Assembly: GCA_017992605.1 (NCBI GenBank) | Contig: JAGOOG010000008.1 | Location: 34,989-98,988, forward strand | Source: Deltaproteobacteria bacterium | GTDB taxonomy: Bacteria > Desulfobacterota > Desulfomonilia > UBA1062 | DNA length: 64,000 nucleotides | Reading direction: 5' to 3' | Part shown: positions 1 to 64,000 of the stretch, one piece after another | How positions within the stretch are numbered: the first letter of the stretch is position 1 | Layout: each line of letters begins with the position of its first letter | The notes under the pieces: generated by a model | Seen by the model: only the letters and a program-made list of their open reading frames with translations | The model's database searches: none | What the model was told of the DNA's origin: nothing | Translations under genes and position numbers: made by a program

Positions 1-347
1 ATGCACGGCTGCTGAAGATGCTCAGGATGGAAGGCGTCCGCATCGACGCCCTCTACTACTGCCCCCACCACCCGGAGGGGACCATCGAACGGTACCGCAT
101 GACCTGCCCGTGCCGCAAGCCAGAACCGGGCATGCTTATCCAGGCTGCCCGGGATTTCGGCCTGGACCTGACCACCTGTTCCCTGATAGGGGACAAGGCG
201 GAAGACATCGAGGCGATCCATCGGGTGAAGGGTACCGGGGTCCTCATACGGACGTACAGGCCCGTCGTCATGAAGGAGAGGCCGGAACACATCGCCGAGG
301 ACCTGCTGGATGCCATCTGCTGGATACTGGAGACCATGGAGAGATGA
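1..347 (+). CDS. gmhB: D-glycero-beta-D-manno-heptose 1,7-bisphosphate 7-phosphatase, C-terminal part
   Basis: The reading frame (codons from position 3) is open at the window edge, so only about the last 114 residues are seen. It belongs to the HAD-IIIA histidinol/heptose phosphatase group. The zinc-binding pattern is visible as YYCPHHP followed by TCPCRKPEPGM, and the HAD motif III acid cluster as IGDKAEDIEA. In this family the enzyme removes the 7-phosphate from heptose bisphosphate in the ADP-heptose route to LPS core. The stop overlaps the start of the next gene (ATGA at 344-347), so it is probably translationally coupled to the lipid A acyltransferases that follow. The start codon and first catalytic Asp lie outside the window. 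Confidence 0.85.
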   Translation, partial: ARLLKMLRMEGVRIDALYYCPHHPEGTIERYRMTCPCRKPEPGMLIQAARDFGLDLTTCSLIGDKAEDIEAIHRVKGTGVLIRTYRPVVMKERPEHIAEDLLDAICWILETMER

Positions 348-1309
348 GCTTCAGACAAAATGCGCTGAGCGCTGCCCAGTACTGGGGCACGCGGACCATG
401 ATCCGTCTCGTCCTTGCCCTGCCCTATCCGGCAGCCGTCACCCTGGGCAGGGTTGTCGGCCTCGTCCTCTATGCGGTCCTGCCGCTGCGCAGGCGGATCG
501 TGACCGTGCAGATGCGCACGGCCCTGGGCACGGAGAATGTCCGTCCTCTCGCCATCAAGGTCTTCATGAACCAGGGGGTGATCCTGGTGGACACGGTGCG
601 CTACGCCTACCTGAGCGACAGGGAGCTCCGTCGCCGGATCGCCATTGAGGGCAAGGAGCACCTGGACAGAGCAGTCTCCTCGGGCAGGGGGATCATGATG
701 ACCACCGGCCACATCGGGAACTGGGAGATCCTTTCCCACCTCCCCCGTCTCCTCCCGATCCGGTTCTGCGTCATGGCGGACGTGCGCAAGGACGCCAGGC
801 TCGAGTCCATCATAGACGGCATCCGCTCACGCTCCGGGGCCACCATCCTGCCGCCGAAGGGCAAGGCCCTCATGCTCATCAAGGAACTCAGGAAAGGCAA
901 CACCATCGGCATGGTCATCGACCAGAGGGGCAGGCGCAGGGACGGCCTGTTCTGCGAGGTCTTCGGCATGCCGGCACCCACGAACCCGGCCCCGGCGTTT
1001 ATCGCCGTCAAGGGCCAGGCACTGGTCCTGCCCGTCTATGCCATCAGGGAAGGCCAGGGATACCGCATACGGTTCGAAGAACCCGTTGATGCCTGTTCCT
1101 TCGGCCAGGGGGAGGCGGCCATCCGTGATCTCAGTGAGTTCATGCAGGCATGGGCCACATCAGTGGTCCGGCAGTACCCTGACCAGTGGTTCTGGCTCCA
1201 CAGCAGGTGGATCAGGCGATCGACCATGAAGAAGGTCCTGGAAGAAGGTCGCGACTTCAGGGAATTCGTCCTTGCTCAGGAGCACGGTGCGGGGAGGAAA
1301 GCGCAATGA
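344..1309 (+). CDS. Lipid A biosynthesis (lauroyl/myristoyl-type) acyltransferase, first copy
   Basis: This 321-residue protein is of the LpxL/HtrB/LpxM family, which adds secondary acyl chains to Kdo-lipid A at the inner membrane using acyl-ACP. The family H-x4-E catalytic motif is seen as HIGNWE near residue 123, and a hydrophobic N-terminal segment (residues about 20-45) fits a membrane anchor. A DQRG stretch follows near residue 193. The start at 344 was chosen because it gives the ATGA overlap with gmhB and the normal family length; the longer upstream frame would cover gmhB. It is followed at once by a close paralogue. Which chain position it acylates cannot be told from sequence. Confidence 0.88.
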   Translation: MSFRQNALSAAQYWGTRTMIRLVLALPYPAAVTLGRVVGLVLYAVLPLRRRIVTVQMRTALGTENVRPLAIKVFMNQGVILVDTVRYAYLSDRELRRRIAIEGKEHLDRAVSSGRGIMMTTGHIGNWEILSHLPRLLPIRFCVMADVRKDARLESIIDGIRSRSGATILPPKGKALMLIKELRKGNTIGMVIDQRGRRRDGLFCEVFGMPAPTNPAPAFIAVKGQALVLPVYAIREGQGYRIRFEEPVDACSFGQGEAAIRDLSEFMQAWATSVVRQYPDQWFWLHSRWIRRSTMKKVLEEGRDFREFVLAQEHGAGRKAQ

Positions 1310-2253
1310 TGCGCCTCCTCCTGGAGCTGCGCTACCGGGCTGCCATCGGCATGCTCGCGCTCATCCGGGTGCTGCCTTACCAGGTGGTCCTGAACCTGTC
1401 CAGGCTCCTGGCCTCCATCGCATGGCTCGTGCTGCCCTACCACCGGGAGGTCGCCACCATCCAGTTGCGGGCCGCACTGAACCGTGATGACGTGCGCCTG
1501 CTGGCGCTGAAGGTCTTCCTGAACCAGGCCGAGATCCTTGTGGATGCGGTGCGCTATGCCTATCTCAGCGACGAAGAGATCCGATCCCGGGTCGTCGTGG
1601 AGAACAGGGAGCATCTCGACGAGGCGCTGGCCTCGGGCAGGGGTCTCGCGATGATCACGGGCCACGTGGGCAACTGGGAGATCCTCTCGCACCTCCCCCG
1701 CCTCCTGGGAATCAGGTTCTGCGTCATGGCGGACAGGAGAAACGATCCCCGCCTCGAATCCCTCGTGGACGGCATCCGTTCCCGCTCCGGCGCCACCATC
1801 CTCCCCCCTGCAGGCAAGGCCCTCATGCTCATCAGGGAACTCCGGAAAGGGAACACCATCGGTATCGTGGTCGATGGGAGAAGCGAGGACCGTGATGGAC
1901 TTTTCTGCACGGTCTTCGGCATGCCTGCACCGACGAACCCTGCCCCGGCCTTCATCGCGATCAAGGGAAACTCCCTGGTGCTGCCGGTGGCGGCGGTCAA
2001 GATCAGGGGCACCTACCACGTCATCTTCTCCACGCCCGTGGATGCCGCGTCATACCCGTCCGACCCGGAAGGGGTGAGAAATTTGAGCGCCCTCATGCAG
2101 AGCTGGGTGGAAACCGTGGTCAGGGAACACCCGCACCAGTGGTTCTGGCTCTACAGCAGGTGGGTGAAGCGCGCGGACATGAGGAAGATCATAAGAGAGA
2201 AGGTGGATTTCAGGGCATATGTCATGAACCGGGTGAACCGGTCCGGGCAGTGA
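1306..2253 (+). CDS. Lipid A biosynthesis acyltransferase, second tandem copy
   Basis: This 315-residue LpxL-family protein is clearly paralogous to the preceding gene: long stretches such as RSRSGATILPP and FGMPAPTNPAPAFIA are shared. The catalytic H-x4-E motif is HVGNWE near residue 120. Where the first copy has DQRG the second has DGRS, so the Gln next to the conserved Asp is lost. A GGGGAGG ribosome site (1290-1296) precedes ATG 1306, which overlaps the stop of the first copy by four bases; ATG 1309 is an alternative. A tandem pair suggests one enzyme per secondary acyl position, but a chain-length or conditional specialisation is equally possible. Confidence 0.87.
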   Translation: MMRLLLELRYRAAIGMLALIRVLPYQVVLNLSRLLASIAWLVLPYHREVATIQLRAALNRDDVRLLALKVFLNQAEILVDAVRYAYLSDEEIRSRVVVENREHLDEALASGRGLAMITGHVGNWEILSHLPRLLGIRFCVMADRRNDPRLESLVDGIRSRSGATILPPAGKALMLIRELRKGNTIGIVVDGRSEDRDGLFCTVFGMPAPTNPAPAFIAIKGNSLVLPVAAVKIRGTYHVIFSTPVDAASYPSDPEGVRNLSALMQSWVETVVREHPHQWFWLYSRWVKRADMRKIIREKVDFRAYVMNRVNRSGQ

Positions 2254-2304
2254 GCGCCCGCCCCTGATTGCTCGTGAGAGATGCCTGCCCCCACCACTCC
2301 CCCC

Positions 2305-2334
2305 TTGACTTTTCCCGATTCTCACCGGTATACC
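2305..2334 (+). promoter_or_regulatory. Probable sigma-70-type promoter of tRNA-Cys
   Basis: TTGACT at 2305-2310 and TATACC at 2329-2334 are separated by 18 bases and end 20 bases before the tRNA-Cys gene. Confidence 0.55.
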
Positions 2335-2354
2335 TAGATGGCTCAACGGGACAA

Positions 2355-2429
2355 GGCGGCATAGCCAAGTGGTAAGGCGACGGTCTGCAAAACCGTTATT
2401 CACCGGTTCAAATCCGGTTGCCGCCTCCA
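2355..2429 (+). tRNA. tRNA-Cys (anticodon GCA), 3' CCA encoded
   Basis: A cloverleaf can be drawn by hand. The acceptor GGCGGCA (2355-2361) pairs with TGCCGCC (2419-2425), the discriminator is T and CCA is encoded at 2427-2429. The anticodon loop CTGCAAA gives GCA. The T arm is CCGGTTCAAATCCGG. It stands alone between the acyltransferases and the ribbon-helix-helix gene. Confidence 0.95.
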
Positions 2430-2451
2430 CTTCGCCCCCAGTGAGGTGTTC

Positions 2452-2685
2452 ATGGCCGAGCGTGGAAGAAAACCCCTGCAGATCAGAGAAGACGGTCCGA
2501 ACAGCCTCTTGATCAAGAGGAACTACTACATCGAAGAACGCTATGCAAAGGCCATTACCGTCCTCTCGGCCCTCACCGGCAGGGAACTCTCCCTCCTGGT
2601 CAACGAGGCCCTGGCAGATCTCATCGGAAAATACCAGCCCATGATGACCGACATCGACCTCCTGAACCTCAAGACGATTCCCTAG
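2452..2685 (+). CDS. Small ribbon-helix-helix-like protein
   Basis: A 77-residue protein. Residues about 20-60 look like a ribbon-helix-helix fold: a short strand (RNYYIEE), a helix (RYAKAITVLSALTG) and a second helix starting RELSLLVNEALADL. This is the pattern of MetJ/Arc/CopG-type DNA-binding dimers. ATG 2452 was chosen because a GAGG (2443-2446) lies five bases upstream; GTG 2446 is an alternative. The stop is 15 bases before nikR, so the two ribbon-helix-helix genes are probably co-transcribed. DNA binding is inferred from fold pattern only, and a role with NikR from position only. Confidence 0.6.
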   Translation: MAERGRKPLQIREDGPNSLLIKRNYYIEERYAKAITVLSALTGRELSLLVNEALADLIGKYQPMMTDIDLLNLKTIP

Positions 2686-2700
2686 GAAAGATCCGGGACC

Positions 2701-3117
2701 ATGTCAGCCCTCGTCAGATTCGGCGTCTCCCTCGAAAGCCGCCTGCTCGAAAAATTCGACCGGCTCCTCAGGAAACACGGGTACATCACCCGCTCCGAGG
2801 CGCTCCGCGATCTCATCCGGCAGGAACTGGTCAAGAAGGAGTGGGAGGAAGACCAGGAGGTCGCCGGTGCCATCACCTTCGTCTACGACCACCACAGGAG
2901 GGGGCTGTCCGGCAGGCTCACCGACCTCCAGCACGAACACCAGGATATCATCATCTCGACCCAGCATATCCACCTTGACCACCACAACTGCCTGGAGGTC
3001 GTGGCCGTCAAGGGCAGGGCCAGCGAGGTGCAGAGACTGGCCCATGTGCTGCGTTCCGTCAAGGGGGTGCGCCACGGCACCCTGAGCATGAGCAGTACGG
3101 GCAAGTCCATCGAGTGA
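2701..3117 (+). CDS. nikR: Nickel-responsive transcriptional regulator NikR
   Basis: At 138 residues this is normal NikR length. The N-terminal ribbon-helix-helix DNA-binding domain (residues 1-45) is followed by a C-terminal ACT-type nickel-sensing domain. The high-affinity nickel ligands of the E. coli protein (His76, His87, His89, Cys95) appear to map to His78, His89, His91 and Cys97 (QHIHLDHHNC). In this family nickel binding in the tetramer switches on repression of nickel uptake genes. No nickel transporter or nickel enzyme gene is in the window, so its targets are elsewhere or include its own operon. Confidence 0.9.
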   Translation: MSALVRFGVSLESRLLEKFDRLLRKHGYITRSEALRDLIRQELVKKEWEEDQEVAGAITFVYDHHRRGLSGRLTDLQHEHQDIIISTQHIHLDHHNCLEVVAVKGRASEVQRLAHVLRSVKGVRHGTLSMSSTGKSIE

Positions 3118-3167
3118 GGGTTTCCATTCCGTAACTGCTCTTTTTCCTTGCCAGAAAAAAAAGTATC

Positions 3168-4238
3168 ATGGTAACCCTTTTCCCGATGAATCAACCGTAC
3201 AGCACCACGAAGCTCTCTCGCCTCAACGCGGAACAGGCTGAGCTCACCAGGCGGGTGCATCACCAGCGCCTCCATGAGAACGCCGTTTCACGATCACGGT
3301 GGCTGCCCTCGATCGTGGCGGTTCTCGTGCTTGTGTGCGTACCCTGCCCGGCATCGTCCATGGAGCTTTCGGGTATGCTGGCCATCGACGCCGTCTCGAT
3401 GACCGGGAAGAACACCAACAGGACCACCTTCGAGGGAGGGGCGAGCACGCTGCAGTGGCCCATCGACGTAAAGACCCCGTCGATACGCGCCGGCCTCGCC
3501 TGGAGGGATTTCATGGAGGTGCATCTCGGCATCATCGCCGAACCATGGGGCTCGAACAACGGGCGCATGGAGGACATGGACTACCTCGACGAGGCACGGT
3601 TCCCGGGAAGACAGCCCCATCCTGGCGTCGACATCTACTCGGAAACGGCCCTGGATTCCAAGGTCCTGATAGTGTCCGTGAGCACCAGCGTGCTCCCCTT
3701 GCGGACACGGTACCTTTCCGCGGGACTCACCGCCGGGTACCGCTACGAGGAATACGACTACCGGGGGTACAATACACGCCAGACCGGATACGGCTCCTGG
3801 CAGGACCAGTCGAGCTGGGTGACCGGGCCCAGTGCGTTCTACACGGTGGAGTACGACATCTGCTCCGTGGGCGTCGCCCTCCAGGGCCATGTCGATGACA
3901 CCATCGTCCTCACCTTCGAGGCAAGCTCCCTGCCCCTGGTCCATGGCAGCGACGAGGACGAGCACCTGCGACGGAACAGGGTGACGTTCACGAGCACCAC
4001 CGGGTCGGGCTATCAGACCTCGCTGCGGGGGCTCTTCCGCATCACGCAGAGGTGGACCATCGGCTCGGAATGCACGTACACCCGTATCGCCGCCGATGGC
4101 GACCAGGATCAGTTCTGGTACGGGGATGATCCCGCCACCCCCGGGTTCGACGATACCGGGTACAGCCTGTCCGGCATCGATGCCGAACAAGCACAGAAGA
4201 ACTTCCGTTTCACCATCGGCTCGTCCTGCAGCTTCTGA
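3168..4238 (+). CDS. Outer-membrane beta-barrel protein, function unknown
   Basis: About 356 residues from ATG 3168. A hydrophobic stretch WLPSIVAVLVLVCVPCPASS looks like a signal peptide, with likely cleavage before MELSG. It sits 47 residues in, so the true start may be further down, for example GTG 3255; neither start has a good ribosome site. The mature part is rich in alternating aromatic/polar segments and ends in Phe (GSSCSF), as outer-membrane barrels recognised by BamA do. I do not recognise a named family. It is convergent with the PFKFB-like gene; a short hairpin separates them. Confidence 0.6.
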   Translation: MVTLFPMNQPYSTTKLSRLNAEQAELTRRVHHQRLHENAVSRSRWLPSIVAVLVLVCVPCPASSMELSGMLAIDAVSMTGKNTNRTTFEGGASTLQWPIDVKTPSIRAGLAWRDFMEVHLGIIAEPWGSNNGRMEDMDYLDEARFPGRQPHPGVDIYSETALDSKVLIVSVSTSVLPLRTRYLSAGLTAGYRYEEYDYRGYNTRQTGYGSWQDQSSWVTGPSAFYTVEYDICSVGVALQGHVDDTIVLTFEASSLPLVHGSDEDEHLRRNRVTFTSTTGSGYQTSLRGLFRITQRWTIGSECTYTRIAADGDQDQFWYGDDPATPGFDDTGYSLSGIDAEQAQKNFRFTIGSSCSF

Positions 4239-4272
4239 TGAGGCTCTACGGGTGATCATGGAACGCAGGAAA

Positions 4273-4291
4273 GGTCCTGCCGGGCAGGACC
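4273..4291. terminator. Short perfect hairpin between convergent genes
   Basis: GGTCCTGC (4273-4280), loop CGG, and GCAGGACC (4284-4291) form an 8-bp stem in the gap between two convergent genes. No T-run follows on either strand, so intrinsic termination is uncertain. Confidence 0.35.
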
Positions 4292-4298
4292 CGCCGGC

Positions 4299-5519
4299 CT
4301 ATTCGTACCGCTTCAGCTCGAACACCTTGCGGTCCTGGGTCGCCACGATGTGGTAGAACTTGTTCTGGGGCACGTAGATGTAGGGCACATCGTCCTCCCG
4401 GCGGTAGAGGAAGTGTGAGAGGATCATGCGGTTGACCGCCCGGTGCCCGATGATCATGATGTTGTCGGGCCGCTGGTTCAGGAAGAACGCCTTCTTGATC
4501 CCGATCTTGATACGTTCCTTCATGCTCGCGTAGCCCTCCCCGCCGGGATAGGAGTAGTTGTACTTGTTCGCCTTGCGGGCTGAATGGATATCGGGCTTGA
4601 GGCGCTGGATCTCGTCATAGGTCATGCCCTCGCAGATGCCGGCATCGATCTCGTTGAACTCCCTCAGGGGCACGATGGTGCAGTCCTGCTGGAGTTCCTT
4701 GATGGGCTGAGCGGTCTGGATGGTCCGTCTCTTCTCGCTGGTGAAGATGTACGCGATCTTCTTCTTCCGGAAGAATCTCCCCAGTGCCTGGGCCTGGCTC
4801 CTTCCCTTGGCCGTGAGGTCCGGGTCGCCCCCGATGCGGTCCTCTATGTTGAACATGCTCTCGGTATGGCGGATGAGGAAGAGACTCTTCACCACATCCG
4901 TGACGAGGCAGTCCCTGATGCGTGAATAGAGGGGAAGCTGGTCCTCGATCTGCTCGTCGATGATGCGGTTGTGCAGGGAATCCATGCGGATGTAGTTCCG
5001 CTCGAAGTGGAGCTGGTTGTAGATCTCCCGGTAGTAGTCGATCCGCTTCTTGAACTCCTTGACCGCCATCTCCGTACTCATGGATGCGAATTCACGTGCA
5101 CGTATCTTGTGCCGGATGCTCAGGTCGACGATGTCCCCGTCGTTGTTGATGCACTCGATGTAGAGCACGGGGTGGTCCCGCAGCTGTTCCTCGATGAGCT
5201 CGCGCCTGGACCTGCTCACATTGGTGGCATCCAGGATGGCCACCTGTCCCTTGTTTCTCAGGTAGGACTTGGCCCGGTGGATGTTCATGATGGCGAACTG
5301 TTTCCTGAGCCCCACGGCTTCGGTGTTGCGCGGGCTGTAGAAATCCGACATCCAGGTCTCGACTGGGGCGTACTTCCTGCGGAGCTCACCGTTGTTGTAG
5401 ATCATGGTGGGGATGTCGTTCTTCTTGAAGATGTCCTGGAGCCGGTACGCAATGGTGGATTTGCCTTGGGAAGGCAGGCCCACCATGACGATGTAGAGCT
5501 TCTCGTCCTTGACGGTCAT
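4299..5519 (-). CDS. PFKFB-like bifunctional 6-phosphofructo-2-kinase / phosphatase-fold protein
   Basis: A 406-residue protein combining two domains in the order of animal PFK-2/FBPase-2. Residues 1-205 form a P-loop kinase domain with Walker A GLPSQGKS (14-21). Residues about 212-400 form a histidine-phosphatase domain with IRHTE (His217), a Glu near 290 and GHRAVNR (His359). In eukaryotes this pair makes and breaks fructose 2,6-bisphosphate, the glycolysis signal; bacterial substrates are not certain. The ATG at 5519 was chosen because the longer frame runs into tRNA-Gln; ATG 5564 is possible. The usual third motif residue RHG is RHT here. It is a single-gene unit facing away from the tRNAs. 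Confidence 0.75.
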   Translation of the reverse strand: MTVKDEKLYIVMVGLPSQGKSTIAYRLQDIFKKNDIPTMIYNNGELRRKYAPVETWMSDFYSPRNTEAVGLRKQFAIMNIHRAKSYLRNKGQVAILDATNVSRSRRELIEEQLRDHPVLYIECINNDGDIVDLSIRHKIRAREFASMSTEMAVKEFKKRIDYYREIYNQLHFERNYIRMDSLHNRIIDEQIEDQLPLYSRIRDCLVTDVVKSLFLIRHTESMFNIEDRIGGDPDLTAKGRSQAQALGRFFRKKKIAYIFTSEKRRTIQTAQPIKELQQDCTIVPLREFNEIDAGICEGMTYDEIQRLKPDIHSARKANKYNYSYPGGEGYASMKERIKIGIKKAFFLNQRPDNIMIIGHRAVNRMILSHFLYRREDDVPYIYVPQNKFYHIVATQDRKVFELKRYE

Positions 5520-5634
5520 GGGACGAAGATACCATCGGCGTATGGGCAACACAAGGAATTTCATCGGGTGGAGCAGACCACCAAACCCGCTTCCCGGCGC
5601 CTTCTGAACCCGATTCGAGGCGGACAAAAACACC

Positions 5635-5663
5635 TTGACAAGCCCAGGTTCTGTCATTAGAAG
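5635..5663 (+). promoter_or_regulatory. Sigma-70-type promoter of tRNA-Gln/tRNA-Glu
   Basis: A perfect -35 TTGACA (5635-5640), 17-base spacer and TAGAAG (5658-5663) lie 13 bases before the tRNA-Gln 5' end. Confidence 0.65.
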
Positions 5664-5675
5664 AGCTAAGTACGC

Positions 5676-5749
5676 TGGGGGATGGTCTAATGGCAAGACA
5701 GCGGACTCTGACTCCGCTTATCTAGGTTCGAATCCTAGTCCCCCAGCCA
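5676..5749 (+). tRNA. tRNA-Gln (anticodon CTG), 3' CCA encoded
   Basis: The acceptor TGGGGGA (5676-5682) pairs with TCCCCCA (5739-5745), followed by discriminator G and CCA at 5747-5749. The anticodon stem GCGGA/TCCGC holds loop CTCTGAC, giving CTG. Only eight bases separate it from tRNA-Glu, so both are one transcript. Confidence 0.93.
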
Positions 5750-5756
5750 GGGCTGC

Positions 5757-5832
5757 GGTCCCATCGTCTAGTGGCCTAGGACAACGGCCTCTCACGCCGT
5801 AAACAGGGGTTCGATTCCCCTTGGGACTACCA
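5757..5832 (+). tRNA. tRNA-Glu (anticodon CTC), 3' CCA encoded
   Basis: The acceptor GGTCCCA (5757-5763, with one G-U pair) pairs with TGGGACT (5822-5828); discriminator A and CCA at 5830-5832. The anticodon arm ACGGC-CTCTCAC-GCCGT gives CTC. The T arm is AGGGGTTCGATTCCCCT. A second Glu isoacceptor (TTC) is at 55194. Confidence 0.92.
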
Positions 5833-5855
5833 GAAGTTACAGGTTTTATGAAGAT

Positions 5856-5891
5856 CCCCGGTGCACCATTCGGTGTACCGGGGTTTCTCTT
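5856..5891 (+). terminator. Intrinsic terminator of the tRNA-Gln/Glu operon
   Basis: CCCCGGTGCACC and GGTGTACCGGGG form a 12-bp stem with one G-U pair and a 4-base loop, followed by TTTCTCTT. Confidence 0.8.
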
Positions 5892-6223
5892 CATGGCAGC
5901 ACCGTGCAGTTCTCGTAGACCTGCCTTACCGCCCTGGCAATCTCATCGGGTTCTTCCTCCTGGATGAAGTGACCGGCCCTAGTGCGCCGCACCGATTCCC
6001 CGGGCATCAGTCCCCTCGTCCTCTTGAGCGCCCTGCCCGGGATGGGGTCTTTCTCTCCCCGTACGATGGAGCAGGGTCAGGGAAAAGCACGGATGAGTTC
6101 CTCGCATACCGTGAACCCCATAATGCTGGGCTGAGACAGCGATGAGGGGACCATGCGCCTGACACCGGCCAAGGACATCTCCTCGGTCCGTGTGGGTATC
6201 TCGGGCAATCTGGCACTCTCCAT
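5891..6223 (-). pseudogene. Decayed C-terminal fragment of an alpha/beta hydrolase (haloalkane dehalogenase-like)
   Basis: Reading the minus strand from ATG 6223, preceded by a good AGGAG site, gives 46 codons and then an in-frame TGA. The same frame continues for about 63 codons to a second stop at 5891. The second part reads RGEKDPIPG and later AGHFIQEEEPDEIARAV, the typical Asp- and His-bearing C-terminal end of alpha/beta hydrolases such as haloalkane dehalogenases. The nucleophile region is absent and the length is about a third of the family's. I read this as a truncated gene with an added nonsense change. Selenocysteine was considered and rejected. It lies 37 bases downstream of the SLC12-type gene on the same strand. 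Confidence 0.6.
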
Positions 6224-6260
6224 GCGTGATCTCCTTTCGGGGACGTTTCCCGTGTTCCGC

Positions 6261-8939
6261 TCATCCTTCCCTTCGGGGGTCGTCCTTCCCGCTCCCCTCG
6301 ACGGACTTCTTGATCGAGGGATTCCCTGAAAACTCTTCCATGCCCTTCATGGCGTCATCGAGCTTCGCCTTGGCCTTGGCCACCCTTCTTTGTGCCTCGG
6401 ATGCCTTCTCCTGCGCTTGGGCAAGATCGTTCCCGGCCTTCTCGATGGCCTCCGGGGCACTACCCGATGCCCTCAGCTTTTGCAGGTTATGCTCCAGCCG
6501 CTCGGCTTCCTGCTGCAGTTCATGCGCGTTCCTCATCACCTCCTTCATCCGCTTCCTCGCCCTGTCCAGTTCGTCCATTGCCTCCACCAGTTCACCATGA
6601 ATTCCATCCTCTGGCCCAGCCTCGAGATCGATATCCTCCGCGGCAAGCACAAGGGCCACGATGGGCAGGTGTGCCAGGAGATCCTCGACCTTTCCTCCGA
6701 AGGGATCAAAGATCTGGTTTTGCCTCAGCTTCAGGGGAAGGAACACCATGGCCGCGTCCGCTGACATGGCGGCGACTTTTTCCGCGTCGGCCTTCTCCAC
6801 GACTTGAATGGATGCCTGGATCCGGATCTCGGAGAGCATCTGCTCGAGTCGTGCCACGACCTGACCTGATCCGCGCGGTTCGGCAGATTCGCCCTCGTCC
6901 TCGGCGGGGGGTTGAGAACCGTCCCGTTCACCGTGCCCCTGTATCCCGAACGCCAACATCCTTATCTGTGCATCCTCCCAGGCAGGGGATCGTTTCATGA
7001 GAAAGGCGAACAGGAGCATGAGACGGCTCGTGGAATCATCCGACCACCAGACATCGATCCTGCATTTCTCTGAATCCATAGCCTCAAGGGCGGTCCATTC
7101 GTCCTCCTTGGAATCGAGGATCACGATATTGCAGCCGAGTCTGAACGCGGTGCGGAGATAAAGCCCGAACTCCTCTTCCCTAAGGGGAAGGATGCCCCCC
7201 TCGAGTTCGTCGAGCCAGTTCAGTATCACTGTGTTCGCCCGCAGGGGGCCGACACCGAAAGCCTGGATCAGGACGTTTACGGCATTGCGAGCATTGGGGG
7301 CCACGAGGACGAGGGGAAAGGCCTTGAGCTTGTGTTCCCTGAGAAACGAACGGAGTTCTTCCTCGGCATGCTCCTTCTCCCTTATCATCTTCAACCCTGA
7401 GCCTTCCTTGATCCTGACCACGGTGGTTATTCCGCTCCCGCCCTCGACCCATGAAGAGAACCTCAGGAGGCGCTGCCGCCTCTCGGGATCGTCCGAGAAG
7501 GCGAGTATCTGGGGTCTCCAGTCACGGGGATGCTCGGGCGCCGCCGCGGTTGCGATGAGGTGATCCCGGACCTGCTGGAGGTGGTAGGACCTCTGGGAGT
7601 CAGACCATCGGGACGGTGTATCCGCCTGTTTGAGGTACTGGTACACGGCGAACAGGATAGCGCAGGCGATGAGGGCGGGGGTGACATCGATGGCTACCAT
7701 GGCGATGAGGCATGCGGCGGCGCCCAGAAGACTCAGCCTCAGGTCATAGAACCTGAAGAGTGGCCTGAACGACGGGCTCTTGGAACGCGCCTCGTAAAAA
7801 GTTGCATAGTTGAGCAGGCCGTAGGAGATGAGGAAGAACATGCTCACTACAGGGGCGATCATGTTCAGGTTTCCCAGGGCCACGGTCATATAGGCAATGA
7901 CGAGGGAGAGCACAACTGCCCTTCGCGGGTTTCCGGCAGGACCGTATCCTTTCGCGAAGAAGTGCAGGAAGGGGAATATCTTGTCACCGGCCAGGGACTG
8001 GAGGATCCTCGGCGCTCCGAGGAAAGAGGCCATGGCAGAAGACAGTGTTGCCGCCACAACACCTGCATCCACGATGAATCCGAATGACGCGATGTGTTTC
8101 ATGGAGGCGAAATCCTGCGTGAGGATATCGTGATGGGCTGCTCCCGCGAAAAGGACTGCCGCCCCGAGATAGATCACCACCGAGATGCCGACAGCCGTGA
8201 ACGTCCCCACGGGGAGGCTTTTCCCCGGGTCCTTGAGGTCCCCGGACATGCTCACCCCCTGAGTGAACCCGGTCACGGCCGGAAAGAAGATGGCGAACAG
8301 GAGCCAGAAATTCATGGCCGGGCGGGATCCTGAAAGGTTCGCTGTCATGACCGCGGCATCGAATCGGTGGAATCCACCTATGAAGAAGGAGAGAACGGCC
8401 GAGAAGAGGATGGCCATTACCACATACTGGAACCTGGTTGCCCAGTCTGTCCCGAGCCATGAGAAGATGAAGAGAATGGATATAGCGACAGCCGCGACAA
8501 CCTGTGCGCGGAGTTCCGACGAGAAACCGATCATGCCCGAGACTGCTTCCCCGAACCCGATGCAATAGAAGGCCACTGAAACCGACTGGGCAAGGAACAG
8601 CACGATGCCGATGGCCCCTCCGAACTCGATCCCCAGGGTCCGTGAGATGAGGTAGTAATCACCGCCTCCTTTCACCCTCATGTTCGTCGCGATGGCGGAG
8701 AGCGAGAACGTCGTGAGGACAGAGATAGAATTGGCCAGAGCGATGATGACGAGCGCCTTGATGAGGCCTGCATTCCCCACGACATAGCCGAGGCGCATGA
8801 AGAGTATGATGCCGAGGATCGTGAGAACGCTCGGGGTGAACACCCCGGGGAAGGTGCCTAGTGACCCTCCTGCCTGACGTTCAGGTACTTCGCCTTTTCT
8901 ACCCGCCATGTCGGCAGACCGTCCCTCCCCGGAAGTCAT
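6261..8939 (-). CDS. SLC12-type cation-chloride cotransporter / APC-superfamily permease with coiled-coil tail
   Basis: 892 residues. After about 28 polar residues comes the APC-superfamily transporter core (about residues 30-430), with the SLC12-like opening TFPGVFTPSVLTILGIILF and about 12 hydrophobic helices. A large cytosolic region follows, as in eukaryotic Na-K-Cl/K-Cl cotransporters. Residues about 770-870 are highly charged and heptad-like (KEVMRNAHELQQEAERLEHN), a predicted coiled coil. Transport of chloride with Na or K is known for the eukaryotic family; for bacterial members the substrate is uncertain. It starts divergently from mscS, which suits osmotic physiology, but that link is inference. 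Confidence 0.8.
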   Translation of the reverse strand: MTSGEGRSADMAGRKGEVPERQAGGSLGTFPGVFTPSVLTILGIILFMRLGYVVGNAGLIKALVIIALANSISVLTTFSLSAIATNMRVKGGGDYYLISRTLGIEFGGAIGIVLFLAQSVSVAFYCIGFGEAVSGMIGFSSELRAQVVAAVAISILFIFSWLGTDWATRFQYVVMAILFSAVLSFFIGGFHRFDAAVMTANLSGSRPAMNFWLLFAIFFPAVTGFTQGVSMSGDLKDPGKSLPVGTFTAVGISVVIYLGAAVLFAGAAHHDILTQDFASMKHIASFGFIVDAGVVAATLSSAMASFLGAPRILQSLAGDKIFPFLHFFAKGYGPAGNPRRAVVLSLVIAYMTVALGNLNMIAPVVSMFFLISYGLLNYATFYEARSKSPSFRPLFRFYDLRLSLLGAAACLIAMVAIDVTPALIACAILFAVYQYLKQADTPSRWSDSQRSYHLQQVRDHLIATAAAPEHPRDWRPQILAFSDDPERRQRLLRFSSWVEGGSGITTVVRIKEGSGLKMIREKEHAEEELRSFLREHKLKAFPLVLVAPNARNAVNVLIQAFGVGPLRANTVILNWLDELEGGILPLREEEFGLYLRTAFRLGCNIVILDSKEDEWTALEAMDSEKCRIDVWWSDDSTSRLMLLFAFLMKRSPAWEDAQIRMLAFGIQGHGERDGSQPPAEDEGESAEPRGSGQVVARLEQMLSEIRIQASIQVVEKADAEKVAAMSADAAMVFLPLKLRQNQIFDPFGGKVEDLLAHLPIVALVLAAEDIDLEAGPEDGIHGELVEAMDELDRARKRMKEVMRNAHELQQEAERLEHNLQKLRASGSAPEAIEKAGNDLAQAQEKASEAQRRVAKAKAKLDDAMKGMEEFSGNPSIKKSVEGSGKDDPRREG

Positions 8940-9275
8940 GTGCAGAAAACATTGTCCCGGACATCCTCTTCACTGTGATTATAGAAAGACAGGGGGCGAG
9001 GTGCAAGGCCTCACCCCTCGGTCGGAGTGTTCCAATCCCGTTTACCCGGCCATGAGCGACGTACAAAGTGTCATGAACTCGGCTTCCTGTGGGCCCTCGA
9101 TGAGACAACCGGCCAGGGGGACATTTCTTAACGAGTCTTGAGAAGGCATGCTCTTTTTGGTTGCCATCTCCTGGCTGATAATTATTATAATGAAGTAAGC
9201 ACGTTCCCCGCGCCCAGACATTCCTCTGCAGCACACAGGTGGTGTCCGCAAGACAGGAAACGAGGGAAGACAAGG
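8940..9275. other. Divergent intergenic region (SLC12-type gene / mscS)
   Basis: No convincing gene is seen in these 336 bases on either strand. An AT-rich run at 9177-9197 contains a perfect TATAAT (9186-9191) that could be the -10 of mscS. The best -35 (TTGCCA at 9161) is 19 bases away, so the promoter call is weak. Confidence 0.4.
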
Positions 9276-10199
9276 ATGAAGACCATGAACATTGACATGC
9301 TGCACCTCATCGACCCGGACAGACTGCAGGCGCTGACAATGGTGGCGCTCCACGTGATACTGATCCTCGCTCTCGCGCTGGTCGCCACCCTCGTCATCAA
9401 GAAGCTGCTTCGAAAGATGAAAATCCACCTGCTTGAAAAGAGCGGCTTCGCCGATGGCCTCACCGACGAGGAGAGCAAGCGCGCCGAAACACTGACCCGG
9501 CTCATCAGAAAGGCGGTGCTCATCGGCCTGTGGATCATCGTGGCACTGATCATCCTCAAGGAGCTCGGCGTCGAGATCGCACCCATCCTGGCAGGTGCCG
9601 GCATCCTCGGTCTTGCCGTCGGGTTCGGCGCCCAGAACCTGGTCCGGGACGTGATCTCCGGGTTTTTCTTCATCCTCGAGGACCAGGTCAGGGTGGGCGA
9701 CGTGGCCGTCGTGAACGGGACGGGCGGCCTGGTTGAGCAGATCAACTTCCGCACCATCGTGCTCCGCGACCTGGAAGGCGTGGTCCACGTATTCCCCAAT
9801 GGCACGGTGAGCACCCTGAGTAACAGGACCAAAACCTGGTCCGGCTATGTCTTCGACCTGGGGGTGGCCTACAAGGAGGACACCGACACCGTGATCAAGA
9901 TCATCGCACAGGTGGGAGAGGAGATGATGCGCGATCCGACCTTCGGCCCGCTCATGTTAGATGCCCCTGAGATCTTCGGCGTGGACAGGTTCGACGACTC
10001 GGCGGTCGTCATCAAGGGCCGACTCAAGACGAAACCCATCCAGCAGTGGGTCGTCGGCCGGGAGTTCCTCCGCCGTATCAAGTACGCCTTCGACGAGGCG
10101 GGCATCGAGATCCCCTTCCCGCACCAGACCGTGTACTTCGGCGATGCCAGCAAGCCCTTCGAGCTGAAGATACTGGAGGCGGCACGAGACCGACCCTAG
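9276..10199 (+). CDS. mscS: Small-conductance mechanosensitive channel, MscS family
   Basis: 307 residues from ATG 9276, which starts the protein right before the first hydrophobic helix; the open frame extends upstream but without channel sequence. There are two N-terminal helices and then the pore-lining TM3 pattern, rich in Gly and Ala (LAGAGILGLAVGFGAQNL). The beta domain follows (FFILEDQVRVGDV and FPNGTVSTLSN) and a C-terminal alpha/beta domain. MscS heptamers sit in the inner membrane and open under membrane tension to release solutes during hypo-osmotic shock. A GAGGGA lies about 10 bases before the start. Confidence 0.9.
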   Translation: MKTMNIDMLHLIDPDRLQALTMVALHVILILALALVATLVIKKLLRKMKIHLLEKSGFADGLTDEESKRAETLTRLIRKAVLIGLWIIVALIILKELGVEIAPILAGAGILGLAVGFGAQNLVRDVISGFFFILEDQVRVGDVAVVNGTGGLVEQINFRTIVLRDLEGVVHVFPNGTVSTLSNRTKTWSGYVFDLGVAYKEDTDTVIKIIAQVGEEMMRDPTFGPLMLDAPEIFGVDRFDDSAVVIKGRLKTKPIQQWVVGREFLRRIKYAFDEAGIEIPFPHQTVYFGDASKPFELKILEAARDRP

Positions 10200-10205
10200 C
10201 GTGCA

Positions 10206-11576
10206 TCAGAAGGCTGCCGCAGCGTCGAGCGCATCGTACCTGTTCCTGTCGAGCCAGATCTTCATGTCCTCGGCCTGCCTGACGAGTTCGTCGCGAAACA
10301 TGGGGTGTGCAACGCCGATGAGGGCCTCTGCCCGCTCCCAGGTGGACTTGCCCTTGAGCTGCACGATGCCGAATTCGGTTGCCACGTACTGCACGGCAGA
10401 CCGCGGCACCGTGACAATGGCCCCAGGCCTCAGGGTCGGCACGATGCGCGAGTGGACGTTCCCGTCCCTGTCGGTGAAGGTGGAGCTTATGCCGATGATG
10501 CCTTTGCCTCCCCGGGAATTGAACGCGCCGAAGATGAAGTCGAACTGCCCCCCCGTCCCTGATATGTGAGCCGTCCCCGCGGACTCCGAGCATACCTGCC
10601 CGAACAGGTCGACCTCGATGGCATTGTTGATGGCCACCACCTTGTTGTTCACGGCGATGATCCTCGGGTCGTTGGTATAGTTAACCGGGTACGACGCGCA
10701 GGCCGGGTTGTTGTGGAGGAACTCGTAGAGCTTGTTCGTTCCCATCGCGAAGGTATAGACCATCTTGAACCGGTCGATGGTCTTGCAGTTGCCCGTTATC
10801 TTCCCCTCGTTATAGAGGTCCACCATGGAGTCCACGAGCATCTCTGTATGAATTCCCAGGTCCTTGAGGTCGGAATCCGCAATCATGGACCCGATCACAT
10901 TGGGCAGCCCGCCGATCCCCAACTGGAGGCAGGCGCCGTCCTCTATCTCGTTCATGATGTGCCGGGCGATCCTGACGTCAGTGTCCGCGGGTACGGCGGG
11001 CTTGACCTCCAGCAGAGGCAGATTCCGGCCCTGGACCACATAGTCCACGCGGGATATGTGGACCGACTCCTGGTTCCCGCCCAGGCAGTGGGGGAGAGAT
11101 TCGTTGACCTCCACGATCACCCGCTTGCCCTTGGTGATGGCCGCCGAGGTCAGGGAGTTGCACAGGCCGAAATTGAAGTATCCCTGGCTGTCCATGGGCC
11201 GTGCGGTCACGAAGACGAAGTCATAGTCCTTGTACTTTCTCACGACCCGAGGCCCCTGGTGATAGGTGAAGGGGACATAGCTGCACAATCCCTGCTGGTA
11301 GAGCTTCCTCCCCACGCCTGAGAAGTGCCAGTCATGATAGATGAAGTGCTCCCGACAGGGGTCCGCCTCGATGAACCTGGGCACCGTGGTGATGCATACA
11401 CCCTCGATGATGACGTTGCTCAGCTGCTTCGCCCGACGCGCCAGGGCCTCGTCAAGGGTGTCCGGCCTCAGCACGAACTCGCCGAAAAAGATCCTGTCAC
11501 CGGAGCTGACCATGCCGGCCACCTGATCGGCCGTACGGAGCTTCTGGATGTATTTCATCCTCGTGAAATCGTTCAT
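10206..11576 (-). CDS. Acetyl-CoA hydrolase / CoA-transferase family protein
   Basis: 456 residues of the acetyl-CoA hydrolase/4-hydroxybutyrate CoA-transferase group. The conserved C-terminal signature is present as GQVCSESAGT and SGTGGQFDFIFGA; the Glu in the first motif is the expected residue for the covalent CoA thioester. Family members move CoA between acyl-CoA and acetate or butyrate, or less often hydrolyse it; the exact donor cannot be read here. A GGAAGG site lies seven bases before the ATG. It is tail-to-tail with mscS, six bases apart, and divergent from the PAS kinase. In a syntrophic or fermentative organism it would serve butyrate/acetate metabolism (inference). Confidence 0.82.
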   Translation of the reverse strand: MNDFTRMKYIQKLRTADQVAGMVSSGDRIFFGEFVLRPDTLDEALARRAKQLSNVIIEGVCITTVPRFIEADPCREHFIYHDWHFSGVGRKLYQQGLCSYVPFTYHQGPRVVRKYKDYDFVFVTARPMDSQGYFNFGLCNSLTSAAITKGKRVIVEVNESLPHCLGGNQESVHISRVDYVVQGRNLPLLEVKPAVPADTDVRIARHIMNEIEDGACLQLGIGGLPNVIGSMIADSDLKDLGIHTEMLVDSMVDLYNEGKITGNCKTIDRFKMVYTFAMGTNKLYEFLHNNPACASYPVNYTNDPRIIAVNNKVVAINNAIEVDLFGQVCSESAGTAHISGTGGQFDFIFGAFNSRGGKGIIGISSTFTDRDGNVHSRIVPTLRPGAIVTVPRSAVQYVATEFGIVQLKGKSTWERAEALIGVAHPMFRDELVRQAEDMKIWLDRNRYDALDAAAAF

Positions 11577-11793
11577 CGTGCACCTTCCTTTCCCAACGCA
11601 GCGGGAGCATGTCCCGTCGTTCGTTCCTGGTACCCGCCCTGATTCATCGACATATATACGGTACGGAATCCCCGGGCTTTTATGAATCAGGTCAACACCC
11701 TATTGTGCGCTCCACAACCACGTATTTGCCCCTTTCCCCTCCACCCCAATTCGAGTAATGAGATAAGACCGGGCAAGGGGAGGCGGACATCCG

Positions 11794-13416
11794 ATGGGCA
11801 GGAAACCGACATATGCAGAGCTCGAAAAGAGGGTCATGGACCTCGAACAGTCGTCCTTGAGCCGCAGCAGGGCCAAAGGCGCACTCCGAAAATACGACCT
11901 TATTTTCTCCGCGATTGAAGACCCCATGGGGTATATCGACAGCACCTACACCTGCCTGGCGATCAACAACGTATTTCTCGCGGCGTTGAACAAGACCCGT
12001 CAGGAGATCGTAGGACACACCCTCGACAAGCTTCTGGGCCGGAAGACCTTCGAGGAAAAGATCAGGCCTCATCTGGACATATGCCTATCGGGGCAGAAAT
12101 CATACCTGGAAGACTGGTTCGAGTACCCTGCACTGGGACGGCATTTCCTGGCAGTGCATTTCCATCCCTACTTCGAGGATGACGGTTCCGTCTCCGGGAT
12201 AGCGGTGGTGGCCAGGGACATGACCACGCACAAGCAGGACCAGCTCGAGCTGCAGAAGGCGCGTGACGATCTGGAGAAGGAGGTCCGGCAGCGGACCGCC
12301 GAGCTCGTGAAGACCAACGAGGAGCTCAAGAGGCAGATCGCGGAGCGCTCCCGCGCGGAGGAGGCCTTGCGTCAGAGCGAGGAGGCGCTCAGGGCACAGT
12401 ACCGGGGCATCCCGATCCCAACCTTCACCTGGAAACGATCGGGCGATGACTTCGTGCTCGTCGAGTACAACAGGGCCACCGAGGAATTCACCAGCGGGCT
12501 CATCTCCAGGTTCATCGGGAGGACGCTGAGCGACGTCTACAACGACCGACCCGACATCATTCAGGACATCGTCGTCTCCTTCGCGCAGACCCGCACCATC
12601 AGGAGAGAATTCTCCTACCGCATGTTCACCACGGACCAGGAGAAGCACATCGCCTTCACCTCCTCCTACGTCCCCCCGGACATGATCATGGTCCACATGG
12701 AGGACGTCACGGAGAGCAGAAACAGCCGGGAGAGACTGATGCGATCCGAGAAGAACCTGAGGATCCTATCCGCCCAGCTCATCGCCGCCAAGGAGGACGA
12801 GCGCAAGCGCATCGCCCACGAGCTCCACGACAGCGTAGGCCAGTACCTGAGCTCCATCAAGTTCAGCCTGGAGAACATCATCAGCCTCATGGAGAAGGGG
12901 TCTTCAGGATCAGGTCTGGCGGCGCTCAGGGAAAGCATCCCGGTGATCCAGGCGACCATCGAGGAGGTCCGGAGGATCTCCATGGATCTCAGGCCTTCCA
13001 TCCTGGACGACCTGGGCATCCTCGCCACCGTTTCCTGGTTCTGCAGGGAATTCCAGGCCGTGTACACCGGCATCAGGGTCAACGCCACCATCTCCCTCGA
13101 AGAGAACGACATCCCCGAAAGACTGAAGATCACCATCTTCAGGATCATCCAGGAGGCGCTCAACAACACGGCAAAGCACAGCCAGGCGGACACCGTGGAC
13201 GTCTCACTCATCAAGCGCGACAACGCCATCGAACTCACCGTCTCGGACAACGGTGTCGGGTTCGACGTTCAGGAGGCGCTCCAGCGCGAGGACAGCACCA
13301 GGGGTATGGGGCTCGCCAGCATGGAGGAGCGTACGGACATCTCGGGCGGCTGTTTCTCCATCGACTCGGTGCGGGGCGTCGGTACCCTGATCATGTCAAC
13401 ATGGACGGTATCATGA
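11794..13416 (+). CDS. Soluble PAS-domain sensor histidine kinase (NarL-partner type)
   Basis: 540 residues with no membrane segment. Order: an N-terminal coiled coil, a PAS domain (about 30-150), a second coiled coil (about 150-200), a second PAS-like domain (about 205-305), then HisKA_3 with the phosphate-accepting His in IAHELHDSVGQYL near residue 342. The HATPase_c domain follows with EALNNTAKHS (N box), DNGVGFD (G1) and RGMGLASMEER (G2). It is convergent with the LuxR-type regulator at 13411; the two share a TCATGA palindrome holding both stop codons. The ligand is unknown. Confidence 0.9.
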   Translation: MGRKPTYAELEKRVMDLEQSSLSRSRAKGALRKYDLIFSAIEDPMGYIDSTYTCLAINNVFLAALNKTRQEIVGHTLDKLLGRKTFEEKIRPHLDICLSGQKSYLEDWFEYPALGRHFLAVHFHPYFEDDGSVSGIAVVARDMTTHKQDQLELQKARDDLEKEVRQRTAELVKTNEELKRQIAERSRAEEALRQSEEALRAQYRGIPIPTFTWKRSGDDFVLVEYNRATEEFTSGLISRFIGRTLSDVYNDRPDIIQDIVVSFAQTRTIRREFSYRMFTTDQEKHIAFTSSYVPPDMIMVHMEDVTESRNSRERLMRSEKNLRILSAQLIAAKEDERKRIAHELHDSVGQYLSSIKFSLENIISLMEKGSSGSGLAALRESIPVIQATIEEVRRISMDLRPSILDDLGILATVSWFCREFQAVYTGIRVNATISLEENDIPERLKITIFRIIQEALNNTAKHSQADTVDVSLIKRDNAIELTVSDNGVGFDVQEALQREDSTRGMGLASMEERTDISGGCFSIDSVRGVGTLIMSTWTVS

Positions 13417-14091
13417 GGTCTCGCCGCCGGTAGGCCCCCGGTCGGATTCCACGAGCCCGTGCTCGATGGCAAAGGTGGTCAGGGCCCAGGTACTGTGGAG
13501 GTCGAGCTTCTTCATGATGTTGTCGCGGTGCTTCTCCACGGTCTTGACGCTGATGAACAGGTACTCGGCGACATCCTTGTTCCTGTGCCCCTCCGCGACG
13601 AGCTTCAGAACCTCTTTCTCCCGCTGGCTGAGCAGGTCCAGGGGGGTGCGCACCTCGTCCTTCCTGCCTGCGAGGTACCCGGAGATGATGGTGTCGGAGA
13701 TCCCGGGAGACAGATAGGGCCTGCCGTCCAGGACATGGGCGACGGCCTGCATGAGTTCCTGGTGCGTCGAGTCCTTGAGCAGGTATCCGTTGGCCCCTGC
13801 CTTGAGGCTTGCGATCACGTACTCCTCGTTCTTGTGCACCGTGAGCACGAGGATCCTGGTCTCCGGACAGCTCCTCCGGATCTCCCTGATGGCGTCGATC
13901 CCGCTCATCCTCGGCATGGAAAGGTCCATGAGGGCAAGGTCGGGCTTGAGCTCCGCTATGACGCGGACGGCCTCCAGCCCGTCACTGGCCTCTCCCGCAA
14001 TCTCCAGGTCAGGGTCCCGGGAGAGGAGTGCCTTGAGACCTTCCCGCAGGATGGTGTGGTCTTCAGCTATGACGATCCGTTTTTTTGCCAT
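13411..14091 (-). CDS. LuxR/NarL-family response regulator
   Basis: 226 residues from the ATG at 14091 (MAKKRIVIAED). The receiver domain has the acid pair near residues 10-11 and the phospho-acceptor Asp56 (LALMDLSMP), with Lys in YLLKDS. A LuxR-type helix-turn-helix follows a linker (LSQREKEVLKLVAEGHRNKD and SVKTVEKHRDNIMKKL). It is convergent with, and probably partnered to, the PAS kinase. The upstream frame to 14358 is not used because it overlaps the divergent PPDK-like gene and has no domain content. Confidence 0.9.
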   Translation of the reverse strand: MAKKRIVIAEDHTILREGLKALLSRDPDLEIAGEASDGLEAVRVIAELKPDLALMDLSMPRMSGIDAIREIRRSCPETRILVLTVHKNEEYVIASLKAGANGYLLKDSTHQELMQAVAHVLDGRPYLSPGISDTIISGYLAGRKDEVRTPLDLLSQREKEVLKLVAEGHRNKDVAEYLFISVKTVEKHRDNIMKKLDLHSTWALTTFAIEHGLVESDRGPTGGETS

Positions 14092-14239
14092 TGCCCCTGC
14101 AATGTCTCCTCGTCCTTGGGAATGATCCTCCGGATGGAAGTATAACCCACAAGAAATCACAAGGGAAGCCCGCCATGCCGCGTCTCGTGGAAAGTCGCCC
14201 CGTTCCCCTCCCTTTCGTGTTGACATCGCGGCCCCGGCC

Positions 14240-16861
14240 ATGGATGGTGATGCTATGGGAAAATTCGTCGAACGGGTGAGCTCCGGGATCGCCAGCCTCG
14301 ACTCCATGGTGGACGGGCTGCGGTCCGGGGACAATGTGGTCCTCCAGGTGGACAACATCGACGACTACCGGTTCTTCGTGACGCCCTTCGTGCGCCGGGC
14401 GCTGGCCGACCACCGGAAGGTCGTGTACATGCGCTTCGCCAGGCACAGGCCGCTGATCGAGAACCAGCCGGGGGTCATCACCCATGTCCTCGACGCGTAC
14501 AGCGGATTCGAGACCTTCTCGACCCAGGCCTACAACCTCATCACCTCGGAGGGCGAGAACGTGTTCTACGTCTTCGACTCGCTGTCCGACCTCCTGTCCG
14601 CCTGGGCCACGGACCTCATGATCGGCAACTTTTTCAGGATCGCCTGCCCCTACCTCTACCAGCTCAACACCGTGGCCTATTTCGCGATCCTGCGCAACAG
14701 CCACTCGTTCAAGACCGTGGCCAGGATCCGTGAGACCACCCAGGTTCTCATCGACGTGCACAACGGGGAAGACCACCTCTATGCCCACCCCCTCAAGGTG
14801 AAGGGGCGCCACTCACCCACCATGTTCCTCCCCCACCTGCTCCAGGACGGCGGGTTCATCCCCATTACGAGCAGTGTCGATACGGGCAGGCTCTTCAGCA
14901 GCATCTCCAGGAGGGACACCGAAGAGACGAGGAGAAACCTGGATTACTGGGACCGCCTGTTCCTCTCGGTGGAAGGCCTTGTGGAAACCAGCGGGGGTCG
15001 CGAGGAAAAGAGGCAGATCCTCAAGCACCTGTGCGAGGTCATCATAGGCCGCGAGCAGCGGATCCTGGACCTGGCGGTGAAGCACTTCACCCTGGAGGAT
15101 CTCCTTGACATCAAGTCGCGCCTGATAGGGTCCGGATACATCGGGGGAAAGGCCGCCGGCATGCTGCTGGCCAGGAAGATCCTCTCCCGCGACTCCACCA
15201 TGGCCTGGAACGAGTGGCTCGAGCCGCATGACTCCTTCTATATCGGGTCCGACGTCTTCTACACCTACATCGTGGAGAACGGCTGGTGGAAGCTGCGGAT
15301 GGAACAGAAGACACCCGAGGGCTACTTCACGGTGGCCCAAGTGCTGCGCGAATACATGCTCGAGGGGACCTTCCCCGAGGAGGTGGAGGAGCAGTTCTGG
15401 CGCATGATCGAGTACTTCGGCCAGTCGCCCATCATAGTCCGTTCGAGCAGCCTCCTGGAAGATGCCTTCGGCAACGCCTTTGCCGGAAAATACGAAAGCA
15501 TATTCTGCGTCAACCAGGGCTCGCCCGACCAGCGCTTCGTGCAGTTCAAAGATGACGTGAGGCGGGTGTACTCGAGCATGATGAACGAGGATGCCCTGAG
15601 CTACCGCCTCCAGCGTGGTCTCGACCAACTCGACGAGCAGATGGCCCTGCTGGTCCAACGCGTCTCGGGTTCCTACCGGGGCGATTATTTCTTCCCCGAC
15701 ATGGCCGGGGTGGGCGTCTCCTACAACACCTTTGCCTGGAGAAAGGATATGGATGCGCGGGCCGGGATGGTCCGCATCGTCCTCGGGCTGGGAACCCGTG
15801 CGGTGAACAGGGTGGACAACGACTATCCCCGCATCGTCGCGCTGGACGCACCGCTCGTCAAGCCCTACGGCGGCATCGGGGATGCACGCAAGTATTCCCA
15901 GCACGAGGCGGACGTGCTCGACATCGTGCGCAACAGCCTGGAGACCATTTCTGCCGATCAGGCCCTGGCGGCAGGCATGAAGGTCGACCTCGATCTCCTG
16001 GGAAGCCCTGACAGGGTCGAAGACGATAGGTCCTGGGAGGGGGACGCGGGGGGACACGACAGGTGGATCCTCACCTTCGACGGGGTCCTCTCCGACTGCC
16101 CGCTCCCTGACATCATGCGGCGGATGCTCAAGACCCTCGAGGGTGTCTATGACTATCCGGTCGACATCGAGTTCACGGTGAACTTCACCGGGCAAGGCAG
16201 GTTTGCCGTCAACCTCGTACAGTGCAGGCCGCTCCAGACAAAGGGCGAGGGCAAACGGGTGAAGCTGCCAACTGATATCCAGCCGGAGAACCTGCTCTTC
16301 TCCACCGAGGGGACATTCATGGGGAGCAGCACCATGCAGCCCATCCGGCGTATCGTATCCGTCGACCCGGAGGGCTACCACCGGCTCGCCCTCTCGGAGA
16401 AGTACGACATCGCCCGGCTCATCGGGAAGATCAACAGGCAGATCACGGACCGGGACAAGTTGCCGACCCTGCTCATCGGTCCAGGCAGGTGGGGGACGAC
16501 GACACCGTCGCTCGGGGTCCCCGTCCGCTTCGCGGAGATCAACAACATGTGCCTCATAGTGGAGCTCGGTCACATGGGAGGAGGCCTCATGCCCGAGCTT
16601 TCCTTCGGCACCCACTTCTTCCAGGACCTCGTGGAGACGGACATCTTCTACGTGGCCCTCTTTCCGGACGCTGAAAACTCACATCTCAACCGGGAACTCC
16701 TCTGCGAGGGCCCGAACCTGCTGCAGGAACTCCTCCCGGAGCAGGGCAAATACGGGAATGTCGTCCTGGTCAAGGATGTCGTGGAAGAGCGGCACTACCT
16801 GTGCGCGGATGTCGTCAGCCAGCGGGTGCTCTGCTACCGGGAAAACCGCAGCGCCGGCTAG
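14240..16861 (+). CDS. Degenerate KaiC-like domain fused to a PPDK N-terminal (PEP/pyruvate-binding) domain
   Basis: 873 residues. The first about 220 resemble a KaiC/RAD55 RecA fold: SSGIASLDSMVDGLRSGDNV matches the family opening and VFYVFDSLSDLLSAW the Walker B strand. The P-loop is replaced by VDNIDDYRFF, so ATP binding there is unlikely. From about residue 295 a PPDK_N ATP-grasp domain follows (IGGKAAGMLLARKI, then PIIVRSSSLLEDAFGNAFAG). The swivelling phospho-His and PEP domains are absent. The end (GPGRWGTTTPSLGVPV and GTHFFQDLVETD) matches a conserved tail of unassigned PPDK-like proteins. It is not a normal PEP synthase. ATG 14255 is an alternative start. It runs divergently from the LuxR-type regulator. 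Confidence 0.75.
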   Translation: MDGDAMGKFVERVSSGIASLDSMVDGLRSGDNVVLQVDNIDDYRFFVTPFVRRALADHRKVVYMRFARHRPLIENQPGVITHVLDAYSGFETFSTQAYNLITSEGENVFYVFDSLSDLLSAWATDLMIGNFFRIACPYLYQLNTVAYFAILRNSHSFKTVARIRETTQVLIDVHNGEDHLYAHPLKVKGRHSPTMFLPHLLQDGGFIPITSSVDTGRLFSSISRRDTEETRRNLDYWDRLFLSVEGLVETSGGREEKRQILKHLCEVIIGREQRILDLAVKHFTLEDLLDIKSRLIGSGYIGGKAAGMLLARKILSRDSTMAWNEWLEPHDSFYIGSDVFYTYIVENGWWKLRMEQKTPEGYFTVAQVLREYMLEGTFPEEVEEQFWRMIEYFGQSPIIVRSSSLLEDAFGNAFAGKYESIFCVNQGSPDQRFVQFKDDVRRVYSSMMNEDALSYRLQRGLDQLDEQMALLVQRVSGSYRGDYFFPDMAGVGVSYNTFAWRKDMDARAGMVRIVLGLGTRAVNRVDNDYPRIVALDAPLVKPYGGIGDARKYSQHEADVLDIVRNSLETISADQALAAGMKVDLDLLGSPDRVEDDRSWEGDAGGHDRWILTFDGVLSDCPLPDIMRRMLKTLEGVYDYPVDIEFTVNFTGQGRFAVNLVQCRPLQTKGEGKRVKLPTDIQPENLLFSTEGTFMGSSTMQPIRRIVSVDPEGYHRLALSEKYDIARLIGKINRQITDRDKLPTLLIGPGRWGTTTPSLGVPVRFAEINNMCLIVELGHMGGGLMPELSFGTHFFQDLVETDIFYVALFPDAENSHLNRELLCEGPNLLQELLPEQGKYGNVVLVKDVVEERHYLCADVVSQRVLCYRENRSAG

Positions 16862-16871
16862 GGGCCTTCGG

Positions 16872-17900
16872 TCAACGCCTTGCGGAACGGGAGACACCTG
16901 CGGCATACGTGACGGTGCGCGGGCGGTCGAGGAATTCGCTCACGGGTCTGAGCTCTGCGTACTCATGCAGGCATGCCATGGCCCGGGTGTCAACGCTCAG
17001 CCCCGCCTCGGCCAGCGCGGCAGCCGGGTTGAGCCCGCCAAGATCCACCAGGCCGACCATGCCCTCGGTCACGGGTATGCCGAGAAGCGGCTGGAAGGCG
17101 TATCCATGGAGGGTGGTATTCCTGAACCCGCACATGAGGAGCTTCTGGGTCAATCGCCGTGAAGCGAAGAGGCTTTCCCCAGGGATCTCCCGGAAGCTGC
17201 CCAGGACGCGCCCGCTCCCGGAATCGAGCGTTTCGAGCACCCCGGTCATCCTGCTCCTCATGAAGATCTCCAGAGGGGCCACCGAGGAGTGCTCATAGCT
17301 GATGAACGACTTGAACCGGACGGGTTTCCTGCGCGACACCTCCACGATGCCGCCGAACTTCGGGCGGACGGGGATGCCCGACCTGAGGAAGATCCCGTTG
17401 ATGGTAATGCTGCAGAGCGTGCCTATCCCGCACATGCCGCCGGGGATCCTCACATCACCGATCTGCTCGCCGCTGTGGGCCAGGGCAATCCTGTCGTTGA
17501 GGGCATAGGGGGAGTCGAACACCGCCTCGAGAACATCGAGGGCCTGTTCCCTCGACTCTTCAGGCACACAGCTGACGTTCAGGATGACCCTGCCTCTCCC
17601 CTTGTCGGGGTCGAAATCCGTGAGCACGGAGAGTCGGTTGATCCTGTCGATGATGATTCCCACGCGGTTGTAGACAAAGCCCTGCCGGAGCTCGCTGCGG
17701 CCCTTGTCGGTGATCATCCTGCCTCGTTTTCCGCGGTTCGCGGTGAACCCGTGCTCATCGAGCTTCTTCAGATAGTGCCTGGCCGTTCTCCCTGAGATCT
17801 CGATGCCCTGCGACGCGAGCAGAAAGACGATACGGTCGGAGCACACTGGACCGCCATGGTTTCCGAGAAGAGAGAGGATGGCGGACATGATCCTGTTCAT
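16872..17900 (-). CDS. nrpR: NrpR-type transcriptional regulator
   Basis: 342 residues from the ATG at 17900. Residues about 1-65 form a winged helix (SLLGNHGGPVCSDRIVFLL, then SGRTARHYLKKLDEHG). The rest is an NrpR effector-binding (DUF128-type) domain (FDPDKGRGRVILNVS, GGMCGIGTLCS, GMVGLVDLGGLNPAAAL). In methanogens NrpR represses nitrogen-fixation and glutamine synthetase genes and is relieved by 2-oxoglutarate. Archaeal proteins can carry two such domains; this one carries one. It lies 70 bases downstream of gdhA on the same strand, the best hint that it acts in nitrogen control here. It is convergent with the PPDK-like gene, with a 10-base gap. Confidence 0.82.
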   Translation of the reverse strand: MNRIMSAILSLLGNHGGPVCSDRIVFLLASQGIEISGRTARHYLKKLDEHGFTANRGKRGRMITDKGRSELRQGFVYNRVGIIIDRINRLSVLTDFDPDKGRGRVILNVSCVPEESREQALDVLEAVFDSPYALNDRIALAHSGEQIGDVRIPGGMCGIGTLCSITINGIFLRSGIPVRPKFGGIVEVSRRKPVRFKSFISYEHSSVAPLEIFMRSRMTGVLETLDSGSGRVLGSFREIPGESLFASRRLTQKLLMCGFRNTTLHGYAFQPLLGIPVTEGMVGLVDLGGLNPAAALAEAGLSVDTRAMACLHEYAELRPVSEFLDRPRTVTYAAGVSRSARR

Positions 17901-17970
17901 GACCGCCCCCCTGTGAGCACGTGAATCGGACTGGATTCGTCCGGGCCGATCTTCACCACGACGGGCACCG

Positions 17971-19344
<1,374 letters not shown>

Positions 19345-19424
19345 CTATGGATATAAGTCTTCCTTGTCCCCGCGCGGAGATGCGGATAATTCCCCCTTCA
19401 GGGAGCATGAACGTACACGGTCGC

Positions 19425-19649
19425 TCAGGAGCCGACGTAGACCTGCATGGGATTCATGGCCTGCTCGAAGACGTTGATGGAACTGCCCAGAATGAGCAGG
19501 CCGTCAATCTGTTGCAGGCTTTTCGGGAGGGGCTCTCCCTGGGTGAGCTCGATGGTTTCGCACTGCCATCCATTGGCATTGAGAACATTGGCGAGCTGAT
19601 CAGTACACTCGTGCGTTCCGTTCTTGACAACCACCAGTCGTTTCTTCAT
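19425..19649 (-). CDS. Short protein resembling the N-terminus of a class I glutamine amidotransferase
   Basis: 74 residues. It reads like the first Rossmann-type half of a GATase1 protein: an opening strand (LVVVKNG), a helix, and then GEPLPKSLQQIDGLLILGSS followed by NVFE, matching the region just before the catalytic Cys. The chain stops before that Cys and the His-Glu pair, so it cannot be a working amidotransferase by itself. It lies 95 bases upstream of gdhA on the same strand. It may be a remnant or a small stand-alone regulator; the ribosome site is weak (AAGGCGGG, more than 10 bases away). Confidence 0.5.
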   Translation of the reverse strand: MKKRLVVVKNGTHECTDQLANVLNANGWQCETIELTQGEPLPKSLQQIDGLLILGSSINVFEQAMNPMQVYVGS

Positions 19650-19745
19650 GGAATGGGCACCCGCCTTTTCAAGGTATGAGAGAATCTCTGCCCATCAAAC
19701 CCGAAAAATGCAGGTCACGCAATCAGGCTAAAGCTGATTTTGCTG

Positions 19746-19760
19746 TAGGGGTTTCCCCTA
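19746..19760. other. Small perfect hairpin in the GATase-like/regulator gap
   Basis: TAGGGG-TTT-CCCCTA forms a 6-bp stem. It lies in a G/C-run-rich stretch downstream of the LuxR-type regulator stop (the run reaches about 19793). No clear T-run follows on the minus strand, so terminator function is only possible. Confidence 0.3.
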
Positions 19761-19813
19761 TTATGCTCTCAGGGGGTATTCCTGGGGGGCCCCACGAATC
19801 TCTGTGATTCTGG

Positions 19814-20464
19814 TCAGTTGCCGTTCTGCGCCCACTGGATGGCGTATTTCATGAGATCGTTGCCCGTTGAAAGTCTGAGCTTCTCCTTGATGTGGGAACG
19901 GTACGACTCGATGGTCTTCACGCTCAGATGGAGCTTGTCCGCTATCTGGCTCGTCTTGAACCCCTGCCCGATCAGCCGGAACACGGTCAGCTCCCGGTTG
20001 CTCAGGAGGTCAAGCGGAGTGCTCGCCCCCTTGGCGTCGCCGGAGATGAGCGTCTCCACCATCTTGGTGGTGATCCTGTCGCTGACGAAGATCTCTCCCT
20101 TGAGCACCTTCCTGATGGCCACGAGCACCTTGTCCACGGCCTCCTGCTTCATGATGTATCCCCGTGCCCCGGCACGGAGCGCCCGCTCCGCATACAGGGT
20201 CTCGTCGTGCATGGATACGACCAGGGCGGGCAGGTCACGGTATTTCAGCTTCATCGTCTTGATGAGTTCGATGCCGTCGACCCCGGGCAGGGAGATGTCC
20301 ACAATGACGACATCGGGTTTGACGGCCTCGATCATGTCGAGCCCGCCCGGTACGTCTTCGGCCTCACCGGCAACGACGAGATCGGGCTCCTGGTCGATGA
20401 CCATGGCGAGCCCCTTCCTCAGGATCGGATGATCGTCGACAATCAGAATCTTCTTGTGCCCCAT
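19814..20464 (-). CDS. LuxR/NarL-family response regulator
   Basis: 216 residues. The receiver has Asp10/Asp11 and phospho-acceptor Asp56 (VVIVDISLP), Lys in YIMKQEA, and a C-terminal LuxR helix-turn-helix (LSNRELTVFRLIGQGFKTSQ and SVKTIESYRSHIKEKL). The stop of the PAS kinase gene lies 40 bases upstream on the same strand, so the two are a cognate pair with high likelihood. Targets are unknown; no output gene sits directly next to it. Confidence 0.9.
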   Translation of the reverse strand: MGHKKILIVDDHPILRKGLAMVIDQEPDLVVAGEAEDVPGGLDMIEAVKPDVVIVDISLPGVDGIELIKTMKLKYRDLPALVVSMHDETLYAERALRAGARGYIMKQEAVDKVLVAIRKVLKGEIFVSDRITTKMVETLISGDAKGASTPLDLLSNRELTVFRLIGQGFKTSQIADKLHLSVKTIESYRSHIKEKLRLSTGNDLMKYAIQWAQNGN

Positions 20465-20504
20465 TGTCTTCTCCCATCAGCCCTTGTGATCGGACCGTCC
20501 TCTA

Positions 20505-22082
20505 TTAGAACCCATCTCTGAGCTGAAAGCAACACACAAGGTCCGTACCGCCCTGGGAACGTGCCCTGATATCGATGGTGGCCTCGAACATGGACGCACG
20601 ATAACGCATGATGGAAATCCCCATGCCTCTGCCGTGGGTCGGTGTCTTCCCAAACCCTCTGCCGTTGTCGGTCACCGTCAGGGAGCATACAGGTCCTTCC
20701 CTGTTCAGCGATATCGCGATAGTGTCCGCCTCGCCGTGCTTTATGGCGTTGTTCAGTGCCTCCTGCACGATCCGGTAGAGGTGGGTGGCCTTTTCGTTGT
20801 CATAGATGAAGATCGGATCGGAACACACGAAGGTACACGAAACGCCGAACAGTCTCTTCACGTTCTCCGCGAGCTTTCCCAGGGCGTGCATGAGGCCTTC
20901 GGCCTGCAGTTCCACGGGATTCAGCCCCCGCGAGAATTCCCGGGTCATGGTGATGGCCTGGTCGATGAGGTCGACGATCTCGTGCATGTCCGCAGGCTCC
21001 AGCGGGATGTGCGCGGCAGCCTTCTTCTCGAGGACCTTGCCCATGAATCCGATCCCGGTGAGGTGCTGGCAGAGACTGTCGTGCAGGTCCTGCCCGATCC
21101 GCCTCTGCTCCCTGTTGCTGATCTCGAGGATCTCCCGCTCGAGCTGCCTGCGGTTTGTGATGTCCCGTACGATCCCAAGCACCTCGTCGTCCCCGCACAC
21201 GACCATGCGCACCTCGTAATCGCGGCCCTGGCCGTTGATGGAGGTATGCTGCTCGTACATCTGGGGCTTGCCGGTCTCGAAGGTCCGTCTCACCGAGAGC
21301 ATGCCCTGGTCGAGCAGCCTGCGCGGGATGAGCTTCTCCGTTTCGGACAGGGCATAGATGTTCTTGCCTATCATCCTCTTTCCGAGCTCACGCAGGGTGA
21401 CGTAGGTGCCTTCGTGGAAGCCGACCAGGATCCCGTTCCTGTCGACCTGGAACATGAGGTCGGGTATGGCGTTGAGCAGGGCCGTGGTCTTCTGCTCGCT
21501 CTGTCTCAGTGCCACCTCGGCGTGGTGCCGCTCGAGGATCTTGCCGACCCTCTCGGCGATCACATTGATGAGGCTGCGCTCCTCCCGCAGGAACGGCCCC
21601 TCGTCCGCCTCGGGCATGGGCTTGCGATAGAACACCTCGAGCATTCCCTGATTCACCCCTCTGACCACGATGTCCTGAGACTGCCGCCACCGCGTCTCCT
21701 CGAAGTCCGGGCTCTCCACCATCCTGTCTCCCAGACTGATGCGGCAGCAGGTGACCTCCGGATACTGCCAGGCGTCCGGTATGACCTCCACCGTGCGCAG
21801 GAGGATCCCCTCGAGATCGAGTCCATGCTTTTCGAAGATGCTGGAGATGCTGTAGAGGCAGTTCAGCTCCTTGACCCGCTCCCTGAGGGCATGGGTGATC
21901 TCCTCGTAGTGCTCCCACTCCTTCTTCCTCTGGGATTCGGCCCTGCGCAGCCTCTCGATGGCTTTCTCTGCCCTGGTGAGCTCGGCGAGCACCTTCTTGC
22001 GGGGTTTCTCGACGGAGGCCTTCTCCGTTGATTTGCGTCCACCTCGGCCTGACGCCGACTTTCTGGGGGTCGTTGCCTTCAT
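20505..22082 (-). CDS. Soluble PAS/GAF-like sensor histidine kinase
   Basis: 525 residues with no membrane helix. A basic N-terminal tail rich in Lys, Arg and Ser leads into a coiled coil (about 30-75). A GAF-like region (about 75-195) holds ELNCLYSISSIFEK. A PAS domain (about 200-315) has NAIPDLMFQVDRNGILVGF. HisKA_3 follows with His in IGQDLHDSLCQHLTGIGF and HATPase_c with EALNNAIKHGEAD, DNGRGFG and GRGMGISIMRYRA. It is followed by its LuxR-type regulator and is divergent from glnS. The signal is unknown. Confidence 0.88.
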   Translation of the reverse strand: MKATTPRKSASGRGGRKSTEKASVEKPRKKVLAELTRAEKAIERLRRAESQRKKEWEHYEEITHALRERVKELNCLYSISSIFEKHGLDLEGILLRTVEVIPDAWQYPEVTCCRISLGDRMVESPDFEETRWRQSQDIVVRGVNQGMLEVFYRKPMPEADEGPFLREERSLINVIAERVGKILERHHAEVALRQSEQKTTALLNAIPDLMFQVDRNGILVGFHEGTYVTLRELGKRMIGKNIYALSETEKLIPRRLLDQGMLSVRRTFETGKPQMYEQHTSINGQGRDYEVRMVVCGDDEVLGIVRDITNRRQLEREILEISNREQRRIGQDLHDSLCQHLTGIGFMGKVLEKKAAAHIPLEPADMHEIVDLIDQAITMTREFSRGLNPVELQAEGLMHALGKLAENVKRLFGVSCTFVCSDPIFIYDNEKATHLYRIVQEALNNAIKHGEADTIAISLNREGPVCSLTVTDNGRGFGKTPTHGRGMGISIMRYRASMFEATIDIRARSQGGTDLVCCFQLRDGF

Positions 22083-22232
22083 ACGATCGATCCATCCGGG
22101 GATTCACCTCTTGTATACCGAATGGAGCGCTGCTGCAACAGGGTTTGCCGGGAGAACGCGCTCCATCATTCAAAACCTGCTTCTCCTGTGCTATAGTTCG
22201 CGTGCATAAATCCAGCCCCGAGGGGACGAGTC

Positions 22233-24359
22233 ATGGCACGACAGAAGGGAACCGGCGCTCCGAAAGACACCAACGATGGCCTCGGCGAAGTGGCGAAACC
22301 CGTCGACTTCATCCGCACCATCATCAACGAGCACATGAGGACCGGGAAGTACGAAGGCCGTGTGAACACCCGCTTCCCCCCTGAACCCAACGGCTACCTG
22401 CATATCGGGCACGCCAAGTCGATCTGCCTGAACTTCGGCATTGCCGCCGATTACAAGGGCATGTGCAACCTGCGTTTCGACGACACCAACCCATCCAAGG
22501 AGGACCAGGAGTACATCGATTCCATCATGGAGGATGTGCGGTGGCTTGGCTTCGACTGGGAAAACCGCCTCTACTATGCCTCCGACTACTTCGAGAAGAC
22601 CTTCGAGCTCGCCGAGGTGCTCATCCGCAAGGGCCTGGCCTACGTGTGCGATCTGAGCGCCGACGAGGTCAGGCAGTACCGGGGCACACTGACCGAGCCA
22701 GGCAGAAAGAGCCCGTACCGCGACCGCGACGTCCAGGAGAATCTCGACCTGTTCCGTCGCATGAGGGCCGGCGAGTTCCCAGACGGCACCCGGACCCTGC
22801 GGGCCAAAATCGACATGGCTTCGCCGAACCTGAACATGCGCGACCCGGTCATCTACCGCATCCTGCGCGCCACCCACCACCGCACCGGTGACGACTGGTG
22901 CGTCTACCCCATGTATGACTACGCCCACCCCATCTCCGACTCGCTTGAAAAGATCACCCACTCCATCTGCACCCTGGAGTTCGAGGACCACCGCCCTTTG
23001 TACGACTGGTTCCTGGAGAAGCTCGACATGTACCGCTCCCAGCAGATCGAGTTCGCCCGGCTCAATGTGAGCTACACGATGATGAGCAAGCGCCGCCTCC
23101 TCGAGCTCGTGCAGCTCGGCGTCGTCTCGGGCTGGGACGACCCGCGCATGCCCACCATAGCAGGGCTGCGCCGCCGGGGATACACACCCGAGGCCATCCG
23201 CAGATTCTGCGACCGCATCGGCGTGGCCAAGAAGGACAGCACGGTCGACATGGCCCTGCTGGAGTTCTGCATCCGCGAGGACCTGAACGAGCGCTCGCCC
23301 CGGGTCATGGCCGTCCTCGAACCGCTGAAGGTCGTCATCGAGAACTACCCCGAAGGAGCCGCCGAGGTCTTCGAGATCCCCTTCCATCCGGACAACCCCG
23401 CCATGGGGTCGCGGAAGGTCCCCTTCTCTCGCACCATCTACATCGAGCGGGACGACTTCAGGGAAGGCCCGTCGCCCAAGTTCTTCCGTCTGGCCCCAGG
23501 CCGTGAGGTGCGTCTGCGGGGCGCCTACTTCATCACCTGCACGGGTGTTGAAAAAGACCCCCGGACGGGCGGCATCACCGGACTGCGATGCACCTATGAC
23601 CCTGCCACCAGAGGCGGCGACGCACCGGACGGCCGCAGGGTGAAGGGCACGCTCCACTGGGTGTCGGCCGACCATGCGATCCCGGCGGAGGTAAGGCTCT
23701 ATGACCGCCTCTTCACCGTGGAGAACGTCGGTGGCGAGTGCGAGCGGACCGGCAGGGACTACAAGGACTTCCTGAATCCCGCGTCTCTCGTCACGCTGAA
23801 GGGCTGCATGCTGGAACCCTCCATCAAGGGTGCCGCGTGTCCGGCCGCATACCAGTTCGAGCGGCAGGGCTACTTCTGCGTGGACGGCAGAGACTCGAGG
23901 CCCGAAGCACCGGTTTTCAACCGCACCGTCACCCTGCGCGACTCGTGGGCCAAGATCGAGAAGACTGCCCAAGAGCCCGGCAAAACCATCACTGCGCCGA
24001 CCGCGAAGAAGGTTATCCCCGCCTGCGAACCGGAGATCACCATCGATGAGTTCGCACGGGTCGATCTCAGGGTTGGCAGAGTCCTCGAGGCAGGCCCGGT
24101 GGAGGGCTCGGACAGGCTCGTGAGGCTCCTCGTGGATGTCGGTGAAACCAGGCCCCGCCAGATATTTGCAGGGGTGAGACCCACCTACCCCGATCCGACC
24201 GGACTCGTCGGGAAGAGGGTCGTCGTGGTTGCCAACCTCAAGCCGAGAAAGATGAAGTTCGGCATATCCGAGGGAATGATCCTTGCCGGGGGCAGGGACG
24301 ATTCGTGGCCGATCTGCACCTTTGAGGGAGAACCTGACCCGGGGGACAAGGTATCGTAG
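22233..24359 (+). CDS. glnS: Glutaminyl-tRNA synthetase with appended C-terminal tRNA-binding domain
   Basis: 708 residues. Residues about 25-590 are a class I GlnRS: the HIGH motif is [14 protein letters not shown], the KMSKS-type loop is MMSKRRL, and the beta-barrel anticodon domains follow. After a short Lys-rich linker, residues about 597-708 form an EMAPII/Arc1-type tRNA-binding domain ([17 protein letters not shown], then [19 protein letters not shown]), the domain normally found on MetRS or as free Trbp. The fusion probably raises tRNA affinity (inference). It charges tRNA-Gln directly. Start ATG 22233 is preceded by GAGGGGACGA. It is convergent with the nicotinamidase gene, one base apart. 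Confidence 0.93.
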
Positions 24360-24360
24360 A

Positions 24361-25038
24361 TCACCGGACCACGGCTTCTGAACGCACCACGAGGACACCC
24401 TTGGATCTCATCGTGTCCAGGGCACGCCCGGCGCTGCCCGGTGGGGATCCCACGGGTCTCGCGAGGTCGAGCAGGAGGACGGCTTCATACCCCAGGTCCA
24501 CTCCGTCGCATGCGGTGTAGAAGACGCAGTAGTCCAGGGCCAGGCCGCAGACGAAGATCCTTTCCACCCCGCGGTCACGGAGGTATCCTTCCAGACCCGT
24601 GACGGTGGTCCGGTCGTTCTCGAGGAATGCTGAATAACTGTCGACCCCCTGCCGGAAGCCCTTCCTCACGATCGCCTGGGCAAGATGTGTCGTGAGATCG
24701 CGGTGGAAATCCGCCCCCCGGGAACCCTGGACACAGTGGTCGGGCCAGAGAACAGGCCCGATACCGGGCTCCTCGTGAAGATCGAAAGGGGTCCGGCCTG
24801 CGTAGGCCGAGGCGAAAGACCGGTGTCCCCGGGGGTGCCAGTCCTGGGTGAGGATCACGGGCATGCCCGAGTCGTGGAACTTCCGCATCACCCCGTTCAC
24901 GCCGGACACGATCTCATCGCCTTCGCGCACAGGCAGTGCGCCGCCCGGCATGAAGTCGTTCTGCATGTCCACGACGATGAGGGCATCCCGGGGACGTATG
25001 CGTATCTCTGCGGGATTATCACGGCTATTCATTCCCAT
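24361..25038 (-). CDS. pncA: Nicotinamidase (PncA) of the isochorismatase-like family
   Basis: 225 residues. It hydrolyses nicotinamide to nicotinate in NAD salvage. The catalytic triad is visible: Asp24 in VVDMQNDF, Lys126 in IVRKGF and Cys171 in GLALDYCV. The metal site is DWHPRGHRSF (Asp66, His68) plus the WPDHCVQG His. The size is close to E. coli PncA. It is convergent with glnS with no room for a terminator. Upstream lies a dyad-rich AT-rich region that may hold its promoter and that of the Cys-rich gene on the other strand. Confidence 0.88.
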   Translation of the reverse strand: MGMNSRDNPAEIRIRPRDALIVVDMQNDFMPGGALPVREGDEIVSGVNGVMRKFHDSGMPVILTQDWHPRGHRSFASAYAGRTPFDLHEEPGIGPVLWPDHCVQGSRGADFHRDLTTHLAQAIVRKGFRQGVDSYSAFLENDRTTVTGLEGYLRDRGVERIFVCGLALDYCVFYTACDGVDLGYEAVLLLDLARPVGSPPGSAGRALDTMRSKGVLVVRSEAVVR

Positions 25039-25165
25039 GGCGAGTCTCCCTTACCCGGACATGCAGCGTACCCTCTCCCTGTCCTTAATACAGAACCGGG
25101 CATCCTCGGCGCAAGACGAATCACCACGCGTCCAGGTTCGATCATTTTACCCCTTGGGATGGCGA

Positions 25166-25282
25166 CATTATGGTGCATCCACCATAACCTATGGTTCAGG
25201 GACCATTTCATCTTATTGTCATACCATAATGCAATGTCTGTGGCGATTCGCCACCTTTCTGTTTTCATGAATATTATTCATG
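25166..25282. promoter_or_regulatory. Cluster of inverted repeats, possible activator/repressor sites
   Basis: TTATGGTG-CATC-CACCATAA (25168-25187), GTGGCGA-T-TCGCCAC (25240-25254) and CATGAAT-ATT-ATTCATG (25266-25282) are perfect. The core ACCATAA/TTATGGT occurs three times, with a CTATGGT near-copy at 25189. The cluster lies 30-150 bases upstream of the sigma-54-type element, where enhancer sites would be. Confidence 0.5.
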
Positions 25283-25314
25283 CGTAGGCCCCGACCTCCC
25301 CGTGCATGTCACCT

Positions 25315-25330
25315 TGGCACAGAATTGGCA
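25315..25330 (+). promoter_or_regulatory. Sigma-54-type promoter element
   Basis: TGGCAC (25315-25320) and TGGCA (25326-25330) place the invariant GG (25316-25317) and GC (25328-25329) exactly ten bases apart, as in -24/-12 promoters. The -12 half is TGGCA rather than TTGCA. The expected start, near 25341, gives a leader of about 40 bases to ATG 25381. Confidence 0.5.
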
Positions 25331-25380
25331 GACATACATAGTGAAACCCGGAAGGGTTGGAGACGGGAAAGGAGATCACC

Positions 25381-25608
25381 ATGCAACCGGCAAGAAAACT
25401 TGATGAGTGCGCATGCGGCGTCCACTCCGAACTGTCCTGCTCCGGATGCGGTACACCGGTTTGCAGGCATTGCAGCCACCAGGAGATCACGACCAACGAT
25501 CCCCGGAACATCACCATCGCGTACTACTGCCCCGCCTGCAAGGCCGACCCCAAGAAGAACACCTGGGGAACCCTGTACTGGGACAGTCTGGCTGCACTGT
25601 ACACCTGA
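25381..25608 (+). CDS. Small Cys-rich zinc-ribbon-like protein
   Basis: 75 residues from ATG 25381, chosen for the AGGAG site seven bases upstream. The chain carries paired metal-binding motifs: CACG, CSGCG, CRHCSH and a later CPAC. This fits one or two zinc sites of B-box or treble-clef type. There is no membrane segment or signal peptide. I do not recognise a named family. It is a single-gene unit under a possible sigma-54 promoter with upstream dyads. A role in protein interaction or metal sensing is possible; nothing more can be claimed. Confidence 0.65.
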   Translation: MQPARKLDECACGVHSELSCSGCGTPVCRHCSHQEITTNDPRNITIAYYCPACKADPKKNTWGTLYWDSLAALYT

Positions 25609-25862
25609 TCGTTCAGCAGACATGGGGGCGAGCTACCCATCTGGCCGCAAGGATCAGCTCGAAGCGCCGGGCACCATGACCACACACCATCGCACATTCC
25701 AGGCGCACCCCATCATGAAGGGCTGATGGCGAACAGCATACACGAGACAGCACCTCAGTGACGCCATCGGCCCTCCTTGCGGTTTTCAAGCACCTCCGAG
25801 AATACCATCCCCTCCGGTACCGCCGGAGAGACCCGGCACGAAAAACCTGACCTGCCCAAGCC

Positions 25863-27254
25863 TCATCTCCGCCTCCTCACATCCCCCCTGGCCAGGGAGG
25901 CGAATATGCCCGGTATGCAGATCACACAGAAAAACAGGAAGCCGGTGTGCATGGCTGTCATGAAGGCCGCGCCCGTCTGTGGGGTGATGGCGCTCCTGCC
26001 GATGAACAGCGAGAAGAGCACGAGCACGATGCCCATGCTGAATGCCTGGCCGGTGATGCGCATGGTCGAGATCACGCTGGATGCGACACCATAGTCGCTC
26101 CTGTCCACTGAGCTCATGACCGCGTTCGTGTTGGGGGAGGAAAAAAGCGCAAAGCCGAGGCCAATGAAGGCGAGGCAACTCACGAGCTCCAGGGTGCCCG
26201 CCCGTTCCCCGGTGAACGACAGGAAGGCCAGGCCCATGGCCGTGACGGCCATGCCGGCCGAAGCCATGATGCGCGGCTCGATGCGATCGGAGAGGCGACC
26301 GGCCACCGGAGAGAGCAAGGTCATGACCGCGGGCTGCGTCACCAGGATGAGACCTGCCTGTGAGGGGCTCAGTCCCTTGACGACCTGGAGGTACATGCTG
26401 AGCAGGAAGCTGATGGAGAAGGTGGCGCTGTAGTGGATGAACGCTGCCACGTTGGACCAGGCGAACGCACGGTTGGAACAGAGCAGGCTCATGTCGAGGA
26501 TGGGAGAGGCCTGGGCCCTTTCCCAGAGTATGAATGCGCCCAGGGCCGTGATGCCCGACCCGAGGAGGACATACCCCGTCAATGCGGGCATGGACGAGAA
26601 TCCGATCATGAGGGAGACCAGGCTCATCGAGTAGATCGCCGATCCGGTCAGGTCGAGATCCCTCAGGGACCGCCCCCCGGCGTCTTCACGGATGCACCTC
26701 AGGGCCATGCACAAGGTCGCTGCGCCAAGCAGGAAGCCGAGCACGAAGATGCCCTGCCAACCGAAATGGTCGGTGATCCCTCCACCGATGAACGGTCCGA
26801 GCGTAAGGCCGCCATAGACCGCGGCCGTGGTGATCCCGATGGCCGTGCCCCGACGGTCGGGTCTTGTCACCGCCGTCAGGATGGCCATGGACGTGCTGAA
26901 AATCATGGCCCCTCCTATACCCTGGACGACACGGAACAGCAGGAGCGTCCAGCCGCTGCCCGCCAGGGGGATGCACAGACACATGAGGGTGAAGGTGAGG
27001 ATGCCTGCCGTGAAGATTCTCTTCCTGCCCAGGATATCCGCCGCCCTGCCGAGGGGGAGCAGAAAGACGGCCGATGCGATGAGGTAGGAGGTCGATACCC
27101 AGCTGAGCAGCATGGCATCCATGGAGTAGGCCAGCCCTATCCTCGGCAGCGCGATATTGACCGATGAACCCATGAACGGGGTGATGAACGATGAGATGGA
27201 GGCGACGAGCAGTACGCTTCGCTCTTGACTGCGCTGGTGGGCGTCCTCTGTCAT
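25863..27254 (-). CDS. Major facilitator superfamily drug exporter (DHA2/EmrB-QacA type)
   Basis: 463 residues with about 14 predicted hydrophobic helices. The N-terminal motif around SSFITPFMGSSVNIALPRIG and the loop 2-3 motif LGRAADILGRKRIF are typical of drug:H+ antiporters of the DHA2 group. The motif C region VQGIGGAMIFSTSMAILTA supports antiport. It exports hydrophobic compounds by proton exchange; substrates cannot be predicted. It is the last gene after the four-PAS kinase and NtrC-type regulator, 44 bases downstream, so it may be under their control. Confidence 0.85.
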   Translation of the reverse strand: MTEDAHQRSQERSVLLVASISSFITPFMGSSVNIALPRIGLAYSMDAMLLSWVSTSYLIASAVFLLPLGRAADILGRKRIFTAGILTFTLMCLCIPLAGSGWTLLLFRVVQGIGGAMIFSTSMAILTAVTRPDRRGTAIGITTAAVYGGLTLGPFIGGGITDHFGWQGIFVLGFLLGAATLCMALRCIREDAGGRSLRDLDLTGSAIYSMSLVSLMIGFSSMPALTGYVLLGSGITALGAFILWERAQASPILDMSLLCSNRAFAWSNVAAFIHYSATFSISFLLSMYLQVVKGLSPSQAGLILVTQPAVMTLLSPVAGRLSDRIEPRIMASAGMAVTAMGLAFLSFTGERAGTLELVSCLAFIGLGFALFSSPNTNAVMSSVDRSDYGVASSVISTMRITGQAFSMGIVLVLFSLFIGRSAITPQTGAAFMTAMHTGFLFFCVICIPGIFASLARGDVRRRR

Positions 27255-27298
27255 CTTCCCGGCGTAACCCCCTGAGTGCCCGGGGTCAGTGACCCCCC

Positions 27299-28756
27299 TC
27301 AGGCCGTCCGTTCCCGTTTCTTGGTGAGCCGGTATTTCTCCACCTTGAGATAGAATGTCTTGTAGTTGAGGCCCGACTCCCGGGCGGCCTCAGCGATGAC
27401 GCCCCCGTGCTTCTCGAGGAGGTGTGCGAAGTATTTTCGCTCGAACTGCTCCAGGAGGGCCTTCTTGATGGCGTGGTAGTCGTTGCCCTCTCCCGCTTCC
27501 ACCAGGATGGTGGGTTCCTCGGGGACCGGCGAGGCCATATCGGCCGGGGTCTCGGAGAGGACCCTGCCGAGCTCGGGAAAGTCCGTGATGAGGTCTGATC
27601 GCGTGGATACCATGGCGTGCTGGATGATGTTCTCCATCTCCCGCACGTTGCCGGGCCACGGATACGTCTCGAGCTGCTCCATGGCCCTGGGTGAAATCCC
27701 CCTGACCGAGGAATTGAGCTTCCTGGCATACTTGCTGATGAAGTGGCTGGCCAGCAGCGATATGTCCTCCCTGCGCTCGCGGACCGGCGGCACGATGATC
27801 GGCAGCACGCTGATGCGGTAGTAGAGGTCCTCACGGAAGAGTTCCTTCCTGATCATCTCCTGGATGGGGCGGTTCGTGGCGCAGATCACCCTGAAGTCCA
27901 GCTCGATCTCGCGGTTGCTGCCGAGCCTGGTGATCCTGTGGTCCTCAAGCACCCTGAGGATCTTGGCCTGGAGGTCCAGGGGGATGTCGCCTATCTCATC
28001 GAGGAAGATGGTGCCGGTATGGGCCTTCTCGAACTTGCCTATCCTCTGGCTGATGGCCCCGCTGAACGCACCCTTCTCGTGGCCGAAGAACTCCGACTCC
28101 AGCAGGTTCTCCGGGATGGCGGCACAGTTGATCACCACGAAGGGCTTGGACCTCCGGTCGCTGCGTGAGTGTATGGATCTGGCGATGAGCTCCTTTCCGG
28201 TCCCTGTCTCTCCCAGGATGAGCACCGTGAGGTCGGTCTCCGCAGCGGTAAGGATCTGTTCATAGAGCCTCTGCATCTTGGGATGGGACCCCACAAGCTG
28301 GTCGAGTCCCTCAGCATGCTGCTGTATCTGGCCCTTGAGCTCGATATTCTCCTTGAGGATCTCGTGCTGCCTGAGGATCTTGGTGAGCGAGATCTCCAGC
28401 GTATCCATGTTGAAGGGCTTTTCCAGAAAATCATATGCACCGTATTTCATCGCCTCCACCGCCCCCGAGATGCTGCCGAAGGCTGTGACGACGACGACAT
28501 AAGTGGTGGGGTAGCGGTTGTGAATCTCCTTGAGCAACGCGTACCCATCCATACGCGGCATCTTGATGTCCGTGATGACGATGTCGTGGCGGTCTGCCTC
28601 GATCTTCTCCAGGGCATCCAAACCGTCACAGGCCGTGTCTATCTGGAGATCGAGGTTCGACTGCTCAAGGGCATCCTTGAGCTGCTCGAGGAAGACCTCT
28701 TCATCATCGACGAGCAGGATCTTCTTTTTCTCCTCCACTCTTTTCCTCGCTCTCAC
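27299..28756 (-). CDS. NtrC-family sigma-54-dependent response regulator
   Basis: 485 residues. Receiver (about 10-125) with LLVDDEE and phospho-acceptor Asp in IVITDIKMPRMDGY. AAA+ domain (about 150-385) with Walker A GETGTGKE, GAF loop GAFSGA, Walker B TIFLDEIGD, and an arginine region FREDLYYRISVLPI. A Fis-type helix-turn-helix ends the protein (VIAEAARESGLNYKTFYLKV). The usual GAFTGA is GAFSGA here. It starts with GTG and overlaps the kinase stop by four bases (GTGA), so it is the kinase's partner. It would activate sigma-54 promoters such as the one at 25315 (inference). Confidence 0.92.
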   Translation of the reverse strand: MRARKRVEEKKKILLVDDEEVFLEQLKDALEQSNLDLQIDTACDGLDALEKIEADRHDIVITDIKMPRMDGYALLKEIHNRYPTTYVVVVTAFGSISGAVEAMKYGAYDFLEKPFNMDTLEISLTKILRQHEILKENIELKGQIQQHAEGLDQLVGSHPKMQRLYEQILTAAETDLTVLILGETGTGKELIARSIHSRSDRRSKPFVVINCAAIPENLLESEFFGHEKGAFSGAISQRIGKFEKAHTGTIFLDEIGDIPLDLQAKILRVLEDHRITRLGSNREIELDFRVICATNRPIQEMIRKELFREDLYYRISVLPIIVPPVRERREDISLLASHFISKYARKLNSSVRGISPRAMEQLETYPWPGNVREMENIIQHAMVSTRSDLITDFPELGRVLSETPADMASPVPEEPTILVEAGEGNDYHAIKKALLEQFERKYFAHLLEKHGGVIAEAARESGLNYKTFYLKVEKYRLTKKRERTA

Positions 28757-31059
28757 CTGCTTCGGCGGACATCGCCGCGCCCCGGGGCGGGCGTCTTGGC
28801 CGGGTTGATCCTCTCACGGGGAAGCCTGATGACGATCTCAGCCCCGTGATCCACACCGTTGGCCGCCTCCAGCTCGCCGTTGTGCATATCGATGACCTTC
28901 CTGGCAAGGGCGAGTCCAAGTCCTGTCCCCTTGGCCTTTTTCGTGAAGAACGGCTGGAAGATCCGTTCCAGGTCCTCCCCTGCGATACCGCAGCCGGTGT
29001 CCCTGAGGCGGACTTCCACTGCCTCGGTGCAGAACGAGTCGCTGCCCTGGATGAAAACGTGCCGGGCGATGGCCCGGGTGGTGATCGTCAGGGTCCCGCC
29101 ATCGGTCATGGCGTCCAGCGCATTCTCTATGATGTTGGCAAAGACCTGGCGGAGCTGGATCCCGTCGACCTCCGCCATGTCGGCGTCCTGGTCGTAGACG
29201 GTTTCCACCCGTATTCCGTGCTGTTCGAACGTGTCGGTCAGGTTGAACAGCAGGCCGTCGATGATGTTGCTGATCCGGTGAGGCTTGGGTCTGATCTCGC
29301 CGGAACGTGTCCATTCGAGGATCTGGGTGACGAACTTCTCCAGGTTGTCCACCCCGTTCTTCACCCCGTCGAGCTGTCTGCGCTGGCGATCGTCGAGCGC
29401 CAGGGAGCTGGACAGGAGCTCCACCCCCGTCTTGATCTTCTGGAGGGGGTTCCTCACCTCGTGGGCCACGTGGGCTGACATCTCGCCGAGGATGGCCATC
29501 TTCCGGGCCTGCTCGAGCTCACGCTGCATCTGTTTGATGTCAGTGATGTCCATGATGGAGACAATGCTCAGCATGGTGCCTGGTATCATGCCGATGGTCA
29601 GGAAGGAGTCGCGGACGGTGCCGAACTTGTCCACGAACCGGAACTCGTACTGGGAAGGCACGTCCAAGGCGCCCTGGCGCCTCGCCTTGGAGTAGGCCTT
29701 CATGCGCTCGAGGTCGTCAGGATGCACGACCTGGGTCCACCTCATCTTCCCGATGATCTCGTCCTTGGTGTACCCGCTGAGCTTCTCCATCTGGTTGTTG
29801 GCAAAGGTGACCCGGTAATCCTCGTCAAGGATCATCATGGCCGTCCCGGTATGTTCCACGGTGGCACGGTACTTCGCCTCGCTGGCACGCAGGGCCTTCT
29901 GGGCCTCCCGCTTTTCCGTGATATCCCGGATGACGTTCTGGGTCGCGGGCCTTCCCTCGTACTCGATGACCGAAGGGGTGATCTCGAAGGCTCGCCAGAT
30001 CTCGTCCCTGCTGCGCAATGCGATCTCGTACTGTTCCGGGACCTTCTCCCCCCTTATGCGCTTGTCGTAACGGGCTTCGATCATGTGTGCGAGCTCCGGG
30101 CGCACGATATCCTTGAGCCCCATCCGGGAGATCTCGTCCTCCGTGTATCCGAGCTGTTCCCGGAAGGCAGGGTTGGTGTACTTGAACTGGTGGTCCTGGT
30201 AGACGAAGATCCCATCGGCGGTCTTCTCCACCAGCATCCGGTATTTCTGCTCCGACTCCCTGAGCCTGTTCTCCACTGCCTTCATGGGCCTGAGGTCGCG
30301 GAAGACACTGATGGCCGCCACGGGCCTGCCTTCGGAATACAGGTACGATATGGACAGCGAGATGGGGATGAGCTCACCGTTCTTTGCATAGACCTTCGTC
30401 TCTTCGCTCACGACCCACGTGGGATTCTCTTCGGTCCCCTGGTCCAGAATGGCCATGATCCGGTCTCGCTCGCCCGGCATGATGAACTCGGCGATGTTGC
30501 TCTTGTGGTTGAGCATGTCTTCGGCGCAGTAGCCGGTGATCTCCTCGGCGGCCTTGTTGAAGATGAGGGCCTTTCCCTTGAGGTCGGAGGCCACGATGGC
30601 GTCCGAAGAGCTCGCGATGAGCCCTGCGAGGAACTTGTTGGTCGACTCCAGGCTCTGCTCCATGCCCTTGCGCCTGGTGATGTCGTGGGCGATGTTCAGG
30701 GTTGCGGGTTCTCCCGAGAGAGAGATCATGGAGGTGGACATCGAGACGATGCGCTCATGCCCTGCCTTGGTCGCGAAGACCACGTCGAGCCTGCGGGGTC
30801 GTACGTCCTCGTCCCTGATGAACGCATTGTACCGCTGCTGCATGTGGCGGGCGCCTTCACGATGCATGACATCGGCGAAACCCAGCTCCTCGAGCTCTTC
30901 GGCGGAATAACCCAGCATCCTCTCGAAGGCGGGATTCACGTAGAAGAACCGGCTGTCCTGATAGACGAAAATGCCGTCATGGGCCACTTCCACCATGGCC
31001 TGGAAGACGGCCTTGGTGATCTTTTTCGCCTTCAGGTGTGCAGGGTTATGGGCGTGCAT
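28753..31059 (-). CDS. Soluble sensor histidine kinase with four PAS domains
   Basis: 768 residues from ATG 31059 (a TTG at 31101 would add 14). Four PAS domains: DGIFVYQDSRFFYVNPAF, then SSSDAIVASDLKGKALIF, then DGIFVYQDHQFKYTNPAF, then GTAMMILDEDYRVTFANN. The first and third are near-duplicates. HisKA has the phospho-His in HVAHEVRNPLQKIKTG and HATPase_c has NIIENALDAM, DTGCGI and GTGLGLALARKVIDMH. No membrane segment, so the signal is cytosolic, perhaps redox or small molecule. The stop overlaps the NtrC-type gene. No clear ribosome site is seen at either start. Confidence 0.87.
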   Translation of the reverse strand: MHAHNPAHLKAKKITKAVFQAMVEVAHDGIFVYQDSRFFYVNPAFERMLGYSAEELEELGFADVMHREGARHMQQRYNAFIRDEDVRPRRLDVVFATKAGHERIVSMSTSMISLSGEPATLNIAHDITRRKGMEQSLESTNKFLAGLIASSSDAIVASDLKGKALIFNKAAEEITGYCAEDMLNHKSNIAEFIMPGERDRIMAILDQGTEENPTWVVSEETKVYAKNGELIPISLSISYLYSEGRPVAAISVFRDLRPMKAVENRLRESEQKYRMLVEKTADGIFVYQDHQFKYTNPAFREQLGYTEDEISRMGLKDIVRPELAHMIEARYDKRIRGEKVPEQYEIALRSRDEIWRAFEITPSVIEYEGRPATQNVIRDITEKREAQKALRASEAKYRATVEHTGTAMMILDEDYRVTFANNQMEKLSGYTKDEIIGKMRWTQVVHPDDLERMKAYSKARRQGALDVPSQYEFRFVDKFGTVRDSFLTIGMIPGTMLSIVSIMDITDIKQMQRELEQARKMAILGEMSAHVAHEVRNPLQKIKTGVELLSSSLALDDRQRRQLDGVKNGVDNLEKFVTQILEWTRSGEIRPKPHRISNIIDGLLFNLTDTFEQHGIRVETVYDQDADMAEVDGIQLRQVFANIIENALDAMTDGGTLTITTRAIARHVFIQGSDSFCTEAVEVRLRDTGCGIAGEDLERIFQPFFTKKAKGTGLGLALARKVIDMHNGELEAANGVDHGAEIVIRLPRERINPAKTPAPGRGDVRRSR

Positions 31060-31117
31060 ATGTTCAGGGAAAATACACGATGCGCGACGGTCTATCAACA
31101 ATCAATAATGGGATCGG

Positions 31118-31633
31118 CTAGGCCTTGAACTTGCCGAAGTCCTCGGGGCTCATCTTCTCGAGGATCTCCTTGAGCTTCTCCTGGTCCTGTTCGAAGCCGA
31201 CCATGACCTTGCCCGCACTCGTCTTGGCATCCACGCGGATGGCGTCCTTGATCACATGGTCCGCCACGAAGATGGGAGACTTGGTGCGCAGTGCAATGGC
31301 AATGGCGTCCGACGGCCGCGCGTCGATGGTGAGGTGCGTACCGCCGTGGTCAATGGTTATGAGTGCATAGAATACGTTGTCCCTGATGTCCACCACCTCG
31401 ATCTTTTCGATGGCAGCTCCGATGGTTTCGACAAAGGACCTGAAGAGGTCGTGGGTCATGGGCCTCGAGTACTGGACTCCTTCCAGGGCGGCGGCGATGG
31501 CGCTTGCCTCCATGATGCCGATCCAGATAGGGAGGATGAACTTGCCGTCGAGATCACGCAATACGACGATGGGGGCATTGTTGGTGGGATCCAGGGCGAT
31601 GCCGGCCACCTTCATTTCTGAAAAGCCTGGCAT
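31118..31633 (-). CDS. Bifunctional nuclease (BFN/DUF151) family protein
   Basis: 171 residues. The family core is clear: a strand-rich start with NAPIVVLRDLDGKFILPIWI and EASAIAAALEGV, then the conserved RPSDAIAIALR and SPIFV. Plant members have DNase and RNase activity and DUF151 proteins are widespread in bacteria, where function is mostly unknown. A charged helical tail ends the chain. It follows the ECF-type ATPase gene by 83 bases on the same strand. Confidence 0.85.
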   Translation of the reverse strand: MPGFSEMKVAGIALDPTNNAPIVVLRDLDGKFILPIWIGIMEASAIAAALEGVQYSRPMTHDLFRSFVETIGAAIEKIEVVDIRDNVFYALITIDHGGTHLTIDARPSDAIAIALRTKSPIFVADHVIKDAIRVDAKTSAGKVMVGFEQDQEKLKEILEKMSPEDFGKFKA

Positions 31634-31716
31634 GAGCGTTCCTCCTACCCTCTAAGATTAAGTCCATGGGGGTGATTAGTCAATACGGAATCGGTCGGAT
31701 CCACGGTGCCGCGGGT

Positions 31717-32574
31717 TCAATCAGGATCACGATGTTTCAGGGTTCTGTCCAGCATGGAGACGAGGTCCTCCATCTCCCAGGATATTCGATCCAGCTCGAT
31801 CCCGTCTGACCTGAGCCATCTCTGCACCTGGATGACGAGCGGTGCCTTGATGTGGAAACGCTCCATGAGATCGATGCCCTCGATGAGATCCGCCCGTGTG
31901 CCCTCAAAGACCTTCCTTCCCTTGGCCATGGCGACGATGCGGTCGGTGATCCCGATGAAATCCTCCTGGTTGTGGGTCACGATGACCACGGTGGTGTCCT
32001 TCAGCTCCGAGATGATCCGGATGAGTTCGCGCCTGCCCGAGGCATCGAGGCCGGCGGTGGGCTCATCGAGCATGAGGATTTCCGGATCCATCATGAGGGC
32101 CGAGGCTAGGGCGAGTTTTCTCTTCTCGCCGGAACTCAGCGAGAACGGCGAAGAGGTTCTGAGCCTGTCCAGATCCAGGTTGAACCCCCGGGTGATGGCG
32201 GAGGCCTTCTGCTCGATGATGTCCTCCTCCGGCCCGAAGAAGTTCCGCAGGGAGAAGACGAGTTCGTCATAGGCGGTCTCCTGGAAGAACTGCTCCTCGG
32301 GAAACTGGAAGAGCACGCCTATGCGCCTGCGCACCGAGGGGAGCTGTTTCCGGCGGGCCAGTTCGTGGATACTGACCCCGTCATAGAGGATATCTCCCCC
32401 GGAAGGCGGCATGAGGGCGTCGATCAGCTGCAGCAGCGTGGTCTTGCCTGAGCCGGCAGGGCCGGCAATGGTCATCTTCTCGCCCTGGTCGATTCTCAGG
32501 TCGAGGCCCATCAGGGCCCACTCGTCACCGGGAACCTCATACCGGTAGGACACATCGATGCATTCTATGACCAC
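31717..32574 (-). CDS. Energy-coupling-factor-type ABC transporter ATPase
   Basis: 285 residues from GTG 32574, chosen because the protein then begins directly with the conserved VIECIDVSYRYEVPG. Walker A is GPAGSGKTT, the Q loop is LFQFPEEQFF (typical of EcfA/CbiO), the signature is LSSGEKRKLALA and Walker B is ILMLDEPTAGLD. EcfA proteins power uptake of vitamins or Ni/Co through an EcfT partner and a substrate-binding S component. Neither is in the window. The start overlaps the PolX-like stop by ten bases, so translation is coupled. Substrate unknown. Confidence 0.83.
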   Translation of the reverse strand: MVIECIDVSYRYEVPGDEWALMGLDLRIDQGEKMTIAGPAGSGKTTLLQLIDALMPPSGGDILYDGVSIHELARRKQLPSVRRRIGVLFQFPEEQFFQETAYDELVFSLRNFFGPEEDIIEQKASAITRGFNLDLDRLRTSSPFSLSSGEKRKLALASALMMDPEILMLDEPTAGLDASGRRELIRIISELKDTTVVIVTHNQEDFIGITDRIVAMAKGRKVFEGTRADLIEGIDLMERFHIKAPLVIQVQRWLRSDGIELDRISWEMEDLVSMLDRTLKHRDPD

Positions 32575-34280
32575 CTGGCAGCCAGTGCCTCCTTCGCGGT
32601 CCGCGCGTCCAGGCAGTTGATGCATGCCCGGGATGTCAGGAATCCCTTTCTGGCTATGACGATCCCGTAGCGCACGTCATCGAGGCCATCAGGGGTGTGG
32701 GCATCGGGGTTTATGGCAAGGCGCCCGCCCCTGGATACGAAGCTCGGTATCAGGCGCCAGTCGAGGTCGAGCCTCATGGGGTGGGCGTTCAGTTCGAGGG
32801 AGACGCCCTGCCTGGCCGCCTCCTCCATGACCGCATCCATGTCCACCTCATAGGGTCTCCGGGAGAGGAGCAGCCTGCCTGTGGGGTGACCGATCATGGA
32901 GGTGAAGGGATTCCGTATGGCCCTGACGATACGCTCGGTCATGGCGTCCCTGTCCATGTCCATGTGGGAGTGGACGCTCGCAACGACGAAATCCAGCTGC
33001 TTCAGGATGTTGTCCGGATAGTCCAGGGAGCCGTCCGGCAGGATGTCCGACTCGATTCCCTTGAGGATGGTGAACCCCGGGTCCTCCCGGTTCAGGGCAT
33101 CGATCTCCTCCCCCTGTCTCTTCAGATCCTTTACGCTCAGGCCGCCTGCATAATAGGCGTTCCTGCTGTGGTCCGAGATCCCGATCCAGCAATAACCGCG
33201 GTCTTTCGCCGCCCGGACCATGTCTTTCAGGGGTGCGTGACCGTCGCTCATGGAGGTGTGGACGTGGAGAATCCCCCTGAGATCCCCCCGGGTGACGAGG
33301 CCCCCGAGCATGCCGTCCACACCGGGCTTCCATTCCATATCACGGCCCTCGCGGACCTCGGGGGGGAGGTACGGCATGCCGAGCAGGGCATAGATGTCCG
33401 CCTCGTCCTTCACGGGTATTACCGTGCCCGAGTGCGAGACTCCCTGCCGCGATACACGGACACCGCGACGCTCCCCGAGCATCAGGGCCTGCTCCAGATG
33501 GGATGGGGATCCCGTGGTGACAAAGAGTGCCGGGACGAGACTCTCCTCGGCCTCCATCCAGACTTTCACCGGGGTCTTTTCAGGGTGGTGCAGGCTGTAC
33601 GATGATCCGTCCCGGGAGAACCGCCCGCCAGGGACGTCTCCCAGGCAGGATTGCACGGCGTCATGGGCACCGTCCCTGTCCAGACACAGGAGTTCGATGC
33701 CTTCGATGACCTCCATGCCCCTGCGGCAGACGCCGGTGGGCAGGACGGAAAGACCAGCGTCGCTCAGCGACTCGATCATCGTCTCCATCCATGACCAGGC
33801 CGCATCGAGCAAGTACCATCCCCGATAGCCGATCACGTCGAGGACTGACCGCCTCATCCTGGCGATCCCCTTGTCGGAAAAGCCCTTCAACCCCGCAAGC
33901 CGTCCGTCGTCGATGGCTGCCAGGAGATCGTCGACGCTCGAGAGACCCAGTTCCCGGTGGAGGGTTCGGAGCTTCTTCATACCGAGGCCAGGCACCTTGA
34001 TCATCTCGAAATACCCGTGGGGGAGCCGTGCCTTGAGGTCCGTCAGCAGGGAGAAATCACGGTCCACGACCCAGGTTTTCAGCACCGAGCCGATGGACGA
34101 CCCTATCCCCGCGACGGTTGTGATGTCCCCGTGTTCGATGATATCACGGGCAGGAGCGCCCATCTCCATGATGGAACGCGCCGCCTTCTGATAGGCCTTT
34201 GCCTTGAAGGGATTCTCCTCGAGGAAATCCAGCGCCTCAGCCACCGTGAGCAGGGCTTCCGCCAGGGCCGCGTTATCCAC
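32565..34280 (-). CDS. PolX-like protein: degenerate DNA polymerase X domain with PHP phosphoesterase domain
   Basis: 571 residues from GTG 34280 (GGGGAG seven bases upstream). Residues about 1-320 have the polymerase X layout: helix-hairpin-helix motifs (TVAGIGSSIG, MIKVPGLGMKKL), the palm region (GVCRRGMEVIEGIELLCL) and TTGSPSHLEQAL. The catalytic GDID pair reads EGIE and the third Asp site (usually DLR) reads KVW, so nucleotide transfer is unlikely. The C-terminal PHP domain keeps its metal ligands: ILHVHTSMSDGH, ISDHS, GIESDIL, ASVHSH, HPTGR, INPDAHTPD. It is coupled to mtaB (eight-base overlap) and the ECF-type ATPase. Confidence 0.83.
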   Translation of the reverse strand: MDNAALAEALLTVAEALDFLEENPFKAKAYQKAARSIMEMGAPARDIIEHGDITTVAGIGSSIGSVLKTWVVDRDFSLLTDLKARLPHGYFEMIKVPGLGMKKLRTLHRELGLSSVDDLLAAIDDGRLAGLKGFSDKGIARMRRSVLDVIGYRGWYLLDAAWSWMETMIESLSDAGLSVLPTGVCRRGMEVIEGIELLCLDRDGAHDAVQSCLGDVPGGRFSRDGSSYSLHHPEKTPVKVWMEAEESLVPALFVTTGSPSHLEQALMLGERRGVRVSRQGVSHSGTVIPVKDEADIYALLGMPYLPPEVREGRDMEWKPGVDGMLGGLVTRGDLRGILHVHTSMSDGHAPLKDMVRAAKDRGYCWIGISDHSRNAYYAGGLSVKDLKRQGEEIDALNREDPGFTILKGIESDILPDGSLDYPDNILKQLDFVVASVHSHMDMDRDAMTERIVRAIRNPFTSMIGHPTGRLLLSRRPYEVDMDAVMEEAARQGVSLELNAHPMRLDLDWRLIPSFVSRGGRLAINPDAHTPDGLDDVRYGIVIARKGFLTSRACINCLDARTAKEALAARWS

Positions 34281-35478
34281 TGAACTCCCCCTGAAGAGTC
34301 TGCCCCTCAAGGTCTATCATCCTGACGCGCACGATATCGCCCTGAACAGCTCGGCCGGGGGCGTCCACGACGATATAGCTGGAGGAAAGGCCACGGACCC
34401 GGCCGTCACAGGATTGCGTTATCAGGACCTCCTCCTCGGCTCCTATGCGGGATGCGGCGAAGGCCTCCCTGCTCTTTCGCGAAAGTGCCCGCAATGCGGC
34501 GGCCCTCCGGGATATCACCTCATCATCCGGGCGTCCGGGCAGGTTCGCCGCCGCAGTCCCCGGCCTCGTGGAAAAAGGAAAGACATGCAGGTAGGTGAAT
34601 CCGAGATCCTCAATGATGGCATGTGACTCCGCAAAGGCCTGATCGTCCTCTCCGGGAAAACCCACGATCACATCTGCACCAACGGCCGTTCCGGGTGACA
34701 CCTCTCGAATTCGCCTCATGAGAGACCTTACATGCCCGGCAGAGTACGGCCTGCCCATGGCCCGAAGCACCCCGTCGCTGCCGTGTTGCAGGGGCAGGTG
34801 GAGGTGTCTGCAGATTCTCGGTTCGTTGGCGACCAAGTCGATGAGGCCGTCCTCCACGGTCCATGGCTCGATGGAGCTGATACGGATCCTCGGCATATCG
34901 GTGTGGGACAGCACCTTCTGCACGAGCCTCGAGAACCCGCCTTCATAGAGGCCGATGTTGATGCCGGTGAGTACCACCTCCCGGAAGCCCTTTCCATGGA
35001 GGATCCTCGCCTCGGTGACCACATCCTGCCACGGTCTGCTCACCGGCCCGCCGCGGGCCAAGGGCACGATGCAGTACGTGCAGTACCTGTCGCAGCCCTG
35101 CTGGACCATGATATAGGCCCTGCTCTGGGATCCGAAACCCGATATGAACCTGGGGAGCTCCACCCCGAGCACTTCGGTAAGGTGGTCGGGCCTGACGACC
35201 TCGACGTCAGGGGATATGGCTCGGATGGATTCGGGATATACCGTCACCAGGCAGCCGGTCACGACCACCCTGCCGCCCAGGCGCAGTGCGCGTCGAACGA
35301 GCCTCCTCCCCTCGGCATCGGCCCGGTGGGTAACGGTGCAGGTATTGATGATGTACCGGTCGGCGCCGGGCTCGGTAAAGGACTGCTCGGTGTGACCGGC
35401 CGCGAGGAGCCCCTCGCGGATCCGCTGGCTGTCATAATGGTTGACCTTGCAGCCCAGCGTGTAGATGGCGAACCTCAT
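34273..35478 (-). CDS. mtaB: tRNA (N6-threonylcarbamoyladenosine37) methylthiotransferase MtaB-like
   Basis: 401 residues of the radical SAM methylthiotransferase group. The N-terminal UPF0004 domain carries three cluster Cys (TLGCKVNHYDS, NTCTVTHRAD, VTGC). The radical SAM motif is GCDRYCTYCIVP. A C-terminal region of about 60 residues fits a TRAM domain. TLGCKVN and the spacing suit MtaB, which adds a methylthio group to t6A37, better than MiaB or RimO. It heads a coupled run with the PolX-like and ECF-type genes. Interestingly tsaE, needed for t6A itself, is also in the window (50969). Confidence 0.85.
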   Translation of the reverse strand: MRFAIYTLGCKVNHYDSQRIREGLLAAGHTEQSFTEPGADRYIINTCTVTHRADAEGRRLVRRALRLGGRVVVTGCLVTVYPESIRAISPDVEVVRPDHLTEVLGVELPRFISGFGSQSRAYIMVQQGCDRYCTYCIVPLARGGPVSRPWQDVVTEARILHGKGFREVVLTGINIGLYEGGFSRLVQKVLSHTDMPRIRISSIEPWTVEDGLIDLVANEPRICRHLHLPLQHGSDGVLRAMGRPYSAGHVRSLMRRIREVSPGTAVGADVIVGFPGEDDQAFAESHAIIEDLGFTYLHVFPFSTRPGTAAANLPGRPDDEVISRRAAALRALSRKSREAFAASRIGAEEEVLITQSCDGRVRGLSSSYIVVDAPGRAVQGDIVRVRMIDLEGQTLQGEFSG

Positions 35479-35513
35479 ACCATGGGTGAAATACTATGGG
35501 CCCTTCGCAGGTG

Positions 35514-36110
35514 TCAATCGCGAGGATTTCCACTCTTCTTTGCAGACCCCTTGATGGCCTTCCTGACCTCGTCGAGAAAGTCCTCGGACGGGTCGAGAAG
35601 CTTCACGCCCGTCTCCACCCGGCCCGTCTCGTCGGGAATCGACCACATCGCCTTGCCGCGCGCCTTCTTTCCGTCGAGGCTGATCCTCACCTCATGGTCC
35701 ACGGAAACCTTTTCGGTGGTCTCCAGGAGCACACCGGCATCGTCGGCATTGAGGAGCTCGCCTTCTTCAGGACCGGCCCCAAGGTCGTACACCACCGGTG
35801 CATGGACCCGGCGGCGCCTGAGGTTCATCTGGGCCTTGAACGCGTCCCGGTTGTCCATGCTCCTGAGCTGGGAATCCATATTGTAGACGACATTGAAGTA
35901 CCTGGTCTTCTGCTCCAGCTTCGCCACCTTGGAGAGGTCCTTGAGAAGCATCTTCCGATGCTTGTGCAGCATCTCCACGAGATGGGTGAAGGCCCCCTCG
36001 AACTCCCTGTTTCCCCTGTTGGCCAGGTAGCTGTTGATCATGGAGGGAAGCTTTTTCTTGACCTGCGATTCGAACTCCCGCAAGGAGTGTTCGAATTCTT
36101 CTCTGTCCAT
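35514..36110 (-). CDS. PilZ-like domain protein with helical N-terminus
   Basis: 198 residues from ATG 36110. The first about 95 are helical and charged (DREEFEHSLREFESQVKKKL). Residues about 100-190 look like PilZ: the Arg cluster NLRRRRVHAPV stands for the RxxxR c-di-GMP loop and NADDAGVLLE for the D/N-x-S-x-x-G motif, but with Asp in place of Ser. c-di-GMP binding is therefore uncertain. It lies between mtaB and glgA and is divergent from glgA. With an HD-GYP protein (55351) and type IV pilus genes in the window, a c-di-GMP link is reasonable but inferred. Confidence 0.6.
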   Translation of the reverse strand: MDREEFEHSLREFESQVKKKLPSMINSYLANRGNREFEGAFTHLVEMLHKHRKMLLKDLSKVAKLEQKTRYFNVVYNMDSQLRSMDNRDAFKAQMNLRRRRVHAPVVYDLGAGPEEGELLNADDAGVLLETTEKVSVDHEVRISLDGKKARGKAMWSIPDETGRVETGVKLLDPSEDFLDEVRKAIKGSAKKSGNPRD

Positions 36111-36209
36111 GGAACCGAGAATACCCAAGATGCGTCTCAAAAGCAAATGCATCATGCGCCGGGAGGGTCCGTCTTTACGGGTAGTCCCCGGATCGTGTAT
36201 GATACGGGC

Positions 36210-37643
36210 ATGGATGCAGTGAAGGTCTTGTTGTGCTCCTCGGAGGTGACGCCTTACGCCAAGACAGGCGGGCTGGCTGATGTCAGCGCCGCGCTGCCCG
36301 CCGAGCTCAACCGCCAGGGCATACGCTGCTCCGTGGTCATGCCCCTGTACCGGGAGATCAGGAATCTCGACCTTCCCCTGAAATTCCGGGGAGATCTCGC
36401 CGTCCTCACAGGCACCGGGATAGCCGAAGCCAGGGTGTTTTCCCACGATACGACCTTCTTCATCGCCCACCCGCTCTTTTCTGACCGGACAGGCCTGTAC
36501 TCCTATGCAGGCTACGATTATCCCGACAACCTCGAACGGTTCTCCTTCTTCTCGAGGGCCTGCGTCGAGCTGGTCCGCCTCATCGGCGATGTCGACATCG
36601 TCCACTGCAACGACTGGCAGACAGCCCTGGTCCTCGCGTACCTCAAGGACGCAGGGATCGAGAACGTGGGCAGCCTTTTCACCATCCACAATCTCGCCTA
36701 CCAGGGCCTCTTTGATGCGATCCTGTGGTCCATGCTCTTTCTGCCCCACGAATACTTCAACCCTGAATGCATGGAGTTCTTCGGCAGGATCAACGTCATG
36801 AAGGCAGGCATCGTGTTCGCGGATGCCGTCAATACCGTGAGTCCCACCTACGCCCGTGAGATACAGACCCCCGAGTTCGGGAGCGGCCTCGAGGGCCTCC
36901 TCAAGGCTGTCTCGCACAAACTCACAGGCATCGCGAACGGCATCGATACCGAGGTCTGGAATCCCGCCACCGACCCCCTGACCGCACGGAGCTACGGGCC
37001 CGGGGACCTCGAGGGCAAGCGTGAATGCAAACGCGCCCTGCTCGACATGTTCTCGCTCCCTGCCGACGACGCCCCGGTATTCGGCATCATCGGCCGCCTG
37101 GTGGAACAGAAGGGCATCGACTGCGTACTGGATGCCGTCCCGTCCCTGGTCGAGATGGATGCAAAGCTGGTGGTCCTCGGCAATGGGCACCCTGCATTCG
37201 AGAAGAGACTCCGGGATCTCCGGGAGGCATTCCCGGCCCACGTGGGCATCCATATCGGGTTCGATGAGGCGAGGGCCCATGCCATTGAAGCAGGCTCGGA
37301 CTTCTTCCTCATGCCTTCCCGTTTCGAGCCCTGCGGACTGAACCAGATGATCAGCATGCGGTACGGGACCATCCCCATTGTCACCGGCGTGGGAGGACTG
37401 AGGGACACAGTCGTGGCACTGGGTGAGGCTGACAGGCCCTTCGGTATCAGGGTGGCCTTCCCCGGCCCGCAGGATCTCGTCGAGGCCATAGCCCAAGCAT
37501 GCACGATCTTCCGCCATGATCCCGGCCTGCTCAACACTATGATATGTACCGCCATGGACCAGGATGTCGGCTGGACAAACCCTGCCCGTGAGTATTCTCT
37601 CATCTACAGCAATCTTAAAAATTTGAAAGAAAGAACAAGATAA
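36210..37643 (+). CDS. glgA: Glycogen (starch) synthase
   Basis: 477 residues, the normal GlgA (GT5) length. It extends alpha-1,4-glucan from ADP-glucose. The ADP-glucose site KTGGLAD is present near residue 18. Other GT5 marks are HCNDWQTAL, FTIHNLAYQG, GIANGIDTEVWNP, and the C-terminal GT-B catalytic region MPSRFEPCGLNQMISMRYGT. ATG 36210 was chosen because the longer frame has no domain content and covers the divergent PilZ-like gene. No glgC or glgB is nearby. The gene is followed by an AT-rich region and dnaA. Confidence 0.93.
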   Translation: MDAVKVLLCSSEVTPYAKTGGLADVSAALPAELNRQGIRCSVVMPLYREIRNLDLPLKFRGDLAVLTGTGIAEARVFSHDTTFFIAHPLFSDRTGLYSYAGYDYPDNLERFSFFSRACVELVRLIGDVDIVHCNDWQTALVLAYLKDAGIENVGSLFTIHNLAYQGLFDAILWSMLFLPHEYFNPECMEFFGRINVMKAGIVFADAVNTVSPTYAREIQTPEFGSGLEGLLKAVSHKLTGIANGIDTEVWNPATDPLTARSYGPGDLEGKRECKRALLDMFSLPADDAPVFGIIGRLVEQKGIDCVLDAVPSLVEMDAKLVVLGNGHPAFEKRLRDLREAFPAHVGIHIGFDEARAHAIEAGSDFFLMPSRFEPCGLNQMISMRYGTIPIVTGVGGLRDTVVALGEADRPFGIRVAFPGPQDLVEAIAQACTIFRHDPGLLNTMICTAMDQDVGWTNPAREYSLIYSNLKNLKERTR

Positions 37644-37857
37644 ACACAGCTCCCGAGTTTTCGACAATTTGTCGATAACTCGAATGGAACCTGTACTGAC
37701 CATACTCCTGAACGCACCCCGACGAATGCCCTCAAGGTCATACTTTCTTTCATAACATATCAATTAATCTGTTTTATTTTCCCCTCGCAGAAAATGAACA
37801 CAGCCCGACCATAACCGGGGTGTTTCACCTTTGACCTTTTGCGGCACAGGAATCATT
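37644..37857. other. AT-rich intergenic region upstream of dnaA, possible replication origin or dnaA control region
   Basis: 214 bases. A near-perfect 14-bp inverted repeat (37654-37667 with 37669-37682, one mismatch) carries TGTCGATAA at 37670-37678, one base off the DnaA box. A stretch at 37741-37780 is very AT-rich (TTTATTTT and CAATTAAT runs) and could be an unwinding element. One more near-box, TGTGGATCA, lies just inside dnaA at 37899-37907. No perfect TTATCCACA is seen, so origin function is open. Confidence 0.4.
37654..37682. repeat. Inverted repeat upstream of dnaA
   Basis: CGAGTTTTCGACAA and TTGTCGATAACTCG flank a single T; 13 of 14 positions pair. It lacks a T-run, so it is more likely a protein site than a glgA terminator. 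Confidence 0.6.
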
Positions 37858-39246
37858 ATGGCGCACGTTATCGCTGAAGTCTTTCTCTCTGGGGGGGTTG
37901 TGGATCATCTTGCAATTATGAAAGAATCTATTCTCTCGAAATCACATGCAGCTTCAGACAGGGCGCTGCTCGATCAGCTGGAAATATCCGAGGAAGACGG
38001 TACGGTCTTTGTACTCTGCCCCAACGTGTTCGCCCAGAAGTATCTGACCCGCGTGTACAAGGACATCATTATCTCAGCAGTGAGGACCTACCTTGACAGG
38101 CCCGTGAATGTGGAGTTCTGCGTGAGCCGGCCCGGAGAGAACCGGGAACGTCCCCCGGCCCCCGCCGCCGCGAAGCCCATCCAGATGAGCCTGCCTGCCT
38201 TTGCACAGACGCAGCCGTGTTCAGGGCTCAACACCCATTTCACCTTCGACGAGTTCGTGGTGGGGCGGTGCAACGCCTTTGCCTACGAAGCGGCACAGGC
38301 CGTGTCCCAGGGAGACATCAACAGGTACAACCCGCTGTACTTCCATTCCGATGTGGGCCTCGGCAAGAGCCACATATCCCATGCCATCGGCAACCGGGTC
38401 CTCTCCGTGCGGCCAGGGACATCAGTGCGCTACATTACGGCACGGGACTTCACCCAGGATTATGTCCATTCGGTGAGGAACAACTGCCTGAGCTCTTTCA
38501 AGAGTTCCTATCGCAGCAGCACCATGGATGTCTTCTTCATCGACGACGTCCATCTCTTCAAGAACAAGGAAAAGACCCAGGTCGAACTGTGCCACGTGCT
38601 CGACGACCTCATCAGCGCCGGCAAGCAGGTCATCCTCTCGGGGTTCCGTGCCCCCACCTCCATACCGCAGATCGATAAGGGCCTGCGCTCCAGGCTTTCC
38701 TCGGGGCTCGTCATTGACATCAAACGGCCGGACAAGGCCACCAGGTCAAAGATCGTACGCCACAAGGCACGCAAGAACGGCATCACCATGCCCGACGACG
38801 TGGTCGAGTTCATCAGCGAGACCATTCATACGAGTGTGCGTGACCTGGAGAGTGCCGTCATGACCATTGCCGCCATGAGTTCCCTCATGAAGCGCAGCGT
38901 CACCATCGATCTGGCCCGCGAACTGCTGGAAGGCACACTGGAAAAGCAGCAGATGATCACCATTCCCTTCATCCTCGATTTCGTTTCCAGGAGCTTCTCC
39001 ATACCAAAGGACAAGCTGGTCTCGCCGTCCCGTAAGAAGGAGATCGTGTACCCCCGGCAGGTGGCCATCTTCCTGTGCAGGCGCTACACCGACGCGCCCC
39101 TGCAGGTCATCGGGGAGGCATTCTCCCGGAAGCACTCCTCCATCATTCACTCCCTGGAGACCATCGAGGCGCAGTACACCCAGAACCTCAAAGTCAAGCG
39201 GGACATCGACTTCCTCATCGACAAGATCGACGGCGAGGCGTCCTAG
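37858..39246 (+). CDS. dnaA: DnaA-family replication initiator, divergent
   Basis: 462 residues from ATG 37858 (AGGA seven bases upstream; ATG 37918 is also possible). Residues about 20-80 are a weak DnaA domain I, followed by a Pro-rich linker. The AAA+ domain opens with FTFDEFVVGRCNAFAYEAA; Walker A is VGLGKSHISHA, Walker B VFFIDDVHLF and the Arg finger region GLRSRLSSG. Domain IV holds IGEAFSRKHSSIIHSLETI where most DnaA proteins have a GGRDHTTVLHA-like signature. ATP-bound DnaA opens the origin. It could be the main DnaA or a paralogue. dnaN, recF and gyrB do not follow. Confidence 0.85.
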   Translation: MAHVIAEVFLSGGVVDHLAIMKESILSKSHAASDRALLDQLEISEEDGTVFVLCPNVFAQKYLTRVYKDIIISAVRTYLDRPVNVEFCVSRPGENRERPPAPAAAKPIQMSLPAFAQTQPCSGLNTHFTFDEFVVGRCNAFAYEAAQAVSQGDINRYNPLYFHSDVGLGKSHISHAIGNRVLSVRPGTSVRYITARDFTQDYVHSVRNNCLSSFKSSYRSSTMDVFFIDDVHLFKNKEKTQVELCHVLDDLISAGKQVILSGFRAPTSIPQIDKGLRSRLSSGLVIDIKRPDKATRSKIVRHKARKNGITMPDDVVEFISETIHTSVRDLESAVMTIAAMSSLMKRSVTIDLARELLEGTLEKQQMITIPFILDFVSRSFSIPKDKLVSPSRKKEIVYPRQVAIFLCRRYTDAPLQVIGEAFSRKHSSIIHSLETIEAQYTQNLKVKRDIDFLIDKIDGEAS

Positions 39247-39273
39247 GTCCCTGCACATCGGGGGCCGCCTCTT

Positions 39274-40524
39274 TCAGAAGGCCACGGCCTCCCTGCTTTG
39301 GTCGCGGAAGTTGTCCACCCCGGTGAAGAACTCTCTCATCATGATGACCCAGTAGTACCGCCCCCGCCTGGTGAGCCTGATCTCCGAATGGCCGAACCTC
39401 AGGGCACCGATGAGCGAGAAGAAGAGGAGTTCCGGACCGAGCATGCCCCAGGCAGGACGGCCGAAACGCCCCCTGAATGCCTGCAGGTCGAGCCTGAGCC
39501 CGAAAAGATTCATGAGGAGGCTGTACCGGGCCATCTCCCTGGCCGAGAAGACCCTGCGATGCTTTATGGGTAGTCTCCCCTCATCCAGCGAACGGACGTA
39601 TTCGGGCAGGGAGAAGGTGTTCGCGTAGATGGCGCCGTTCACGAGGCCGAAGGCTCCGCTCCCGGCGCCTACGTATTCCTCTCCCCCCACCACGTACTCG
39701 TCGATCATGGGTGCTCCTCCCCGGGAAAAGCACCAGGCTGAGTTCGGTTCGTAGCAGGCGTTCAGGGCGTCGGTTATCATCTCGTAATAGCGCCGCTCCC
39801 GGGCGGGGCTGACACGGCCCATGATGCGCTCCATACGGGCACGGGTTGCCCGGGATATCATGAGGGGATAGAAGGTTATCTGGTCGGGCAGGACCGCAAG
39901 GAGTGTCTCGAGATCATGCCGAAGCATGGCCATGTCCTGTATGGGGAAATTGAATATCATATCCACATTGAGGGTCTCGACCAGACCCCTCGCCTCGGAG
40001 ATCTTCCGGGCGAGCTCGTCGCCGCTGCCGTACTTTTCGTAGCGTCCGATGGCCCTGAGCACCTCATCGGAAAAGCTCTGGGCACCTACGGAAACCCTCC
40101 TCACCCCTGCCCGGGCAAGGGAGGTCAGCATCGATCGATCCAGGCGGTCGGGATTCGTCTCCACCGAGATTTCGGCAGGGGAGAAGAGGTCCGTCAGGAG
40201 GTCAAGCGTCCGCATCAGCTCGTCCGCCATGACCGTGGGTGTACCGCCGCCGATATACACCGATGAGAACCTGAATCCCTTCCTGGCATAGAGTGCCAAC
40301 TCGCGCCGGAGGGCCTCGAAGTATGTCCTTACGGCATGCTCGTCGAAGGGGAACCGGTGGAAGGAACAGTAGGGACAGAGCTGCACGCAGAAGGGAACGT
40401 GGACATACAGATGTACGGGGACCGCGGGAGCGGACGGTATCACGGTCTGCCCGCCCTCCTCGAAGGAGAAACTCGACCGGGCGTTCCACCGCACAGACCA
40501 TGCTATGAACTCTTCAATGAACAC
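39274..40524 (-). CDS. Radical SAM protein of the HemN/HemW (coproporphyrinogen III oxidase-like) family
   Basis: 416 residues from GTG 40524, six bases downstream of the DUF2905 stop; its AGG site overlaps that stop. The cluster motif is CVQLCPYC in HVPFCVQLCPYCSFHRF, with the SAM-binding GGGTPT and VETNPDR typical of HemN/HemW. HemN makes protoporphyrinogen without oxygen, while HemW is a heme chaperone; the HNxxY marker of HemW is not seen, so I do not choose. The far upstream frame to 41520 crosses two other genes and is not used. It is convergent with dnaA. Confidence 0.78.
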   Translation of the reverse strand: MFIEEFIAWSVRWNARSSFSFEEGGQTVIPSAPAVPVHLYVHVPFCVQLCPYCSFHRFPFDEHAVRTYFEALRRELALYARKGFRFSSVYIGGGTPTVMADELMRTLDLLTDLFSPAEISVETNPDRLDRSMLTSLARAGVRRVSVGAQSFSDEVLRAIGRYEKYGSGDELARKISEARGLVETLNVDMIFNFPIQDMAMLRHDLETLLAVLPDQITFYPLMISRATRARMERIMGRVSPARERRYYEMITDALNACYEPNSAWCFSRGGAPMIDEYVVGGEEYVGAGSGAFGLVNGAIYANTFSLPEYVRSLDEGRLPIKHRRVFSAREMARYSLLMNLFGLRLDLQAFRGRFGRPAWGMLGPELLFFSLIGALRFGHSEIRLTRRGRYYWVIMMREFFTGVDNFRDQSREAVAF

Positions 40525-40529
40525 GATGC

Positions 40530-40748
40530 CTACCTGAACATCCTTATGATATATATGACGAGGCTGATCACGATGCTCAGCAGAACGGATGTGGTGACGG
40601 GAAAGAAGAAGCTCAGCCCCGGCCGCTCGATCCGTATGTCGCCGGGCAGCCTTCCCAGCCAGGAAAGGCTCCCCCCCATGCTGAAGTATACGCCGAGCAC
40701 GATGAGCACGATGCCTGCCAGGATAAGCGGGTTCCCCAGACCTCTCAT
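40530..40748 (-). CDS. DUF2905 family small membrane protein
   Basis: 72 residues with two hydrophobic helices (about 7-23 and 48-68) and the DUF2905 signature GRLPGDIRIERPGLSFFFPV between them. Function is unknown in the family. It is directly upstream of, and probably co-translated with, the HemN/HemW-like gene. Confidence 0.85.
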   Translation of the reverse strand: MRGLGNPLILAGIVLIVLGVYFSMGGSLSWLGRLPGDIRIERPGLSFFFPVTTSVLLSIVISLVIYIIRMFR

Positions 40749-40923
40749 GGGCAGAACCTATATACCATGGGGGCGCGCCGCACAAGCACCAGCTGCCTCC
40801 ATCCGGATCCCCGCGAGAAACCCCGGACACGGCGTCTCTCTTGCTCTCCATGACCTTGCCTGCATGCATTTTTCGTGATAGTTCAGAGAACAGGGTTATG
40901 GGTGCTACACGCAAGGGGAAGTC

Positions 40924-41580
40924 ATGATCCCGGTCAGGGACACCACCATTGCCAGGGGATTCGCCCCGGTCACCACCGTGCTCATCGCAGCCATTCTCGC
41001 CATGTTCATCCAGGAACTCAGGCTCGGGGAACAGGTTTTTCACCTGTTCAGGGCCAGCCCTGCAGACATAGCCGGATACCTGATTGACGGGAAGCACGGT
41101 TTTCTCAGGATCCACGTCTCCATCATCGCTTCGGGGTTCATCCACACAGGGTACGTCCACCTGGTCGGCAACCTCATCTTCCTGTCGGTGTTCGCCCCCC
41201 CTGTGGAAAAGAGCATGGGCCTCGTCCGCTTCGGGCTCTTCTACCTTGCTGCCATCCTCGCGGCATTCTATACCCATACCGTAATCCATCCACATTCGAC
41301 CATACCCGTGGTAGGTGCATCCGGTGCCATTGCCGCAGTCATGGGTGCGTATCTGGTCCTGTACCCGAAGGGGCGCATCCTCACCATCATATTCCTCATC
41401 CTGACCCTGGAGGTCGTCGAGGTACCATCCTTCATATTCATACTCATCTGGTTCGGCATCCAGGGCATCAACGGATTCCTGGGAATGCACAGCGCCTCTC
41501 CGGTAGCCTGGTTTTCCCACATCGGCGGATTTCTCATGGGCCTGGCGGCAGGTATACAGTACAGGGTATCACGGTCGTGA
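40924..41580 (+). CDS. Rhomboid-family intramembrane serine protease
   Basis: 218 residues with about six membrane helices. The catalytic Ser133 is in GASGAIAAVMGAY and His199 in WFSHIGGFLMG. The family His and Asn of helix 2 are HLVGN (His79, Asn83). Rhomboids cut membrane-anchored substrates inside the bilayer; the substrate is unknown. The gene stands alone, divergent from DUF2905, and ends in a branched inverted repeat that includes its stop codon. Confidence 0.9.
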   Translation: MIPVRDTTIARGFAPVTTVLIAAILAMFIQELRLGEQVFHLFRASPADIAGYLIDGKHGFLRIHVSIIASGFIHTGYVHLVGNLIFLSVFAPPVEKSMGLVRFGLFYLAAILAAFYTHTVIHPHSTIPVVGASGAIAAVMGAYLVLYPKGRILTIIFLILTLEVVEVPSFIFILIWFGIQGINGFLGMHSASPVAWFSHIGGFLMGLAAGIQYRVSRS

Positions 41581-41623
41581 TGCACGCCCCGCATTCGTGC
41601 CGGACCATGCACGAGGCATCACG
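41576..41623 (+). terminator. Branched inverted repeat after rhomboid gene
   Basis: The outer stem CGTGATGC (41576-41583) pairs with GCATCACG (41616-41623). An inner stem CGTGC (41596-41600) pairs with GCACG (41609-41613). No T-run follows, so it may stabilise the mRNA end rather than terminate. Confidence 0.4.
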
Positions 41624-41865
41624 GTTACGCGGTTGTTCCCCCTCTGCAGGCTCGGGGAATGTGGCTCAACGTGTGATCTCCGCAAGAGAAACCGTCATTA
41701 CGACAATGTAACCACTCCATCCCTTTTTTCAGACGATTGCCATGGGTTGTTACCAATTTGATATTTATCTAAAGATTCACTTTCGCCTTCCCGATAGATA
41801 GGCTATGCATAGGGAAGAATTGATTTTTAATGCGATTCCATTACGTATAAGGTATAAGGGACGCA

Positions 41866-42153
41866 ATGAGAGTTACACACTCTTTGACGATTGGACTGGT
41901 CACACTCATTGCAATGCTGCTCGTGTTCACTCTTCCTGGCGACAAAGGGATCATTCGGGGCTACCAACTTCATCGCGAACTCATCAGCCTGAAAACGCGC
42001 AACGCAGGACTCGACCAGGAAAATTCGGTCCTGGCCCGCGAAGCGACCATGCTGAGAGACAACATGGCATATATAGAGCATGTCATAGTCAAGGAACTGA
42101 ACTTGGTGAAACCAGGGGACACTATTGTCGTGTTCAAAAGGAAAAAGACTTAA
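41866..42153 (+). CDS. FtsB/DivIC-like septum formation initiator protein
   Basis: 95 residues. One membrane helix (about 7-24) is followed by a coiled coil (about 32-70: HRELISLKTRNAGLDQENSV) and a short end ELNLVKPGDTIVVFKRKK, the pattern of FtsB/DivIC. These proteins bridge FtsL and FtsQ in the divisome. It sits 15 bases before pilM and is likely transcribed with the pil genes. Its upstream region (about 41625-41865) is AT-rich near the start but no confident promoter was found. Confidence 0.7.
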   Translation: MRVTHSLTIGLVTLIAMLLVFTLPGDKGIIRGYQLHRELISLKTRNAGLDQENSVLAREATMLRDNMAYIEHVIVKELNLVKPGDTIVVFKRKKT

Positions 42154-42168
42154 TCGCGGGGTGATTCG

Positions 42169-43224
42169 ATGTTTTTTGAGAAAAATCTGCTGGGCCTGGA
42201 TATCGGGTCACAGTCCATCAAGATGGTGGACATCGAGAAGACACGGAGCGGTTACCAGCTCAAGGCCTTGGGACTTGGCCTGATCCCTGCCGAGTGCATC
42301 GTCGACAAGGACATCATGGACAACGAGACGGTGGTGGATACGGTCAAGAACCTGCGGGAAAACCTGAAGGTCCGTGCTCGCGGGAGCGCTACTGCCATAT
42401 CCGGTCACTCCGTGATCGTGAAGAAGGCCGAGCTGCCCCTGATGAGCGAGGGCGAGCTCAGGCAGACACTCCCCATCGAGGCCGAACAGTACATACCCTT
42501 TGACATGAACGATGTCTACCTGGACACCTTCATTCTCGGGGAGAGCATTGAGCGTTCCGACATGATGGATGTCCTCTTCGTGGCCGCCAAGAGGGAGCTC
42601 GTCGATGAGTATGCATCTGCAGTGAGAAATGCAGGCCTGAAACCCATGCTCATCGACATCGACGTGTTCTCCCTCGAGACCATGTACGAGGTCAACTACC
42701 CCGATGCCCCCGAATCCATCGTTGCGCTCGTCGATGCCGGGGCATCCATGATTAACGTCAATGTCATCAAGGACGGCATGTCAATCTTCGCCCGCGACAT
42801 CTCCATGGGCGGCCGACAGCTCACCGAAAGGATCCAGCGGGAGTTCAACGTGAGCTTCGAGCGGGCCGAGAACATCAAGACCGGCGCGAACATCGAGGGC
42901 ATTGACCTCGAGAAGATCAACTACATCTTCAAGATGGCCGCAGAAACCTACGTCCAGGAGATCAGGAGGACACTGGACTTTTTCCTGTCCACCATGGTCA
43001 ACGAGAATATCGAGAAGATCTACATGAGCGGAGGCTCCAGCAGGATACCCGGTCTCGTCAAGCTGCTGGAGAAACAGATGGAGATCCCTGTGGAGATGGT
43101 CAACCCGTTCAACAACATCAAATGGGACGACCGGATATTCGATCCGGAATACATGGCCTATATCGCACCACAGATGGCTGTGGCTGTGGGCCTTGCATTA
43201 AGGAGGGCCGACTATAAATGGTAA
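42169..43224 (+). CDS. pilM: Type IV pilus assembly protein PilM
   Basis: 351 residues, an actin/FtsA-like cytosolic ATP-binding protein. The start LGLDIGSQSIKMVDIEK is the family's phosphate 1 loop, with ALVDAGASMINVNVI and KIYMSGGSSRIPGL as the later nucleotide-site segments. PilM binds the short cytosolic tail of PilN and joins the inner-membrane alignment complex. Its stop overlaps pilN by seven bases. Confidence 0.93.
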   Translation: MFFEKNLLGLDIGSQSIKMVDIEKTRSGYQLKALGLGLIPAECIVDKDIMDNETVVDTVKNLRENLKVRARGSATAISGHSVIVKKAELPLMSEGELRQTLPIEAEQYIPFDMNDVYLDTFILGESIERSDMMDVLFVAAKRELVDEYASAVRNAGLKPMLIDIDVFSLETMYEVNYPDAPESIVALVDAGASMINVNVIKDGMSIFARDISMGGRQLTERIQREFNVSFERAENIKTGANIEGIDLEKINYIFKMAAETYVQEIRRTLDFFLSTMVNENIEKIYMSGGSSRIPGLVKLLEKQMEIPVEMVNPFNNIKWDDRIFDPEYMAYIAPQMAVAVGLALRRADYKW

Positions 43225-43751
43225 AGGTCAATCTCTTACCCATACGAGTAGAACTGAGGAAAAAGGCCCTGGTGGAGCACCTGATCCTCCTTATGCTCTG
43301 CATCGCGCTGGCGCTCATCGGAGCATACTTTGTCCAGCACGCCATCACGCAGCAGAGGGAAGCCCTGAAGCAGGAAGTTGCGGACACCAAGGTGGAGATC
43401 AAGAGACTTACCGCCGAGGCCGGTGAGATCGAAAAATTCAAACAGCAGAAGCAGGAACTGGAACGGAAGCTCGACGTGATCCGGGAACTCAATGCTCAGA
43501 AAACAGGTCCCGTGGAGATGCTCGACGAGTTGAGCCTCATCATCCCCGAGAAGGCATGGCTCTCCTCCATTACCAACAAGGGCGCTACCATCGTTCTCGA
43601 GGGATCGGCCGTTGACAACACGACGATAGCGACCTTCATGAAGCAGCTCCAGGCATCGAAGCATTTCGATAACGTTACCCTGGTCCTCTCGAAACAGGAA
43701 TCAGGCGCCCAGAAGTTTTCCATCACCTGCAAGATCAAGCTGACGACCTGA
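43218..43751 (+). CDS. pilN: Type IV pilus assembly protein PilN
   Basis: 177 residues. The conserved PilM-binding tail VNLLPIR is at residues 3-9. One membrane helix (about 23-42) and a coiled coil (about 45-90: EVADTKVEIKRLTAEAGEIE) precede a small periplasmic ferredoxin-like domain. It pairs with PilO. The start lies inside the last codons of pilM. Confidence 0.92.
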   Translation: MVKVNLLPIRVELRKKALVEHLILLMLCIALALIGAYFVQHAITQQREALKQEVADTKVEIKRLTAEAGEIEKFKQQKQELERKLDVIRELNAQKTGPVEMLDELSLIIPEKAWLSSITNKGATIVLEGSAVDNTTIATFMKQLQASKHFDNVTLVLSKQESGAQKFSITCKIKLTT

Positions 43752-43759
43752 GGTGGATA

Positions 43760-44383
43760 ATGGATAAGATAATAGACACAATACTCAGGCAGAAGCCTCT
43801 TATCAAGGTGCTTGTCCTGGTAGTCATCCTTGGAGCGATCATCGGACTCTACTGGCAATTCTTGTACAGACCGGTACAGGCTGAAATCAAGGCCATCGAG
43901 CCAGAGCTGAACCAGCTCAAGGCAGAACTCGCCGCCAAGAAGGAAATCGTCAAGGAAAAGGACAGGTACATCGCCGAACTTGAAGAGACCAGGGCAAAGC
44001 TGTACGTTGCATTGAAGCAGCTCCCTGACAAGAGCGAGATACCCACCCTTCTGGAGAACGTCTCCTCTCTGGGTACAGCCGCCGGCCTCCAGTTCAAGCT
44101 CTTCAAACCTATGCCGGAGATCGCCAAGAACTTCTATGCGGAGATCCCGGTGGACATCCAGGTTGACGGTAAATACCGGGATGTCGTGAACTTCTTTGAC
44201 AGCGTCTCCAAGATGCCCAGGATAGTCAATATCGTGGACATCAAGATAGGCAATCCAAAGAGGGACGCCGGAGGCGGTATCCTGCTGAGCACCTCGTGCA
44301 ATGCGGTCACCTACAAATTCATCGAGGGTGCCCCGATCGAAACGGCCGCCACAAACGATAAGAAAAAGGAGGAGAAGAAATGA
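43760..44383 (+). CDS. pilO: Type IV pilus assembly protein PilO
   Basis: 207 residues with one membrane helix (about 15-32), a coiled coil (about 35-80) and a periplasmic domain containing VDIQVDGKYRDVVNFFDSV, the usual PilO core. A Lys-rich tail ends the chain. It forms a heterodimer with PilN. Its stop overlaps pilP by four bases (ATGA). Confidence 0.92.
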   Translation: MDKIIDTILRQKPLIKVLVLVVILGAIIGLYWQFLYRPVQAEIKAIEPELNQLKAELAAKKEIVKEKDRYIAELEETRAKLYVALKQLPDKSEIPTLLENVSSLGTAAGLQFKLFKPMPEIAKNFYAEIPVDIQVDGKYRDVVNFFDSVSKMPRIVNIVDIKIGNPKRDAGGGILLSTSCNAVTYKFIEGAPIETAATNDKKKEEKK

Positions 44384-44901
44384 ACAGGATTCTCCCTTCT
44401 CTCCTCGTCATAGGTCTTTCTCTGGTCCTCACATCATGCGGTCCGGACAGGCAGCCGGCCTCCACGGCGGCCACGGCTCAGCAGCCGGTGGTCTCCAAGA
44501 AGGCGGAAGTGGTGAAACCGGTGCTGGCCCAGGAGGAAGAACAGAAGAAACCCGCCTACCAGGTGATCGGCATCCGTGACCCGTTCCAGCCGTTCTCAGG
44601 GATCAATCCCCTGGATTCCGCCATGGGCGGTTTATCGGGCGATCCTCTCCAGAGACTGTCCGTCGCCCAGGTGTACCTCGTCGGCGTAATCCTCGGCAAG
44701 CAGAACAGGGCCCTCATCCAGGACACGTCGGGAATGGGATACATCGTCACCGAGGGAACGCTGGTGGGTGAGAACAACGGGATCGTCACCAAGGTAACCA
44801 AGGATTCCGTCACCGTGAAACAGCACTTCAAAGACTACATGGGACGCGTAAGTACTCGAGAAGTTGTTTTGGCGCTCAGGAAGGAAGAGGGGGTAAAGTA
44901 G
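44380..44901 (+). CDS. pilP: Type IV pilus lipoprotein PilP
   Basis: 173 residues. The lipobox LTSC gives a lipidated Cys near residue 20, followed by a long disordered Ala/Gln-rich linker. The HR-type domain starts near YQVIGIRDPFQPF. PilP links the PilN/PilO complex to the PilQ secretin. It starts in an ATGA overlap with pilO and precedes pilQ by two bases. Confidence 0.92.
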   Translation: MNRILPSLLVIGLSLVLTSCGPDRQPASTAATAQQPVVSKKAEVVKPVLAQEEEQKKPAYQVIGIRDPFQPFSGINPLDSAMGGLSGDPLQRLSVAQVYLVGVILGKQNRALIQDTSGMGYIVTEGTLVGENNGIVTKVTKDSVTVKQHFKDYMGRVSTREVVLALRKEEGVK

Positions 44902-44903
44902 TT

Positions 44904-46745
44904 ATGAAGAAAGATACCATCCTAGCATTCATAATCATAGTCGGCTTAGTGGTCCTGCCGCCGGCCGCTCATGGGTTGAGCATCAAGAGCGTCGACTTCA
45001 TGAATGTGGAGAACAAGTCCAGGCTCCAGATCGGTCTCGACGGGCAGGCAACCTACGATGTGAACAGGGAAGGCTCGAGCGTGGTGCTGCGCATCAACAA
45101 GGCAACCATTCCGGGCCACCTCGCTCGGCCGTACATCACCTCTGAATTCGCAACGGCCATCGAGCAGATCCTTCCCAGACAGTCCAGAGGGGATGTGACC
45201 TTTGACATCGCCATGAAGCAGATGACCCCCTATTTCGTATCCCAGGACAACAACCTCCTGATCATGGACTTCGACATCCCTGCAGAGCTCAGGGGAAAGA
45301 TCCAGGAGACGAAGACGGTCACGCTCAACCAGGCCCCGACGGTAGCCGCCGTCCAGCCGAGATCACCGTCACAGCCCTACATCAAGGGATTAAGCCCCGA
45401 GCCCATTGCCCAAAGCACCATCATAGAGACGGACTTATCACCGAAATACAAGGGGGAACGCATAACCCTGGACTTCCAGAATGCGGACATCCATAACATC
45501 CTCAGGATCATCGCCGATGTCAGCGGATTGAACATCGTGACCTCCGACGAGGTCAAGGGCACCGTCACCATCAGGCTCAAGGATGTCCCCTGGGATCAGG
45601 CCCTCGATGTCGTCCTGGAAAGCAAGGACCTCGACAAGATGGCCATCGGCAACGTCGTGCGCATCGCTCCGGCCAACAAGATCAAGGAGGCACAGGAGCG
45701 CCAGCTTGCATCCAAGAAGACCCAGGAGCAGCTCGAACCCCTGGTCACCTCGGTGATCCCGGTGAATTTCGCCAAGGCGTCCGACATCTCCGGCACCATC
45801 AAGGGCAAGGAGGTCGGTCTGCTCTCCGAACGTGGGAACATCACGGCCGAGAACAGGACGAACGTGCTCATCGTCAAGGATATCCGCAAGAGCGTTGATG
45901 AGATCAATGCCATGGTCAAGAGGCTCGACAAGCCGACCCCCCAGGTCCTCATCTCGGCACGTATCGTCCAGGCCGACACCACCTTCACCAAGGGTCTGGG
46001 CGTCCAGTGGGGGGGCTCTTCAAGGAACCAGTCAGGCAAATACCTGTTCGGCCTTTCAGGCGTCAACACCAGCACCGCTGCGGTTAACCCCTTCGATACA
46101 TCCGTCGTTCCGGGTGGTCGCCCGGGCTGGTCTTCGAACCTGGTACCAACGCCCTCCATGGCGGTGAACTTCCCCACCAACCAGGCCGCCGGATTCGGCG
46201 TATCGGTCGGCAGGCTGGGCAGCACAGCGGTGGCCCTCGACCTGAGGCTCGACATCGGCGAGACGAACGGCAGCGTGAACGTCCTGTCCAGACCGAAGAT
46301 CGTGACCCTCGACAACAAGAAGGCCACCATCCGACAGGGCGAGAAATATCCCTACATCGTCCGTGACGACGAGGGGCAGCTCTCCACGGAACTCAAGGAC
46401 ATCGACCTGGTCCTGGAGGTCACCCCACGGATCGCCTTCGACGGCAGCGTGAACATGGAGGTCAGCGTGAAACGCAACTCGCTGGGCTCGGTCACCAACC
46501 AGCTGGGCGATCCTTCCATCGCGGCCCGCGAGGCCGTGACCGAGGTGCTGGTAAAGAACGGCGAGACCAGCGTCATCGGCGGCATCATCGAGGAAGAGGA
46601 CAGGGACAACGTTTCCCAGGTCCCCATGCTGGGCAACATCCCCGTCTTGGGATATCTCTTCAAAGGGACTACGAAGGAAAAGACCAAGAAGGAACTCCTG
46701 ATCTTCATAACACCACAGATCCTGGAACCCCTTGCCCTCAAGTAG
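44904..46745 (+). CDS. pilQ: Type IV pilus secretin PilQ
   Basis: 613 residues with a signal peptide ending near PAAHG. One AMIN domain (about 24-120) is followed by a short linker, the STN/N0 domain (about 185-260: ITLDFQNADIHNILRIIADV), an N1 repeat and the secretin barrel (about 350-613), which ends with the family signature VIGGIIEEEDRDNVSQVP and LGYLFKG. PilQ forms the outer-membrane gate for the pilus. It is shorter than PilQ proteins with several AMIN domains. Confidence 0.94.
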   Translation: MKKDTILAFIIIVGLVVLPPAAHGLSIKSVDFMNVENKSRLQIGLDGQATYDVNREGSSVVLRINKATIPGHLARPYITSEFATAIEQILPRQSRGDVTFDIAMKQMTPYFVSQDNNLLIMDFDIPAELRGKIQETKTVTLNQAPTVAAVQPRSPSQPYIKGLSPEPIAQSTIIETDLSPKYKGERITLDFQNADIHNILRIIADVSGLNIVTSDEVKGTVTIRLKDVPWDQALDVVLESKDLDKMAIGNVVRIAPANKIKEAQERQLASKKTQEQLEPLVTSVIPVNFAKASDISGTIKGKEVGLLSERGNITAENRTNVLIVKDIRKSVDEINAMVKRLDKPTPQVLISARIVQADTTFTKGLGVQWGGSSRNQSGKYLFGLSGVNTSTAAVNPFDTSVVPGGRPGWSSNLVPTPSMAVNFPTNQAAGFGVSVGRLGSTAVALDLRLDIGETNGSVNVLSRPKIVTLDNKKATIRQGEKYPYIVRDDEGQLSTELKDIDLVLEVTPRIAFDGSVNMEVSVKRNSLGSVTNQLGDPSIAAREAVTEVLVKNGETSVIGGIIEEEDRDNVSQVPMLGNIPVLGYLFKGTTKEKTKKELLIFITPQILEPLALK

Positions 46746-46770
46746 CTCCCTCCAGCCATGACCTGAGCCG

Positions 46771-46806
46771 GAGCCCCTGCCCGCACGTGCAGGGGCTCTT
46801 CTCTTT
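46771..46806 (+). terminator. Intrinsic terminator after pilQ
   Basis: GAGCCCCTGC and GCAGGGGCTC form a 10-bp stem with an 8-base loop, then TTCTCTTT. It closes the pilMNOPQ transcript. Confidence 0.85.
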
Positions 46807-46897
46807 CGGTCATGCCCTGCATGCAGATACGGGCCCGGCCATCCTCGTCGCACCGCGCACGAGCGACCCTGCACCGTTCTCCGGGGAGATTACGTAA

Positions 46898-46927
46898 TTG
46901 ACAGACGGCTCTGAGAGTTACTATATG
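46898..46927 (+). promoter_or_regulatory. Sigma-70-type promoter for the TPR-ftsH operon
   Basis: TTGACA (46898-46903) and TATATG (46922-46927) are 18 bases apart, about 30 bases before ATG 46958. AGGAGGG at 46940-46946 is the ribosome site. Confidence 0.65.
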
Positions 46928-46957
46928 TGAGCTATCGATCAGGAGGGTGAGCTATTC

Positions 46958-47611
46958 ATGGCACGAATGACACGGAAAGAACTCCTCAATGAACCGGACG
47001 AATTTGTCGCGACCACCAGCAGCGCCCTGGTATGGATCAAGGAACACCCGGCGCAATTCGCCGTAGGGGCCATTGTCCTGCTGTGTATCCTGGCGAGCGG
47101 GTACGGCTTCTACTACTGGAAGACATCCAGGGATTACAACGCGATGAATGCACTGCTCAAGGCAACCGATGATTCCCAGCAGACGATCAAGGTGATGGAG
47201 GATTACTCGGGGACCAAGGCGGAGGATCTCGCAATACTGAGGCTTGCACGCATGTCCTACGACCAGGGCGATTATGCCAAAGCGCTGTCCCATGCGGGTG
47301 ATTTTCTTGACGGCTGGGGCCGCAGGGACATGTTCCACTGGCAGGCTGCCATGATCGTCGCCAGCAGCCGCATCAACCAGAAGGAGCCGGCGAAGGCCAT
47401 GCCCCTGCTGGATGAATGCATAGCGTCCGCAGCCGGGGATATCAAGGACCAGGCCCTGCTCCTCAAGGCATCCGTCCTGATATCCCAGGGAAAAGACCAG
47501 GAGGCGAGGCAGACATTGAGTGCAGTATCAGACAATTACCGGGAGCTCGCGAAAACGATGCTCGCCTCCACAGGGAAAGGGCCGGCGGCCAAGGCTACCG
47601 TGCATCAGTGA
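46958..47611 (+). CDS. Membrane-anchored tetratricopeptide-like protein (YfgM-like)
   Basis: 217 residues. A cytosolic N-terminus of about 32 residues, one membrane helix (about 33-52: [20 protein letters not shown]), then TPR-like helical pairs (about 60-200; [20 protein letters not shown]). This layout is that of YfgM/Tol-type ancillary proteins that work with the Sec translocon or envelope folding. It starts the ftsH operon, seven bases before ftsH. A direct role with FtsH is inferred from position only. Confidence 0.7.
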
Positions 47612-47618
47612 GCAGGAG

Positions 47619-49427
47619 ATGAACTCAAACACCAGCATGATGAAGACGGTGGCGTTGTGGGTAGTCATAGCGCTCATCGGGGTAATGCTCTTCCACCTCT
47701 TCAACACCCAGCCCGCAAAACAGGCATCATCGCTTTCTTTCAGCGAGTTTCTCCAGGTGCTGGAAAAAGGCCAGGTGAAAGAGGTCACCATTCAGGGCAG
47801 TGATATCAAGGGGACCTTGGCAGAAGGCAAATCATTCACCACCTATGCCCCGGAAGACCCGAGGCTCGTGGAGCGGCTCACCGAGAAGAACGTCTCCATC
47901 ACTGCCAAACCCAAGGACGAATCTCCCTGGTACCTCTCCGCCCTCATATCGTGGATTCCCATGCTGCTCCTCATCGGCGTCTGGATCCTGTTCATGAGGC
48001 AGATGCAGTCCGGCGGCACCAAGGCCATGAGCTTCGGCCGCAGCAAGGCCCGGCTCATGACCCAGGACAAGATGAAGGTCACCTTCGCGGACGTGGCAGG
48101 GGTCGACGAGGCGAAGGAAGAACTCGAGGAGATCATTGAATTCCTCAAGGAGCCGAAGAGATTCACCTCCCTGGGCGGCAGGATCCCGAAGGGCGTACTG
48201 CTGCTGGGCCCCCCGGGTACGGGGAAGACCCTCCTGGCAAAGGCCGTGGCCGGAGAGGCTGGGGTGCCTTTCTTCAGCATGTCAGGCTCGGACTTCGTCG
48301 AGATGTTCGTCGGCGTCGGGGCTTCCCGGGTCCGTGATCTCTTTGCCCAGGGAAAGCAGCACGCCCCATGCATCATCTTCATCGACGAGATCGATGCCGT
48401 GGGAAGGCACCGCGGGGCAGGACTCGGCGGGGGCCACGACGAACGGGAGCAGACCCTGAACCAGCTCCTGGTGGAGATGGACGGGTTTGAATCCAACGAA
48501 GGCGTCATCCTCATGGCGGCGACCAACCGCCCGGACGTTCTGGACCCTGCACTGCTCAGGCCGGGGAGGTTCGACCGTCAGGTGGTGGTGGCGAGCCCGG
48601 ACGTCAAGGGCAGGGAGGGGATTCTCAAGGTGCACAGCCGCAACATCCCCCTGGCCGACGACATCAACATGGCGACCCTCGCCAAGGCAACCCCGGGCTT
48701 CTCGGGTGCGGACCTCTCCAACCTGGTGAACGAGGCGGCGCTCCTGGCGGCCCGAAGGAAGCGCACCAAGGTGTCCATGGAGGACATGGAACAGGCCAAG
48801 GACAAGGTCCTCATGGGTGTTGAACGCAAGAGCATGGTCATCTCCGAAGAGGAGAAGAAGACCACGGCCTACCATGAGGCGGGCCACGCACTCGTGGCCA
48901 AGAAGCTGCCCAATGCCGACCCGGTGTACAAGGTGAGCATCATACCCCGGGGACGCGCCATGGGCATCACCCAGCAGCTACCCCTCGACGACAGGCACAC
49001 CTACAGCAAGGACTTCCTCCTTGCCACGATCTCCGTGCTCATGGGAGGGAGGGCTGCCGAAGAGCTTGTCCTGGGACACCTGACCACCGGGGCGGGAAAC
49101 GATATCGAGCGTGCCACGGACATGGCCAGGCACATGGTCACCGAATGGGGCATGAGCAGCCTGGGTCCACTGAGCTTCGGCAAGGTGGAGCAGGAGATGT
49201 TCCTGGGCAGGGAGATCTCCAAGAGGGTGGATTACAGTGAGCTGACAGCCCAGAAAATCGACAATGAGGTGAAGACCATCATCATGGAATGCTACGCCAA
49301 GACACGTTCCATAGTCGAATCGAATCTGGATTCCCTGCACAAGATAGCCCGGACCCTGCTGGAGAAAGAGGTTCTCGATGGCTCGGAGATCGACAGAATC
49401 GTTGAGGAAGGGGCTGCCGCAGGCTAG
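47619..49427 (+). CDS. ftsH: ATP-dependent zinc metalloprotease FtsH
   Basis: 602 residues from ATG 47619; ATG 47637 is also possible because AGGAG lies directly against the first. Two membrane helices (about 8-25 and 105-125) flank the small periplasmic domain. Walker A is GPPGTGKT (about 196-204), Walker [16 protein letters not shown], the arginine region [10 protein letters not shown], and the zinc-protease motif HEAGH near residue 419. FtsH degrades membrane and short-lived cytosolic proteins such as LpxC. The last 50 bases overlap folP. Confidence 0.95.
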
Positions 49428-50598
49428 GCTGCTCTTCCGGGCGGACCAGTCGTGCCTGCTCGGATGCGGTGTCGATCCGGCCTCCCTTGACTACCTCACG
49501 CCGAAACTCAGCCACGTGAATCTCCTGGTCAGGGGCGTCAAGCTCTATGCCGCCAATATCCTCAAGCAGGGCATGCTCTCCATCGGAGGGGACGTGGCGG
49601 TCCACCGTCACGTCATATCGGGGAAGACCGAGACCTCCGACTGTGTGATCATGGGAGACCTCAGACACTTCCGCCTCCTCATCGAGAAGCTGAGGCTCCA
49701 GCCCGGACTGGAACCCCTTGCCGAGAGCATCCGCATCCAGGTTTTCCCTGCGCAGGGAACTCTGGAAATGTCCCTGTGCCGCACTCCCTCGACATGGACC
49801 GAGCTCCCGGTCATCATGGGAATCCTCAACGTCACCCCTGACTCCTTTTCCGACGGAGGCAGATACCTGGACCCCGAAGCGGCCCTGAACCATGCCCTCG
49901 ACATGGTGCGCCACGGTGCAGAGATCATCGATGTCGGCGGGGAATCATCGCGGCCGGGGGCACAGGCCGTCCCGCCGGGAGAAGAGATGCGCAGGGTCAT
50001 TCCCGTCATCGAGCAGCTGGCCCGCGCCGTGAGCACCCCCATCAGCATCGACACCACGAGGGCCGACGTTGCCCGGGAGGCACTCAAGGCAGGAGCGACC
50101 ATGATCAACGACATAACGGCCCTGCGGGGAGACCCCGCCATGATGGATCTGGCCAGGGAGAGCGGCTGCGGGGTGGTCCTCATGCACATGCGCGGTGATC
50201 CACGGACCATGCAGTCGGACACCGCCTATCAGGACGTCGTCTCGGACATCTATGCCTTCCTTGACGAACGGATCGAGGTGTGCCTGGATGCAGGGATCGC
50301 ACCCGACTCGATCATCGCCGACCCGGGCATCGGATTCGGCAAGGATGTCCGGGGCAACCTCCGGCTCCTGCGCCAAATCTCGGAGTTCAGGTCCCTGCAG
50401 GTCCCCATCCTAGTAGGGCATTCGAGAAAATCATTCATCTCAAAGGTCCTGGGTGAAGGGGTCGACCATTCGGACGAGGGGACCGACGCGGTCACCGCCT
50501 GGGCGGCCGTCAACGGCGCAGACCTGGTGCGCGTCCATGACTGCCTCCGTGCCCGCCGGGTCAGGAGCATGATCCGATCCATCGAGGTGGCCACGTGA
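49378..50598 (+). CDS. folP: Dihydropteroate synthase with N-terminal extension
   Basis: 406 residues. From about residue 142 the DHPS barrel is clear: [50 protein letters not shown] and [10 protein letters not shown]. It joins pABA to pterin diphosphate in folate synthesis. The first about 140 residues are an extra domain ([20 protein letters not shown] and [18 protein letters not shown]), as seen in some deltaproteobacterial FolP; its role is unknown. ATG 49378, with GAGG six bases upstream, lies 50 bases inside ftsH; TTG 49402 is an alternative. It overlaps acpS by four bases. Confidence 0.9.
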
Positions 50599-50972
50599 TC
50601 GCGGGCATCGGGATCGACATCGTGGACATAGCGCGCATCGAAGCCCTTCTGAACAGGTACGGCATGCGGTTCCTTCGGCGCATCCTTTCCGCCGAGGAGA
50701 TCTCTTTCTGCGCGGGCAGACACGACGCCGCTTCGTGCGTTGCCGGGCGGTTTGCGGTCAAGGAGGCCGCATTCAAGGCACTGTCGATGGGGAGATCGTC
50801 CGGGATCGCCTTCAAGGACATCGTGGTGGACGCGGCCGGCGGCGCACCCCGTCTGACACTTGCAGGCAGGGCGCTCGCCAGGGCCTCCGGGTTGGGCGTC
50901 AGCAGGTCTCTCGTGAGCATATCTCACGACCATGGTTGCGCCGTTGCCATCGTGATCCTGGAGACCGCATGA
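50595..50972 (+). CDS. acpS: Holo-[acyl-carrier-protein] synthase
   Basis: 125 residues, the normal length. It transfers 4'-phosphopantetheine from CoA to ACP. The Mg-binding Asp is in GIGIDIVDIARIE and the Glu in RFAVKEAAFKAL; the end has SISHDHGCAVAIVI. It starts at GTG 50595 in a GTGA overlap with folP and its stop overlaps tsaE by four bases. Confidence 0.93.
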   Translation: MIAGIGIDIVDIARIEALLNRYGMRFLRRILSAEEISFCAGRHDAASCVAGRFAVKEAAFKALSMGRSSGIAFKDIVVDAAGGAPRLTLAGRALARASGLGVSRSLVSISHDHGCAVAIVILETA

Positions 50973-51418
50973 GACGTGTGTTTACAACCACTTCTCCGGA
51001 AGAAACCCTTGCCCTGGGTGAACGGATCGGGTCTCTGCTCGACGGCGGGGAGATCATTCTCCTGAACGGTGAACTGGGTGCAGGCAAGACCCTGCTCGCC
51101 AGAGGCATCGTCCAGGGTATGTGGCCGGCCCCCCAGACCAGGGTGGTCAGTCCCAGTTTCACCCTGGTGAACATCTACAACGCGAGGCTTGACATAATTC
51201 ATGTAGATCTCTATAGGCTAGACTCTGAAGAAATAGCCCATCTCGGGTTGGAAGACTACATGGACAGGGACCATGTTCTGATCGTAGAATGGGCTGAACG
51301 GGCGTGCGGCTTCTTCAGGGGTGCAACGGTGGATGTCGTCATCACTCACGCAGGGGAAAGTTCCCGGGATATCCTTATCTCCACCGGACTCCCCCGGATG
51401 GAAGCATTGGCCGGATGA
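50969..51418 (+). CDS. tsaE: tRNA threonylcarbamoyladenosine biosynthesis ATPase TsaE
   Basis: 149 residues from ATG 50969. Walker A is GELGAGKT, followed by SPSFTLVNIY and the Walker B-like HVDLYRLDSEE and VLIVEWAER, all TsaE marks. It works with TsaB and TsaD to make t6A37. The partner genes are not in the window; MtaB (34273) acts on the same modified base. It starts in an ATGA overlap with acpS. Confidence 0.92.
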   Translation: MRRVFTTTSPEETLALGERIGSLLDGGEIILLNGELGAGKTLLARGIVQGMWPAPQTRVVSPSFTLVNIYNARLDIIHVDLYRLDSEEIAHLGLEDYMDRDHVLIVEWAERACGFFRGATVDVVITHAGESSRDILISTGLPRMEALAG

Positions 51419-51507
51419 TTCAGCCCCGTCTCCCTTTACTTCCATGAAGATCCCGGGTGGGCTTATATTCAAGTGGACCACACATCCTTGGTGAGAGGTG
51501 AATCGGC

Positions 51508-52740
51508 ATGGGGATCATCGTTCAGAAGTACGGCGGCACATCCGTCGGCTCCCTGGAAAAGATCAAGTTCGTTGCGAACAAGGTTGCCACGAGGTATCAC
51601 GAGGGTCATGACGTGGCGGTCGTGCTGTCCGCCATGTCGGGAGAGACGGACAAGCTCATCAGGCTCGCCAAGGAAATCTCCCCCTCCCCCGATCCCCGCG
51701 AGATGGACGTCATCGTTGCCACGGGCGAACAGGTGAGCATAGCCCTGCTCGCCATGGCGCTCAAGGACATCGGTGTTCCCGCCCGTTCGCTGCTCGGGTT
51801 CCAGATCGGGATAAAGACGGATGACACATTCATGAAAGCCAGAATCATGGATATCGATACAAAGGCATTGAGAAAGGCATTTGCCGCGAGAGAGGTCGCC
51901 GTTGTGGCGGGTTTCCAGGGCGTCACCGGTAGCATGGACATCACCACCCTCGGGAGAGGCGGATCGGACACCTCGGCAGTTGCCCTGGCTGCGGTTCTCG
52001 GGGCCGAATTGTGCGAGATATACACCGATGTCGACGGCGTCTACACCTGTGATCCCAATATCTGCGACAAGGCCCGCAGGCTCGACAGAATCTCCTACGA
52101 CGAGATGCTGGAGATGGCATCCCTCGGTGCGAAGGTTCTCCAGACGCGCTCCGTGGAGTTTGCGAAGAAGTACAATGTTCCCATACTGGTGAAGAGCACC
52201 TTCACCGACCAAGGCGGAACTCTCACCACCCAGGAGGATAGCGAGATGGAAAAGGAAGTCTTATCCGGGATCACCTACGACAAGAACGAGGCGAAGATCA
52301 CCATCCTCGGCGTGCAGGACAAACCGGGAGTGGCGGCCAGGATCTTCTCCCCCCTGTCAGAAAAGAACATCAACGTGGACATGATCATCCAGAACGTATC
52401 AACTGACGGCAAGCTTGCCGACTTGAGCTTCACGGTCACCAAGAGCGATTTCGAAAAGGCCATGTCCATCGTGAAGCAGGTAGCCGGAGAGATCGGCTGC
52501 CGTGACGTGGTGGGAGACCTCTCCATAGCCAAGATATCCATCGTTGGTGTCGGGATGAGGTCCCATGCGGGCGTGGCGTCCAAGATGTTCTCGGCGCTGT
52601 CCCAGGTCGGTATCAACATCCAGATGATCTCCACCTCGGAGATCAAGGTCTCGTGCGTCATCGACGAGAAGTTCATCGAGCTCGGGGTACGGGTGCTCCA
52701 TGAGACATTTGAACTCGACAAGCAAAGGGCTGCAGTTTGA
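51508..52740 (+). CDS. lysC: Aspartate kinase
   Basis: 410 residues, the size of monofunctional aspartokinases with two ACT domains. The kinase core starts IIVQKYGGTSVGSLEKI, with TTLGRGGSDTSAVALA and EIYTDVDGVYTCDPN. ACT domains (about 265-410) include LGVQDKPGVAARIFSPL and SHAGVASKMFSALS with the conserved QMISTSEIKVSCVI. It phosphorylates aspartate for Lys, Met, Thr and Ile synthesis and is usually inhibited by Lys and/or Thr through the ACT domains. Its stop overlaps cimA by four bases. Confidence 0.95.
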   Translation: MGIIVQKYGGTSVGSLEKIKFVANKVATRYHEGHDVAVVLSAMSGETDKLIRLAKEISPSPDPREMDVIVATGEQVSIALLAMALKDIGVPARSLLGFQIGIKTDDTFMKARIMDIDTKALRKAFAAREVAVVAGFQGVTGSMDITTLGRGGSDTSAVALAAVLGAELCEIYTDVDGVYTCDPNICDKARRLDRISYDEMLEMASLGAKVLQTRSVEFAKKYNVPILVKSTFTDQGGTLTTQEDSEMEKEVLSGITYDKNEAKITILGVQDKPGVAARIFSPLSEKNINVDMIIQNVSTDGKLADLSFTVTKSDFEKAMSIVKQVAGEIGCRDVVGDLSIAKISIVGVGMRSHAGVASKMFSALSQVGINIQMISTSEIKVSCVIDEKFIELGVRVLHETFELDKQRAAV

Positions 52741-54338
52741 GAAGGATAGAGATCTACGACACCACGCTGCGTGACGGGTCCCAGGCCGAGGATATCAGCC
52801 TGTCCTTGGACGACAAGATCTCCATCATCACGCGGCTCGACCAGCTCGGCATCCACTACATCGAGGCCGGCTGGCCTGGTGCCAATCCCAAGGACGAACG
52901 CCTGTTCGCGAGGGTCAGGTCGCTGCCGATCAAGAACGCCCGGATAATGGCCTTCGGCAGCACCTGCAGACCGGGATCTGTCCCGGCAAACGACCGGTTG
53001 ATCAAGTCCATCATCAACGCGAAGCCTTCAGGCGTGACTATCTTCGGCAAATCGTGGGATGTCCATGTCCGCGGAGAAGGCGGCCTCGGTTGCACCCTCG
53101 ACGAGAACCTGAGCATGATCAGGGATACCATTGCATACCTCAAGGGTTTCCTCGCGCACGTCTTCTTCGATGCAGAACACTTTTTCGACGGGTTCAAGGC
53201 CAACAGGGACTATGCGATCGCCGCCGTCAGGACCGCAGCCGAGGGCGGGGCGGAGCGGGTGGTCCTGTGCGACACCAACGGGGGGACATTGCCCCTCGAG
53301 GTGCAAGAGATCATAGCAGCCCTCCGGAAGGAAAGCCGGGTTCCTCTCGGCATACACTGTCACAATGACGGGGACCTGGCAGTGGCCAACACCGTCTGTG
53401 CCGTGCAGGCAGGGGTCGATCATGTGCACGGCACCATCAACGGGGTGGGTGAGCGCTGCGGGAACGCAAACCTGTGCTCCATCATCCCCAACCTGACCGT
53501 CAAGCTCGGCTACGAGACCATACCCCCTGAAAACATGAGGTTGCTCAGCGAGATCTCCAGGTTTTTCGACGAGATCGCAAACCTGGCCCACAACAAGCAC
53601 CAGCCCTATGTAGGTGAAGCGGCTTTCGCCCACAAAGGGGGCGTCCATGTGAGCGCCGTCATGGGTGATCCCACCACCTACGAGCACATCTCTCCCGATA
53701 TCGTGGGAAACCAGCGCAAGGTCCTGGTCTCCGAGCACTCGGGCAGGAGCAACATCCTCTACAAGGCGAGAGAGTTCAACATCGATCTCTCCAAGGACGA
53801 TACCACGGCCAACGAGATCGTGAAGAGCATCAAGGACCTCGAGGACTGCGGGTTCCAGTTCGAAGGGGCCGACGCCTCCCTCGAGCTGCTCATGAAGAAG
53901 GCCATGGGGGCCCACATGCGCTCCTTCAAGCTGAAAGGATTCCGGGTCAACACCGAGCGCCGCAGTGACGACGCCGACCCGGTATCCGAGGCCACCATCA
54001 TGATCGAGGTGGACGGCAATGTGGAACATACCGCCGCCCTCGGAAACGGCCCGGTCAATGCCCTTGACCGAGCCTTGAGAAAGGCCCTGGTGAAGTTCTA
54101 TCCGGGAATCCAGGAAGTGGAGCTCCTTGACTACAAGGTCCGTGTCATCTCCTCCCGGCAGGGGACCGAATCGGTGGTGCGTGTCCTCATCGAGTCGGGG
54201 GACAAGAAGGACCGCTGGAACACCGTGGGCGTTTCCAGCAACATCCTCGAGGCCTCTTGGATGGCCCTGGTGGACAGCATGGATTACAAGCTCTACAAGG
54301 ACGCCCACAAAAGAGGCACGCGCGCAAAGGGACGTTAA
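52737..54338 (+). CDS. cimA: (R)-Citramalate synthase
   Basis: 533 residues of the DRE-TIM metallolyase family. The start is TTG 52737 in a TTGA overlap with lysC, with AGGG eight bases upstream. The catalytic DTTLRDGSQ and metal-binding HCHNDGDLAVAN are present, as is the 2-IPMS-like C-terminal allosteric region (about 395-533). The sequence and length match CimA, which condenses pyruvate and acetyl-CoA, rather than LeuA. That gives a threonine-independent route to isoleucine, and its coupling to aspartokinase puts both isoleucine precursor routes on one mRNA. Confidence 0.9.
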   Translation: MRRIEIYDTTLRDGSQAEDISLSLDDKISIITRLDQLGIHYIEAGWPGANPKDERLFARVRSLPIKNARIMAFGSTCRPGSVPANDRLIKSIINAKPSGVTIFGKSWDVHVRGEGGLGCTLDENLSMIRDTIAYLKGFLAHVFFDAEHFFDGFKANRDYAIAAVRTAAEGGAERVVLCDTNGGTLPLEVQEIIAALRKESRVPLGIHCHNDGDLAVANTVCAVQAGVDHVHGTINGVGERCGNANLCSIIPNLTVKLGYETIPPENMRLLSEISRFFDEIANLAHNKHQPYVGEAAFAHKGGVHVSAVMGDPTTYEHISPDIVGNQRKVLVSEHSGRSNILYKAREFNIDLSKDDTTANEIVKSIKDLEDCGFQFEGADASLELLMKKAMGAHMRSFKLKGFRVNTERRSDDADPVSEATIMIEVDGNVEHTAALGNGPVNALDRALRKALVKFYPGIQEVELLDYKVRVISSRQGTESVVRVLIESGDKKDRWNTVGVSSNILEASWMALVDSMDYKLYKDAHKRGTRAKGR

Positions 54339-54373
54339 GCCTTCTCTCTGAGAATCCGATAAGGAAGAGTAGC

Positions 54374-54694
54374 ATGGAACCAAGGAAGGGGCCAGTGATG
54401 AAGAGAGAAGCGAGCAGGTGCAGCGACAGCAGGAAGTTCGAGTTCCAGGGTATGAAGAAATGGTTGAGGCAAGGGGACTACATCCTCTCCACCATCTCTG
54501 AGGATGGGACGATCTGGACCTACACGAGCAAGGCTCTGCCTATATTCGATTTCGGAAACACCAAGATCTTCCAGGCCCAGGAATCAGGGGTTGCCGAGGT
54601 AAGCGGCATGGAAAAGGGTGATGAGTTCTATTTCTCCATCCAGGGAATCAGGGTTTCCAAGATCTATGACTACTGCTACACGGAAGACATGTAG
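54374..54694 (+). CDS. Conserved-looking small protein of unknown function
   Basis: 106 residues from ATG 54374 (AGGAAGAG upstream); ATG 54398 with AGGGG is also possible. A charged N-terminus leads into a mixed, strand-rich domain with GDYILSTISEDGTIWTYTSK and KGDEFYFSIQGIRVSKIYDY. No membrane segment or metal motif is seen. Lies 36 bases after cimA, so it may share the transcript. No family is recognised. Confidence 0.55.
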   Translation: MEPRKGPVMKREASRCSDSRKFEFQGMKKWLRQGDYILSTISEDGTIWTYTSKALPIFDFGNTKIFQAQESGVAEVSGMEKGDEFYFSIQGIRVSKIYDYCYTEDM

Positions 54695-54714
54695 GCAGAG
54701 AACTTCACGGGAGA

Positions 54715-54936
54715 TTACCGAAACGCAACGCCCAAGAGCAGTGAAGCCAGGGTCAGGAGGAAGATCACCATGGTGGTTCGCGTACGGTTCCGGTCCTTTC
54801 TCATCATAGACCACTCCACGATGCAGAACCCCAGGATCACGGCAAAGACGATGGCCCACGAGACGGGCTCGAGGCGGGACGTAAAAGCATAGCCCATATA
54901 AACGGCAACAGGGATATAGAGAACAATCCACATCAT
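54715..54936 (-). CDS. Small membrane protein of unknown function
   Basis: 73 residues: three hydrophobic segments (about 2-18, 26-42, 54-71) with a basic loop (MMRKDRNRTRTT). It is convergent with the preceding small gene. Function unknown. Confidence 0.5.
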   Translation of the reverse strand: MMWIVLYIPVAVYMGYAFTSRLEPVSWAIVFAVILGFCIVEWSMMRKDRNRTRTTMVIFLLTLASLLLGVAFR

Positions 54937-55071
54937 AACGTTATCAGTCTATATCATAACTGAATTCCCCGGGGAAATCCGAATTCGGTACCCACAATCA
55001 CCGGTATTATTCAGCACGGAATCCTTCCTTCATGAGAAGCCTTGCCAGGCCTGAACATGTTGCTTTTATCC

Positions 55072-55100
55072 TTGATATTTTTCCACAACCGTGACATAGG
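55072..55100 (+). promoter_or_regulatory. Possible promoter of tRNA-Lys/tRNA-Glu
   Basis: TTGATA (55072-55077), 17-base spacer, CATAGG (55095-55100), about 14 bases before tRNA-Lys. The -10 is weak. Confidence 0.4.
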
Positions 55101-55113
55101 GGGTTCTCGAACT

Positions 55114-55186
55114 GAGCCAGTAGCTCAGTCGGTAGAGCATCGGACTTTTAATCCGGTGGTCGAGGGTTCGAGTCCCTCCTGGCTCA
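55114..55186 (+). tRNA. tRNA-Lys (anticodon TTT), CCA not encoded
   Basis: The acceptor GAGCCAG (55114-55120) pairs with CTGGCTC (55179-55185); discriminator A. The anticodon loop TTTTAAT gives TTT. TAAG follows, so CCA must be added by the nucleotidyltransferase, unlike the other four tRNAs here. Confidence 0.93.
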
Positions 55187-55193
55187 TAAGTAT

Positions 55194-55271
55194 GTCCCCA
55201 TCGTCTAGCCAGGCCCAGGACACCGGCCTTTCACGCCGGCGACAGGGGTTCAAATCCCCTTGGGGACGCCA
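55194..55271 (+). tRNA. tRNA-Glu (anticodon TTC), 3' CCA encoded
   Basis: The acceptor GTCCCCA (55194-55200) pairs with TGGGGAC (55261-55267); discriminator G and CCA at 55269-55271. The anticodon arm CCGGC-CTTTCAC-GCCGG gives TTC. Eight bases after tRNA-Lys, so one transcript. Confidence 0.94.
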
Positions 55272-55273
55272 GA

Positions 55274-55304
55274 AACCCCCGGGGATCAGTCCCGGGGGTT
55301 ATTT
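55274..55304 (+). terminator. Intrinsic terminator of the tRNA-Lys/Glu operon
   Basis: AACCCCCGGGGA and TCCCGGGGGTT make a strong perfect stem with a short loop, followed by ATTT. It lies three bases after the tRNA 3' end. Confidence 0.8.
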
Positions 55305-55350
55305 ACCCTTGACCTATCGTTGACGTTCTCTTCCCGGGAAGACCGGCATC

Positions 55351-56301
55351 TCAGGCATACTTCTCTTTCATGGTCGATGAAAAACAGTCCACGAGGGCGG
55401 GGTCCAGTACGTTGTCCTTCATGGACTCGAGCATCTCCAGGGCACATTCGGGGGTGTACGCCCGACGGTAGGGCCGTTCGGTGGTCAGGGCGTCGTAGAT
55501 GTCCGCCACGCTCACGATCCGTGCCTCCAAGGGGATCTCATCGCCGGCGAGCCCTGCCGGGTACCCCTTACCGTCGTAACGTTCGTGATGAGAGAGGATG
55601 ATGTTCACGATGGCGCCCGACAGGCTTCCCTTCCGGGCAACATCGGCCCCCCAGAGGGGGTGGTTCCTGATCACATGGACCTCTGCATCGTCCAGCGGTC
55701 CCTCATTGTTCAGGATATTCTCCGATACGCCGATCTTCCCGCAGTCGTGAAGCCAGCTCCCGTACCGTATGGCTGCCTGCGTCTCTTCGGTGAGGCCAAG
55801 CTTCCGGGCAATCATGACGGCATAGGTGGCCACCCGCTCGGAATGCCCCCTGGTATACGGATCCTTGAGCTCCAGGGCATGCACCAGCGAGCGCATGGTG
55901 TTCTGGTCACCCCTGAGAATCGACTTGACGAGCCGATAGCGCTCGAGGGCGTCTTCCACGATCGCCACCAGCTGGGAATTCTCCCACGGCTTGACGAGAA
56001 AACGGTACACTTCCACCCGGTTGATGGCTTCCAGGGCCGTTTCCAGGTCTGCGAACCCTGTCATGAGGATCTTGACCGTGTCCGGCGATATGACCTTGAC
56101 GCGGGACAGCAGGTCGATCCCCCTCATGCCGGGCATATGGTTGTCCGACACGAGCACGGCTATCTCGTGCTTCTTCAGTCTCTCCAGGGCGTCTACAGGG
56201 CTGTTCGAAGTGAGGATGTCGATGCCCCGATCGGCAAAGATCTGCGTGGCAATGTCCAGGATATAGTCTTCGTCGTCGACGAAAAGGATTTCTTCAGCCA
56301 T
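55351..56301 (-). CDS. Response regulator with HD-GYP output domain (c-di-GMP phosphodiesterase type)
   Basis: 316 residues. The receiver (about 1-120) has FVDDEDY and phospho-acceptor Asp in VLVSDNHMPGMRG. The HD-GYP domain (about 140-316) has GHSERVATYAV, the HD pair in WLHDCGKIGV, NHPLWGADV and HHERYDGKGYP. In RpfG-type proteins this domain breaks down cyclic di-GMP. The kinase partner is not adjacent. Position before the pilB-T-C cluster hints at control of pilus-driven behaviour, which is inference. Confidence 0.9.
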   Translation of the reverse strand: MAEEILFVDDEDYILDIATQIFADRGIDILTSNSPVDALERLKKHEIAVLVSDNHMPGMRGIDLLSRVKVISPDTVKILMTGFADLETALEAINRVEVYRFLVKPWENSQLVAIVEDALERYRLVKSILRGDQNTMRSLVHALELKDPYTRGHSERVATYAVMIARKLGLTEETQAAIRYGSWLHDCGKIGVSENILNNEGPLDDAEVHVIRNHPLWGADVARKGSLSGAIVNIILSHHERYDGKGYPAGLAGDEIPLEARIVSVADIYDALTTERPYRRAYTPECALEMLESMKDNVLDPALVDCFSSTMKEKYA

Positions 56302-56454
56302 CTCTTGTGACCCATCGTCTTTCTGGATGAAAAAGTTTATGCCATACCAGGAGAAATAGCAAGCAATCGAAAGAATTGCAGGGCACGACTCCCGCGGGCA
56401 TCCTGCAGCAAATCATGCATAGAACTGTCAGGGCATTTGTGGTAGTCAAAAGCC

Positions 56455-56784
56455 ATGAGATCGGTCGGCGAAGTGGTCGCCATACACGTCAAGAACAAGC
56501 CCTCTGTCTATGCCAGGATCGAGGCCATCCAGGCCGATGTCAAGCCCAGGTGGCTCCAGGTGAGGTTCCTGTTCCTCAGCTTTCCTCCCCAAGAGGCAAC
56601 CTGGACCCTCAGGCCTGAATACCTCGACGGGGCGACCTTCACCATGAATGATATCCCGGTACGGATTCAGCCCGTAAAGAGTCCTGGTCCAAAACCGATG
56701 CAACGCCGGCCGGCACCGGGTCGACAGGGCGCCATGGTGATATCCATGGAAAAGGTCAGGGCAGACAGGGACAAACAGGACTGA
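56455..56784 (+). CDS. Small protein of unknown function next to pilB
   Basis: 109 residues. A strand-rich core of about 75 residues (VVAIHVKNKPSVYARIEAI, VKPRWLQVRFLFLSFPPQE, MNDIPVRIQPV) is followed by a Pro/Arg-rich tail. I recall similar small proteins in Desulfobacterota, but no function. Start ATG 56455 has no clear ribosome site. It precedes the pilBTC genes by about 100 bases on the same strand. Confidence 0.5.
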   Translation: MRSVGEVVAIHVKNKPSVYARIEAIQADVKPRWLQVRFLFLSFPPQEATWTLRPEYLDGATFTMNDIPVRIQPVKSPGPKPMQRRPAPGRQGAMVISMEKVRADRDKQD

Positions 56785-56882
56785 AAATCGGCATTGAACC
56801 AGTAAGTTACACCCTTGCGCAGCGTGGTTCCTCAATTAAAGTCGGGCTCTTCAACTGCCGATAGTCAATAGGAAGGTGAGAT

Positions 56883-58586
56883 ATGGCGAATGAGCGCATC
56901 GGCGAGCAGCTTGTAAAAAACGCACTGATAACACCTGATCAACTCCTGGAGGCCCAGAAGGCCCAGAAGGTGTCCGGGACGAGGCTGGGATCACAGCTCG
57001 TCAAGCTCGGCCATATCAGTGAGGAACAGCTCGTGGATTTCCTCGGCAAGCAGTATCGGCTGCCCTCCGTCATTCTCAAGAGCATGAGCCCCGACCCGGA
57101 GATCGTCAAGCTCATCCCCATCAACGTGGTTCAGAAATACCATGCCATCCCCTTCGACCGGAACGGCTCCACCCTGAAGGTCGCCATGACGGATCCCACG
57201 AACATCTTCGCCGTGGACGATCTCAAGTTCCTCACCGGGTACTCCATCGACGTCTACGTCACCTCCGAGGATTCCCTGAAGTGGGCCATCGACCACTTCT
57301 ATGACCAGAGCGCCTCGCTCGACGACGCACTGAACAGCATGGAGGACCTGGCCGGGAACGTCGAAGTGGCCATGGAAGGAGACGAGCTCGCCGTCGGCGA
57401 CCTGGAGAAGGAGGCCGACCAGGCCCCGGTCATCAAGCTCGTCAACCTGACGCTGGTGGATGCCATCAAGAAGGGGGCCAGCGACATCCATGTCGAGCCC
57501 TATGAGAAGTACATGCGTATCAGATACCGGCTGGACGGCATGCTCATCGAGGCCATGAAACCGCCCATCCGGCTCAAGAATGCCCTCGTGTCACGCCTGA
57601 AGATCATGGCCAGGCTCGACATCGCCGAGAGGAGGCTCCCCCAGGACGGCAGGATCAAGCTCAGGGTCCAGGGCGGCAAGGAGGTGGAGTTCCGGGTATC
57701 CGTGCTCCCAACCCTGTTCGGCGAAAAGGTGGTTCTGCGAATCCTGGACAAGTCGACCCTGCAGCTCGACATGACCAAGCTCGGCTTCGAAGAGGAAGCC
57801 CTCTCCCGATTCAAGGAGGCCATCTACAAGCCCTGGGGGATGGTCCTCGTGACGGGTCCCACCGGATCGGGCAAGACCACGACGCTGTACTCGGCCCTGT
57901 CGGAGCTGAACAAGATCGACCGGAACATTTCCACCGCCGAAGACCCCGTCGAGTTCAACCTGCCCGGCGTGAACCAGGTCCAGATGCACGAAGAGATCGG
58001 CCTGACCTTCGCCACCTCGCTGAGATCCTTCCTCAGGCAGGACCCGGACATCATCCTCGTCGGCGAGATCCGCGACTTCGAAACGGCGGAGATCGGCATC
58101 AAGGCGGCCTTGACCGGTCACCTCGTGCTTTCCACCCTCCATACCAACGACGCCCCGTCCACCATCAACAGGCTCCTCAACATGGGTATCGAACCGTTCC
58201 TGGTGGCGTCATCGGTGAACCTGATCGTGGCCCAGAGGCTTGCCAGGAAGGTCTGTTCACAGTGCAAGACAAGGGACGACATCGCTATGGAGACCCTGCA
58301 CCAGATGGGCATGGACCCCGATATCACCCACAAGGTCGAGTGCTTTACCGGCAGGGGCTGCCCGATGTGCGGAAATACCGGCTTCAAGGGCAGGATAGCG
58401 CTCTATGAAGTCATGCCCATCACGGAGGCGGTCCGCGAGCTCATCCTCATGGGTGCGTCCGCATCGGAAGTCAAGAACCAGGCCATCAGCGAGGGCATGA
58501 AGACCCTCAGACAGAGCGGCCTCACCAAGATCTTAGACGGCACCACGTCGGTGGCCGAGATACTCAGGACCACCATGGCCGACTAA
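56883..58586 (+). CDS. pilB: Type IV pilus assembly ATPase PilB
   Basis: 567 residues. The N-terminal GspE/PilB (MshEN) domains (about 1-150) begin RIGEQLVKNALITPDQL. The secretion ATPase core has Walker A GPTGSGKTTTLYS, Asp box DIHVEPYEK, Walker B region PDIILVGEIRDFETAEI and the zinc tetra-Cys site (CSQC with CPMC). PilB powers pilus extension at the cytosolic face. GGAAGG lies seven to eight bases before the ATG. Two intact MshEN-like halves suggest possible c-di-GMP binding. Confidence 0.94.
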   Translation: MANERIGEQLVKNALITPDQLLEAQKAQKVSGTRLGSQLVKLGHISEEQLVDFLGKQYRLPSVILKSMSPDPEIVKLIPINVVQKYHAIPFDRNGSTLKVAMTDPTNIFAVDDLKFLTGYSIDVYVTSEDSLKWAIDHFYDQSASLDDALNSMEDLAGNVEVAMEGDELAVGDLEKEADQAPVIKLVNLTLVDAIKKGASDIHVEPYEKYMRIRYRLDGMLIEAMKPPIRLKNALVSRLKIMARLDIAERRLPQDGRIKLRVQGGKEVEFRVSVLPTLFGEKVVLRILDKSTLQLDMTKLGFEEEALSRFKEAIYKPWGMVLVTGPTGSGKTTTLYSALSELNKIDRNISTAEDPVEFNLPGVNQVQMHEEIGLTFATSLRSFLRQDPDIILVGEIRDFETAEIGIKAALTGHLVLSTLHTNDAPSTINRLLNMGIEPFLVASSVNLIVAQRLARKVCSQCKTRDDIAMETLHQMGMDPDITHKVECFTGRGCPMCGNTGFKGRIALYEVMPITEAVRELILMGASASEVKNQAISEGMKTLRQSGLTKILDGTTSVAEILRTTMAD

Positions 58587-58601
58587 TTCGGAGGTATCCC
58601 A

Positions 58602-59705
58602 TTGGAACATTCTATCTATGACCTGCTGAAATCCATGTTTGACAAGGGTGCTTCAGACCTTCATATCACCACGGGCTCACCGCCCCAGGTGCGTGTCCGG
58701 GGTCAGCTCTATCCCCTGGATGCGCCGGTCATGGACCCCAAGACCACCAGGGAACTGCTCTACTCCATCCTCACCGAGTCCCAGAAGCACAAGTTCGAGG
58801 AGGAGCAGGAGCTCGACCTCTCCTTCGGCATCAAGGGCGTGGCGAGGTTCAGGGCCAACATATTCATCCAGCGGGGTGCCCTGGCCGGCGTATTCAGGAT
58901 GATCCCCTATGAGATCATGGCCCTGGACAGCCTCGGGCTGCCGCCGGTCGTCATGAGGCTCACCACGCTCCCTCGGGGACTCATCCTGGTGACGGGTCCC
59001 ACGGGATGCGGCAAGTCTACGACGCTGGCTGCCTTCCTGGACAAGATCAACACCGAGCGCCACGACCACATCGTCACCATCGAGGATCCCATCGAGTTCG
59101 TGCACAAGCACAAGGGATGCCTGGTCAACCAGAGGGAGATCGGCGCTGACACGAAGAGCTTCGTCAACGCCCTGAAGTACATCCTGCGGCAGGACCCCGA
59201 TGTGGTTTTCATCGGCGAGATGAGGGACCTGGAGACCATGCAGGCGGCGCTGACCATCTCCGAGACGGGACACCTCGTGTTTGCGACCTTACACACCAAC
59301 TCGGCCGTGCAGACCGTCAACCGCATCGTGGACGCCTTCCCCGCACACCAGCAGTCGCAGATCCGCGCCCAGCTCGCTTTCGTGCTCGAGGCGGTCATCG
59401 CCCAGCAGCTCATCCCGAGGCTTGACGGCAAAGGCCGGGTCATGTCCTCCGAGGTGATGATCTCCACCCCGGCCATCCGAAACCTCATCCGGGAGGACAA
59501 GATCCACCAGATCTATTCCCAGATGCAGGTCGGCCAGACCAAGCACGGTATGCAGACCATGAACCAGTCGCTGCTGAACCTCTACATGCGCAAGTTCGTC
59601 TCCCTGGATGACGCCCTGGGGAGGTCCATGGACCCCGAGGAGCTCAGGCAGATGATGTCGTCCCCTTCGCAGCAGCGGAACGTATCCGGAACGGAGAGGA
59701 GATAA
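58602..59705 (+). CDS. pilT: Type IV pilus retraction ATPase PilT
   Basis: 367 residues starting at TTG 58602, with GGAGG seven bases upstream. The PAS-like N-domain is followed by Walker A GPTGCGKSTTLAAF, Asp box TIEDPIEF, Walker B DPDVVFIGEMRDLETM and the His box ETGHLVFATLHTN. The C-terminal AIRNLIRE motif, needed for retraction in Pseudomonas-type PilT, is present as PAIRNLIREDK. It depolymerises the pilus for twitching. Coupled to pilB by a 15-base gap. Confidence 0.94.
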   Translation: MEHSIYDLLKSMFDKGASDLHITTGSPPQVRVRGQLYPLDAPVMDPKTTRELLYSILTESQKHKFEEEQELDLSFGIKGVARFRANIFIQRGALAGVFRMIPYEIMALDSLGLPPVVMRLTTLPRGLILVTGPTGCGKSTTLAAFLDKINTERHDHIVTIEDPIEFVHKHKGCLVNQREIGADTKSFVNALKYILRQDPDVVFIGEMRDLETMQAALTISETGHLVFATLHTNSAVQTVNRIVDAFPAHQQSQIRAQLAFVLEAVIAQQLIPRLDGKGRVMSSEVMISTPAIRNLIREDKIHQIYSQMQVGQTKHGMQTMNQSLLNLYMRKFVSLDDALGRSMDPEELRQMMSSPSQQRNVSGTERR

Positions 59706-59708
59706 GCC

Positions 59709-60902
59709 ATGTCAGTATTCGTTTGGGAAGGTAGGCTCCCCAACGGCACCACCAAGAAAGGCGAGTTCGAGGCTGCCGACAAGGCCGCAGCGAGCATGAT
59801 CCTGAAAAGACAGCGGATAGTCCCCACCAAGCTCAAGGTCAAGCCCCAGGAGATCGCCCTCTTTTCCAAGGGCATCAAGACCAAGGAGATCGTGATCTTC
59901 ACGAGGCAGTTCTCCACCATGATCAACGCCGGACTGCCGCTGGTGCAGTGCCTCGACATCCTCTCGTCCCAGCAGCCCAACCCGACCTTCAAGAAAGTCC
60001 TCGCTCAGATCAAGCAGGACGTGGAAGGAGGGAGCACCTTCGCGGATGCCCTAGGCAAGCACCCCAAGGTCTTCGACAACCTCTATGTGAACCTCGTGGC
60101 GGCAGGCGAGATCGGTGGCGTCCTGGACACGGTCCTGAACAGACTCGCCGTGTACATGGAGAAGAACGAGAACCTCAAGAACAAGGTCAAGAGCGCCATG
60201 ACGTACCCCATCATCGTCCTGTGCGTTGCCTTCGGCGTGGTGGCGGTCCTCATGATCTTTGTCATCCCGACCTTCAGCGACATGTTCAAGCAGTTCGGAT
60301 CGGCGCTGCCCGGTCCGACCCAGCTCGTTGTCTCCTTGAGCAACTTCTTCAGGGACTTCTGGTGGGGGATCTTCGGGGCCATCGTGGCCTTCATCATCGC
60401 CTTCAAGTATATCCGCAAGCAGCCCAAGGGCCGGTACTACACCGACAAGATGTTCCTGCGCCTGCCGGTCTTCGGCCCGCTGCTCCGCAAGGTCGCCGTC
60501 GCCAAGTTCACACGCACCCTGGGCACCATGATCTCATCGGGCGTTCCCATCATGGACGGCCTCGATATCACCTCCAAGACCGCGGGCAACGTCATCGTGG
60601 AGGAGGCGATCCGCTCGGTGAGGACCTCCATCAGTGAGGGGAAATCCATGTCTGAGCCCCTCGAGCAGACCGGCATCTTCCCGGGCATGGTGGTGCAGAT
60701 GATCGCCGTGGGCGAGGCGACGGGCGCAATGGACCAGATGCTCAGCAAGATCGCTGACTTCTACGATGAAGAGGTGGACACCGCCGTGGAGACGCTTACC
60801 TCGGCCCTGGAGCCCATACTCATGGTCTTTCTCGGCGGCATCATCGGATTCGTGGTCGTGGCCATGTACCTGCCCATCTTCCAGATGGCACAGAACGTGT
60901 AA
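59709..60902 (+). CDS. pilC: Type IV pilus platform protein PilC
   Basis: 397 residues of the GspF/PilC family. Two T2SSF domains (about 68-190 and 270-395), each holding a cytosolic helical bundle, are joined by membrane helices (about 170-190, 220-240, 370-390). The start VFVWEGRLPNGTTKKGEFEA and IFTRQFSTMINAGLPLVQ are typical. It is the inner-membrane partner on which PilB and PilT act. Directly after pilT (three bases), closing the cluster. Confidence 0.94.
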   Translation: MSVFVWEGRLPNGTTKKGEFEAADKAAASMILKRQRIVPTKLKVKPQEIALFSKGIKTKEIVIFTRQFSTMINAGLPLVQCLDILSSQQPNPTFKKVLAQIKQDVEGGSTFADALGKHPKVFDNLYVNLVAAGEIGGVLDTVLNRLAVYMEKNENLKNKVKSAMTYPIIVLCVAFGVVAVLMIFVIPTFSDMFKQFGSALPGPTQLVVSLSNFFRDFWWGIFGAIVAFIIAFKYIRKQPKGRYYTDKMFLRLPVFGPLLRKVAVAKFTRTLGTMISSGVPIMDGLDITSKTAGNVIVEEAIRSVRTSISEGKSMSEPLEQTGIFPGMVVQMIAVGEATGAMDQMLSKIADFYDEEVDTAVETLTSALEPILMVFLGGIIGFVVVAMYLPIFQMAQNV

Positions 60903-60924
60903 CTCTCAGCGGGAATCATAGCAG

Positions 60925-60956
60925 AGAGGCCGGAAGGCGCGAGCCTTCCGGCCTCT
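60925..60956 (+). terminator. Strong hairpin after pilC
   Basis: AGAGGCCGGAAGGC and GCCTTCCGGCCTCT form a perfect 14-bp stem with a 4-base loop. Only TGG follows, with no T-run. Confidence 0.6.
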
Positions 60957-61061
60957 TGGTATCCGGATCCCCTCAACCCTCAAACAGGCACTATCCAGCA
61001 GGCTTTTTTTCAGATAATCCTTGCGTCAAGATACAAAACTTCCGTTCGGAGAGGTTCCCCC

Positions 61062-61331
61062 ATGAGCATATTCGAGGTGATCATGCTGATCTGCTTCGGG
61101 TCGGCCTGGCCGACTTCCTTATACAAATCGTTCCGGTCAAGGACGGCCAGGGGTAAGAGTCTGGCCTTCCTGATCATCGTCTTCATCGGGTATGGTGCCG
61201 GGATTCTCCACAAGGTCTTCTACAATCTCGACTGGGTGGTCACGCTCTATGCGCTCAACGGCCTGATGGTCCTCACCGATATCGTACTTACCCAAAGAAA
61301 CAGGATCATTGACCTGCAGGGACAATCATGA
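61062..61331 (+). CDS. Small membrane protein with PQ-loop/SemiSWEET-like pattern
   Basis: 89 residues with about three membrane helices. The first helix and loop read CFGSAWPTSLYKSFRSRTARG, similar to the Pro-containing first helix and basic loop of PQ-loop half transporters. Length and three-helix layout match a single half. Sugar transport is known for SemiSWEETs only; here it is a suggestion. Its end overlaps the convergent deacetylase gene by six bases. Confidence 0.5.
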   Translation: MSIFEVIMLICFGSAWPTSLYKSFRSRTARGKSLAFLIIVFIGYGAGILHKVFYNLDWVVTLYALNGLMVLTDIVLTQRNRIIDLQGQS

Positions 61332-62081
61332 CCCGGATGAGGTCGGCGGAAACAGTTCCGCGAAGCTGACCATCCTGATGCCGTCCGCCTCGAGGCTCCG
61401 GGTGCCCGCATGTCTCAAGAGGGTATCCAACTCCCCGGCCCGCCAGGGATCCCCCCCCAGCGAGGGGTGCACCACGAGCTCGGTGTCGCCGGGCCCGACC
61501 TCTGCCAGTCGATGGGCCCCCTCCAGGCACCGGTCACAGCAGAAGAGCCTCCTGCCGCGGATCTGTTCGTGCATCCGGCTGTAGGTGGCTTCATCGAACG
61601 GGATGTCCTCCCGGGTGGTCAGCCGGTACCCGTTCGGACTGAACCTGAGACACGGTATGCGGTATTCACCGGCAAGGCGGACGATGATCTCAAAGACAGG
61701 GAAGAACCCATGGACATGGTGATGGGTGTCCAGGTGCGAGAGGGAAAGGCCAGTGGACATGAAGACATCTATCTGGTGGCGCACCTCTTCCTCACATGCC
61801 CCTGAAAGTGTTCCCTCTTCAAGCTTGTCCATGAGCACTGTGCGCGGGAGGAGTTCACGGCCGCCCGGGCTCCAGCCGAGGATGGCGTCGAGGTTGATAT
61901 GAATGCCCGCGTGGGTGATGCCCAGGCGCATGAGGCCGTCCACGGCGGTGAGCGCGTGCGGGGCGCCGGTCAGTACGGACGTGTCGCTGATACAGCCACG
62001 TTCGAGGCCCCGCAGAATCCCCGCGTTGATCTCGGGGCTCAACCCCATGTCGTCGGCATTGATGACCAGCCGGCCCTTCAT
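61326..62081 (-). CDS. ChbG/HpnK-family (YdjC-like) carbohydrate deacetylase
   Basis: 251 residues. The metal-binding Asp-Asp is in LVINADDMGLSPEINAGI and the His cluster in SHLDTHHHVHGF, with a late VVHPSLGGDP. Members remove acetyl groups from chitooligosaccharides or, as HpnK, from N-acetylglucosaminyl hopanoid precursors. No hopanoid or chitin gene is nearby, so the substrate is unclear. Its start overlaps the BCAM0308-type gene stop. Confidence 0.85.
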   Translation of the reverse strand: MKGRLVINADDMGLSPEINAGILRGLERGCISDTSVLTGAPHALTAVDGLMRLGITHAGIHINLDAILGWSPGGRELLPRTVLMDKLEEGTLSGACEEEVRHQIDVFMSTGLSLSHLDTHHHVHGFFPVFEIIVRLAGEYRIPCLRFSPNGYRLTTREDIPFDEATYSRMHEQIRGRRLFCCDRCLEGAHRLAEVGPGDTELVVHPSLGGDPWRAGELDTLLRHAGTRSLEADGIRMVSFAELFPPTSSGS

Positions 62082-62551
62082 TCGTCCCGATGCCAGTAGA
62101 GCCGTACGAACTTCTCCTCCTCCGAATACTTCAGCTGCAGATCCCCCTTGTAGGCACGGTACACCGCATCGCCGATCTGCCTGGCAAGATGGTCATCGGT
62201 GAGCCTCACGCACAGCCGCCTGTCCTTCTCCCTGATATCCATCATCCTCTTGAGCGGTGAGCGCCCCCTGGCGTCCATGACGAGCTTGGTGATGAGATTG
62301 ACGATCTCGCCTCTGTGTTTTACGAGATAATCGCCCGACAGATAGATCTCCCCTGCAGGAAAATCGTCGCGGATCCTCCTGCATGCGGAGCAGAGCAAAG
62401 GGGTGCCCGAACGAACAGGCCTGTCCGACCATACCCACCTGCCCCCCTGGTAGACAGCCCTGCAATCGGGGCAGTAGGAACCCTCGGTGTGCTTCCGTGG
62501 CTCACCATACGGATCGTGCCCTTTCTCTTTGATATTTCTGTCTATGCGCAT
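62078..62551 (-). CDS. BCAM0308-family zinc-ribbon protein
   Basis: 157 residues. Paired Cys motifs YCPDC and LLCSACRRIRDDFPAGEIYL form a zinc ribbon, like the N-terminus of NMD3-type proteins. The rest is alpha/beta with RLTDDHLARQIGDAVYRAY. Function is unknown in bacteria. It overlaps the deacetylase gene start by four bases (ATGA). Confidence 0.75.
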   Translation of the reverse strand: MRIDRNIKEKGHDPYGEPRKHTEGSYCPDCRAVYQGGRWVWSDRPVRSGTPLLCSACRRIRDDFPAGEIYLSGDYLVKHRGEIVNLITKLVMDARGRSPLKRMMDIREKDRRLCVRLTDDHLARQIGDAVYRAYKGDLQLKYSEEEKFVRLYWHRDE

Positions 62552-62663
62552 ATGCCGATGCCCTCCTGGATTATAAAGTTAGCCTCGAGCCGTGAAAAGA
62601 CAAGGGCGACCCTTACCTCGTCACGTGCCGGTAAAAGGGGGGATCGTTCACCCACCAGGCAGG

Positions 62664-63383
62664 TCAGGGATAGTCTTTCCAGCCGATGGAGATGCTTTCG
62701 CCCACCAGGGACCTGCGGCCGCCGTCCGATTCGATGACGAGGTGTCCGTCCAGCGTGAGGTCGACAATGGAGCAGAGCCGCCCCCTGTCGTCGAAGACCT
62801 CGTATCCCTTCAGGAGACCGTGCTCGAGGAATTCGGTTCTCAGCGGGACGAATCCCTGTGCGTCATAGGTCTCGGTCCACACGGACAGGTCCCCGGCCAT
62901 CATGGATGCGATCTCGTCGAGGTCGAATACCCTGCCTGCGATCTGTCTGAGGGACACGGCCCTGTGGGCGAGGCCTTCAGGCCATTCCGATTGGTTCACG
63001 TTGATTCCCATGCCGACGGCCGTCAACCCCGCCCTGGTTTCGCAGAGAATCCCGCAGATCTTCCTGCCGGAGACGACGATGTCGTTGGGCCACTTGAGGG
63101 CCACCGCTGCGCAAGGGATCAGGCGGGCAATGGCAGCCCGAACTGCTATGCCTGCAATGATGGGGAGGTGATCCCGGGGCGGGGCAAGAGTCGCCGTCAT
63201 ATAGAGGTTGTCCCCTTTGGGGGAAAACCACGACCTGCCCCTCCTGCCACGGCCGGACGTCTGCCTTCGTGCACGGACGAGCAGGCCGGGCCGGGCCTCA
63301 TCGAGGGCATACCGGTTGGTGGAATCCACCTCGTCCAGCTCGATGATCTCGGGAAAGAGTCCCGCCGGTTGCAGTGTACCCAT
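62664..63383 (-). CDS. birA: Biotin-[acetyl-CoA-carboxylase] ligase (monofunctional)
   Basis: 239 residues. The biotinyl-AMP loop is GRGRRGRSWFSP, with KWPNDIVVSGRKICGILCE and GMGINVNQ. There is no N-terminal helix-turn-helix, so it is the class I ligase without repressor activity. It attaches biotin to carboxylase carrier domains. Its start shares one base with the valS stop (TGATG), so the two are coupled. Confidence 0.92.
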   Translation of the reverse strand: MGTLQPAGLFPEIIELDEVDSTNRYALDEARPGLLVRARRQTSGRGRRGRSWFSPKGDNLYMTATLAPPRDHLPIIAGIAVRAAIARLIPCAAVALKWPNDIVVSGRKICGILCETRAGLTAVGMGINVNQSEWPEGLAHRAVSLRQIAGRVFDLDEIASMMAGDLSVWTETYDAQGFVPLRTEFLEHGLLKGYEVFDDRGRLCSIVDLTLDGHLVIESDGGRRSLVGESISIGWKDYP

Positions 63384-64000
63384 CAGCCTTGCAGCAATGC
63401 ATGTGCCTTCTGGAGGCTCGCGAGCTCGAACTCCAGCTCGGTCCTGAGCCTGAGCTGGTCCTGTACGACCTCCGTCTTGGCCTTCTCGACGAAGTTCGGA
63501 TTCGAGAGCTTCCTGCGCTTCTCCTCGAGTTCCTTGAGGACCTTGCCCATCTGCTTTGACAACCGGTCAATCTCCTTGTCGATATCGACGACACCCTCCA
63601 GCGGCACATAGACCTCGAGTCCCTTCCTCACCGCCAGGGCGCACCTCCTGGGCCGTTGAGACTCCTCGGCGATGAACCCGACCCGCTTCACCCGGGCCAA
63701 GTCCCTGACATGGACGCTGTTGTCCTCCAGGAGCCGCCTGAGGTCCTTGTCCTCCACCCTGATGACCACGTCGAGCAGGACAGAGGGCGATATGCCCGTC
63801 TCCCCCCTGATGCTGCGCACGCCGGAGATGACCTCGAGGATGGTGTCCATGAGCCCGGCCTCTTCAGGGAACGACAGCGCACCATCGGCCCTGGGATACG
63901 ACGCCACCACGATGGAATCGCCGTCCCTTCCGGGCAGGCACTGCCAGATCTCTTCGGTCACAAAGGGGACGATGGGGTGCAGAAGCTCCAGGATGGTCTT
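63383..64000 (-). CDS. valS: Valyl-tRNA synthetase, C-terminal part
   Basis: The last about 205 residues; the gene runs out of the window at 64000. The part seen is the end of the anticodon-binding domain (PIVPFVTEEIWQCLPG) and the C-terminal coiled coil (about the last 65 residues: GVVDIDKEIDRLSKQMGKVL), which is typical of ValRS. It charges tRNA-Val. The catalytic HIGH and KMSKS motifs lie outside the window. Confidence 0.93.
   Translation of the reverse strand, partial: KTILELLHPIVPFVTEEIWQCLPGRDGDSIVVASYPRADGALSFPEEAGLMDTILEVISGVRSIRGETGISPSVLLDVVIRVEDKDLRRLLEDNSVHVRDLARVKRVGFIAEESQRPRRCALAVRKGLEVYVPLEGVVDIDKEIDRLSKQMGKVLKELEEKRRKLSNPNFVEKAKTEVVQDQLRLRTELEFELASLQKAHALLQG

Follow-up and report, generated by a model that had tools for sequence, protein, structure and literature searches.

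One of the closest known counterparts of the system presented here is AtoS–AtoC of Escherichia coli. This pair activates atoDAEB, a sigma-54-dependent operon for short-chain fatty acids, the AtoC sites being two 20-bp inverted sites that make up a 40-bp palindrome upstream of the sigma-54 promoter (PMC3118216). The regulons of the sigma-54 enhancer-binding proteins of Desulfovibrio vulgaris were described by comparative genomics, which yielded their motifs and targets, and according to the main text of that report some of the predicted targets are hypothetical proteins (PMC4641369). Regulatory RNAs that are sigma-54-dependent and driven by an activator are also known, namely those of the Qrr type, e.g., in Vibrio fischeri (PMC10162802).

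The window, i.e., the whole 64-kb stretch of DNA analysed, belongs to a member of UBA1062, a family of the class Desulfomonilia and a candidate syntrophic degrader of butyrate and long-chain fatty acids (2026 paper, PMC13248872); no published description of regulation in this uncultured family was found. Similarly to AtoSC, it encodes an NtrC-family response regulator with a kinase and contains paired inverted sites upstream of a putative sigma-54 promoter, that of a small gene called here gene A. It differs from AtoSC in that the half-site TATGG/CCATA does not resemble the AtoC-derived motifs of PMC3118216, the CoA-transferase of the predicted regulon is of the glutaconate type, and the regulon also comprises zinc mini-proteins and a probable RNA. 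With the D. vulgaris regulons it shares the kind of system, the approach to assigning motifs and targets, and the broad bacterial phylum, while TATGG/CCATA is absent from the main text of PMC4641369 and the target genes given there differ. Judging from its sequence features, the system is a new regulon within the known sigma-54 type, and the small, probably zinc-binding proteins that it drives make up a new family. Thus a predicted activator, its binding motif and a list of targets become available for an uncultured family of candidate syntrophic fatty-acid degraders, together with an undescribed small zinc-protein family and a probable RNA of high conservation, both of which appear to share a switch with acyl-CoA enzymes; these parts offer handles on how candidate syntrophs sense their substrate or partner.

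The promoter of gene A and its upstream sites

Gene A (25381–25608, plus strand) is preceded on the same strand by the -24/-12 element TGGCACAGAATTGGCA (25315–25330), in which GG (25316–25317) and GC (25328–25329) are 10 nucleotides apart within a TGGCAY...GCW context, and from which transcription would very likely start near 25341. The genome also carries a sigma-54 gene (G000:C32, PF04552, E 6.9e-63). TGGCAY-N5-TNGCW has one match only in the 64-kb window, with 0.49 expected by chance, so the motif by itself is not significant, and the significance of both this element and the dyads described below is decided by conservation among homologous loci. The element was found at the corresponding place in 28 of 30 such loci, which come from one uncultured family and represent most of its genera, and nearly all of the 28 have it between positions -46 and -80 relative to the modelled start. 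Both homologues lacking it (L021 and L022, from genomes G006 and G008) come from genomes that also lack the regulator encoded in the window. The base at -14 of sigma-54 promoters is usually T. It is almost never T in the promoters of this family, which counts against a sigma-54 reading. On the strength of its conservation, the gene A promoter is nevertheless considered a real, strongly conserved sigma-54-type promoter, as the sequence-only reading had proposed from the exact GG-N10-GC spacing. Between it and the gene lies a ribosome-binding site, AAAGGAG (25369–25375, plus strand), retained in two relatives (G003 and G004).

Upstream of the element there are three perfect dyads, TTATGGTG-N4-CACCATAA (25168–25187), GTGGCGA-T-TCGCCAC (25240–25254), and CATGAATA-T-TATTCATG (25266–25282), as well as copies of the ACCATAA repeat at 25181 and 25223. 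All of these had been put forward as features of an activator-binding region, and all are present, but in an alignment with relatives only the first dyad is kept, along with the -24/-12 element. Even the closest relative does not preserve the dyads at 25240–25254 and 25266–25282 or the isolated ACCATAATG at 25223, and these two dyads were rejected as activator sites. Visible constraint is therefore limited to one of the three perfect dyads, whose true partner appears to be the adjoining imperfect dyad. The first putative upstream activator site, TATGGTGCATCCACCATA (25169–25186), is a perfect TATGGY-N6-RCCATA dyad kept in orthologues and paralogues, and the second, TATGGTTCAGGGACCATT (25190–25207), is a conserved imperfect one matching 11 of the 12 specified positions; neither is assigned to a strand. 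The two are 21 bp apart, centre to centre.

A tandem pair of TATGGY-N6-RCCATA dyads, 19–22 bp apart from centre to centre, occurs in most orthologues and paralogues of the locus, and at most loci the dyads begin ca. 144 and 125 bp (A type, as in the window) or ca. 124 and 105 bp (B type, the paralogue) upstream of the T of the -24 element; four loci (L016, L017, L025, and L030) have a single clear dyad or irregular spacing. When six orthologues were aligned, the conserved upstream columns clustered in the dyad pair and in the -24/-12 element. The strict tandem pattern was found in 16 genomes of the family and in one among 36 genomes outside it, with no match in any of the reversed controls. 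The conserved tandem dyads at 25169–25207 thus lie in the range of about 100–200 bp upstream typical of activator-binding sites, which supports the existence of an activator-binding region here, as previously suggested.

Transcription units sharing the promoter architecture

The search of the genome for further copies of the dyad, recommended in the sequence-only reading, revealed exact TATGGY-N6-RCCATA at four places, compared with none in the reversed control. Three of them belong to regulon promoters, that of gene A included, while the remaining single dyad (G000:C2:136526) lies inside a coding region reading as proS and was taken as a chance occurrence. The fourth regulon promoter, that of a protein of ca. 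100 amino acids, has a slightly imperfect tandem pair. A composite pattern, comprising the dyad, a spacer of 70–131 bp and the -24/-12 element, was searched for over 25 genomes and found at four promoters in this genome and at more than 40 places in genomes of the family, to which its matches are mainly confined; the reversed controls gave none except for one match in one genome. Isolated, off-type matches in G015 (L105, a flagellar gene), G025 (L081), and G051 (L035) were taken as chance.

Since the twin sites recur at three other promoters, gene A is part of a small regulon not described before, and the predicted content of this regulon is supported by the pattern and its conservation. The earlier idea of an enhancer dedicated to one tiny protein has to be abandoned, as at least four transcription units of this genome appear to share the enhancer and promoter. 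Besides gene A, coding for a protein of 75 amino acids, these are a glutaconate-CoA-transferase-like operon (C2:126009), in which the Pfam domain CoA_trans occurs twice and for which the best solved relative is glutaconate CoA-transferase 1poi (E 5.9e-29); the B-type gene for the ca. 100-amino-acid putative zinc protein, located on contig C24 next to an ADP-forming acyl-CoA synthetase-like gene; and a probable small RNA, also on C24, directly after the latter zinc-protein gene and ahead of genes reading as rplU–rpmA, with a conserved hairpin and a T-run at its end. Profile comparison indicates that the ca. 100-amino-acid protein is homologous to the 75-amino-acid one (probability 99.1, E 5.6e-19). 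In relatives, like promoters precede genes for ADP-forming and AMP-forming acyl-CoA ligases and 3-hydroxyacyl-CoA dehydrogenase. The regulon company of gene A, as predicted, is acyl-CoA metabolism, and the small-protein family and the probable RNA, both new, are the more unusual parts of the regulon.

The window also contains a butyryl-CoA:acetate CoA-transferase-like gene (10206–11576; 538.9 bits, with a curated cut-off of 674.8), in the vicinity of which there is neither a dyad nor a -24/-12 match. The gene A of genus g4 is located 3–8 kb from a cluster reading like electron-transfer-flavoprotein, Fe-S oxidoreductase, and acyl-CoA dehydrogenase genes (L142–L144), which is in line with a fatty-acid link.

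The candidate activator and alternative explanations

An NtrC-type regulator and kinase had been pointed out near gene A, and both are present as described. The response regulator (27299–28738, minus strand) consists of REC, sigma-54 AAA+, and Fis-type HTH domains (PF00072, PF00158, PF25601, and PF02954), and the adjoining histidine kinase (28753–31059, minus strand) has four PAS domains followed by HisKA and HATPase_c; the kinase adjoins the regulator in relatives too, so that by domain content and gene order the two form a pair. The best NCBIfam match of the regulator is AtoC (NF008469), but its 417.7 bits are below the cut-off of 714, and it is therefore not AtoC. In the regulator orthologues examined, the recognition-helix region, with the HTH core AARESG[LM]NYKTFYLK, is nearly invariant. 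An MFS transporter gene (25863–27254) lies between gene A and the regulator, and it remains by the regulator in genus g4, from where gene A has moved away. The gene divergent from the promoter (24361–25038) reads like one for nicotinamidase/isochorismatase, and in some relatives such a gene is situated directly after the regulator (L175).

Orthologues of the regulator, 68–92% identical to it, are found in exactly 20 of 24 genomes of the family, the same ones that have the regulon. It is absent from G006, G008, G009, and G015, with no match there exceeding 47% identity (in all genomes outside the family the best one stays below 50%), and these are the genomes without regulon promoters, save for the off-type flagellar match in G015; the four may be related (a basal group), so the co-occurrence does not represent four independent losses or tests. 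Gene A lies beside the regulator in five relatives from two genera (G001–G004 and G012), and in G005 the B-type gene follows the regulator on the same short contig. Co-occurrence and synteny together indicate that the window regulator is most likely the activator of the regulon and that it would bind the tandem dyads.

In the explanation which we regard as probable, the sigma-54 promoter with its two-dimer upstream site is driven by the adjoining kinase and regulator, and switches on an acyl-CoA-linked regulon including the putatively zinc-binding protein A. The PAS-domain kinase would phosphorylate the response regulator, dimers of which would bind the tandem sites ca. 130–170 bp upstream of the start, oligomerise, and loop to the sigma-54 RNA polymerase at 25315–25330, driving transcription from about 25341. 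The same switch would also induce the ca. 100-amino-acid zinc protein, the probable terminator-ended small RNA, and the glutaconate-CoA-transferase-like operon, while protein A would be a small zinc-binding accessory or regulatory protein produced under inducing conditions. Such a shared switch over a CoA-transferase operon, zinc proteins, and an RNA suggests that the regulon most likely adjusts organic-acid or acyl-CoA metabolism in this candidate syntroph, and the targets, as well as the parallel with AtoSC, point to a signal linked to organic acids or acyl-CoA.

The genome holds 21 full sigma-54 activators, and another of them might drive the promoter and its tandem sites, with the adjoining regulator controlling something else. 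The C-terminal parts of six of the 21 were traced as a control across the 24 family genomes. Two activators have distributions nearly equal to that of the regulon, L148 (17 of the 20 genomes that have it) and L163 (18 of 20), both being absent from the four regulon-less genomes, and in genus g4 the regulator is not next to gene A. Of the remaining ones, L160 is patchy, whereas L154 and L158 turn up in genomes without the regulon (G008 or G009). The window regulator alone gives 20 of 20 versus 0 of 4, and its location beside gene A in two genera, as well as on one short contig with the B-type gene in G005, likewise makes a different activator unlikely. Control by an ordinary dimeric repressor or activator bound to the dyads, with the sigma-70-like hexamers TTGGCA-17-CATAGT (25314–25342) as the working promoter, draws on a 9/12 match to the sigma-70 consensus overlapping the -24/-12 element, but it is the TGGCAY-N5-TNGCW motif that is conserved and not the -10 hexamer, the dyads keep regular offsets of more than 100 bp on the upstream side, as befits an enhancer and not an operator, and the linked regulator carries a sigma-54 AAA+ domain; this explanation is therefore very improbable. 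A chance arrangement of motifs in the intergenic region, conceivable as long as a single -24/-12 match expected some 0.5 times per window is considered, is refuted by the retention of the -24/-12 element at 28 of 30 loci, which represent most of the family's genera, and by the near-zero counts in the composite-pattern controls.

Protein A and the probable RNA elements of the regulon

Protein A (75 amino acids) has eight cysteines in CxC/CxxC pairs (C10xC12, C20xxC23, C28xxC31, and C50xxC53), of which seven are invariant and C28 is nearly so among 12 orthologues; N60, WG at 62–63, and LYW at 65–67 are invariant as well. Its homologues are present in 22 of 60 related genomes, all from the window's own family. 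No Pfam or NCBIfam model matched at its cut-off, in agreement with the earlier description of a product with four Cys-pair motifs and no recognised family. It shows weak similarity to zinc-finger families and to ribosomal protein L33, the best Pfam match being the HVO_0758 family, whose cut-offs protein A does not reach (PF23137, 17.1 bits against 27; NF041912, 15.6 against 70). Protein A resembles HVO_0758 of Haloferax and Com of phage Mu in its very small size and CxxC pairs, and differs from them in having eight cysteines and an NxWGxLYW C-terminal segment which matches no model. In an AlphaFold2 model (pLDDT 75.4, pTM 0.60) it forms short hairpins and a C-terminal helix, with no confident fold match (best PDB match E 0.28). 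Protein A is thus probably a small zinc-binding, treble-clef-like protein, and in the most economical reading, proposed tentatively since the fold prediction is moderate and matches nothing, it would have an accessory or regulatory function as a structural zinc finger. Of the signalling or metal-handling role suggested before, the latter is not indicated, because the cysteines are consistent with such a finger and the regulon yielded no gene for transport or resistance, while signalling may yet be its role.

The RNA of the fourth unit has a highly conserved 3' domain of ca. 85 nucleotides, AACTGAAACCTCCTTTTTGATGCCAGAAGA...TCTTCTGGCATTTTTTTT (L033; G000:C24:5599–5681, minus strand), situated between the B-type zinc gene and rplU, behind a dyad and a putative sigma-54 promoter. 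In these last ca. 85 nucleotides of the unit 59 positions are invariant among 14 genomes; they fold at -24.5 kcal/mol (z -4.95) and carry an unpaired ACCTCCTTTT. Covariation support is slight (one pair), as the stem hardly varies. Strong matches to the RNA model were obtained in 16 genomes of the family, with none in the four activator-less genomes and none outside the family. These features suggest that the unit is transcribed as a small RNA, which, like Qrr, would be expressed from a sigma-54 promoter but, unlike Qrr, matches no Rfam family. A short ORF (48 amino acids) in the G000 RNA was rejected as coding, a comparable frame not being open in several relatives. When 107 genes were scanned for duplexes and complementary stretches were searched for, the only conserved target obtained was the RNA gene itself.

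Another structured region lies in the 3' part of the gene A transcript (25645–25782, plus strand), with an outer stem formed by CCGCAAGG (25645–25652) and CCTTGCGG (25775–25782) and an inner one by 25720–25731 and 25762–25773. Among six genomes (G000–G004 and G012), six of its 28 consensus pairs show compensatory changes. This region, not represented in Rfam, is possibly a complex terminator or a 3'-UTR-derived RNA.

In a broader reading, which we consider unlikely, the regulon would be a module that controls syntrophic acyl-CoA metabolism post-transcriptionally, and the zinc mini-proteins A and B would act as RNA- or protein-binding adaptors together with the co-induced small RNA. If so, one kinase signal would set both the synthesis of the CoA-transferase and the translation of other mRNAs, the unpaired ACCTCCTTTT of the RNA being able to mask Shine-Dalgarno sequences.

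The RNA model also gave weaker matches (35–58 bits, up to 10 of them in G011) sharing CCTCC and the GCCAGAAGA terminator stem, which were not counted as regulon members, the loci examined having no upstream sigma-54 site. Additional RNA loci of relatives (L247–L258) share CCTCC and a terminator stem, GCCAGAAGA/TCTTCTGGC, but have another inner hairpin, likewise lack a sigma-54 site, and look like a wider, undescribed RNA family; some of them come after a response-regulator gene.

Follow-up and report, generated by a model that had tools for sequence, protein, structure and literature searches.

A PolX with an altered polymerase triad and an intact PHP metal site at a fixed gene position in a bacterial family

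The polX gene, its domains and its neighbors

The window, a stretch of 64,000 nucleotides, carries an altered (noncanonical) polX gene on the minus strand (32565..34280). Reading of the DNA, the ORF and its translation gave an open and intact frame of 571 amino acids, which starts with GTG at 34280, preceded just 5' by a GGGGAG run, and ends with a TAG stop at 32565-32567. The NCBIfam PolX equivalog NF006375 matched the protein over nearly its whole length with 381.8 bits, below the cut-off of 426. The HHH_8, Pol-beta thumb and PHP domains all scored above their Pfam cut-offs. The N-terminal 8-kDa domain (HHH_8, PF14716, 37.3 bits, cut-off 30) covers residues 2-70 (34071..34277, minus strand) and is followed by a second helix-hairpin-helix (HHH_5, PF14520) at residues 92-142 (33855..34007, minus strand), whose 25.2 bits lie just below the cut-off of 27; an earlier note on this DNA had described the helix-hairpin-helix as retained. 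The palm domain (residues 151-247; 33540..33830, minus strand), the boundaries of which we set from the alignment and the structural model, shows no large deletion relative to Thermus thermophilus PolX in the alignment. It is followed by the DNA_pol_B_thumb domain (PF14791, 43.4 bits) at residues 251-311 (33348..33530, minus strand), which aligns with its motif VTTGSPSHL and is named "fingers" in the paper on bacterial PolX (PMC9226535), and by the PHP nuclease domain (PF02811) at residues 335-571 (32568..33278, minus strand). A second, canonical PolX was not found in the window's own genome.

Upstream of polX, a gene for an MtaB-like tRNA methylthiotransferase (34273..35478, minus strand) overlaps the polX start by 8 bases; its product scored 355.2 bits with NCBIfam TIGR01579, just under the cut-off of 357.05, and exceeded the cut-off of TIGR00089. 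Downstream, the gene for an ECF-type ABC transporter ATPase (31717..32574, minus strand) likely starts with GTG and overlaps the polX stop by 10 bases; the product matched Pfam ABC_tran, and the best NCBIfam model, ECF_ATPase_2, scored under its cut-off. A gene for a bifunctional nuclease (BFN/DUF151) domain protein (31118..31633, minus strand; PF02577, 136.2 bits) follows. From spacing and overlap we infer that the mtaB-polX cluster is probably expressed as an operon. The genes glgA and dnaA (window 35499-39246) adjoin this cluster, in an order that is kept in many genomes of the family.

Active sites and predicted fold

We used T. thermophilus PolX as the reference for active-site positions in an alignment of 65 proteins. 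D198, D200 and D243 of the reference paired with G194, E196 and K239 of the query, and the same pairing was obtained in phmmer alignments to 3au2 and 2w9m. At the first two triad positions the query has Gly-Ile-Glu (residues 194-196; 33693..33701, minus strand) for Asp198-Leu-Asp200, and at the third it has Lys (residue 239; 33564..33566, minus strand) for Asp243, as the motif readings EGIE and KVW in the earlier note had indicated. The accompanying statement that all three aspartates are lost is literally true, but the change at position 2 is only a conservative one from Asp to Glu. An acidic residue is present at just one of the three triad positions, at which canonical PolX has three catalytic acids.

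We searched the 21 altered proteins of the family for catalytic aspartates displaced by a few positions, and none fits. Near the two motifs, an acid occurs in at least 8 of the 21 proteins only at columns 190 (21/21), 193 (12/21), 196 (21/21) and 200 (11/21); column 190 is Glu in canonical PolX too, and column 196 corresponds to triad position 2. Because both altered motifs lie in beta strands of the AlphaFold model (195-200 and 238-243) and their flanking residues align in close relatives, neither a frameshift nor a misalignment explains them.

The TTGS motif, which had been reported to remain, does keep TGS, but the neighboring dNTP residues are altered (YLTGSKAHS in T. thermophilus, VTTGSPSHL in the query). 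Altered PolX has a hydrophobic residue at the equivalent of Pol-beta N279 (PMC9226535); this position is Leu in the query, hydrophobic in 20 of the 21 family proteins and Thr in one. The two dNTP motifs are separated by 72 residues in the query and in T. thermophilus and by 63 in Deinococcus radiodurans, and the fingers comprise 65 residues as in T. thermophilus, without deletion. Identity between the palms of the query and T. thermophilus PolX is only 14.7%. The PHP domain is intact, as had been proposed: all nine ligands of the HHHEHHEDH set are present (H339, H341, H371, E410, H437, H465, E496, D526 and H528).

The AlphaFold model of the query, made with 26 aligned sequences, has a mean pLDDT of 92.3. 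Its superposition on the T. thermophilus PolX structure that contains primer/template DNA (3au6) covers 556 residues with Z 44.4 and rmsd 3.4. With D. radiodurans PolX it covers 531 residues (Z 41.9, rmsd 16.4), and this rmsd suggests a different domain arrangement. Foldseek and VIA-align ranked PolX first and Pol beta/lambda next, with YcdX and histidinol phosphatases as matches of the PHP part, and there was no unexpected fold among the matches listed. The similarity (Z 20 to 28) of the PHP fold to those of histidinol phosphate phosphatase and YcdX might mean that the domain acts on a small phosphoester, like a histidinol phosphatase, and not on DNA. This is very improbable given that the match to PolX extends over the full length, that the 8-kDa/HhH region is retained, and that the PHP domain shares 47% identity with its counterpart in D. 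radiodurans PolX, for which 3'-5' exonuclease activity is published (PMC9226535).

Conservation, gene position and phylogeny

Relatives were searched from genus to phylum (99 genomes), with a match in 45. PolX occurs in 23 of the 24 genomes from the window's family, and none was found in the remaining genome, which is 82% complete (G015). The altered form is present in 21 of the 24 genomes, six of which also have a canonical copy with a DDD triad; two others, G008 and G009, have only a canonical copy. The altered family proteins show identities of 42-69%; at a protein identity of 69%, synonymous sites are likely saturated. Counts over 21 rows take in L029 and omit L059, a second fragment from the same genome (G021). 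These two fragments of altered PolX overlap, lie at the ends of contigs C283 and C57, respectively, both have the triad RDE, and could reflect two copies, a strain mixture or an assembly split. A scan of the whole collection with a single-protein query returned one locus, from Methanomassiliicoccus sp. UBA386, with 36% identity and a canonical DDD triad.

All nine PHP ligands are invariant in the 21 altered family proteins. Domain identities were computed from 18 of the 21 altered rows (without L016, L025 and L029) and 29 of the 36 canonical rows. Within the altered clade, conservation is highest in the PHP domain, with a mean pairwise identity of 0.62, and the palm ranks among the least conserved domains (0.33); the corresponding values in canonical PolX are 0.47 and 0.39. 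A weakly conserved palm, in relatives whose genomes are assemblies of many contigs, could point to a decaying gene or a sequencing artefact. However, none of the 21 family genomes with altered PolX showed an in-frame stop (the gene is cut by contig ends in G005 and G021), and with the sequence identity, the fixed gene order and the invariant PHP site in the family we give this explanation practically no credence.

Conservation within the palm and fingers is uneven. Triad position 2 is acidic in all 21 altered proteins (15 Glu, 6 Asp) and R186, R187, G257 and H261 are invariant, while positions 194 and 239 vary freely, with 8 and 10 residue types. This pattern raises the possibility that the palm keeps a reduced role, with a pocket of E196, R186-R187, TG(S) and H261 that could hold a phosphate, a nucleotide or a single metal and place the 3' end for the PHP nuclease or gate it. 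In line with this, S258 is retained in 17 of the 21 proteins; across all altered PolX, the share for the GS motif is 42% (PMC9226535). A need in folding could also account for the retention of these residues, however, and much of the pattern is general: among the other altered rows, R186 and R187 are present in 7/7 and H261 and G257 in 6/7. Position 196 is acidic in 3/7 of these rows. In addition, D. radiodurans PolX is still an exonuclease after replacement of its two active-site glutamates by alanine (PMC9226535). Such a role for the palm is unlikely; the residues that are kept (E196, RR and TG(S)) may nevertheless allow some nucleotide binding.

The altered polX gene has a fixed place in the family, in the order mtaB-polX-ecfA-like-bfn. 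We surveyed the neighborhood in 16 of the 20 other family genomes with the altered form, leaving out the altered copy of G007, G017, G020 and G021. The mtaB gene is directly upstream in 14 of the 16 loci, and the contig stops at this point in the remaining two. Directly downstream, the ECF-type ATPase gene is found in 15, the exception being G010, in which the BFN gene comes after polX; the BFN gene follows in 13 loci, and in three the contig ends before it would be reached. None of the mtaB, ATPase and BFN neighbors was seen at any of the eight loci of canonical copies in the family. In G008 and G009 polX is missing between mtaB and the ATPase gene, which are approximately 90 and 30 bases apart. 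Because these two genomes group with G006, an altered-polX genome, in a tree of the neighbor genes, polX was more likely lost from them, with the caveats that this tree was rooted at its midpoint and that G006 is filled to only 34% in it.

Trees were calculated from 62 of the 65 proteins, without the near-copy L016 and the fragments L029 and L059; no row is named Bacteroidota. In the full-length tree the family forms a clade of 19 rows with a support of 100, which joins the PolX of D. radiodurans and three altered PolX of rhizobia (SH-aLRT 82). A larger starred group around this union also includes four canonical PolX from the family's phylum. With palm and fingers removed from the sequences, the union of the family and the Deinococcus group was neither resolved nor rejected (p-AU 0.61). 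Given the starred branches, the sampled proteins must have switched between canonical and altered forms at least three times. From its placement in this 62-protein sample, the loss in the family would be either the main loss already published or one close to it. Two altered proteins of the same phylum (L027 and L028) and one from a Legionella plasmid (L068) are placed apart. The last, from Legionella adelaidensis (NZ_LR134417.1, 57729-60126), has the triad SDH, lies inside the canonical clade and looks like a separate loss.

Relation to published PolX and predicted function

Noncanonical PolX, defined by Prostova et al. (2022; PMC9226535), has a non-acidic residue in place of at least one triad acid, as the query has at G194 and K239, and accounts for 27.5% of prokaryotic PolX. 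According to the same source, the triad is altered in 302 variants, dNTP sites are altered as well, canonical and altered copies can co-exist, and the PHP ligands HHHEHHEDH are present in 98% of altered PolX. In agreement with this, 25% of the PolX1 group are without a conserved polymerase site in a newer genome set (PMC12926913). These figures do not support the idea that an altered PolX is unusual. Many, although not all, noncanonical members have palm and finger deletions as described in PMC9226535, and the query has none; since that paper classifies by the triad, the missing deletions do not exclude membership.

The best PDB sequence match of the query is D. radiodurans PolX (2w9m), with 316 bits compared with 265 for the canonical T. 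thermophilus enzyme. D. radiodurans PolX is itself noncanonical, with the triad AEE (PMC9226535). The query resembles it in the altered triad and dNTP residues, the intact PHP ligands, the 8-kDa region and the domain order, and differs in that its triad is GEK and its palm is not shortened. With T. thermophilus PolX (3au2, 3au6) it has the domain order and fold in common but not the DDD triad and dNTP pocket. PolX-like proteins of Actinobacteria also keep PHP, with the polymerase function dispensable; in contrast to the query, which retains the polymerase domain as a fold, they are described as being without that domain altogether (PMC12926913).

Two noncanonical Deinococcus PolX enzymes had no polymerase activity and were Mn2+-dependent 3'-5' exonucleases in PMC9226535, in which a polymerase activity once reported for D. 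radiodurans PolX was not reproduced. From these enzymes we infer that the query, too, would lack polymerase activity and have exonuclease activity. By its sequence and by this analogy, the gene very probably encodes a noncanonical PolX with a dead polymerase and a retained PHP 3'-5' exonuclease. The earlier note had proposed a change from repair polymerase to DNA-bound phosphoesterase. Loss of the polymerase with the PHP nuclease kept is indeed the best reading and matches the published class, but the phosphoesterase would not be a gain, as canonical PolX already has the PHP exonuclease and one of two activities would have been lost.

A Pol-beta-like palm with Gly-Glu-Lys in place of Asp-Asp-Asp should not bind two catalytic metals, and because this metal site is replaced and the dNTP pocket is altered, no DNA copying is expected. 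The C-terminal PHP domain with its nine ligands should act as a Mn2+-dependent 3'-5' exonuclease, and perhaps also as an AP-endonuclease or 3'-phosphatase, and would presumably trim 3' ends during repair in the source organism. The 8-kDa/HhH region and what remains of the palm and fingers could serve as a DNA-binding scaffold that presents the 3' end.

A statistical link of altered PolX with Ku and LigD has been published, with NHEJ genes in 46.5% of genomes that have altered PolX (PMC9226535). Ku and the LigD Prim-Pol were not found in the window's own genome, which is 98% complete. Ku and the LigD polymerase domain are missing from 23 of the 24 family genomes, own genome included, and are both present in the remaining one (G019). 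The published link therefore does not explain the family, in which altered PolX must work mostly without NHEJ. This near absence also argues that the exonuclease function of altered PolX need not depend on Ku and LigD. Compared with noncanonical PolX as described in PMC9226535, the query differs in that no Ku or LigD was found and that its neighbors are MtaB, the ECF ATPase and BFN. A bolder scheme, in which the family PolX is a dedicated 3' exonuclease outside NHEJ, the palm pocket of E/D196, RR, TGS and H gates PHP, and the BFN-type nuclease is a partner, is quite doubtful.

The class itself is already published; new here is the detail at the level of the family, namely the fixed gene position, the rarity of NHEJ genes and the acid retained at position 196. 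The class of PolX with a dead polymerase and a live nuclease is thereby extended to a family with the altered form as a resident, position-fixed gene. A literature search on PolX with BFN/DUF151, limited and by no means exhaustive, listed no paper that contains the word PolX, and none on the order mtaB-polX-ecfA-bfn was found in it.

PolX matches of approximately 28-42% identity were also seen in seven unannotated phage records (Listeria and Staphylococcus phages), six of which are contigs of approximately 5 kb or less and possibly host DNA in phage preparations. On a Bradyrhizobium plasmid (L063; NZ_CP082162.1, 553429-560949), two ligD genes flank an altered PolX whose palm is shortened, which agrees with the link published for Alphaproteobacteria.
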